This document shows, piece after piece, positions 1 to 39,918 of a DNA stretch of 39,918 nucleotides (positions are counted from its first letter, which is position 1; the number at the start of each line of letters is the position of its first letter). The stretch comes from Ilyobacter polytropus (GTDB lineage Bacteria > Fusobacteriota > Fusobacteriia > Fusobacteriales > Fusobacteriaceae): NCBI GenBank assembly GCA_003246855.1, contig QKCP01000136.1, positions 1 to 39,918 on the forward strand, read 5' to 3'. Below the pieces are notes generated by a model that worked only from the letters and a program-made list of their open reading frames with translations, searched no databases and was not told the DNA's origin. The position numbers and the translations under genes are program-made.

Positions 1-44
1 ATATATTTTTGTACTTTTACAAAAATTTTGAAGGAGGCTTTAAG

Positions 45-1193
45 TTGAAAAAATTATTACTAGCAGGATTATTATTAGCATCATCGGCATTATATTGTGC
101 GGATTATCAAAAGCAGGGAATTACAGCTTCTGACAGATCATTGCCTGTGTTCTATGAAAAAATGAGAGATAGGATGCAGTTTACAATGGAATGGAATGAC
201 AATGTAAAGGATTTTGACAGGTGGAAAGGCGAAGGGCTTAGAAAAGCAAAGGAGTTTATTCTTCCATTTTATGACAATACAGCCTTTGATCCTGAAGTAA
301 TTGATGAAATTGACAGAGGGACGTATACAGCTAAAAAAGTTGTATTTAATATTACTAAAGATAGCAGAGTAATGGCTTTATTGTTGGTACCGAAAGGTGA
401 AGGACCGTTTCCTGCAGCATTAATGCTTCATGATCACGGAGCAAAATTTGATATCGGTAAGGAAAAAATGGTGGAAACTTGGGGAGATGACGAAAAGCTT
501 GCTTCGTCAAAAAAATGGAGTGAAAAGTATTTCACAGGTACCTACCCAGGTGATGAGCTGGCAAAAAGAGGTTATGTAGTATTAAGCATTGATGCTCTTG
601 GGTGGGGGGATCGTTCTGTACCTGGTTACAATAAAGATTCTCAACAGTCATTGGCTTCAAATTTCTATAATATGGGTTCTTCCTATGCAGGACTTATAGC
701 CTTTGAAGACGTAAGAGCAGCTAAATTTTTGGCAAATATGGATAATGTAGATAAAGATAAAGTCGCTGCAGTTGGATTTTCTATGGGTGCATTTAGAGCA
801 TGGCAGTTAGCGGCAATGTCTGATGATATTAAAGCAGCTATTGTGGAAAACTGGATGGCAACCATGCAGGGACTTATGGTTGAAGGAAATAATCAATTAA
901 AAGGGTCATCTGCATATACAATGCTACATCCATTTCTTGGACAATATCTTGATTATCCTGACGTAGCTGGACTCGCAGCACCAAAACCAGTGCTGTTTAA
1001 CGCAGGATTAAAAGATCCTTTATTCCCTGTAGAAAGTGCAAAAAAAGCATTTGAAAAAATGGATAAAATATGGACAGCAAGTGGAGCAAAAGATAATTTA
1101 AAAACAAAATTTTGGGAATACGGACATGTATTTTACAAAGAACAACAAGAGGCCTCATATGATTGGTTGGACAGTAAGTTTGACATCAAATAA
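45..1193 (+). CDS. Secreted alpha/beta-hydrolase, acetyl-esterase / dienelactone-hydrolase-like (Abhydrolase_7-like)
   Basis: ORF with GFSMGAFR nucleophile elbow, GLKDPLFP (Asp) and GHVF (His); signal peptide LKKLLLAGLLLASSALYCA; likely TTG start at 45 after AAGGAGG rather than ORF-track start 9. Confidence 0.75.
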   Translation: MKKLLLAGLLLASSALYCADYQKQGITASDRSLPVFYEKMRDRMQFTMEWNDNVKDFDRWKGEGLRKAKEFILPFYDNTAFDPEVIDEIDRGTYTAKKVVFNITKDSRVMALLLVPKGEGPFPAALMLHDHGAKFDIGKEKMVETWGDDEKLASSKKWSEKYFTGTYPGDELAKRGYVVLSIDALGWGDRSVPGYNKDSQQSLASNFYNMGSSYAGLIAFEDVRAAKFLANMDNVDKDKVAAVGFSMGAFRAWQLAAMSDDIKAAIVENWMATMQGLMVEGNNQLKGSSAYTMLHPFLGQYLDYPDVAGLAAPKPVLFNAGLKDPLFPVESAKKAFEKMDKIWTASGAKDNLKTKFWEYGHVFYKEQQEASYDWLDSKFDIK

Positions 1194-1259
1194 ACAAATT
1201 AATTAAGTTAATAAACTCATTATAAAATTAACAAATAAATTAATTTAAGGAGGAGTATA

Positions 1260-4200
1260 GTGAAAAGTAGTACAAATTTTTTTACTAGGGTCATTTTAAT
1301 TTTGATGGTAGCGATTTTATCAACTGTCGAGATCTTTTCAGCAGACTCTTGGAAAACAACAGTTTTTGGAGATGTAGGAGGACAAGATAATATCAGTGAA
1401 GAGAACTTTAAAACTTCTGCAAAACCTGATGGAACTGTTGAAATGAGTGTATCGGGAAATAAAGGGAAAATATCAGGAAGTACTGATGGATTAATGTTTT
1501 ATTATACGGAAATTCCTACAGATGAAAATTTCGAATTAACTGCTGATGCAGAAATAGGAAAGTATGATAAAAACAATCAGGTATCTTTTGGACTTATGGT
1601 AAGAGACGAGATACTTGTCAATAAAAGCGAAAAATCTTTTACCAGCAATTATATCGCGGCTGGTGCAATAGATCTAAAAGGGGAGGCAAGCTACTCTTTT
1701 AACAGAAAAGATGGGAAGTTAACAAAGGTTGGGAATTTCACAAATAATCCTGTAGCAGGAGAAAAGTTGAAATTGAAAATCAAAAAATCAGGAGATATCT
1801 ATCAATTGACTGTGGGAAATGAAAAACCGGTAGTTATAGATGATATAGAATTTAAAAAAGACAAATTATACATAGGGACTTGTGTAGTTAGAAATGTAAG
1901 TGTTACTTTCAGTAATATAAAAATAAAAACAGATAATACTAAAGTTAAATTACTTGTGGCAGATAGTTCAAACATGAAAAAAACAGAATATCTTGTCGGA
2001 CAGGATATTGATACAAGCGGTCTAACAGTCACCGCTTTAACTTCAGACGGTAAAAAATTAACATTGAGTGATGATAAATATATAATAACAGGATTTGATA
2101 GCAGTGAACCTAAAAAACTTGATACAGCTGTAAACTATAACGGAGTCTCTGCGAAACTGGATTTAGAGGTAAAACCTCTATCGCTATCAAAAATAAACAT
2201 AAAATATTATCCTGCAAAAACTTCTTATTACAAGATGGATAAATTTGATACAGCAGGGATGATCGTATTTGCAGATTACAACAATGGATATAAATTAGTA
2301 GAGCTTGATAATAGCGGATACAATATTCTGATCAACAATCAAAAAGTAACAGAAGAGAATCCTTTTGTATTTGAAAAATCAGGTAAATACACAGTTAATA
2401 TACAATCTACGGAAAATCCTGATGTAATGTCTGAATTTGAAGTAGATGTAAAAGCTGCTGATCTTGTAGGTCTCGAAATAAAACATATGCCTGAGAAAAC
2501 ACTTTATTTTAAAGGAGATAAATTAAACCTTGCAGGGATAGCGGTCTATGCAAAATACAGCAACAGTGCTGAAGTTAGACTTATGAATGATGAAATTACC
2601 GTGGATAATCTGGACTCGTCTTCAACTGGATCTAAAAAAGTCAAAATTCACCACAAAAATAAAGACATAGATTTAATGGTAAAAGTTAAAAATAAAGAGC
2701 TCTCAAAAGTAGACGTAACTACCTACCCTAAAACTACTTATTATACAGGAGAAAAATTTGATACCAAAGGTATGGTAGTATCAAAAATTTATGATAACGG
2801 TGATATAGAAGCCGTATCAGATTTTAAAGTTGATACTACAGCTTTTACAAGTTCAACACCTGGTGTTTATCCTGTAAAAATAAACACATTTAATGGAGAG
2901 GCCACTTTAAACGTGACTGTTAGAGAGAAAAAAGAATATGAATGGAAAACTACAATATTCGGGCAATCAACTACACCTGAAGAGAAAAATTTCGTAAAAA
3001 TAAAAGGTGATAAAGTAGAGATAGCTGCATTGTCAGGCGGAGGTAAAATAACAGGCGACCATGATGGTATAACATACTATTATACTGAACTTGACGCTTT
3101 AGAAGATAATTTTACATTATCAGCAGATATAAAAGTAATAGACTACGCTAAAAAACCTCATGATGGGCAGGAATCATTTGGAATTATGGCAAGAGATGCA
3201 CTCGGTGTAAATGGTGACTCGGCTTTATTTGCTGGGAACATAGCACTTGTAGGTGGATTTGCCGGAGGAACAAAAGATAAAAACGGTACTCAGCTTGTGG
3301 TAAGAACAGGAGTAACTGCACCAAATGGTAAAGGAAGTAAGGGTCTTCAAAAAGTAATGATAAAAGATGAACTTCCAACAAGTAAAAATACTCCGTACAG
3401 ACTTACTCTATCTAAAACGAATTCAGGATTTACTGCTAAAATTGACAACGGAAAAGAAGTTCTTGTATATGAACCTGAAATACTCAAGGTTCAAGACAAA
3501 AAAATGTATGTAGGATTTTTTACAGCTCGTCTTGCTCATATAGAAGTTAGCAATACTAAGCTCCAGGTAAGTGCTTCAACTACAGATGCACCTAAAATAG
3601 AAAAACCTAAAACTCCTCAAGAACCATCAATTATTATAAATTCATTAGACAGAGTATCGTTAAAAGATTATAAACTTAGACTTGAGCCTAATGTTAACGG
3701 TGTTCTTACTGTTAAAGAAGGAAAAGATATACTAGTTGACAGTGTAGATGTAACAGGTGGAAAAGAAGCTGCATTTTCAACATCAGTGGGGAAAAATGCC
3801 GAAACAAACTTCAGTGTTGTATTCACTCCAAGCGATACCCAGCTTTTAACATCTTATGAACCTATTGTCACAAACTTCACTGTTGATATGAGAACTTATC
3901 AAGATGGGAAAAATATCTATGTTGCCCCTAACGGTAATGCCATAGGTGATGGATCTGAATCTAATCCTCTTGATCTTGATACAGCAATAGATTTTGTTCA
4001 ACCTGGACAAACCATAATTTTAAAAGAGGGAAGATATGTAAGAAACGGATCACTGTTCATAAGAAAATATAATGACGGTACAAAAAAAGCAATGAAAAAA
4101 CTTGTAGCTGAAAAAGGTGCAAGACCTGTAATTGATTTCAACAAAAAATCAGAGGGTGTTCTACATAGTGGAAACTACTGGTACATATACGGAATTAACT

Positions 4201-5018
4201 TTACACACTCTGCACCGAACAGAAGTGGTTATGTACTTGGAGGAAATCACAACATAATTGAATTATGTGAGTTCTATGAAAATGGGAATACAGGAATGCA
4301 GATATCCCGTACTAGCTCTGAAGCAGATAATATATCAAAGTGGCCTTCTTATAACCTTATAAAAAACTGCACGTCATATAATAATGCCGATCCTTCAGAA
4401 AATAACGCTGATGGATTCGCTGCAAAATTAACAGTTGGATATGGAAATATATTTGACGGATGTATATCTCACAACAATGCTGACGACGGTTGGGATTTAT
4501 ACGCAAAAGTAGGAACAGGAAAAATCGGAGCGGTAACTATCATAAATAGTATTGTATATAACAACGGACAGTTAGAAGGAAAAGAGCCTGGTAATGGAGA
4601 CGGGAATGGATTCAAACTTGGCGGAGAGGGAATACACGTTACACATACTATTAAAAATTCGGTAGCTTTCGGAAACTTGGCAGATGGATTTACAAGCAAC
4701 TTTAATCCCGGCGTTATCGCAGTCGATAATATCGCCTTCAATAACAAAAGGAACATAAATTTCTCTAGTTATACAGGAATTGTACTTGATTTCGAAATAG
4801 ACGGGTTTAAATCATACCAATACAATAATCCTCTCGGGGCAGAAAGTGATATTTTTGATCCTAAAAACAAAGGTAAAAACAACTATTTTTATGATGGTAA
4901 TAAATCAGTAAACATAAAGGTGAAAGAGCTTAAAGAGGTTAAAATCACTATGCCTAAAGAGATCAAAAGAAAGCGTAATGGAAACATTGATTTTAGTTTT
5001 TTAGGTAATATGAAGTAA
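1260..5018 (+). CDS. Secreted multidomain pectate lyase, PL9-like (signal peptide, duplicated WKTT[VI]FG beta-sandwich modules, about four Ig-like repeats, C-terminal parallel beta-helix)
   Basis: C-terminus has NADGFAAKLTVGYGNIFDGCISHNNADDGWDLYAK...DGNGFKLGGEGI, typical of PL9 lyases; Ig-like motifs such as YPKTTYYTGEKFDTKGMVV repeated; start preceded by AAGGAGGAG. Confidence 0.85.
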   Translation: MKSSTNFFTRVILILMVAILSTVEIFSADSWKTTVFGDVGGQDNISEENFKTSAKPDGTVEMSVSGNKGKISGSTDGLMFYYTEIPTDENFELTADAEIGKYDKNNQVSFGLMVRDEILVNKSEKSFTSNYIAAGAIDLKGEASYSFNRKDGKLTKVGNFTNNPVAGEKLKLKIKKSGDIYQLTVGNEKPVVIDDIEFKKDKLYIGTCVVRNVSVTFSNIKIKTDNTKVKLLVADSSNMKKTEYLVGQDIDTSGLTVTALTSDGKKLTLSDDKYIITGFDSSEPKKLDTAVNYNGVSAKLDLEVKPLSLSKINIKYYPAKTSYYKMDKFDTAGMIVFADYNNGYKLVELDNSGYNILINNQKVTEENPFVFEKSGKYTVNIQSTENPDVMSEFEVDVKAADLVGLEIKHMPEKTLYFKGDKLNLAGIAVYAKYSNSAEVRLMNDEITVDNLDSSSTGSKKVKIHHKNKDIDLMVKVKNKELSKVDVTTYPKTTYYTGEKFDTKGMVVSKIYDNGDIEAVSDFKVDTTAFTSSTPGVYPVKINTFNGEATLNVTVREKKEYEWKTTIFGQSTTPEEKNFVKIKGDKVEIAALSGGGKITGDHDGITYYYTELDALEDNFTLSADIKVIDYAKKPHDGQESFGIMARDALGVNGDSALFAGNIALVGGFAGGTKDKNGTQLVVRTGVTAPNGKGSKGLQKVMIKDELPTSKNTPYRLTLSKTNSGFTAKIDNGKEVLVYEPEILKVQDKKMYVGFFTARLAHIEVSNTKLQVSASTTDAPKIEKPKTPQEPSIIINSLDRVSLKDYKLRLEPNVNGVLTVKEGKDILVDSVDVTGGKEAAFSTSVGKNAETNFSVVFTPSDTQLLTSYEPIVTNFTVDMRTYQDGKNIYVAPNGNAIGDGSESNPLDLDTAIDFVQPGQTIILKEGRYVRNGSLFIRKYNDGTKKAMKKLVAEKGARPVIDFNKKSEGVLHSGNYWYIYGINFTHSAPNRSGYVLGGNHNIIELCEFYENGNTGMQISRTSSEADNISKWPSYNLIKNCTSYNNADPSENNADGFAAKLTVGYGNIFDGCISHNNADDGWDLYAKVGTGKIGAVTIINSIVYNNGQLEGKEPGNGDGNGFKLGGEGIHVTHTIKNSVAFGNLADGFTSNFNPGVIAVDNIAFNNKRNINFSSYTGIVLDFEIDGFKSYQYNNPLGAESDIFDPKNKGKNNYFYDGNKSVNIKVKELKEVKITMPKEIKRKRNGNIDFSFLGNMK

Positions 5019-5095
5019 TTTTAAAATCCATTAAAAATTTTACTTCAGCATATATCAATTAACAAAAAGTATTAAATGTTTCATGTGTCATCTTA

Positions 5096-5130
5096 AATAT
5101 GCAGAGGAATAAATTATACCTCTGCATATT
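5096..5130. terminator. Rho-independent terminator-like hairpin downstream of pectate lyase
   Basis: AATATGCAGAGG / CCTCTGCATATT perfect 12-bp stem. Confidence 0.65.
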
Positions 5131-5241
5131 GAGAATTTTAAGTTTATACTTAATGTCAGATTCTCATTCTTATGGGATTGAATAAAAAATTAATTTCTAT
5201 ATTCAAAAAAAATTTAGACAATATAAATTAAGGAGGATACA

Positions 5242-6828
5242 ATGATCAACAGAAGCAAATACTTTTTATCAATGTGTGTAGTATTAATTTTTACTTTATT
5301 TCTAGGGTGTTCACAAACCAGTATTTTGGGGAAAAATACTAAAGCTACTATTCTGAAAGGATATGCAGTCTCGCTTGTTCCTATGGGGAATGCAGATATT
5401 ACAATCTATGACAAATTTGGAAAAATAGTCAAAACAAAAACTAATGAGAAGGGAGAATATTCTGTCAGTATTGAAGGTCTTGAAGCTCCTTTACTTGTAA
5501 ATTCAGTTGAAAACGGCTTTCCTAATATAAGCGATAACAGTAAACCAAGGGGAAAATCAGTTGCAGCTCTTGTTTCTGCCATTCAAACAGAAAAAATAAA
5601 TATTGCGAATCTGAATCCCATTACCGATAAGGTAGTTTCGGATGTAGCTGAGGCGCTTTCTCTTAAAGGCCCTGTAGAGCTTATTTTAAACGGTAAAACA
5701 GAGGGTATTACCCCGGAGGTCATAAAAGAAAAAACAGATAAAAATCTTATTCTAATCAAGCAGGCTTTATATGATGCAGGAGTAAAATCACCGGACACTT
5801 ATGATCCTGTAACAACTCCAATGGATAAATCATTATTTGAGGTTTTCGGACTCATTAGACACAACAGAAGTTACCACACATCATCAGGTAAGGTTTCTGG
5901 AACTTTGCTTTTTGATATAACATTTCACCCTCTATCACCTGCTGATGTTTTAGACTATAAAAAAGCATCAGAAGACAAGAAAAAACTTGAAAATAAAAAC
6001 GTAACTAGAGTTTTTATCGCTGGAGATTCTACAGGATCAAATTATGAATCTGAACTGGCTCCACGTAAAGGATGGGGACAAGTATTCCAAAAATCTTTCA
6101 AAGATAATTCTAACGTTATGGTTGTAAATGCTGCAATGTCAGGTAGAAGTTCAAGATCGTACATCAATGAAGGTTGGCTGAGAATGTATGAAGAGCTTAT
6201 AAAACCAGGGGATTATCTTTTCATCCAGTTCGGTCACAATGATGAAAAATGCGGCGGAAGCATTCCAGCAAAAGAAAGGGATATTTTCGATCTTACTAAT
6301 ACAGGAACTTATCCTAATGACAGATTAGGGAATGTACAGGGAGAGGACAACATGTCTTTTCAGAGATGGCTTGAAAAATATGTAAATCTCGCTATATCAA
6401 AAAATGCGACTCCTGTACTATTGACCTCAATAACAAGAATAGTGTGTGACGCCGATAAAAAAACTGGGGTTTTCCCGATTGAAAGTTCAACCCACATTGT
6501 TTATAGAGAAAAGAGTACCGCGAAATATGTCGGAAATTATGCCCAAACGACTAGGGATACTGCAAAAGCAAATAACGTAGACCTTATTGATATCGAGAAA
6601 GAAAGTATAAAATTTGCAAACAGTGTTGGAGAGCCTGGGTGGAAACAATACTGGTTGGCTGTTGATCCTGCAGAATATCCTTACTATGTCGAAGGGAAAA
6701 CAGGAAATATCAATAAACCTGATGCAACTCATCTCCAAGAAAAAGGAGCATTGAAAATTTCTTCCCTTGTTGCTGAGGGGATAAAAGAACAAAGCGCTCT
6801 GTCTGATTTGGCAAAATTACTTAAATAA
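5242..6828 (+). CDS. Lipoprotein rhamnogalacturonan acetylesterase-like SGNH hydrolase (CE12-like) with about 240-aa N-terminal extension
   Basis: Lipobox-like LFLGC; SGNH motifs GDSTGSNYE, FGHNDEK, PDATHLQ; RBS AAGGAGG. Confidence 0.8.
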   Translation: MINRSKYFLSMCVVLIFTLFLGCSQTSILGKNTKATILKGYAVSLVPMGNADITIYDKFGKIVKTKTNEKGEYSVSIEGLEAPLLVNSVENGFPNISDNSKPRGKSVAALVSAIQTEKINIANLNPITDKVVSDVAEALSLKGPVELILNGKTEGITPEVIKEKTDKNLILIKQALYDAGVKSPDTYDPVTTPMDKSLFEVFGLIRHNRSYHTSSGKVSGTLLFDITFHPLSPADVLDYKKASEDKKKLENKNVTRVFIAGDSTGSNYESELAPRKGWGQVFQKSFKDNSNVMVVNAAMSGRSSRSYINEGWLRMYEELIKPGDYLFIQFGHNDEKCGGSIPAKERDIFDLTNTGTYPNDRLGNVQGEDNMSFQRWLEKYVNLAISKNATPVLLTSITRIVCDADKKTGVFPIESSTHIVYREKSTAKYVGNYAQTTRDTAKANNVDLIDIEKESIKFANSVGEPGWKQYWLAVDPAEYPYYVEGKTGNINKPDATHLQEKGALKISSLVAEGIKEQSALSDLAKLLK

Positions 6829-6932
6829 TATCCACCTTGTGTATCTCTTTCAGAGTACATACTAAATACATAAGTAAAAAAACATGGCAGAAGCATTGAT
6901 CTCAGTTTTATAAAAAACTTAAATAATTTTAT

Positions 6933-6959
6933 GCAGAGATATTTAGCAAATATCTCTGC
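6933..6959. terminator. Terminator-like hairpin
   Basis: GCAGAGATATTT-AGC-AAATATCTCTGC perfect 12-bp stem; no strong T tract. Confidence 0.5.
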
Positions 6960-7120
6960 GCAATAAATTTTAGATAGGTATAAAGATTTTATGTTGAAGT
7001 ATTGGGGTGCTTATGGATAAAATATGGAGTAAAATTGAAAATTTAAGATCAAGAAATTTATCGATAAGTTTTTGAGTAATTAATGAAAAGAATTTTATTT
7101 CAAGAAAGGTGGTAGCTAAT

Positions 7121-7474
7121 ATGAACTTAAGCTTCAAGGATTTTGTAAAAAGGTTTAATGAACCTATTGTGGAAGAAGCCGAATTGACCCTAAAGGGGAG
7201 CCAGGAATACTTTATTCTTCAAAAGCACGGAAAGGTTATAGATTTATATAAGGGGGAAATGGCGGAATACCTAGAAGACCCATCTTATAAAAGAGAGGCT
7301 GAAAATATAGTGCAACTATTTCAAAATAATGAAACTGGAAAAGTTGCTTTTATCCATGAACACAGAAATCCTCAAGGGGTTAAACTGATTAAGCACATGA
7401 AAGACATAAATACCTTGTTGGACTATATTGATTTTGATATTGTAGTAGAAGTAACATATGAGAAAAAAAAATAA
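7121..7474 (+). CDS. Hypothetical protein (about 117 aa)
   Basis: ORF with AAGGTGG RBS upstream of ATG at 7121. Confidence 0.6.
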   Translation: MNLSFKDFVKRFNEPIVEEAELTLKGSQEYFILQKHGKVIDLYKGEMAEYLEDPSYKREAENIVQLFQNNETGKVAFIHEHRNPQGVKLIKHMKDINTLLDYIDFDIVVEVTYEKKK

Positions 7475-7713
7475 AAATATATTTATTGAAAAGCCTAAAG
7501 TGGATTTAAATACATATTTTATTTTTTATATTTTAAATTTATGATATTTTTAGGCAAGTTTTTAGGTGTTAGTTTGTCAAAATGTATAATGGGTTGAAAA
7601 AATGTAAGGAATTATAGACGGTCTTAAGGTTATTTGGCAGTGGAAGTAGCTAAAAACATGTACTAAAGAATAGCTTATAAAACTTTATGCTGAATAACCG
7701 TGTGGAGGGGAAA

Positions 7714-7908
7714 ATGGAAAATATATATTTTGGAAATAATAGATGTAAAGTTGATTTTGAAAGATGTATCAGAAAAATTAATCAATTAGAAAATGAATTG
7801 GATAGGGCGTATAGGGATGAGAATAATATGCTGGTAAGAAAATATTTTTCGGAACTCGAGAATTTATACGACGAATACAGATATTTTAAATTAAGACAAT
7901 TAGTTTAA
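7714..7908 (+). CDS. Hypothetical small charged helical protein (64 aa)
   Basis: ORF with GGAGGGG RBS upstream of ATG at 7714. Confidence 0.55.
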   Translation: MENIYFGNNRCKVDFERCIRKINQLENELDRAYRDENNMLVRKYFSELENLYDEYRYFKLRQLV

Positions 7909-8042
7909 TATAAAAGTAACTTAATGCTACTTATTTAAGCCTGGATATTTATTAATTCTACAGCCTATTTTGAGTGTGTAGAGTGAAAATTGAAAATTAG
8001 ATAAAGAGAAATATTGATTTTAAGTTATGGAGGGAATAGTTT

Positions 8043-8306
8043 ATGGTTAATATAGTTGCCAAAAGAGAAGAGAACGGTACTATTGTGCATTTAAAATCAG
8101 AATACGGGAATATTTTTTCTCGAGATATTATTATTGAAAGCATGAAAAAAGGTCATGAGTATTATGTCCTTTCAAAAAAAGGCGGAAGCGATAGGATATA
8201 TTTCATAGAAACGGATAAGGGAATATTTTTAACAATAAATAAAGAGCTGTCAGTAGATAGACAAAGAATTTCAGAAGACGAAATAGGGGAATTAATGACA
8301 TTCTAA
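8043..8306 (+). CDS. Small protein resembling DUF3892-type proteins
   Basis: RBS GGAGGG; pattern IVAKREENGTIVHLKSEYGNIFSRDIIIESMKKGHEYYVLSKKG...IYFIETDKGIFL resembles DUF3892; recalled pattern only. Confidence 0.55.
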   Translation: MVNIVAKREENGTIVHLKSEYGNIFSRDIIIESMKKGHEYYVLSKKGGSDRIYFIETDKGIFLTINKELSVDRQRISEDEIGELMTF

Positions 8307-8358
8307 CAGATGTAGGAACTTTTCGGAATCACCTGTAAATTCAGTTCTAAACTATTGG

Positions 8359-8384
8359 AGAGCTTCCGTAAGGAAGCTCTTTTT
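8359..8384 (+). terminator. Rho-independent terminator
   Basis: AGAGCTTCC-GTAA-GGAAGCTCT followed by TTTT. Confidence 0.75.
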
Positions 8385-8539
8385 AAATTAAGTATTCCTC
8401 GAAATTTTTCCAAACTTTTAGATTTTGAGTCCGATTTTAAGGGATATTTTAATTACTGGACACATAACTTTAATAAAAATATCATTTGTTGGAAAAAATC
8501 GCTGCTGGTTTTTCTTAAAGAGGTGTTATTAGTATATGA

Positions 8540-8575
8540 ATTATATGACCCCGCAGGCAGTTCATGAAGCTGTCC
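8540..8575. repeat. Left arm of 36-nt imperfect inverted repeat (pairs with 10757-10792), possible transposase remnant
   Basis: 32/36 identity to reverse complement of 10757-10792; one frame encodes NYMTPQAVHEAVQ. Confidence 0.7.
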
Positions 8576-8583
8576 AAGTAATG

Positions 8584-8617
8584 TGCCTACTGTATTGAAA
8601 CGAATCCGATATAATTT
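8584..8617 (+). repeat. 34-nt direct repeat copy 1 (leader of AEC transporter)
   Basis: tgcctactgtattgaaacgaatccgatataattt, 29/34 identical to 9681-9714. Confidence 0.75.
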
Positions 8618-8650
8618 AAATAATTAACGGAAAATGAGAGGGGATTTAGC

Positions 8651-9589
8651 ATGAATATTATGAATAGTGTAATAATTATTTTCTTAATGATGGGAACCGG
8701 ATTTTTCTTTGCCAAAAAAAATATTTTGGATGAAAAGGTAAATACGGTTTTTGGAAAACTTTTAATAAATTTGACATTACCTTCGACAGTTATGGTAGCC
8801 TTTGTAGAAAGATTTACAAAAAAAGATTTAATTAACTCTATTTATAAACTCGGTGTTTGTTATCTGGTAATGTTTAGTTTAATGATTTTGGGTTTAATTT
8901 TTGTTAAAATATTTAAAATTGAAGAAAAAAGACAATCTGCTTTAGTTAATATGACTATGTTTGCAAATACTCTATTTATAGGACTTCCTGTTAATTCTAC
9001 TCTTTTTGGGGAAGAGAGCATCCCGTATTTATTTATATTTTGGTTTGCAAGTTTTTCTACATTCTGGACTCTGGGAATCTATAACTTTGTAGGAAATAAA
9101 CAAAGTTTCTCGATAATGGAAGGCTTAAAGAAGATGATCACTCCACCGCTTATTGCATTTGCATTATCGATTATTTTTATTATATTTGGAATAAAACTAC
9201 CTGAAGCTATCCAGATAACTTTGACAAAATTCGGTGCAATGACAACCCCTATTTCTATGCTTTTTTTAGGAACAGTCATTTATGAACTGGATTTTAAAAA
9301 TATTAAATTCAACAGAGATGTATACTTGGTTTTGATAAGCAGATTTTTATTAGCGCCGGTTGTCACTATCTTGATTATTACAATTGCCGGGCAGGTTATT
9401 GATATAAATTCTATTGCAAGAAAAGTTTTTATAGTAACGGCTTCTTTACCAATAATGACAAATCTTGCAATAATAAGCAAATACTATAAAAAAGATCATG
9501 AATTTACTGCACTTATGGTTGGAGTAACAACAATGTTGTCTATTATAACAATTCCGATACATGCATATGTATTAGAGCTAATATATTAG
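8651..9589 (+). CDS. AEC (auxin efflux carrier) family transporter
   Basis: 312-aa hydrophobic protein, about 10 TM; N-terminal GTGFFFAKKNILDEK..NLTLPS typical of AEC permeases. Confidence 0.8.
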   Translation: MNIMNSVIIIFLMMGTGFFFAKKNILDEKVNTVFGKLLINLTLPSTVMVAFVERFTKKDLINSIYKLGVCYLVMFSLMILGLIFVKIFKIEEKRQSALVNMTMFANTLFIGLPVNSTLFGEESIPYLFIFWFASFSTFWTLGIYNFVGNKQSFSIMEGLKKMITPPLIAFALSIIFIIFGIKLPEAIQITLTKFGAMTTPISMLFLGTVIYELDFKNIKFNRDVYLVLISRFLLAPVVTILIITIAGQVIDINSIARKVFIVTASLPIMTNLAIISKYYKKDHEFTALMVGVTTMLSIITIPIHAYVLELIY

Positions 9590-9680
9590 GTGCTATCTTG
9601 TATTGGTATATGAGTTTAACCGGTAAATTGCAAGCCTTTACCAAACTGCGCAGGCGACAGAATAAAAGTTAAACTTTTTA

Positions 9681-9714
9681 TGCCTATTGTATTTAAATAA
9701 ATCCGATATAACTT
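9681..9714 (+). repeat. 34-nt direct repeat copy 2 (leader of pectinesterase)
   Basis: tgcctattgtatttaaataaatccgatataactt. Confidence 0.75.
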
Positions 9715-9734
9715 TTTTTAAGGGGAGGATAATT

Positions 9735-10706
9735 ATGACAGTTTCAAAAGATGGAAACGGTGATTTTAAAACTATTCAGGAAGCAATCGATGCAGTTTCA
9801 GAAAATAATTCAACTAGAGTAGTTATCAACATAAAAAATGGAATTTATAAAGAAAAGATAAATATTGATAAGCCTTTTATTACTTTTATAGGGGAGTCTG
9901 TAGAAAACACTGTAATAACGTTTGATGACAATGCCAATAAAACATTTCCGGACGGTAGCAAGTATCGCACCTTCAATTCTTACAGCACCATCATTACTGG
10001 TGATGACTTTGTTGGAGAAAATATAACCTTTGAAAATTCATCTGGAGATGGAAGAGACGCAGGCCAAGCAGTAGCTGCATACATAGATGCGGATAGGATT
10101 ATATTTAAAAATTGCAGGTTTATAGGATTTCAAGATACAATATTTACAGCGCCATTACCGCCAAATCCCATCGAAGGCAAGGATTTTGGTGGTCCCAGAG
10201 ACGGACTGGAAAGGATAATGGGGAGGCAATATTTTGAAAATTGTTATATAAGAGGGGATATAGATTTTATATTCGGATCTTCTACTGCTGTTTTTAATAA
10301 ATGTGAGATATATTCTAATGACAGAAAAGAAAAAATAAATGGCTATATTACTGCTGCATCAACACCTAAAAATGAAAAGTACGGCTATGTATTTCTAGAT
10401 TGTAGGTTGACAAGTGATGCCGCAGCGGGGACTGTCTATCTTGGAAGGCCTTGGAGGGACTATGCCAAAACAGTATTTATAAACACATGGATGGATAAAC
10501 ATATAAAAGCTGAAGGCTGGCATAATTGGGGTAAAGAAAACGCTGAAAAGAACACCCTTTATGCTGAATACAATAGTTATGGGCCAGGATCCAAAACGAA
10601 GGAAAGAGTCCATTGGGCTAAAATATTAAGCGATGAGGAAGCCAAAGAGTACACCATAGAAAAGATACTCAAAGGCGAGGATGATTGGTGTCCTGTAAAT
10701 TCGTGA
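9735..10706 (+). CDS. Pectinesterase (CE8), apparently without signal peptide
   Basis: GNGDFKTIQEAIDAV, GQAVAAYIDADR, GFQDTIF, GDIDFIFGSSTAVF, YLGRPWRDYAKTVF; RBS AGGGGAGG before ATG at 9735. Confidence 0.9.
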   Translation: MTVSKDGNGDFKTIQEAIDAVSENNSTRVVINIKNGIYKEKINIDKPFITFIGESVENTVITFDDNANKTFPDGSKYRTFNSYSTIITGDDFVGENITFENSSGDGRDAGQAVAAYIDADRIIFKNCRFIGFQDTIFTAPLPPNPIEGKDFGGPRDGLERIMGRQYFENCYIRGDIDFIFGSSTAVFNKCEIYSNDRKEKINGYITAASTPKNEKYGYVFLDCRLTSDAAAGTVYLGRPWRDYAKTVFINTWMDKHIKAEGWHNWGKENAEKNTLYAEYNSYGPGSKTKERVHWAKILSDEEAKEYTIEKILKGEDDWCPVNS

Positions 10707-10756
10707 GCATAGAGCATTTTTTTAAGGTGTATTTTCTAACTTTTGTCCTATCGTGC

Positions 10757-10792
10757 GGACAGCTCCATAAACTGCCTGTGGAGTCATATAAT
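10757..10792. repeat. Right arm of 36-nt imperfect inverted repeat
   Basis: Reverse complement encodes DYMTPQAVYGAVR; pairs with 8540-8575. Confidence 0.7.
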
Positions 10793-11112
10793 CTATGTAT
10801 TAAAATTCAATATATCTCTGCATCCTTAAAATTATAATACTTGTGATGGATCTTCCGATAACTTTTGGTGCCAAATGCTTTTCAAACAGCTTGCTTATGT
10901 ACTGGGCCTAGATGGCTATGAAGAATAATGTCTTTTGTGTTTGGAACATAAATGATTTGTTTTTAAATATTTAATCCAATTTTCCACAAAATAAGGATTG
11001 ATGTATTTTACTGTTTAGATTTTATGGCAAAAGAACGGGTATCTTTGTTTAAACTTATTTATTTTATTTAAATTAAGACGGACAAAAAGACTTGAATCAT
11101 AAAAATTTCCGT

Positions 11113-11140
11113 GGTATACTGTTGGTATATTAAGGGTATA
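11113..11140 (+). promoter_or_regulatory. GGTATAC operator array overlapping promoter of GntR-1 (TTGAAT-N17-TATACT)
   Basis: GGTATAC (11113), GGTATAT (11124), GGTATA (11135) at 11-bp phasing. Confidence 0.65.
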
Positions 11141-11153
11141 AATAGGGGGAGTT

Positions 11154-11801
11154 ATGAGGGATCTTACAAATTTAAAGGAAAAATCATACGATATATTGAA
11201 GTCGAAAATAATAGAAGGGGAATTTGGTCCGAATTTTCGGCTTGATGAGAGAGAATTGGGCAAGCTTTTGGGGATGAGCAGGACTCCGATAAGGGAGGCT
11301 ATAAGCAAATTGGAATTAGAAGACTGGGTGAAAGTTATTCCTAGAAAAGGGGTTTTTGTTAATGAGATCACTTTGAAAGATGTCAACGATATTTTTCAAA
11401 TTAGAGATAACGTTGAACCGTTTATAGTAGAATTGGCTATGGAAAATATAGAAAATACAAAACTGGTGGAATTCGAGGAAGAAGTCCTTAAATATATAAA
11501 TTTAAAAGAGATGGAAAAAGAATTAGACAAAATAGACCATGAACTGCACAATTATATTTTGGAATCTTCTAAAAATAAACACCTTATAAAACTTATAAAA
11601 AATATATATGAACATAATATTTGGATAAGAAATTTATTCGTTCAAAAAAAGACAAGAAGACTTGAAGCGGCAAATGAGCACTTAGAAATTATTCAAGCAA
11701 TGAAAGATCGAGATATAGATAATGCTAAAAAAGCTGTAAGAAAACATAATTACAATTCAAAAGTAGGATTTTTATTAAATATTGGAAATCTAAGTGTTTA
11801 G
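11154..11801 (+). CDS. GntR family regulator, FCD type (paralog 1)
   Basis: N-terminal wHTH LGMSRTPIREAISKLE and all-helical C-terminal domain; 215 aa. Confidence 0.9.
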   Translation: MRDLTNLKEKSYDILKSKIIEGEFGPNFRLDERELGKLLGMSRTPIREAISKLELEDWVKVIPRKGVFVNEITLKDVNDIFQIRDNVEPFIVELAMENIENTKLVEFEEEVLKYINLKEMEKELDKIDHELHNYILESSKNKHLIKLIKNIYEHNIWIRNLFVQKKTRRLEAANEHLEIIQAMKDRDIDNAKKAVRKHNYNSKVGFLLNIGNLSV

Positions 11802-11814
11802 TTTTTTAAAGTTC

Positions 11815-11890
11815 AATAAAGGCTTAACAAAAAGCAAAGAGCCCTCGGTATATATTCCGAGGGCTCTTTGCTTTTTGTTAAGCCTTTATT
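11815..11890. terminator. Perfect 34-bp inverted repeat, 8-nt loop; probable bidirectional terminator
   Basis: AATAAAGGCTTAACAAAAAGCAAAGAGCCCTCGG-TATATATT-exact reverse complement; lies between convergent genes. Confidence 0.85.
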
Positions 11891-11977
11891 AGTTCTCAAA
11901 GCTGTATTGTCAAAAATCATCTTTAAATTAGAGGTTGGATACTTTGTTTGGAGTAAAATATTTTTATAGAGTTTCAG

Positions 11978-12637
11978 CTAGATGTTAAGGTTGCCTATAT
12001 TCATTAAGAAACCTATCCTTGAATTTTGATTATGTGCAGTGATGGCGTTTTGAGCCTTTTCAACATCTCTAGATTTCAAAGCTTGAACAATTTCTAGGTG
12101 TTCTTTGATAGCTTCCGAACGTCTTCCTTTATTTTGTTTTGTCAGGTTTCTTATTCTGGCGTTATGCTCATATACGTTTTTCATTAGTTTTATAAGATGC
12201 TTGTTGTTAGATGCTTCTAAAATACATAGATGAAGCTCGTTATCTAATTTATCTAATTTTTTTGCATCTTCAGGTGATATGCTGTCTAATTCCATATACA
12301 TTGAAAATTCTTTCTCAAATCGAAGTAATTCCTTATCTTGAAGATTTTCGATTGAAAAATTCACTAATAGTGGCTCTATACTTGCTCTGATCTGAAAAAT
12401 ATCGTTTATATCTTTTAAAGTAATTTCACTTACGAAGATACCCTTTCTCGGTATTATGGTAACTAGATCATCCTGCTCTAACTTGCTGAGAGCTTCTCTT
12501 ACAGGCGTTCGGCTGACTCCGATGAGGGCACTTACTTCCCTCTCGTCCAGCCTGAAGTTTGGCTTAAACTCTCCTGATATTATTTTTGATTTTAAAATTT
12601 CATAAGTTTTATCTTTAAGATTTGATTTATTTTTCAT
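11978..12637 (-). CDS. GntR family regulator, FCD type (paralog 2)
   Basis: Highly similar to the 11154-11801 product (PNFRLDERE, SRTPVREALSKLE, IPRKGIFVSEITLKDINDIFQIR); ATG at 12637 preceded by GGAGG. Confidence 0.9.
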   Translation of the reverse strand: MKNKSNLKDKTYEILKSKIISGEFKPNFRLDEREVSALIGVSRTPVREALSKLEQDDLVTIIPRKGIFVSEITLKDINDIFQIRASIEPLLVNFSIENLQDKELLRFEKEFSMYMELDSISPEDAKKLDKLDNELHLCILEASNNKHLIKLMKNVYEHNARIRNLTKQNKGRRSEAIKEHLEIVQALKSRDVEKAQNAITAHNQNSRIGFLMNIGNLNI

Positions 12638-12779
12638 GAAAATACCTCCAATATATTTTAGGCATGTTATAAATATACACAAATTTTCATTATTTTTCAA
12701 GAAATTTTATTTATAAATTTCATTAATATACTAACGAATTTCAATTAGAGCTCTAAACTTTTTAAAAAAATACCTCTTT

Positions 12780-12787
12780 GGTATACC
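12780..12787. promoter_or_regulatory. Single GGTATACC operator-like site in divergent region
   Basis: TTTGGTATACCG. Confidence 0.5.
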
Positions 12788-12830
12788 GTAGTTCTTTATA
12801 ATTTTCTGGGATGAGTGAATATCTAAGGTG

Positions 12831-12983
12831 CGATAATTATTGGTCTAAAGTTGTTCTTTGAAATGGATTACCAGGCTTTGTTTTGATCACAAAATACTAT
12901 TTTTTCGAAAAAACAACTTGACTGATTTTTTAGAATACGATATAAGCATATTAACGGGTATACTATTAGGTATACCAATATAA
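12831..12983 (+). repeat. Tandem promoter-operator repeat copy A
   Basis: TTGACT 12918-12923, N17, TATAAG 12941-12946; GGTATAC at 12957 and GGTATACC at 12969; repeated at about 164-bp offset. Confidence 0.85.
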
Positions 12984-12997
12984 ACAACAAGATTCGG

Positions 12998-13147
12998 CGA
13001 TTATTGATCCAAAGTTGTTCTTTGGAATGAATTATTAGGCTTTGTTTTGATCAAAAAATGCTATTTTTTCGAAAAAATAACTTGACTAATCTACTAAAAT
13101 ACGATATAAGTATATTAACAGGTATACTACTGGGTATACCAATGTGA
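12998..13147 (+). repeat. Tandem promoter-operator repeat copy B
   Basis: TTGACT 13082-13087, N17, TATAAG 13105-13110; GGTATAC at 13121 and GGTATACC at 13133. Confidence 0.85.
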
Positions 13148-13166
13148 ATAAAAGGAGGGTTATTTT

Positions 13167-14174
13167 ATGAAAGGAAATTCAAAAATTTTATTAATTGTGG
13201 TTTTAGCTTTACTTGGTGCGATTTTGGGTGGTTGTGGTAAAAAATCTGGTGATGGCGAAGCAAAAAATATCGTTTTGAAATTAGCTGATATTCAGCCGGA
13301 AGATTACCCTACTGTAAAAGGGGATATGGAATTTGCTAGATTGGTTGAAGAGAGAACTGGCGGAAGAATAAAGGTAGAGGTATACCCGTCTGCGCAACTT
13401 GGGGATGAAAAGGCATCGATTGAACAAGTCCAATTTGGAGCAATAGACCTTGTTAGAACTAGTGTTTCTCCACTGTCTCAATATGAGGCAAAGTTAAATG
13501 TGCTAATGCTGCCTTATCTTTATAAAGATGTAGATCATATGTTTAGAGTTTTAGACGGACCTATAGGGGATGACATGCTTCTATCTCTTGAAGATAAAAA
13601 TATGATCGGGCTATGCTGGCTTGATTCTGGAGCAAGAAATTTTTACAACACTAAAAGACCTATAAAATCATTAAGTGATTTAAAAGGATTGAAAATAAGA
13701 GTTCAAGAAAGTGAACTTATGCTAGAAATGGTAAAAGCTTTAGGTGCTTCACCAACTCCAATGGCCTTCGGAGAAGTTTACAGTGCCCTTCAAACAGGCG
13801 TTATTGACGGTGCTGAGAATAACTGGCCAAGCTATGAGTCTACAAGTCACTTTGAAGTAGCTAAATACTATACGTTAGATGGACACACTAGAGCACCTGA
13901 AATGATTTTGATCAATAAAGGGGTATTTAACAAATTATCTGATGAAGATAAAGAGGTTATCAAACAAGCAGCTAAAGAGGCGGCTATCCTAGAAAGAAAA
14001 CTGTGGATAGAAAGAGAAGATAAATCAAAAGAAAAAATCTTGGCTAACGGAAATGAAGTTAATGAATTAACGCCGGAAGCAAGAAAAGCGTTCCAAGAAG
14101 CAGTTATGCCTTTATATGAAAAATTCGCTTCAGATTATTCTGATGTAGTTAAGGCTATCATAGATACCAAATAG
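13167..14174 (+). CDS. dctP: TRAP transporter substrate-binding protein (system 1)
   Basis: Lipoprotein signal; LKGLKIRVQES...LGASPTPMAFGEVYSALQTGVIDGAENN signature. Confidence 0.9.
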   Translation: MKGNSKILLIVVLALLGAILGGCGKKSGDGEAKNIVLKLADIQPEDYPTVKGDMEFARLVEERTGGRIKVEVYPSAQLGDEKASIEQVQFGAIDLVRTSVSPLSQYEAKLNVLMLPYLYKDVDHMFRVLDGPIGDDMLLSLEDKNMIGLCWLDSGARNFYNTKRPIKSLSDLKGLKIRVQESELMLEMVKALGASPTPMAFGEVYSALQTGVIDGAENNWPSYESTSHFEVAKYYTLDGHTRAPEMILINKGVFNKLSDEDKEVIKQAAKEAAILERKLWIEREDKSKEKILANGNEVNELTPEARKAFQEAVMPLYEKFASDYSDVVKAIIDTK

Positions 14175-14182
14175 TATAAAGG

Positions 14183-14215
14183 TTTGGGGTAAAGGTCTCC
14201 GACCTTTGCCCCAAA
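14183..14215 (+). promoter_or_regulatory. Intercistronic hairpin between dctP and dctQ
   Basis: TTTGGGGTAAAGGTC-TCC-GACCTTTGCCCCAAA, 15-bp stem with one wobble, no T tract. Confidence 0.65.
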
Positions 14216-14232
14216 TTAAATTAGGAGGAATT

Positions 14233-14724
14233 ATGAAATATTTAAAAAAAATACTCGAGTCTATAGAGAAAGTTATTGAAGGTTTTGCTATGTCTCTGCT
14301 TGTGCTGATGACCGTTATAATCGGTTATCAAATAGTGAGTAGATATATTTTCGCTAGTACTCCTAGGTGGTCGGAAGAACTTGCACTTATTTTTATGGTA
14401 TGGTTTGCATTCATAGGGATGGCGATAGGGGTAAAAAGAGGGATTCATCTAAGCATAGAATATTTTTTCAACAAACTCAATATAAAGGCACAAAATATAG
14501 TTGAGGTAATAAACAATACAATTGTTTTTTTATTCGGCCTAATTCTTTTTGTTTATGGTGGTAAATTAGCAGCTATGGCAGGCATGTCTAAAATGGCTGC
14601 AACTGGGTTATCCACAACGGTTTTGTATATTATGGTCCCTATAAACGGTATAATGATGAGTATTTATTCCATTATAAAAATTATAGACATAATAAAAAGT
14701 AATAATAGTAAAGAGGTGAAATAA
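14233..14724 (+). CDS. dctQ: TRAP transporter small permease (system 1)
   Basis: 4-TM DctQ-like, SRYIFASTPRWSEELALIFMVW; RBS TAGGAGG upstream of ATG 14233. Confidence 0.9.
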   Translation: MKYLKKILESIEKVIEGFAMSLLVLMTVIIGYQIVSRYIFASTPRWSEELALIFMVWFAFIGMAIGVKRGIHLSIEYFFNKLNIKAQNIVEVINNTIVFLFGLILFVYGGKLAAMAGMSKMAATGLSTTVLYIMVPINGIMMSIYSIIKIIDIIKSNNSKEVK

Positions 14725-16013
14725 TGGAAACAATGGGAATTGTAATACTTTTAGGTACGTTGTTTATTTTCTTGATAATAAGGCTTCCTATAGCGTTTGC
14801 ATTGGGAGTATCTGCAACTTTGGCTGCGCTTTATATGAAGATACCGCTGCTTATAGTAGCTCAAAAAATGGTATCTGGCGTTCATAGTTTTTCGCTTATG
14901 GCTATCCCGTTCTTTATTTTAGCAGGAGAGCTTATGGGGCAGGGTGGAATATCTAAGAGGCTCATAGATTTTTCTAATGTAATAATAGGAAGAGTTCGTG
15001 GCGGCCTTTCAATGGTTAATATACTATCTAGTATGTTTTTTGGCGGGATTTCCGGTTCATCAGTAGCGGATACTTCTTCGATAGGATCTATAATGATACC
15101 TATGATGGAAGAACAAGGATATGATAAAGATTATTCTGTAAATGTCACCATAACTTCATCTACTCAAGGAGTTTTAATCCCTCCAAGTCACAATATGATT
15201 ATATACTCTCTTGCGGCAGGTGGACTTTCTATAGGTAAGCTTTTTCTAGGTGGAATTATACCTGGAGTTTTATTAGGGGTATCTCTTATGGTTCTAAGCT
15301 ATGTCATAGCGGTTAAAAGAGGGTATCCAAAAGGGGAAAAAATTTCTTTTAAAGACTCTATAAGAATAATCAGAGAAAGTGCCTTAGGACTCATGACAGC
15401 TGTAATTGTAATGGGTGGGGTAATAAGTGGTATCTTTACAGCAACTGAGTCTGCCGCTATAGCAGCAATATACGCATTTGTTATCACTTTCTTTGTATAT
15501 AAAGATATACATATAAGAGAGATGAAGACAATTTTATCCAACTCTTTAAAAACTCTTTCGCTAGTTATGGCTGTAATAGCCACATCCAGTGCGTTCGGTT
15601 ATATGATGGCATATCTAAAAGTTCCACAGCTTATTACGAATGGACTGCTTAACATCTCTTCAAACAAAATAGTTATTTTACTCTTGGTAAATATAATACT
15701 TTTAATCTTAGGTATGATAATGGATATGGCTCCACTTATACTTATAACTACACCAATTTTACTTCCGGTTGTAACAAAAGTAGGAATGGATCCCATTCAG
15801 TTTGGTATATTGATGATGCTTAACTTAGGGATAGGACTTATAACACCGCCTGTTGGATCTACACTGTTTGTAGGTTGTTCTATAGCAAATATATCCATAG
15901 AGAAGATTGCAAAATCATTAAAACCATTTTACATAATGCTGTTTATTTATCTAATGTGCTTGACTTTTATCCCGGCAATGACTACATGGTTGCCTAACCT
16001 TATACTGAAGTAA
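14724..16013 (+). CDS. dctM: TRAP transporter large permease (system 1)
   Basis: FGGISGSSVADTSSIGSIMIP and GLITPPVGSTLFVG motifs. Confidence 0.93.
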   Translation: METMGIVILLGTLFIFLIIRLPIAFALGVSATLAALYMKIPLLIVAQKMVSGVHSFSLMAIPFFILAGELMGQGGISKRLIDFSNVIIGRVRGGLSMVNILSSMFFGGISGSSVADTSSIGSIMIPMMEEQGYDKDYSVNVTITSSTQGVLIPPSHNMIIYSLAAGGLSIGKLFLGGIIPGVLLGVSLMVLSYVIAVKRGYPKGEKISFKDSIRIIRESALGLMTAVIVMGGVISGIFTATESAAIAAIYAFVITFFVYKDIHIREMKTILSNSLKTLSLVMAVIATSSAFGYMMAYLKVPQLITNGLLNISSNKIVILLLVNIILLILGMIMDMAPLILITTPILLPVVTKVGMDPIQFGILMMLNLGIGLITPPVGSTLFVGCSIANISIEKIAKSLKPFYIMLFIYLMCLTFIPAMTTWLPNLILK

Positions 16014-16044
16014 TTTATACAGCTATTTGTATTTTTGAAAAGGC

Positions 16045-16102
16045 TTGACTAAAGAAAAAAAATAAGTTAGAATATATTAACTGGTATACCTATTGGTATA
16101 CC
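16045..16102 (+). promoter_or_regulatory. Promoter (TTGACT-N17-TAGAAT) with double GGTATACC operator upstream of uxaC
   Basis: GGTATACC at 16083 and 16095, 12-bp phasing. Confidence 0.75.
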
Positions 16103-16143
16103 TTGGTTTTAACTGAAATTATTGATGATAAGGAGATATTTTA

Positions 16144-17556
16144 ATGAGAAAATTTATGGATGATGACTTTGTTCTTTTGAATGATACTGCGAAAAAATTA
16201 TATCACGGGTATGCAAAAGAGATGCCAGTTTATGACTATCATTGTCACCTAAATCCAAAAGAGATTGCCGAAGATAAAGCTTATAGAGATATAACCGAAC
16301 TTTGGCTAGGTGGAGACCACTATAAGTGGCGTGCGATGAGAAGTAATGGGGTAGCAGAGGATTATATCACTGGAAATAAGCCTTCAAAAGAAAAATTTAT
16401 GAAGTGGGCTGAAACTATGCCATACTGCATAGGGAATCCGCTGTATCATTGGACGCATCTAGAGCTTCAAAGATATTTCGGAATATATGAGACACTTTCG
16501 CCGAAAACGGCAGAAAATATATGGGAAAAATGTAATGAACTTTTACAGACAAAAGAGTTTACGGCAAGAGAACTTATAAAAAGATCAAACGTAAAAGTTA
16601 TCTGTACAACTGACGACCCGATAGATGACCTTAGATATCACAAACAGATAGCCGAAGACTCTAGCTTTGAAACGAAGGTTTTCCCTACTTTTAGACCAGA
16701 CAAATCATTCAACATAGAAAAAGAAGGGTTCTCTGAATGGATAGCAAAATTAAGTGAGATTACAGGAAGAGAAATAAACAGTTTTTCTTCGCTGCTTGAA
16801 AGCTTAGGGGAAAGAATTGAATATTTCCACGAAGTGGGCTGCAGATTATCAGACCATGCTCTTGATCCTGTTATGTATAAAGATGGAAGCGTAGAAGAAG
16901 CTGATGCCGTGCTTAAAAAAGGGCTTGCGGGAGAGAGCTTAAGTGCAGAAGAACTGCAAGTATATAAAGGTCAGATAATGTTATTTTTAGGGAAAAAATA
17001 TACAGAGCTCAACTGGGTTATGCAGATCCATATAGGTACATTTAGAAACAACTCAACTAAAATGTTTAAACTTTTAGGACCTGACACTGGTTTTGACTCT
17101 ATAAGTGACAAAGTCTTTGCAGAGGATTTGATTAAACTTTTGGATTCTTTAGATTGTACAGACCAGCTTCCGAAAACAATTCTTTATAATTTGAACCCTA
17201 GAGAAAATGAGGTTCTGGGAACTATGATAGGGTGTTTCCAAGGAGGCGCAATACCTGGAAAAATACAATTTGGTTCTGGATGGTGGTTCTTAGACCAAAA
17301 AGACGGAATGCAAAAGCAGATGGTCGCACTGGCTAATCTAGGGCTGTTGTCAAGATTTGTAGGAATGCTTACAGACTCAAGAAGTTTCCTCTCATACACT
17401 AGACATGAGTATTTTAGAAGAATTTTATGTAACCTTTTAGGAACTTGGGTAGAAGAAGGAGAGGCTCCAAATGATATGGAACTCTTAGGGAAAATGGTGA
17501 AAGACATTTGTTTCAATAACTCTAAAGGTTACTTTGATATAAACCTGGATAACTAA
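16144..17556 (+). CDS. uxaC: Glucuronate/galacturonate isomerase
   Basis: YDYHCHLNPKEIAEDK, WLGGDHYKWRAMRSNGV, CTTDDP, GMLTDSRSFLSYTRHEYFRRILC. Confidence 0.95.
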   Translation: MRKFMDDDFVLLNDTAKKLYHGYAKEMPVYDYHCHLNPKEIAEDKAYRDITELWLGGDHYKWRAMRSNGVAEDYITGNKPSKEKFMKWAETMPYCIGNPLYHWTHLELQRYFGIYETLSPKTAENIWEKCNELLQTKEFTARELIKRSNVKVICTTDDPIDDLRYHKQIAEDSSFETKVFPTFRPDKSFNIEKEGFSEWIAKLSEITGREINSFSSLLESLGERIEYFHEVGCRLSDHALDPVMYKDGSVEEADAVLKKGLAGESLSAEELQVYKGQIMLFLGKKYTELNWVMQIHIGTFRNNSTKMFKLLGPDTGFDSISDKVFAEDLIKLLDSLDCTDQLPKTILYNLNPRENEVLGTMIGCFQGGAIPGKIQFGSGWWFLDQKDGMQKQMVALANLGLLSRFVGMLTDSRSFLSYTRHEYFRRILCNLLGTWVEEGEAPNDMELLGKMVKDICFNNSKGYFDINLDN

Positions 17557-17630
17557 TACCTTAACAATTGTAATGATCGTTGAAAATATTTTTTAAAATA
17601 TTAGTATTATAGGAGGAGAAGCTGATTTTG

Positions 17631-19103
17631 ATGAATAGAGAGAGCAGAGGATTGAAAAAGTATCCTGAAAAGATAATACAATTTGGAGAAGGGAATTTCC
17701 TTAGATGTTTTGTTGACTGGCAAATAGACATATTAAATGAAAAAACTGATTTTAATTCAGGGATAGCAATTATAAGACCTATAGATTCTGATTATTTACC
17801 ATTACTGGATGTTCAAGATGGACTATATACAGCTATAATAAGAGGTATAAATGAAAATGGAGAGATAGTAAGAGACTACAGAGTAATCTCGTCTGTAAAT
17901 AGGGAGATTCCGCTATACAAGCAGTTCGATGAATACCTTAAATTGGCTCATAATCCGGATATGAAAATTATAGTTTCTAATACAACAGAGGCTGGAATAA
18001 GTTTTTCTGAAACTGACAAATACGAAGATGAACCTCAAAGTTCTTTTCCTGGAAAATTGACAAGACTTCTTCATGAAAGATTTAAAGTATTTAAAGGCGA
18101 CGAGAAAAAAGGTTTTATAATTATGCCATGTGAGCTTATTGATTACAATGGAGAAAAATTAAAAGAATTAGTTTTTAAATATGCAGAGAAGTGGGAGCTA
18201 GAGGAAGGATTTAAGCATTGGCTTAACACGGCAAATACTTGGTGTTCTACCCTAGTTGACAGAATAGTGACAGGCTACCCTAGAGACGAAGTGGCTGAAC
18301 TGCAGGCTGAACTTGGATATGAGGACAAGTTTATGACTACCGGGGAATATTTTTATCTTTTTGTTATACAAGGTCCCAAGTGGCTAGAAAAAGAGCTCAA
18401 GCTAGATAAAATAAACCTTAATATAAAAATAGTAGACGACATAAAACCTTATAAAACAAGAAAGGTTGGAATTTTAAACGGTGCCCACACTGCAATGGTT
18501 CCAGTTTCGTACCTGTATGGCATAGATACAGTAAAAGAAACTTTAGAAGATGATATTGTAGGAAAGTTCGTGAAGGAAGCTATATATGACGAGATCATAC
18601 CTGCGCTTGATATGAATAAAAAAGAGCTTGTAGAATTCGCAGAAGCTGTGATAAAGAGATTTAAAAATCCATATGTAAAACACCAGCTTATAGATATATC
18701 GCTGAATTCGATGACTAAATTCAAAACAAGGGTTCTGCCTCAAATTTTGAATTACAATGAGAAGTATGGAAAACTTCCTAAAAAACTTGTATTTTCTTTC
18801 GCAGCTCTAATGAGATTTTATAAAGGTGAAAGAGCTGGGGATAAAATAAACCTAAGAGATGATGCTTACTTCTTAGAACTATATAAAGAGTTATGGGGAG
18901 ACTATGATGGTACTGAAAAAGGTGCAGCGAAGATAGCGGAGGCGGTATTGGCGCTGGAACACCACTGGGGTGAAAATCTTCTTGAAGTACCTGGTCTAAA
19001 AGAGATGGTTTCTAAATATCTATACAAAATAGATGTAGAGGGTGTAAAAGTTGCTTTTGAGGATTTATACGACGGAGAAAAGGAAAAGATAATTGATCTA
19101 TAA
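17631..19103 (+). CDS. uxaB: Tagaturonate reductase
   Basis: IQFGEGNFLRCFVDWQID, NTTEAGI, TWCSTLVDRIVTGYP, LNGAHTAMVP. Confidence 0.9.
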   Translation: MNRESRGLKKYPEKIIQFGEGNFLRCFVDWQIDILNEKTDFNSGIAIIRPIDSDYLPLLDVQDGLYTAIIRGINENGEIVRDYRVISSVNREIPLYKQFDEYLKLAHNPDMKIIVSNTTEAGISFSETDKYEDEPQSSFPGKLTRLLHERFKVFKGDEKKGFIIMPCELIDYNGEKLKELVFKYAEKWELEEGFKHWLNTANTWCSTLVDRIVTGYPRDEVAELQAELGYEDKFMTTGEYFYLFVIQGPKWLEKELKLDKINLNIKIVDDIKPYKTRKVGILNGAHTAMVPVSYLYGIDTVKETLEDDIVGKFVKEAIYDEIIPALDMNKKELVEFAEAVIKRFKNPYVKHQLIDISLNSMTKFKTRVLPQILNYNEKYGKLPKKLVFSFAALMRFYKGERAGDKINLRDDAYFLELYKELWGDYDGTEKGAAKIAEAVLALEHHWGENLLEVPGLKEMVSKYLYKIDVEGVKVAFEDLYDGEKEKIIDL

Positions 19104-19126
19104 TATCGGGGAATAGAAGAGGTGTA

Positions 19127-20620
19127 ATGATGAAAAAGTTTATTAGAATAACTCCAGATGATAATGTGGTTGTGGCTCTAAAAGACCTTGAAAAAGGGGA
19201 GCAGCTACAGGTGGATGGGGTAACAGTTACCCTTTTGGAGAAAGTGGATAAAGGGCATAAAATTGCGATTGTTCATATAAATAAAGGTGAACATATAGTA
19301 AAGTATGGGATGCCTATTGGGCATGCTTTAGAGGATGTTGAGCCTGGAAGCTGGATACATACGCACAATTTAAAAACAAATTTAAGTGATCTCAACACTT
19401 ACTCGTATCTGCCTAAATTTCACGATTTCACAGTGAGACTCCCTGAAAAAAAAGTGAATATCTATAGGAGAAAAAATGGCGATGCCGGTATAAGGAATGA
19501 GCTGTGGATAGTTCCTACTGTTGGGTGTGTCAATGGTATGGCTCAGTTAATGCTGGATGAGTTTAAATCAGAAAATAATATAGATGATATTGATGGAGCC
19601 TATCTTTTCAAGCACAACTATGGATGTTCTCAGTTAGGAGAAGACCATGAAAATACAAAAGTTATACTTCAAGATTTGGTAAAGCATCCTAATGCTGGAG
19701 CGGTACTTGTAGTGGGCTTAGGGTGTGAAAATAACCAAGTATCCCAATTTAAAGAAACTTTGGGGGAATTCGACTCTGAGAGAACAAAATTTTTAATTAT
19801 ACAGGATGTAGAAGATGAAGTGGAAGAGGGTAAAAAACTCCTGAAAGAACTTTATGACCTGATGAAGGGTGACGAGAGAGAAGAAGGGGCTATTTCGGAC
19901 TTGAAAATAGGGCTTGAATGTGGCGGATCGGATGGTTTTTCCGGGATAACAGCAAATCCTCTTTTGGGTGAATTTTCTGATTACATTATAAACTATGGAG
20001 GGACAACTGTACTTACTGAGGTACCTGAAATGTTTGGTGCGGAAACGCTTTTAATGGAAAGATGTGAAGATGAGGAAACATTTGAAAAAACTGTAAGCCT
20101 TGTGAATGATTTTAAAGAATATTTTATAAGACATGATCAAGAGATATATGAAAATCCTTCTCCTGGAAATAAAAAAGGAGGAATCACTACTCTAGAAGAT
20201 AAATCTTTAGGATGTACCCAAAAATCCGGAAGAAGCAAGGTTAAAGGTGTGCTGAAATATGGTGAGATAATAGAAGAAAAAGGATTAAATCTTTTAAGCG
20301 CTCCTGGAAATGACCTGGTTGCCACAACTGCGCTTGGTGCTGCTGGATGCCAGATGGTGCTTTTCACGACTGGGCGTGGGAATCCTTATGGAGGTTTTAT
20401 CCCTACGGTAAAGATTTCGACGAATACGGAGCTTGCGCAGAAAAAAAAGAGATGGATAGATTTTGATGCTGGAAAACTTGTGAGTACAAATACTACCATG
20501 GAAGATCTGCTAGAAGAATTTGTAGACTATATAATAAGAGTTGTAAATGGAGAATATGTAAATAACGAGAAGAATAATTTCAGAGAAATTGCGATATTTA
20601 AATCAGGCGTAACTTTATAA
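19127..20620 (+). CDS. uxaA: Altronate dehydratase
   Basis: PIGHALEDVEPGSWIHTHN, GIRNELWIVPTVGCVN, GLECGGSDGFSGITANPLLG, TTGRGNPYGGFIPTVKISTN. Confidence 0.95.
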   Translation: MMKKFIRITPDDNVVVALKDLEKGEQLQVDGVTVTLLEKVDKGHKIAIVHINKGEHIVKYGMPIGHALEDVEPGSWIHTHNLKTNLSDLNTYSYLPKFHDFTVRLPEKKVNIYRRKNGDAGIRNELWIVPTVGCVNGMAQLMLDEFKSENNIDDIDGAYLFKHNYGCSQLGEDHENTKVILQDLVKHPNAGAVLVVGLGCENNQVSQFKETLGEFDSERTKFLIIQDVEDEVEEGKKLLKELYDLMKGDEREEGAISDLKIGLECGGSDGFSGITANPLLGEFSDYIINYGGTTVLTEVPEMFGAETLLMERCEDEETFEKTVSLVNDFKEYFIRHDQEIYENPSPGNKKGGITTLEDKSLGCTQKSGRSKVKGVLKYGEIIEEKGLNLLSAPGNDLVATTALGAAGCQMVLFTTGRGNPYGGFIPTVKISTNTELAQKKKRWIDFDAGKLVSTNTTMEDLLEEFVDYIIRVVNGEYVNNEKNNFREIAIFKSGVTL

Positions 20621-20647
20621 ACTTATGTTTAGGGTACCCTCGGGATC

Positions 20648-20686
20648 ATTAAATGCCCTCAGAATTATATTCTGAGGGCATTTAAT
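20648..20686 (+). terminator. Terminator after uxaA
   Basis: ATTAAATGCCCTCAGAAT-TAT-ATTCTGAGGGCATTTAAT (18-bp perfect stem) then TTTTT. Confidence 0.8.
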
Positions 20687-20746
20687 TTTTTGAAAAATTC
20701 AAAAAAATAAAAAATATAGCACAAATTCAAGGAGGTAAAATATTCA

Positions 20747-21778
20747 ATGAAGATAGGAAGACGTATCGCATTATTTATTTTAGCAGGTATAACGGCCATT
20801 GGACTTTCTGGGTGTGATTCTGCTGATGGAGATGGAAAAAGAATTATAAGAGTAGCTCATTTACAAAATACTGAACATCCTCAGCATAAAGCAATGCTGG
20901 AATTTGAAAAATATGTAGAGGAAAATACTAATGGAGAAATAGATGTTCAGATATTCCCGAGTGGATTATTGGGACCTGCAAACCAAACAGTGGAACTATG
21001 CCAAACAGGAGCAATAGACTTAGTAATAACAGGGTTAGGGGTATTGGAGGGGTTTGAAAAAACTTATTCCGTATTAAATTTGCCCTATTTAATGGATAGT
21101 AAAGAACACTATAAAGCGGTCATGGACGATGAAAACATAATGGGTTCTATATATGAGTCTACAAGAGACAGTGGATTTATAGGCTTGACATGGTTTGATG
21201 CAGGAGTTAGAAATATCTATACGGTAAATAAGCCTATAAATACTCCGGAAGATCTGGCTGGATTAAAGATAAGGGTGCAAACAAGTCCGACAAATGTAAA
21301 GATGATGGAAGCTTTGGGCGCGTCACCGACTCCGATGGCTTTTGGTGAAGTTTATACAGGCTTACAACAAGGTGTTATAGACGGAGCGGAAAATAATGAA
21401 TTAGCGCTAATAAACAATAAACATGGCGAAGTTGCAAAATACTATTCTTATAATATGCATGCAATGCTGCCGGACATACTGATAATTAACGCAGATTTAT
21501 TGGATAAATTAAAGCCGGAGTATGCTAAAGTTATCAAAGAAGCAGCACTTGCTGCAAATAAATATGAAGTTGCTGCCTGGGCAGATGCTGAAAAAACAGC
21601 AAAAGAAGAAGCTGAAAAAATGGGAGTTAAATTTAGCTATCCGGAAATAGCCCCTTTTCAAGCAAGAATGAAAGACTTACATGCTGAATACACTCAATCA
21701 GAAACTGCAAAGGAAATATATAATAAAGTGCGTACGAAAGCTGAGGAAATTGCACTTAATAAATCAAATGAAAAATAA
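20747..21778 (+). CDS. dctP: TRAP transporter substrate-binding protein (system 2)
   Basis: Lipoprotein signal LSGCDS; LGASPTPMAFGEVYTGLQQGVIDGAENNE. Confidence 0.9.
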   Translation: MKIGRRIALFILAGITAIGLSGCDSADGDGKRIIRVAHLQNTEHPQHKAMLEFEKYVEENTNGEIDVQIFPSGLLGPANQTVELCQTGAIDLVITGLGVLEGFEKTYSVLNLPYLMDSKEHYKAVMDDENIMGSIYESTRDSGFIGLTWFDAGVRNIYTVNKPINTPEDLAGLKIRVQTSPTNVKMMEALGASPTPMAFGEVYTGLQQGVIDGAENNELALINNKHGEVAKYYSYNMHAMLPDILIINADLLDKLKPEYAKVIKEAALAANKYEVAAWADAEKTAKEEAEKMGVKFSYPEIAPFQARMKDLHAEYTQSETAKEIYNKVRTKAEEIALNKSNEK

Positions 21779-21789
21779 GGAGAGATGAG

Positions 21790-22290
21790 ATGGAGAGTTT
21801 TAGAAATCTTTTGGATAAAATATTAGAAGTTGTATGCTCTACGTTAATGGGGGTAATGACGATATTAGCAACATGGCAGGTGGCATCTAGATATGTACTT
21901 AATAAGCCAAGTACCTTTACAGAGGAAGCGCTTCTTATATCCTTTGTGTGGGCAGGTCTGTTAGGAGCCACTTACGTATTTGGTAAACAAGATCACATGC
22001 GTATGTCGTTTATTGTAGATAAATTTAGTCCTGAAAAGCGTGCTAAAGTTGAGGTGTTTACTGAAGTACTTATTCTGCTATTCGCAGCACTAGTTTTAGT
22101 TTTTGGCGGATTTAAAATATCTAAGCTAGCTATGGGTCAATTGTCTCCGTCGATGCAAATACCGATGGGGTATATATACTTTGTACTGCCTTTATCTGGA
22201 ATGCTTACAATGGTCTACAATGTTATGAATATACATAGACTTGCAAAATCATTAGTAGTTGAAAATTTAAAACTTAAAACAGCACAGTAA
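21790..22290 (+). CDS. dctQ: TRAP transporter small permease (system 2)
   Basis: 4-TM DctQ-like; SRYVLNKPSTFTEEALLISFVWAGL. Confidence 0.88.
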   Translation: MESFRNLLDKILEVVCSTLMGVMTILATWQVASRYVLNKPSTFTEEALLISFVWAGLLGATYVFGKQDHMRMSFIVDKFSPEKRAKVEVFTEVLILLFAALVLVFGGFKISKLAMGQLSPSMQIPMGYIYFVLPLSGMLTMVYNVMNIHRLAKSLVVENLKLKTAQ

Positions 22291-22344
22291 AATTTGTAAT
22301 AAAATAAGTGAATAATTTAGTATGTATAAATTAGGAGGAAAATC

Positions 22345-23658
22345 ATGGATTTAGCAATACAAACATGTTTGGTTTTATTAGCGGTATTTCCAATTCTGTT
22401 ATTAATTGGTATACCTATAGCAATTACGATAAGTATATCTTCGGTGGCTGCCATCTTAACTGCATTACCTTGGGAAAACGCAGTATTTACAGCTTCGCAA
22501 CGTATATTTACAGGGATAAATTCATTTTCATTGTTGGCTATACCATTCTTTATCCTGGCTGGAATAATAATGAATAATGGCGGTATAGCTATAAGGTTAA
22601 TCAATTTTGCCAACCTTCTAGCGGGTAGGCTTCCTGGTTCGCTTGCACATACAAATATTGTTGGTAATATGCTGTTTGGATCAGTAAGTGGATCTTCGGT
22701 TGCTGCTTGCGCAGCGGTGGGTGGAACATTGGGCCCGCTTCAAGAAAAAGCTGGATATGACAAGCACTTCAGTGCGGCGGCCAACGTAGCATCTGCGCCT
22801 ACAGGATTGTTGATTCCGCCAAGTAACTCACTAATAATATACGCATTGGCAAGTGGAGGGACGTCGGTTGGAGCGCTATTTATGGCGGGATATATACCAG
22901 GAATTTTGTGGGGATTAGGTACTATGATAGTAGCGTATATATTGGCCAAGAAGAATAATTACAAAGTTAATCAAGATAAAATAACTTTTTCTTCGGCTCT
23001 TAAGGTGTTCTTAGACGCATTACCAAGCTTATCGCTGATAATAATAGTGATAGGAGGAATTGTTGGAGGGGTCTTCACTGCAACAGAAGGGGCAGCAATA
23101 GCAGTTGTATATGCATTACTGCTGTCAATGTTCCTGTACAAAAGTATAAAATTAAGAGATATACCATCAATATTACTACAGTCAGTAGATATGACGGCTA
23201 TAATAGTGTTCTTAATAGGTGCTTCTTCTATAATGTCTTGGATATTGGCGTTTACGAATGTACCTACTGTTATAACTAACCTAATATTAAGTGTATCGAG
23301 TAATAAAATAGTTGTATTCTTGATAATGAATGCACTTTTGTTGATAGTTGGAACTTTCATGGATTTGACGCCTGCGATACTTATATTCACTCCGATATTC
23401 TTGCCAATTGCAAAAAGCTTTGGAATGGATACAGTACACTTTGGTATAATGTTGGTATTCAACCTATGTATAGGTAATATCACACCTCCGGTTGGAAATA
23501 CTCTGTTTGTTGGTGCTAGAGTTGCGAAAGCTAAACTAGAGGAAGTGATAAAGCACATGCTGCCTTTCTATATAGCTATAATAATTGTACTTATGTTTGT
23601 AACATTCATTCCTGGACTAAGTTTATATCTACCTAAACTTATGGGTATGATAAAATAA
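22345..23658 (+). CDS. dctM: TRAP transporter large permease (system 2)
   Basis: FGSVSGSSVAACAAVGGTLGP; GNITPPVGNTLFVG. Confidence 0.93.
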   Translation: MDLAIQTCLVLLAVFPILLLIGIPIAITISISSVAAILTALPWENAVFTASQRIFTGINSFSLLAIPFFILAGIIMNNGGIAIRLINFANLLAGRLPGSLAHTNIVGNMLFGSVSGSSVAACAAVGGTLGPLQEKAGYDKHFSAAANVASAPTGLLIPPSNSLIIYALASGGTSVGALFMAGYIPGILWGLGTMIVAYILAKKNNYKVNQDKITFSSALKVFLDALPSLSLIIIVIGGIVGGVFTATEGAAIAVVYALLLSMFLYKSIKLRDIPSILLQSVDMTAIIVFLIGASSIMSWILAFTNVPTVITNLILSVSSNKIVVFLIMNALLLIVGTFMDLTPAILIFTPIFLPIAKSFGMDTVHFGIMLVFNLCIGNITPPVGNTLFVGARVAKAKLEEVIKHMLPFYIAIIIVLMFVTFIPGLSLYLPKLMGMIK

Positions 23659-23665
23659 TAGGACG

Positions 23666-23705
23666 ACAAAAGAACCTTCCAGTTTAAACCGGAAGGTTCT
23701 TTTGT
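23666..23705 (+). terminator. Terminator after TRAP system 2
   Basis: ACAAAAGAACCTTCC...GGAAGGTTCTTTTGT. Confidence 0.8.
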
Positions 23706-23929
23706 TTGTGTTGAATTTTTTCGATAAGGTTTATTTAAACTAGGTTTTGAAGTCGTATTTGCTTTTTAGGATTTGAAAATTCTGTTTTGTGGAATTTTGT
23801 GAATAGTTGTAGATGTTTAATTTGTTAAGAATTTTAAAATTTAAATCAGTTAAATAATTAACTTAATCTGTTTAAAGTGGTATAATTATCACGTGCAAAT
23901 ATAGTGCTGGAGATTAAGGGAGGGAGAAA

Positions 23930-24625
23930 TTGAAACGGAGAACTAGTGATTTGGTATTTGATTTCATTCAGAATAAAATATTAGCCGGAGAATGGAAGGC
24001 TGGGGAAAAAATAACCTCTGAACTACCGCTTGCTAAAGAATTGGGAGTAAGCAGGAATTCGGTTAGGGAAGCTATAGAAAAAATGGTAATTTTGAATATT
24101 TTAAGCAAAAAAAAAGGTGGCGGAACCTTTGTGAGGGAGGTGTCTGAATCTACTATTTTTAATGATTTAATAGCTCATGTAACCTTGGAAAAAGATAATT
24201 ATTTAGATATTTTGCAATTCAGAAAAGGGTTTGAGATGCAGAATATCAAACTTTTTTTAAAAAATGCAGATGACGAGGATATAAAAGAGCTTGAAGAGGT
24301 TTACTTGAAAATGGAAAAGTTGAAAAATGACAGTGAAAAATTTGCTTTTTATGATGCTGAATTCCATAGGGTCATAGCCAGAGGGACAAGAAACAGCATA
24401 ATAATAAAAATAAGTGATATTTTATTTAACCTTTTAGTATTTCATCAAAAAACGCTAAATGTAATGCTTGGATCGGAAAGTGGAATAAGAGATCATAAAC
24501 TGGTTTTGGAAGCTTTAAAGGAGAAGGATGTCGACCTCAGCTTATTTTTTATGAAGAAACATATAAACAGAACCATAAAAGATGTAGAACAGATACAAAA
24601 AGAAGAAAAAGAAAATCAAGAATAG
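23930..24625 (+). CDS. GntR family regulator, FadR/FCD type (third)
   Basis: wHTH LPLAKELGVSRNSVREAIEKM; FCD-like C-terminus. Confidence 0.9.
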   Translation: MKRRTSDLVFDFIQNKILAGEWKAGEKITSELPLAKELGVSRNSVREAIEKMVILNILSKKKGGGTFVREVSESTIFNDLIAHVTLEKDNYLDILQFRKGFEMQNIKLFLKNADDEDIKELEEVYLKMEKLKNDSEKFAFYDAEFHRVIARGTRNSIIIKISDILFNLLVFHQKTLNVMLGSESGIRDHKLVLEALKEKDVDLSLFFMKKHINRTIKDVEQIQKEEKENQE

Positions 24626-24650
24626 CTCTAAAAAATATAAAAAAGCGACC

Positions 24651-24687
24651 AAAAAGCCTTGTCAAATTCTTGATGGGGCTTTTTTTT
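24651..24687 (+). terminator. Terminator after GntR-3
   Basis: AAAAAGCCUUGUCAA/UUGAUGGGGCUUUUU with GU pairs, T tract. Confidence 0.7.
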
Positions 24688-24707
24688 ATCTTTTTTTGAC
24701 AAAAAAA

Positions 24708-24761
24708 TTGACAAAATCAAAACCAAAGGGTATACTCCTCTTAGTTAGTTGTTGGACAACT
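24708..24761 (+). promoter_or_regulatory. Promoter (TTGACA-N17-TATACT) plus AGTTGTTGGACAACT operator upstream of TRAP system 3
   Basis: Palindrome AGTTGT-TGG-ACAACT at 24747-24761; same element at 27973-27987. Confidence 0.8.
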
Positions 24762-24782
24762 ATTTCAAAAAGGAGGGTGTTT

Positions 24783-25790
24783 ATGAAAAAAATAGCAAAA
24801 TTATTAATGGTTTTACTAGTTGCGTTGTTAGCGGCTTGCGGTAGTAACAAAGATGGTGGTGAAGAAGCGAAAGTTGAGAAAAGAGTTATGAGGATAGGGA
24901 TAGGGTTGAATGAAGAACATCCACAGTATAAAAGCTTAGAAAAATTCAAAGAAGAACTAAATAAGAGGGTGGATACTATTGAGGTTCAGCTATTTGCGAA
25001 TAGTCAACTTGGAGATGACAGGACGATGATGGAAGGGCTTCAGCTAGGAACGTTGGAAGGGACTTGTCCGTCGACGGCCCCTATAGTTGGATTTAAAGAA
25101 AAGTTCAAGGTTCTTGATTTTCCGTTCTTGTTTGCGGATGCTGACCAAGCTGTGGAAGTTTTAGACGGTGAGATTGGTCAAGAGTTGCTCGATTCTTTAA
25201 GTGATGTAGGTATCAAAGGGCTTGTTTTCTGGGAGAATGGGTTCAGAAATCTCACTAACAGAGAGGTTAGGGTTGATTCGGTAGAGGATATGAAGGGACT
25301 CAAGCTAAGAACTATGGAAAATCCTATCCATTTGGCTGCTTTTAGAGCTCTAGGTGCAAACCCGACCCCTATGGCTTTTGGAGAACTTTTTACAGCGTTA
25401 CAGCAAAAAACGGTAGATGGCCAAGAAAATCCTATTTCTACTATTTATTATAACAAGTTTTATGAAGTGCAAGGGTATACTACTTTGACGAATCATGTTT
25501 ACTCGGCGTGGGTATTTATGACAAGCCAAAAATTTTGGGATGAATCAACGGCTGAAGAAAAAGAAGCGATAATGGAGGCTGCTAAAATAGCCAGGGATTA
25601 CGGGAGGACTCTTGGAAGGCAAGCTAATGAAGAGTTGGCTGGCGAATTGGAGAAAAATGGAATGGAGATCGTCAAACTGTCTCCGGAGGAGCATAAAAAG
25701 TTTCAAAAGAAAGCTCAAGAGATATACGGTGAATTCGCAAAAGGTGATATAAAAACTCTCCTAGACAGGGTTTTGGCGAAATTGAATTAA
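24783..25790 (+). CDS. dctP: TRAP transporter substrate-binding protein (system 3)
   Basis: Lipoprotein signal LLAACGS; LRTMENPIHLAAFRALGANPTPMAFGELFTALQQKTVDGQENP. Confidence 0.9.
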   Translation: MKKIAKLLMVLLVALLAACGSNKDGGEEAKVEKRVMRIGIGLNEEHPQYKSLEKFKEELNKRVDTIEVQLFANSQLGDDRTMMEGLQLGTLEGTCPSTAPIVGFKEKFKVLDFPFLFADADQAVEVLDGEIGQELLDSLSDVGIKGLVFWENGFRNLTNREVRVDSVEDMKGLKLRTMENPIHLAAFRALGANPTPMAFGELFTALQQKTVDGQENPISTIYYNKFYEVQGYTTLTNHVYSAWVFMTSQKFWDESTAEEKEAIMEAAKIARDYGRTLGRQANEELAGELEKNGMEIVKLSPEEHKKFQKKAQEIYGEFAKGDIKTLLDRVLAKLN

Positions 25791-25855
25791 TGGAAAATAC
25801 AGGGTATGATAATCTTCGTACCCTGATTTGAAAATACGAGAAAGAAGGGTTTTTT

Positions 25856-26368
25856 ATGAAGTATTTTATAAAAAAAATAGACGATAAGTTTGAAGAGTAT
25901 ATGACGGCGTTTTTATTGGCTGTAATGTGTTTTCTTATTTTTTTTCAGGTTGTATCTAGGTTTTTGTTGAATGCGCCGCTAGCGTGGTCTGAAGAAACCG
26001 CTAGATACATATTTATATGGATAATTTATTTTTCTGCTTCGCTGGCAGTAAAGAAAAGAGAGCATATAAGAGTTGAAGTTGGACTGATGTTATTGAAAGG
26101 TAAGGCTAGAAAAATAGCTGAACTTATTTCGGATATCTTGTTTCTGGTGTTTGCATGTTTTTTAACAAAGGACGGTCTATTTTTGGCGGGGAAACTTGCA
26201 GAACATAGACAATATTCTCCGGCGGTTGGCTACCCTATGCATGTTGTATATATGGTGATACCTCTGGCTTACGGCATGATAATCTTTAGGCTTTTTCAAA
26301 ATATATCAAAAGATATCAGAAGTCTGCTTACTGAAAAAGGCGAAAAAGTTAGGGGTGAGATTCTATGA
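25856..26368 (+). CDS. dctQ: TRAP transporter small permease (system 3)
   Basis: 4-TM DctQ-like; SRFLLNAPLAWSEETARYIFIW. Confidence 0.9.
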   Translation: MKYFIKKIDDKFEEYMTAFLLAVMCFLIFFQVVSRFLLNAPLAWSEETARYIFIWIIYFSASLAVKKREHIRVEVGLMLLKGKARKIAELISDILFLVFACFLTKDGLFLAGKLAEHRQYSPAVGYPMHVVYMVIPLAYGMIIFRLFQNISKDIRSLLTEKGEKVRGEIL

Positions 26369-27645
26369 GTGTGACTTTGATATTATTCGGCAGCTTGTCG
26401 GCATTTTTGGTTATGGGGGTTCCTATTGCGATTGCTTTGGGATTTGCCTCGCTGTTGGGACTAATGGCGAGCGGGGTACCTACTGTATATCTGGCGCAGG
26501 GGTCTATTATATCGGTTGATTCTTTTCCGCTTATGGCCGTTCCTTTTTTTATACTCGCCGGGAATCTTATGGAAACCGGAGGACTCTCTAAAAGGTTGGT
26601 AAAAGTTGCCAATGTAATGATGGGAACTTATACGGGAGGGCTTGCAACTGTAACTGTGATTGCTTGTGCTTTTTTTGCTGCCATATCCGGGTCTGGTCCT
26701 GCAACTGTTGCAGCTATAGGGAGCATTATGATACCTGCTATGATAAAGAATGGGTATAGCAAAGAATTCTCTTCGGCTGTAGCGGCATCCGGGGGAGCAT
26801 TGGGAATACTTATCCCTCCTAGTATAGTGATGGTGGTTTACGGGGTTGTGGGGAATGTGTCGGTCGGGGATCTTTTTATAGCTGGAATAATGCCGGGAAT
26901 GCTTATATCCTGCGTTTTGATTTTGACGGGTTATATAATTTCTAAGAAAAAAGGCTATAAGGGTACTGGGGAAAAATTCGACACTAAAGAGTTTGGGAAA
27001 GCCATCAAGGATGCATTTTGGGCACTTTTAGCACCTGTGATTATATTGGGTGGAATTTATGGCGGAGTATTTACTCCTACTGAGGCGGCTGTTGTAGCTG
27101 TTGTTTACGGTGCTTTTGTGGGAAGCTTCATCTATAAAGAGTTAAAAGGTGAACAATTTTATGACGCGCTGACTAAAACGGCTGTTACTGTAGGGACTGT
27201 CATGATAATAATAGGGGTCGCCACGACTTTTGGTAGGCTTCTGACCATGTATCAGATACCGCATAAAATGGCGATTTTCCTGTCTGGATTATCTGATAAT
27301 AAGTTTTTGATACTTATGTTGATAAATCTGTTTTTGCTTTTTATAGGTATGTTTATGGAAACACTCGCCACTATTATAATACTCACGCCGCTACTTTTAC
27401 CTGTGGTAACGCGTTTGGGGATAGACCCTATACATTTTGGGATACTTCTTGTGGTGAATTCTGAGATAGGATTTTTGACACCGCCGCTTGGGGTAAATTT
27501 ATTTGTGGCCAGCAAGATCTCGAAAATATCTCTGGAGCGTGTAACCAAGGGGATAATTCCGTTTATAGTAGCTTTGCTGTTGGCTATAACGCTTCTTACA
27601 TTTGTTCCTGAAATATCTACATTCTTGCCAAATTTGTTAAAGTAA
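26365..27645 (+). CDS. dctM: TRAP transporter large permease (system 3)
   Basis: FAAISGSGPATVAAIGSIMIPAM; GFLTPPLGVNLFVAS; overlaps dctQ stop by 4 nt. Confidence 0.93.
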   Translation: MSVTLILFGSLSAFLVMGVPIAIALGFASLLGLMASGVPTVYLAQGSIISVDSFPLMAVPFFILAGNLMETGGLSKRLVKVANVMMGTYTGGLATVTVIACAFFAAISGSGPATVAAIGSIMIPAMIKNGYSKEFSSAVAASGGALGILIPPSIVMVVYGVVGNVSVGDLFIAGIMPGMLISCVLILTGYIISKKKGYKGTGEKFDTKEFGKAIKDAFWALLAPVIILGGIYGGVFTPTEAAVVAVVYGAFVGSFIYKELKGEQFYDALTKTAVTVGTVMIIIGVATTFGRLLTMYQIPHKMAIFLSGLSDNKFLILMLINLFLLFIGMFMETLATIIILTPLLLPVVTRLGIDPIHFGILLVVNSEIGFLTPPLGVNLFVASKISKISLERVTKGIIPFIVALLLAITLLTFVPEISTFLPNLLK

Positions 27646-27683
27646 ATAAAGGGTGTAGGTTGCTAGAGGCCGAATCTGCATAT

Positions 27684-27710
27684 AAAAAAAGCCTATCCAG
27701 GCTTTTTTTT
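27684..27710 (+). terminator. Terminator after TRAP system 3
   Basis: AAAAAAAGCCT...AGGCTTTTTTTT. Confidence 0.75.
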
Positions 27711-27932
27711 ATTTTTATGCTGTTTTGTTTGAGTAGTGCTAGTTTTGGTTTGGAAATTTTGTTTCGGCCAGCTTGTGGGATTGTGGGTTTATACACTCTT
27801 TGTGGCTAAAATGTGTAGAACAGATTTTAGATTTGGACGAGCAATTTCTGTCCGAAGAGAGTTGAGAAACCCTTGAAAAAAAGCCATTTATGGTTGCAGT
27901 GGTTCTTTTTTTATTTATTTTGGATAAAAAAG

Positions 27933-27987
27933 TTGACAAAAAGAAGCGAAGTGAGTATACTTAACTCAAGATAGTTGTTGGACAACT
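27933..27987 (+). promoter_or_regulatory. Promoter (TTGACA-N17-TATACT) plus AGTTGTTGGACAACT operator upstream of dehydratase
   Basis: Operator at 27973-27987 identical to 24747-24761, same spacing class. Confidence 0.8.
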
Positions 27988-28012
27988 TTTGTAAAATATT
28001 AGGAGGTTTGTT

Positions 28013-29731
28013 ATGTTGGTAAGTCAAAAATTAAGAAAAAAGGCTCCAGAAATGGATCCATTGAGAATCGGGATGGGGTGGTCGATAGAAGACTTGAGTA
28101 AACCCCAAATAATAGTCGAGAGTACCTACGGGGACAGCCACCCTGGTAGTGCACATCTTGATAAACTTGTAGAAGCTATCTCTAAAGAAATCGATGAAAA
28201 TCAAGGAAAAGCAGCTAAGTTTTTTGCAACTGATATTTGCGACGGTCAGGCTCAGGGTCACGACGGGATGAACTATTCCCTTGCATCAAGAGAGTTCATA
28301 GCTAATATGATTGAAATTCAGGTCGGGGCAACACCTTATGATGCCGGAGTTTTTGTCTGCAGCTGCGACAAGGGAGTACCTGCACACTTAAAAGCCATAG
28401 CAAGGCTTGATATGCCGTCAATTGTTATGCCTGGAGGGATTATGGCTGCTGGTCCGGATATGCTTACTTTAGAACAGCTTGGAGCATACAGTGCGAGGTA
28501 TGAAAGAGGGGAGATTACAGAAAAGGAGTTTGATTTTGCAAAACACAATGCATGTCCATCCTGCGGTGCCTGTTCTTTTATGGGGACAGCTTCTACGATG
28601 CAGGTAATGGCAGAGGCGCTTGGCCTCACACTCCCAGGGGCTGCACTTATGCCCGCAACAGTTGGGGAGCTGGTCGACATGGCAAGAAAAACAGGTGAAA
28701 GAGCCGTAGAGCTTGCCAAAGAAGAATTGAAGCCATCTAGAATATTGACTAAAGAAGCGTTTGAAAACGCCATAATGGTACATGCAGCCATAGCTGGTTC
28801 GAGCAATACCATGCTCCATATTCCTGCCATAGCATACGAACTTGGACTGGATTTAGATGGACAGATATTTGATGAAATACACAGGAAAACGCCATATCTG
28901 TTAAATATAAGGCCTAGCGGATTTTATCCTGGGGAGTATTTCTGGTATGCGGGTGGGGTTCCGGCGATAATGGAAGAGATAAGAGATTACCTACATTTAG
29001 ACGTGATGACTGTGACTGGGAAAACCTTGGGTGAAAACTTAGAAGATCTTAAGAAAAGTGGTTTTTACGACAGGTGTTCAAAATACTTGGAAGATAGAGG
29101 GGTTAAGAAGAATGATGTTATAAGACCGGTTTCAGACCCTATACAAAGCGAGGGTGCAATGGCAATATTGAAAGGGAACTTAGCGCCTGAAGGAGCAGTT
29201 ATCAAGCATTCGGCGATTGCAGAAGAGATGAAAAAAGTAGTCTTAAAAGCAGTACCTTTCGACTCTGAAGAAGAGGCTTTGGAGGCTGTTATAAAAAGGG
29301 ATATAAACCCCGGGGATGCAGTCATCATAAGATATGAAGGACCTAAAGGTAGCGGAATGCCAGAAATGTTCTATACCACAGAAGCGATAGCTTCCGATCC
29401 TGAGCTTATCTCTACGGTTGCTCTCATAACGGATGGAAGATTTTCCGGGGCTACCAGAGGACCTGCAATAGGGCATGTATCTCCTGAAGCATCCCAAGGA
29501 GGGAACATAGCACTTATAGAAAAAGGGGATCTTATAGAAATAAATGTAGAAAAGAGAGCAATAAACATTGTAGGGATAAATGGTGAGAAAAAAAGCCATG
29601 AGGAAATAGAAGAGGTTTTAAATGGTAGAAGAGAAAACTGGATACAACCAAAACCAAAGTATACTAAAGGGACACTTGGGATCTATACAAAGTTAGCAGT
29701 TTCGCCTATGAAGGGTGGATATATAGAATAA
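28013..29731 (+). CDS. IlvD/Edd-family sugar-acid dehydratase (YjhG/aldonate-dehydratase-like)
   Basis: CDGQAQGHDGM, SCDKGVPAH, CPSCGACSFMGTASTMQ, TDGRFSGATRGPAIGHVSPEA. Confidence 0.85.
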   Translation: MLVSQKLRKKAPEMDPLRIGMGWSIEDLSKPQIIVESTYGDSHPGSAHLDKLVEAISKEIDENQGKAAKFFATDICDGQAQGHDGMNYSLASREFIANMIEIQVGATPYDAGVFVCSCDKGVPAHLKAIARLDMPSIVMPGGIMAAGPDMLTLEQLGAYSARYERGEITEKEFDFAKHNACPSCGACSFMGTASTMQVMAEALGLTLPGAALMPATVGELVDMARKTGERAVELAKEELKPSRILTKEAFENAIMVHAAIAGSSNTMLHIPAIAYELGLDLDGQIFDEIHRKTPYLLNIRPSGFYPGEYFWYAGGVPAIMEEIRDYLHLDVMTVTGKTLGENLEDLKKSGFYDRCSKYLEDRGVKKNDVIRPVSDPIQSEGAMAILKGNLAPEGAVIKHSAIAEEMKKVVLKAVPFDSEEEALEAVIKRDINPGDAVIIRYEGPKGSGMPEMFYTTEAIASDPELISTVALITDGRFSGATRGPAIGHVSPEASQGGNIALIEKGDLIEINVEKRAINIVGINGEKKSHEEIEEVLNGRRENWIQPKPKYTKGTLGIYTKLAVSPMKGGYIE

Positions 29732-29759
29732 TTAAAAAATAAAAGGAGGAAAAATAGAA

Positions 29760-31256
29760 ATGGCAAATATAGGAGTAGCAAAAGGTTTTACAGGAGGGAA
29801 CCCTTTGAAAAAACTTTCGTTATTAGGATTTGTAATTCTTTCGGTTATTATGGCACTTAGGAACTTTTTTAACTATGCAGATTATTTTAATGATACGCCT
29901 AAAACAGTTCCGGTAAGCAGCTTAGCTACGATAAGTGTTTTGGCTATAGTTGTTCTGCTTGTTTTGGTTCTATTTTTTAAGATACAGGCTTTCATAGCCC
30001 TGCTATTGACTAGTATGTTTGTTGGGATAGGAACCGGAATGCCTTTAAGCGGTGTAACCCAAAGTATCCAAAATGGAATGGGTGGAACTCTTGGGTTTGT
30101 TGCAACAGTAGTCGGTCTAGGAGCTATCTTCGGTGAAATTTTAGAAGCTTCCGGTGGGGCGCAAGCTCTTTCGCATACACTTCTAAAAAGATTTGGTAAA
30201 GAGAAGGCTTCTTGGGCTCTTGTCATAACCGGATTTTTAGTAGCTATACCAGTATTTTTCGATGTAGGGTTCATAATTTTAGTGCCTATTGTCTACTCGC
30301 TAGCAAAAGAGAGTAAAAAATCGATACTGTTTTATGGGATACCTTTACTAGCTGGACTTGCGGTTACACACACCTTCATACCGCCTACTCCTGGACCGGT
30401 TGCTGTAGCTGATATAGTAGGAGCTGACTTGGGATGGGTTATATTCTTCGGTGCGATAATAGGACTCCCTACGGCAATTTTAGCTGGGCCGGTATTTGGT
30501 AAATATATAGGGGAAAAAATATACCTAGACCCTAGCAAATTTTTAGAAGATGAAAAAGATGAATACGCAGAACTTCCTTCTTTCAAAGCAGTAGCATCAA
30601 TAATAGCTATACCGTTATTTCTGATATTAGCAAATACACTTACAACTACATTAGCTAAAAAAGGTGTAATACCCGGAGGGTTCCTAGTTGACCTATTTAG
30701 TTTCCTGGGGCATCCGTTTTTTGCACTTTCATTAGCCACGCTTATCGCGATATACTTCTTAGGTTTGAAGAGAGGTTTTTCAAAAGATCACATTTTAAAT
30801 TTGAGTACTAAAGCTTTAGGTCCAGCGGGACTTATAATACTTGTAACAGGTGCTGGCGGGGTATTTAAACAGATTCTTATCGACTCTGGGATCGGTAATC
30901 TTCTAGCACAACAGATAGCCGACTCCCCCCTATCTCCGATTGTACTGGCGTTTATCATAGCCGCCATAGTAAGGATAACTCAGGGATCTGCTACTGTTTC
31001 CATGATAACTGCTGCAGGGATATTAGCGCCTGTTATGGAAGCGTTTGATATGTCGGCGCCGCAAAGAGCTCTTATTGTAATCTCAATAGCATCTGGAGCT
31101 ACTATACTTTCACACGTTAACGACAGTGGATTCTGGCTGGTAGGAAAATATTTTGGAATGTCAGAAAAAGATACGTTGAAGTCTTGGACTGTAATGGAAA
31201 GCATTGTTGCACTTTCAGGATTCGGATTCGCTTGGATACTTAGTATGTTTTTCTAA
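29760..31256 (+). CDS. GntP-family gluconate/aldonate permease
   Basis: 12+ TM; FFDVGFIILVPIVYSLAKESKKS, HTFIPPTPGPVAVADI, ITQGSATVSMITAAG, HVNDSGFWLVGKYFGMS. Confidence 0.93.
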   Translation: MANIGVAKGFTGGNPLKKLSLLGFVILSVIMALRNFFNYADYFNDTPKTVPVSSLATISVLAIVVLLVLVLFFKIQAFIALLLTSMFVGIGTGMPLSGVTQSIQNGMGGTLGFVATVVGLGAIFGEILEASGGAQALSHTLLKRFGKEKASWALVITGFLVAIPVFFDVGFIILVPIVYSLAKESKKSILFYGIPLLAGLAVTHTFIPPTPGPVAVADIVGADLGWVIFFGAIIGLPTAILAGPVFGKYIGEKIYLDPSKFLEDEKDEYAELPSFKAVASIIAIPLFLILANTLTTTLAKKGVIPGGFLVDLFSFLGHPFFALSLATLIAIYFLGLKRGFSKDHILNLSTKALGPAGLIILVTGAGGVFKQILIDSGIGNLLAQQIADSPLSPIVLAFIIAAIVRITQGSATVSMITAAGILAPVMEAFDMSAPQRALIVISIASGATILSHVNDSGFWLVGKYFGMSEKDTLKSWTVMESIVALSGFGFAWILSMFF

Positions 31257-31314
31257 AAGTTTCGAATTTAGATTACTGTAAAAGATGTATATAAAAATTT
31301 GGTATAAATCGAAG

Positions 31315-31349
31315 CTCCCCAGCTAGTTGGATTAAAACTAGCTGGGGAG
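31315..31349 (+). terminator. Terminator after GntP permease
   Basis: CTCCCCAGCTAGT...ACTAGCTGGGGAG + T7. Confidence 0.85.
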
Positions 31350-31584
31350 TTTTTTTGGTAGAAAATCATAGGGTAGAGATTTTATGCTGGAAGATATTTT
31401 TAAAGGTATAGTTTTGCTTGAGCTTTAAATTAAGTGGATAATACGTTATGATAAAATTACAGTTGTCCCAAGATAAAGTTATGACTTTAATAGATTTTAA
31501 AGGGAGAAGTATGTCAGAAAATATCAGATCTATTTTTTAAATAACTAGAGAATTTATTTATAGAAAAAATTTTTAAAAATAGAA

Positions 31585-31616
31585 GATGGCTGCCGGTAAT
31601 CTTGCCGGCAGCCATC
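31585..31616 (-). terminator. Terminator at end of minus-strand operon
   Basis: GATGGCTGCCGG-N8-CCGGCAGCCATC perfect 12-bp stem. Confidence 0.7.
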
Positions 31617-31648
31617 CTTTATATCTAACGCATATTTTTTTATTTAAC

Positions 31649-31975
31649 TTACTTGGCAAGTGACAATAAAAAATTTTCTGCATCTTCCCTTGAATACTCT
31701 TTATCGATAGAGCCTTTTGAATGAGAATTCCCTGTTCGGTTTACTCCGTTTTGTAACTTGTTTGAAATTTTATGTAAATTTAAGCCGATCTCATATGTTT
31801 TTAATCTTTGGTCTTTAATTAAAATATACTCTTTTTCAAGCAAAGACTGCAATATATTGTGAGTGGTGCTCTTAGGCAAACCTAGTTGTTTTGCTATTTC
31901 TGTAACAGTCAAGTCTTTTGCAGAATTCGCAATCAATTCTAAAATATTTAAAGCCCTTAAAACCGCTTTATTCAA
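31649..31975 (-). CDS. Truncated IclR-family protein: HTH domain only (108 aa)
   Basis: NKAVLRALNILELIANSAKDLTVTEIAKQLGLPKSTTHNILQSLLEKEYI; no effector domain follows. Confidence 0.75.
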   Translation of the reverse strand: MNKAVLRALNILELIANSAKDLTVTEIAKQLGLPKSTTHNILQSLLEKEYILIKDQRLKTYEIGLNLHKISNKLQNGVNRTGNSHSKGSIDKEYSREDAENFLLSLAK

Positions 31976-32000
31976 GGTACAGTCACCTCCATATTTTATA

Positions 32001-32735
32001 CTAGATACTCATTGCTATATTGTTAAATACAAGGGAACTAGAGCTATGCTGATATTTTGAGGCTTTCTTTTTTGAGTATTCTAAGCTTTCAAGTTCATGT
32101 GATGTTTTTGAGTCTGTTACAATAATGAGTGTATCCCCTTCCAAAATAACAGTGTTGGCTTTTGGGTTAACGTTCAAACTCCCATCCTCTTTTTTTATGC
32201 CTATGATGTTTATGTTATAGGTGTTCCTAACGCCTAACTCTATCAATGATTTGTTTTCAAATATGCTCGGAGCCTTTATTTCTGCTAAAATGAAGTCTTT
32301 TGAAAACCTTAAGTGCTCTATTATATTAGGATCCATGGCGGCAAAAGCAATCCTTTTTCCAACGTACTCTTCCGGATAGATAACTTCATCGGCACCTATT
32401 TTTTCCAAAACTTTACCATGAGATTTTTTTATGGCTTTGCATATAACCTTTTTTATACCCATCTCCTTTAGCATGAGGGTTATCATTATACTTGCCTGAA
32501 CATTTGTTCCCATGCACACGAAAGCTATATCGAAATGCTCGACTCCTAACTGTATCATGGCTTTTTCATCAGTTGCATCCAGTGAAATGGCGTTATCTAC
32601 TATGTCGTTATTTATAGCGCTTTGTACCAGAGTTTCATCTGCATCTATAGCTAAAACTTCTTCTCCTGCTTTAAACAAGGTTTGCGCTATACTTCTGCCA
32701 AACCTACCTAAACCAATTACAAGATACTGCTTCAT
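32001..32735 (-). CDS. ktrA: K+ uptake regulatory subunit, TrkA/KtrA type (RCK_N + RCK_C)
   Basis: VIGLGRFGRSIAQTLFKAGEEVLAIDAD; ATG at 32735 after GGAGGG. Confidence 0.88.
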   Translation of the reverse strand: MKQYLVIGLGRFGRSIAQTLFKAGEEVLAIDADETLVQSAINNDIVDNAISLDATDEKAMIQLGVEHFDIAFVCMGTNVQASIMITLMLKEMGIKKVICKAIKKSHGKVLEKIGADEVIYPEEYVGKRIAFAAMDPNIIEHLRFSKDFILAEIKAPSIFENKSLIELGVRNTYNINIIGIKKEDGSLNVNPKANTVILEGDTLIIVTDSKTSHELESLEYSKKKASKYQHSSSSLVFNNIAMSI

Positions 32736-32804
32736 ATTCCCTCCTTGAAGATTGATCATTTCAATATAAACAGTAAACTTTTGTAGTTTTAATCGATAAA
32801 AAAC

Positions 32805-34142
32805 TTAACCTACAAGTATGTTTTCTTTTGGGTACCTGTAAGATTTAACTTTCAGTTTTTCCCCAAATGCAAGTGCAAAGGTAAGCGGGCCAACCCTCCC
32901 TATAAACATGGTGAGTATTATTAGGAATTTCGAAAAACTGTTCAACGAACTGGTTATCCCCATAGAAAGTCCTACCGTACCAAAAGCAGAGATAACTTCA
33001 AAAATGATCTTTTGAAATTCTAGTTTATTTGTTGCGGATATGACTATAGTTATAAAACATATGTATATAAAAGACAGCACCAGAATAGCCATAGACCTAT
33101 TCAAAATCTCCCAGGAGATCCTTCTGTTAGCTACCTGCACATCCTTGTTTCCGAGAATTATTCCGACTACATAAAAAATAATCACTCCAAAAGTTGTAGT
33201 TTTTATCCCGCCACCTGTCGATCCAGGTGAGGCGCCTATAAACATAAGCAGTAGGAATATAAAAATGGTAGCAGGCTCTAATCTATCAATTGGGACAGTA
33301 TTGAATCCTGCCGTTCTTGTAGAGACACTTTGAAAAAAAGCCGCTGTAAGTTTATCTAAGAAATTCAGGTTTTTTATGGTGTATGCATTACCGTATTCTG
33401 TGAACAAAAAGGTTATTGTGCCAAATAAAGTCAGAATAATCGATATGATTATGGCTAATTTTGAGGTGAGATTAAAGGTGTTTTTTTTGGTCTTTATGAA
33501 ATCTAGTGATGAACTGATAACCGCAAAACCTATTCCACCGAATATTATTAGAAAGCTAGTAGTAAGATTAATGGAGTATTGTGATTGAAATCCTTCTAAA
33601 TTATCTGGAAAAAGCGAGAATCCCGCGTTGCAAAATGCTGATACAGAGTGGAAAATCCCAAAATAAAATGCCTTTTTAAAAGGCATATACTTTAAAAAAC
33701 TTATAGTTAAAAAAATTGATCCTGCCATCTCAATAAACAATACAATTTTTATAAGTCTCTTTATAAATTTGAGGACCTGTCCTGTGTTTTCCCAGTTGAC
33801 GTCCTCCTTTAATATTTTCCTCTCGCGATAAGTTATTTTCTTCCCGATTGCTATCATCAAAACAGAAGAAAAAGTCATTATGCCTAGTCCGCCAAGTTGA
33901 ATTAATATAAGTATAACAAGTTTACCAAAGGGACTGAAGGTGCTACCGATATCAACTACAGAAAGGCCGGTGACGGATACCGCAGAAGTAGCAGTAAAAA
34001 GTGCACTTAAAATGCTTACGCCTTTATTAGCATTTGTTGATATAGGAAGGCTAAGCAACACAGTTCCTACTACGATAATAGATAAAAACGATGCTACCAG
34101 TATCCTAGACGGCGGAGTACTTTTAAGAAAATTTTTCCCCAT
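32805..34142 (-). CDS. ktrB: K+ uptake membrane subunit, TrkH/KtrB type
   Basis: LFTATSAVSVTGLSVVD, FHSVSAFCNAGFSLFP, TRTAGFNTV, GASPGSTGGGIKTTT, C-terminal YPKENILVG. Confidence 0.9.
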   Translation of the reverse strand: MGKNFLKSTPPSRILVASFLSIIVVGTVLLSLPISTNANKGVSILSALFTATSAVSVTGLSVVDIGSTFSPFGKLVILILIQLGGLGIMTFSSVLMIAIGKKITYRERKILKEDVNWENTGQVLKFIKRLIKIVLFIEMAGSIFLTISFLKYMPFKKAFYFGIFHSVSAFCNAGFSLFPDNLEGFQSQYSINLTTSFLIIFGGIGFAVISSSLDFIKTKKNTFNLTSKLAIIISIILTLFGTITFLFTEYGNAYTIKNLNFLDKLTAAFFQSVSTRTAGFNTVPIDRLEPATIFIFLLLMFIGASPGSTGGGIKTTTFGVIIFYVVGIILGNKDVQVANRRISWEILNRSMAILVLSFIYICFITIVISATNKLEFQKIIFEVISAFGTVGLSMGITSSLNSFSKFLIILTMFIGRVGPLTFALAFGEKLKVKSYRYPKENILVG

Positions 34143-34181
34143 AGCTCCTCCAATTATTGTATTAAAACACTTATTAAAAAA

Positions 34182-34928
34182 CTAATAGCCAAGTTTTCTT
34201 GAAATTTCAGTACTTGTTTTTAAAAGTTCTTTAGACTCAGCTTCTATATCTCGGTCTTCTGAGAAAAATCCAGATATACTTATTGCTCCTACGACATCCT
34301 TTTTAAAATCAAAAATAGGTGCACCGATACACAGCATATGCTCTTCAACCTCTCTGTTGTCGATAGCATATCCCCTTTTTTTTATTTCCTGTAGTTCCTG
34401 AATTAGTTCCTCTTTTGAAAGTGTATATGAGGTTTTCTTTTCAAAGGACTGCATGGAAATTAGCTTTTTTATCTCTTCAGGGGATAAAAAGGCCAGTATG
34501 GCCTTTCCCAAAGATGTGCAGTACATGGGGTTTGTACTACCTACACCAGAAGTAGTAATAATTGCTTTTTCAGATTCATGCTTTGATATATATACAATCT
34601 CTCCAGAGTTTTCAACAGCATAGAAGATTGTTTTTCCTGTTTTTTCAGCTAGATCCTGAAGGGGCTTGTCGATAATTTTAAATATCTCCCTGTTTCTGGA
34701 ATAGCTGTTTCCTATCTGAAAGCTCTTTAGTCCGATTTTATAGAAGTTTAGCTCACCTGGATTTTTTTCTAGCATCTCCAAGTGGGCTAAAGTTTCTAAT
34801 ATGTCATAGGCGCTAGTTTTTGGGATCTTCATAATCTCTGTGATCTCCTTGACTGTTAGCCCGCTTTTCTCTTTAGATAAAAGTTCCAACATTTTAATGG
34901 TTCTCTCTACTGTTCTATTTAGTTTCAT
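34182..34928 (-). CDS. IclR-family transcriptional regulator (possible KdgR-type role)
   Basis: N-terminal HTH LTVKEITEIMKIPKTSAYDILETL; effector domain CTSLGKAILAFLSPEE...GYAIDNREVEEHMLCIGAPIFD. Confidence 0.92.
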   Translation of the reverse strand: MKLNRTVERTIKMLELLSKEKSGLTVKEITEIMKIPKTSAYDILETLAHLEMLEKNPGELNFYKIGLKSFQIGNSYSRNREIFKIIDKPLQDLAEKTGKTIFYAVENSGEIVYISKHESEKAIITTSGVGSTNPMYCTSLGKAILAFLSPEEIKKLISMQSFEKKTSYTLSKEELIQELQEIKKRGYAIDNREVEEHMLCIGAPIFDFKKDVVGAISISGFFSEDRDIEAESKELLKTSTEISRKLGY

Positions 34929-34991
34929 AAATTTTTCCTCGATTCATAGAATTTTTAAAAAGATTATACCAGAAAAATTTTAAAAATGAAA

Positions 34992-36008
34992 CTATCTACC
35001 AACGTCGTAAGAAACCCCTTTAAATAATTTTTCTACTTCATCTTTTGTAACAAGGTTTACATCACCTAATATTGTATGCTTTAATGCTGCTGATGCAGCT
35101 GCAAACTCGACTTTGTAGCTGTCGTCTACTTCAGCCAGGTATCCATAAAGGAATCCTGCTGTAAAAGCATCTCCGCTTCCTACCCTGTCGATAATGTCTA
35201 CCTCGTATTCTCTGGAAACGAGCATCTCTTTTCCGTTGAAGACAATACCCTTATAGATATTTTTTGAAGCAGATACTACTTTTCTAGCTGAAGATACTAT
35301 ATATTTAAATCCGTATTTTTCCATAACTTTTGGATATAAATCCTTGTAGCAGTTGAAGATGTTTTCTTCATAACAGCTCTCTTCCGAATGGAATCCAAGT
35401 ATATTTATAAAATCCAGGTATCCTGCAAAAGCGATGTCCACATATTTAAGGACCCTCTCAATTCCATTAGCCGCTTCATTAAGAGACCAAAGTTTACTTC
35501 TATAGTTAAAGTCGAAACTTACCGTAATACCTTTTTCTTTTGCTTTTTTCATAAAGTATTCACCCAATTCTAGAGCTTCTGGGCTTAAACCAAGAGTTAT
35601 TCCAGAAACGTGGAAAAGCGAAACTCCAGAAAAAATAGCATCTACATCAAATTCACTTACAGAGGCTTTGGAAATAGATGAATGTTTTCTGTCATAAATG
35701 ACCTTGCTGCTTCTGAGAGAAAAACCGTTTTCTAAAAAATATATACCAAGTCTCTCTCCTCCTCTTGCAATATATGACGTGTTCACACCAAAGCTCTCTA
35801 TATGACGTACAGCGGCTTCCCCAATCTCGTTATCAGGGACTTTTGTTATGGCTGTTGTATTTACTCCAAGAATGGAAAGGTTAACGGCAACATTTATCTC
35901 TGCACCACCATAGTTCACATCAAAAGAGCTTGAGTTTATGATCCTTTGATTTCCTGGTGGAGAAAGCCTTAATAGGACTTCTCCGAGAGTGACAACTTTT
36001 TTACTCAT
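34992..36008 (-). CDS. kdgK: 2-keto-3-deoxygluconate kinase (PfkB family)
   Basis: GEVLLRLSPPGNQRIINSSSFDVNYGGAEINVAVNLS; DRVGSGDAFTAGFLYG. Confidence 0.9.
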   Translation of the reverse strand: MSKKVVTLGEVLLRLSPPGNQRIINSSSFDVNYGGAEINVAVNLSILGVNTTAITKVPDNEIGEAAVRHIESFGVNTSYIARGGERLGIYFLENGFSLRSSKVIYDRKHSSISKASVSEFDVDAIFSGVSLFHVSGITLGLSPEALELGEYFMKKAKEKGITVSFDFNYRSKLWSLNEAANGIERVLKYVDIAFAGYLDFINILGFHSEESCYEENIFNCYKDLYPKVMEKYGFKYIVSSARKVVSASKNIYKGIVFNGKEMLVSREYEVDIIDRVGSGDAFTAGFLYGYLAEVDDSYKVEFAAASAALKHTILGDVNLVTKDEVEKLFKGVSYDVGR

Positions 36009-36021
36009 CTTATCATTTCAC

Positions 36022-36651
36022 CTATCCTCTCGCTAATTTTACTTTTTCTACGAACTCTTTAGATTTAGCCACTATCTCATCAAAAGAACCGCTAGTAAGC
36101 TGTCCTCCAACGCCAACTGCAATTACTCCATTTTTGATCCACTGATCTACATTCTCTAAACTTACTCCACCTGTAGGCATGATGTTTACTTGAGGAAGTG
36201 GGGCTTTTGCTGCTTTTACAAATGATGGTCCGAATGCGCTTCCAGGGAACATTTTTATGATGTCACACCCAGCTTCCATAGCTGTGATCATCTCTGTTAT
36301 AGTCATACATCCAGGCATGTATGGTATCTGGTATCTATTACAAAGTTTTGCTGTTTCAAGATCAAAAGCAGGGGAAACCACATATTCGGCCCCGGCTAAA
36401 ATCGCAATTCTAGCAGTTTCAGAATCCAATACACTACCAGCACCGACAAGCAGTTTTTCTGAAGGGATGGAATTTTTCAATTCTTTTATAACTTCTGTTG
36501 CACCAGGAACGGTATAAGTAACTTCTACAGCGGGGATTCCTCCCTCTATGCATGCTTTAGAGGTAGTGATTGCTTCTTCTATATTTTCTCCTCTAATAAC
36601 TGCTACAACACCAACATCTTTAATTTTCTTTAAAACTTCAAATTTTTTCAT
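36022..36651 (-). CDS. eda: KDPG aldolase (2-dehydro-3-deoxyphosphogluconate aldolase)
   Basis: VVAVIRGENIEEA, GIPAVEVTYTVPGA, VGAGSVLDSETA, FDLETAKLCNRYQIPYMPGCMT, KMFPGSAFGPSFVKA, MPTGGVSLENV. Confidence 0.95.
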   Translation of the reverse strand: MKKFEVLKKIKDVGVVAVIRGENIEEAITTSKACIEGGIPAVEVTYTVPGATEVIKELKNSIPSEKLLVGAGSVLDSETARIAILAGAEYVVSPAFDLETAKLCNRYQIPYMPGCMTITEMITAMEAGCDIIKMFPGSAFGPSFVKAAKAPLPQVNIMPTGGVSLENVDQWIKNGVIAVGVGGQLTSGSFDEIVAKSKEFVEKVKLARG

Positions 36652-36659
36652 TTTTTCCT

Positions 36660-36738
36660 CCTGTTCTTATATCCGAATCAAATACATAAATACGATTAAT
36701 AGTATTTTAGAACTTATTTTTGAATTTGTCAAGAAAAA
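36660..36738 (-). promoter_or_regulatory. Promoter and leader operator of eda-kdgK (minus strand TTGACA-N17-TAAAAT, then ATCGTATTTATGTATTTGATTCGGATATAAGAACA)
   Basis: Near-identical arrangement upstream of the 43-aa ORF (39740-39820). Confidence 0.8.
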
Positions 36739-36827
36739 AATAGGTTGACTTTTATTGTTTTTTTAGCGGAATAGATTTATAAATTAAATGCTGATCTTGA
36801 TATATTACAAATTTTTTTTTTTAATAA

Positions 36828-36873
36828 AAACAGTTGAACCAGGAGCAGCTAAAGCAAACTCCTGGTTCTGTTT
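36828..36873 (-). terminator. Terminator downstream of response regulator
   Basis: AAACAG..AACCAGGAG / CTCCTGGTTCTGTTT hairpin; T tract on the minus strand. Confidence 0.75.
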
Positions 36874-36895
36874 ATAAAAAAGGTTGTATTAAGGG

Positions 36896-37531
36896 CTATA
36901 TTTCATCCGCCAGGTGTTTATAATAGCACAGAGGTCTTTTTGAATTTTCCTGGTGTACTATCCTAGTTATTTTTTCTACAGTATGCAGGTATTTGAGGTA
37001 TTTTCTAACTGTAGTTATTGAAAGCTTCAGTTGACCTCCTATCTCCGAGGTCGTCATAAATTTTTTATTTATTTTCATGAAGTCGTTGATTCTGTCGAGG
37101 GTTCTTTTATTCAAGGATGTGGCGAACGCCAGGGAATCTTTTATGATAACCCCGTCCCCCCTATCTTTTATGTTGCCGGATTTTTGATAATAGTTTTCAA
37201 AAACTTTCTTGAATTCCTTGAATTCAAAGGGTTTTATAAGATAATCTACCATCCCGAATTTTAAGTATGAGCCTAAGTTTCTCATCTCTCGAAAGTAGGT
37301 TAATGGGATTATATCGGAGTTTAATTTTAGACTTTTAAGCTCTTTCATAAAGCTTAGATTGTCCGAGACATCTAATACTATAAGGTCTATTCGACTATTT
37401 TTATAGATATCCTTTATTGCGTCTACACTACCAACCGTGCCTACAACTTCAAATTCATCGATACTGCTTATATGGGATGCGTATAGATTCCCCACCCACG
37501 GTTTGTACGTTGCTATCAAAACATTTATCAA
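36896..37531 (-). CDS. Orphan response regulator, CitB/DcuR-like, with atypical receiver domain
   Basis: Receiver LIVLDV and YLIKPF retained, acidic pair replaced by ATYK; C-terminal HTH TSEIGGQLKLSITTVRKYLKYL; TTG start after GAGGTG. Confidence 0.75.
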   Translation of the reverse strand: MINVLIATYKPWVGNLYASHISSIDEFEVVGTVGSVDAIKDIYKNSRIDLIVLDVSDNLSFMKELKSLKLNSDIIPLTYFREMRNLGSYLKFGMVDYLIKPFEFKEFKKVFENYYQKSGNIKDRGDGVIIKDSLAFATSLNKRTLDRINDFMKINKKFMTTSEIGGQLKLSITTVRKYLKYLHTVEKITRIVHQENSKRPLCYYKHLADEI

Positions 37532-37626
37532 ATTTAAATCACCTCAAAACTTTAACTGTATAAAAAGTACATATATAATAATTTGAAATTAAAACTGTCA
37601 TTCAATAGTCTACTGAATCTAAAATG

Positions 37627-38004
37627 TCACTTATATTTTGTTTCAGAAACCAAAATTTTTTCTAAATTACCCATTTTTTTAGAAATATTATTTATCCTAA
37701 ATTCTAGAGAATTCAGCATCCAAAACTGAAAATGATTTATCTTTTGCTGTTCATGTATCATCCAGGCAATTTTTAGTGAAACCAATAAAACACCTATTTC
37801 GAGAGAAAGAGGCATGGATATTTTATGCAGAACGGCTCCTAGAATAAAAACAGCAACAACACAAACTAAAAATACGACATTTATAATAATATTTGTTTTT
37901 GATTTGTGTGTTCCGCCTATTTTACCGATTATTTCTTTTACCTTTTTCTTTTCATTTTCAAAATCTTTAAGTTCTTTTTTCAAATCTTCATACTTGTTTT
38001 CCAT
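37627..38004 (-). CDS. Uncharacterised 125-aa coiled-coil plus two-TM protein
   Basis: Charged helices flank hydrophobic IIINVVFLVCVVAVFILGAVL and ISMPLSLEIGVLLVSLKIAWM; 12-nt gap from upstream gene. Confidence 0.65.
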   Translation of the reverse strand: MENKYEDLKKELKDFENEKKKVKEIIGKIGGTHKSKTNIIINVVFLVCVVAVFILGAVLHKISMPLSLEIGVLLVSLKIAWMIHEQQKINHFQFWMLNSLEFRINNISKKMGNLEKILVSETKYK

Positions 38005-38016
38005 ATTAATACTCCA

Positions 38017-39558
38017 TCATATGCTTATTAAAGAGTAAACAACGCCAGCAAATCCAAACACAGCAAGCGACATTACCAATTTAGAAGCCATCTTGCCATT
38101 GTTCTCTACAGCGTTTCCGAATATTCCAAAAACAAAAGGGTGCACCAAAAACGGCATAGCGAATATAAATGCTATTAACGCAGACGCAGCTTCTCCAAAC
38201 ATGCCGCCTTGTACAGCTGCAAAAAGTCCGAAGTGTGAAAGGGCCGAAGAGACAGCTATGGAGACGTGCTCTAATGGCATGCCGGCTAGGTTAAGCAGCG
38301 TAAAGCTTGCAAAAACTGCTATGATCTGCCATCCAAATGAAAACTGCATAAGTCCTTTTACCTCTTTGACTTCATCTCCATTTGAATTTTTTAGAGTTTT
38401 GATAGACATAACAGTCAGGATAAGCCCTACGACAACAATTGGTAGCGTCCATTCTAAAATTATGCTTCCACGGCTAGCACTTGCAGCCAAAATTGAAAAC
38501 ACGAATATATGCCCGAAAAAAGGGATATTTATCATTATTGGAGCCCTCGATGCGGCTTTCTCCCCCAAGTCCCCCCCGGTGCATGCCCCGGTAAGACCAG
38601 AATGAGACAGTGCCCCGGCCATTCCAGGTGCTATATTTCTCACGTGGTTTGCTTTTCCCAAGAATATCAGTATAGCCATGCCTGCAAACATCCAAAATAT
38701 CTGTCCCATGAATCCATAAACTATTACATTGGCTACGCCGGAGATCTTAAATGCTTCCCCTATTCTGGAACCTCCCACCAAAAAGTTTCCGGCTAACACG
38801 ATTGGGATTCCTGCAAACAGCAAGGAGTTGATTGTTGGGCCGAATTTCCAGTTTGAAAATGCCATGCCAAGTGAAGCCGATATTAGCATTGCAAAGAAGA
38901 TTTGCGGGAGTGCGATTACTGGTTTTACAAGCTCGGCTATATGCATGGAAAGCAGCAAGACTCCTAAAATAACCATGAATTCGATTAAACCTTTTCTTAT
39001 ATAGTTTTGTTTGCTCTTTATCCTCGCCTTTTTATCGATAAAAATTATTGATAAAACTATGCTGAGATACGCCAGTAAAAGGTATGATCCCCCAAAAGAG
39101 TCGCTTTTAGAGATCCCTGATAATAACCTGTAAACAGTTTCGACACCTATTAAAAGCAAGAAAGCTCTTAGCAGAAAGAAAAACTGCGTGCTGTTTGTCC
39201 CCAGTATAACCTCTTCCTCAGAAGGGACCATGATGGTGTCAATATCAAGTTCCTCTTTAAAAAGCAGTTTTTTAATCTCTTGGCCGCCAACAAAGAAAGA
39301 TGCTACAAGAGCAATGATAGTAGTTTTGCTAGCCAGAACTATCATTGGGAACTCTTCAAGCCCAGGAGTAGCCACTTGACTTTTTACCATAACAAAGCCT
39401 AAAGTAAGGCCGAATACGACGACTATGAGTATGGAAGAATACCTGGTTCCTGCCACCACTGTTCTTGCGACTAATACCATGCTTATAAGCATTACCATGG
39501 TAAGGAAAAAGTGATTTAGTGCATAAATATGTGAGAATTGTTCCAATAAATTATTCAA
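38017..39558 (-). CDS. Uncharacterised polytopic membrane protein (513 aa), putative transporter with internal duplication
   Basis: More than 10 hydrophobic segments; duplicated SHxGLxxAxxGGxxGE...PFxxHxFVFxI; RBS AGGAGG upstream. Confidence 0.8.
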   Translation of the reverse strand: MNNLLEQFSHIYALNHFFLTMVMLISMVLVARTVVAGTRYSSILIVVVFGLTLGFVMVKSQVATPGLEEFPMIVLASKTTIIALVASFFVGGQEIKKLLFKEELDIDTIMVPSEEEVILGTNSTQFFFLLRAFLLLIGVETVYRLLSGISKSDSFGGSYLLLAYLSIVLSIIFIDKKARIKSKQNYIRKGLIEFMVILGVLLLSMHIAELVKPVIALPQIFFAMLISASLGMAFSNWKFGPTINSLLFAGIPIVLAGNFLVGGSRIGEAFKISGVANVIVYGFMGQIFWMFAGMAILIFLGKANHVRNIAPGMAGALSHSGLTGACTGGDLGEKAASRAPIMINIPFFGHIFVFSILAASASRGSIILEWTLPIVVVGLILTVMSIKTLKNSNGDEVKEVKGLMQFSFGWQIIAVFASFTLLNLAGMPLEHVSIAVSSALSHFGLFAAVQGGMFGEAASALIAFIFAMPFLVHPFVFGIFGNAVENNGKMASKLVMSLAVFGFAGVVYSLISI

Positions 39559-39595
39559 TTTTATTTACCTCCTTTATTTTTTATATTGAAAATAG

Positions 39596-39727
39596 TTAAT
39601 TTAAAAATAGTGTTTGGGCCCTAAATTCTAGGATTTTGACTAAAAGGTAGGGAAACCAGTTAATGGAAAGTAGGAAAAGAGAAATTGCTATAATTTTATA
39701 GACGATATATTTTTTATTGTTAGACAT
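39596..39727 (-). CDS. 43-aa single-TM microprotein: MSNNKKYIVYKIIAISLFLLSINWFPYLLVKILEFRAQTLFLN (not in ORF track)
   Basis: Manual translation of minus strand; RBS AAGGAAGG; hydrophobic core; 37 nt upstream of the 513-aa gene; preceded by strong promoter. Confidence 0.65.
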   Translation of the reverse strand: MSNNKKYIVYKIIAISLFLLSINWFPYLLVKILEFRAQTLFLN

Positions 39728-39739
39728 AATTTCCTTCCT

Positions 39740-39820
39740 TTTTCTTGTTCACATATACGAACTAAAAACATAAATGCGATTTCGAGTAATTTTAGCCCAT
39801 TTTATTTATTTTGTCAAGTA
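39740..39820 (-). promoter_or_regulatory. Promoter and leader operator of membrane operon (minus strand TTGACA-N17-TAAAAT, then ATCGCATTTATGTTTTTAGTTCGTATATGTGAACA)
   Basis: Matches the eda-kdgK promoter/leader. Confidence 0.8.
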
Positions 39821-39860
39821 TAAATTAAAGCTGTTTATTACTACAAATTATTTAATAGGG

Positions 39861-39898
39861 AAAACATAAAAATTTAAAATTTAAAATTTTTATGTTTT
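39861..39898. terminator. AT-only hairpin, possible terminator
   Basis: AAAACATAAAAATTT...AAATTTTTATGTTTT. Confidence 0.4.
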
Positions 39899-39918
39899 AA
39901 TAAATTAATTCATGTTTT

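Follow-up and report, generated by a model that had tools for sequence, protein, structure and literature searches.

Secondary carriers of the 2HCT (CitS) and ESS (GltS) families contain a duplication with glycine-rich re-entrant hairpins that enter the membrane from opposite sides, and the core of the CNT carriers is laid out as TM, hairpin, broken TM and TM, repeated in inverted orientation. Internal duplication and re-entrant hairpins are described for CitS and for elevator-type carriers (PMC4718727, PMC7329351), and the characters common to the elevator type include inverted repeats and helical hairpins (PMC7329351). Analysis of a 39,918-nucleotide stretch of the Ilyobacter polytropus genome (the window) indicated that a 513-aa protein encoded there belongs to a genuine, strongly conserved and unclassified transporter-like family. 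Few membrane families combine such conservation across phyla with absence from Pfam, NCBIfam and, at the level of the fold, the PDB.

The gene is an open frame of 513 codons on the minus strand with a TTG start and an AGGAGG ribosome-binding site immediately upstream, as expected from the initial annotation, which had placed an uncharacterised membrane protein of this length here. Searches with the protein against Pfam, NCBIfam and PADLOC (hmmscan, E up to 1) and against all PDB sequences (phmmer, and hmmsearch with a 49-sequence profile, E up to 10) returned zero matches, and the 49 homologues compared with Pfam (hmmscan, E up to 10) gave scattered sub-threshold unrelated families, with no transporter family appearing consistently. 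The family is unclassified by Pfam, NCBIfam, PADLOC and the PDB, and may bear a name in AlphaFold DB, InterPro or TCDB. The coordinates of the gene, its core repeats and the surrounding features are collected in Table 1.

Table 1. Features of the 513-aa protein locus and of the neighbouring eda-kdgK cluster (positions in the window).
Feature	Position	Strand	Basis
Presumed KdgR, an IclR-family regulator clustered with eda-kdgK	34182..34928	-	PF01614/PF09339; order same in three relatives
kdgK, KDG kinase (PfkB family)	34992..36008	-	PF00294, KDG-kinase-like NCBIfam matches
eda, KHG/KDPG aldolase	36022..36651	-	PF01081, NF005119
eda-kdgK copy of the probable KdgR operator, conserved before eda in G033, G025, G013 and G018	36663..36697	-	Pattern search
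DcuR/CitB-like orphan response regulator whose acidic pocket is degenerate; lies between the 513-aa protein operon and eda	36896..37531	-	Profile matches; paralogue on C83
125-aa small membrane protein, 13 bp after the 513-aa gene, Fusobacteriaceae family	37627..38004	-	ORF, family search
Core repeat 2, residues ~395-513: TM12, hairpin 2 (SHFGLFAAVQGGMFG), TM13 (PFLVHPFVF), TM14	38020..38376	-	hhalign, DSSP of models, conservation
Core repeat 1, residues ~272-390: TM9, hairpin 1 (SHSGLTGACTGGDLG), broken TM10 (PFFGHIFVF), TM11	38389..38745	-	hhalign, DSSP of models, conservation
513-aa polytopic membrane protein, unclassified transporter family	38017..39558	-	ORF; homologues in 12 phylum-level groups; AlphaFold2 pLDDT 87.7, pTM 0.86
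43-aa single-helix ORF between promoter and 513-aa gene, 37 bp before the latter, own ribosome-binding site	39596..39727	-	Found in this genome alone among the loci checked
Operon copy of the probable KdgR (IclR) operator, matching the eda copy at 28/35 positions	39747..39781	-	Sequence comparison
Operon promoter, sigma-70-like TTGACA-17-TAAAAT	39789..39817	-	Sequence

A scan of bacterial genome contigs, which used exact short patterns so that more distant relatives may exist, recovered at least 118 loci, the best 80 of which encode proteins with 52-75% identity over almost the full length. The 49 members that were aligned have a mean column identity of 71% and come from 12 phylum-level groups, and their tree matches taxonomy only roughly. 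Many of the relatives are found in alkaliphilic or halophilic Bacillaceae, soda-lake bins, Exiguobacterium, Vibrio, Photobacterium and marine bacteria, and the gene is present in 7 of 98 Fusobacteriota genomes. Plasmid carriage was represented by one chromid copy in Photobacterium, with weak matches absent, and no intermediate or more distant paralogue turned up in these searches. Outside the Fusobacteriaceae the gene usually stands alone among heterogeneous neighbours; no gene neighbourhood conserved across phyla was found, and uronate genes were not nearby. A search with Rfam at the gathering threshold, covering the window and 39 loci, gave no riboswitch or other RNA element at the gene or its homologues.

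Comparison of the protein with itself revealed a best ungapped match between residues 306-356 and 429-479 (offset 123, 19/51 identities), whose BLOSUM62 score of 89 exceeds those of the shuffled protein (mean 37, sd 5.4, max 69, n=200). Profile-profile alignment (hhalign, residues 272-394 vs 392-513) extended the match to ~112 columns (274-387 / 399-511, probability 97%, E 8.8e-11). The C-terminal half is thus a true tandem repeat; the two matching ~40-residue segments reported in the initial annotation are both present and the duplication is real, but its unit is ~115 residues long. Within the N-terminal half a weak and unproven repeat was detected by profile comparison (residues 20-42 / 246-268, E 4e-4, probability 35%). 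Among the 49 homologues the positions S318/441, H319/442, G321/444, L322/445, A325/448, G332/455, P346/469, F347/470, H350/473, V353/476 and F354/477 are invariant and identical in both copies, and G329/452 is nearly so. The conserved core of the repeat reads SHxGLxxA, [AG]GxxG and PFxxHxxVF, with four invariant histidines (H319, H350, H442 and H473); C326 and D330 are also invariant in the family. The motifs SHxGL and PFxxHxFVF noticed earlier are in substance family traits (the latter as PFxxHxxVF), but the accompanying GGxxGE is a local accident and no family motif, because its first glycine is alanine (AGxxG) in 47 of the 49 homologues in copy 1 and its glutamate varies in both copies.

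An AlphaFold2 model built from the family alignment was of good overall quality (scores in Table 1), and the C-terminal half modelled alone (pLDDT 88.4, pTM 0.88) had the same helix pattern as in the whole model. In the models each core repeat consists of a long helix, two short helices (12 and 8 residues) broken at SHxGL, a long helix and a further helix, the second of the two long helices being kinked at PFxxH in copy 1. From the helix positions and the charge pattern we infer ~14 transmembrane helices. Lysine and arginine residues counted over the alignment in the loops of the C-terminal half amounted to ~6.3 per protein inside vs 0.9 outside when the hairpins were taken as re-entrant, and to 4.4 inside vs 2.8 outside when they were taken as crossing. 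This distribution favours inverted repeats in which the predicted hairpins would be re-entrant from opposite sides, with three crossings per repeat.

Foldseek searches of the whole model and of the C-terminal half against the PDB gave no match at E<=1e-3, and the TM-scores of the matches listed were ~0.33 or less; the method is sequential, so that a permuted order of elements could escape it. Comparison with a viral structure library gave weak, low-TM matches only. The lack of family recognition in the initial annotation is thus paralleled in the sequence libraries and in the structures of the PDB, and its proposal of a duplicated-domain transporter gains good support from the true repeat, from a positive-inside pattern that fits inverted repeats and from the empty library searches. 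The internal repeat of the core domain that characterises the elevator type was found in the protein; since the fold matches no solved carrier, the elevator reading draws on topology and repeat only.

The invariance of H319, H350, H442, H473, C326 and D330, together with a fold that matches no carrier, would also suit an enzyme or redox subunit embedded in the membrane that binds metal with the help of the four intramembrane histidines. We consider this very improbable: the protein has neither a partner enzyme nor a soluble domain, tandem repeats interrupted in hairpin-like fashion are characteristic of carriers, and in this genome the 125-aa partner is encoded directly behind known carriers. 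The protein is, with high probability, a transporter.

The eda promoter is the same as that of the operon of the 513-aa protein (Table 1), and each is followed by the similar 35-nucleotide block. When the upstream regions of the window were compared in 231 pairs, one low-complexity T/A-rich pair alone outscored this block, which occurs at two sites genome-wide (up to 3 mismatches), before the operon and before eda-kdgK. In other Fusobacteriaceae the pattern was found once each in four genomes, always between the promoter and the start of eda-kdgK, and the IclR gene follows eda-kdgK in three of these four relatives. Because it is conserved before eda-kdgK in the four relatives, the element is a good candidate operator of the clustered IclR regulator, and the copy shared by the operon and eda-kdgK is, judged by sequence, probably a KdgR operator. 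The promoter match with eda-kdgK claimed earlier is therefore stronger than had been stated. Three of the four relatives bearing the element also encode the 513-aa protein; comparison of two of their upstream regions gave at best 20-22/33 identities, no more than shuffled sequence does, and a search for the pattern across all three genomes found the eda site only. Because the element was undetected at the gene in the relatives tested, the uronate link is private to the I. polytropus genome; membership of the uronate/KDG regulon is probable there and was not found as a trait of the family.

Elsewhere in the window, GGTATAC palindromes within a 27/35 identical block are common to the promoters of TRAP and uxaC genes (upstream of 13167 and 16144); this operator differs from the one at eda and the 513-aa protein operon and probably belongs to a regulator of the GntR family encoded in the window. 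Two GntR-family regulator genes of close similarity lie tail-to-tail at 11154-11801 (+) and 11978-12700 (-). A short IclR-type ORF at 31649-31975 (-) contains the N-terminal helix-turn-helix domain only and is probably a truncated regulator.

The initial annotation had proposed a transporter of the uronate pathway. An operator and promoter common only to this gene and eda-kdgK in the genome, in a window full of pectin and galacturonate genes, are what a carrier of hexuronates, KDG or unsaturated oligogalacturonides for the pectin pathway would lead one to expect, and the regulatory link to KDG metabolism holds in this genome. The substrate claim fares less well, since the gene in the relatives lacks the operator (found there at eda only), the homologues are usually stand-alone and not near uronate genes, the window already has three TRAP systems, a KdgT-family permease is encoded elsewhere in the genome, although its neighbours suggest another sugar acid, and the Fusobacteriaceae neighbours described below point to carboxylates of the pyruvate node. 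A uronate carrier is in our judgement unlikely, and less likely than a carrier of small carboxylates, and the uronate substrate is unfit for copying into annotation. What the locus does offer is a testable case of regulon recruitment, namely a family with no uronate link elsewhere that has a probable KdgR operator here. The KdgT-family permease (L192, contig C81) lies beside four-carbon-acid-kinase-like and PdxA-like genes, as read from their sequences, suggesting that it serves a sugar acid other than KDG.

The family of the 125-aa protein is present in 58 of 61 Fusobacteriaceae genomes and has no Pfam match over cut-off. In the I. polytropus genome the family has been duplicated (loci L187 on C83, L189 on C25 and L188 on C155): of four copies, one occupies the conserved position behind nadE, and three extra ones directly follow the 513-aa gene, a 2HCT carrier and a CstA-type carrier. 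The 2HCT carrier is accompanied by malic enzyme and by a two-component system of the CitAB type, whereas the CstA-type carrier lies beside a LytTR regulator; the best NCBIfam family of the latter carrier is the pyruvate/proton symporter CstA, below cut-off. A role of the 125-aa protein as a general transporter subunit was rejected, as its copies in relatives lie near nadE/folP or unrelated genes and not near carriers; for the same reason its association with carriers here is suggestive and not proof. The 43-aa ORF was likewise rejected as a conserved small upstream subunit, being private to the I. polytropus genome among the loci checked. In the orphan response regulator the acidic pocket EDD is replaced by TYK and no kinase lies nearby; it shares 37% identity with its paralogue in the 2HCT-malic enzyme locus on C83, a regulator that sits with its kinase.

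In one Fusobacteriaceae genus the 513-aa gene adjoins a CstA-type gene (L119, L121); in G004 (L117) it lies next to a CitAB-type two-component system, malic enzyme and 2HCT genes; and in G011 (L118) an operon of GntR, Etf, FAD oxidase and lactate permease genes follows it at a distance of 150 bp. These neighbours, the partner copies and the paralogue of the orphan regulator are suggestive of small carboxylates at the pyruvate node, an argument made after the fact. KDPG aldolase produces pyruvate and glyceraldehyde 3-phosphate, and the small-carboxylate reading fits co-expression with this enzyme because it yields pyruvate.

An NhaC-type gene near the gene in G023, the usual stand-alone position of the gene and the many relatives in haloalkaliphilic Bacillaceae, soda-lake bins and marine bacteria could also indicate an ion carrier (Na+/H+ antiporter or similar) for salt or alkali tolerance, with the organic-acid neighbours incidental. 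This is improbable, as expression in this genome appears, from its upstream sequence, tied to KDG metabolism, and the numerous invariant polar residues (Asn, Thr and Cys besides the four histidines) resemble an organic or metal ligand site.

Our best explanation, held tentatively and at a little under even confidence when taken whole, is that the protein is a secondary carrier, probably of an elevator-like kind, which transports small carboxylates and is co-regulated with eda-kdgK in this genome. Each core repeat of this secondary active transporter would comprise a TM, a re-entrant hairpin, a broken TM and a TM, the hairpins entering from opposite sides, and the N-terminal half would serve as scaffold. 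The SHxGL tips and the four symmetric histidines would line the substrate site, and the substrate, held at the two hairpin tips, would slide across the membrane; for this elevator-like mode the odds are about even. The driving ion would probably be Na+, because saline, alkaline or marine habitats are home to many of the relatives. The substrate would be a small organic anion of the pyruvate node (pyruvate, lactate or malate-like); the odds for a small carboxylate appear equal either way, and pyruvate itself is an unlikely cargo. The operon would comprise the 43-aa ORF, the 513-aa gene and the 125-aa partner, and is expected to be on during KDG breakdown because it shares its probable operator with eda-kdgK. 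Should the model prove right, the fold deserves to be solved, the more so as little of the Na+-driven uptake of nutrients by soda-lake and marine bacteria has been mapped. A bolder version, which we regard as doubtful, is that the protein founds a new class of secondary transporters with a fold unlike solved structures, in which an N-terminal scaffold would be combined with two consecutive inverted TM-hairpin-TM-TM repeats and symmetric histidines would bind a small carboxylate; transport would be driven by Na+, and haloalkaliphilic and marine bacteria would have passed the gene among themselves horizontally.

Inverted repeats with hairpins recur in several superfamilies (PMC7329351), and the protein might be a diverged or rearranged member of one of them (ion transporter, ESS, 2HCT, CNT or BART/KdgT); this would concern ancestry only and is compatible with the carboxylate-carrier reading. 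We hold such descent possible, at somewhat low probability, since the 49 members matched no transporter family consistently, the Foldseek searches described above were without a significant hit, and hhalign comparisons with GltS, CNT, KdgT, GntP, DctM and AEC were empty, which removed these six as detectable kin; the GntP, DctM and AEC targets were single sequences from the window and hence weak tests. The same procedure recovered true pairs (DctM1-DctM2, 100%; copy 1 and copy 2 of the present repeat). For ESS/GltS (PF03616) none of the 49 members matched at E<=10, and hhalign to 20 GltS sequences gave a probability of 0.1%. No sequence-profile match was obtained for 2HCT/CitS (PF03390), to which the real 2HCT protein of the genome scores 518 bits, for CNT (PF07662 / PF01773), with no CNT among the 50 listed Foldseek matches of the C-terminal half, or for KdgT (PF03812; hmmscan of homologues, hhalign).

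The likening to CitS and GltS made at the outset thus holds for the idea of a duplicated-domain carrier, but neither is a detectable relative (hmmscan, hhalign). Like the present protein both are polytopic with an internal duplication, and these two carry carboxylates; re-entrant hairpins are only predicted for the protein described here. Unlike CitS and GltS, it has both core repeats consecutive in the C-terminal half, not one per half, and it shares no sequence, profile or fold match with them. The predicted order of elements is alike on paper to that of the CNT core, but ~eight extra N-terminal helices set the protein apart. KdgT, a 2-keto-3-deoxygluconate permease, would suit a KDG regulon, but the protein has no similarity to it. 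The CstA/BtsT pyruvate symporters are unrelated in sequence, with no CstA match for the protein or its homologues (hmmscan), but in Fusobacteriaceae they share with it both gene neighbourhood and the 125-aa partner family.
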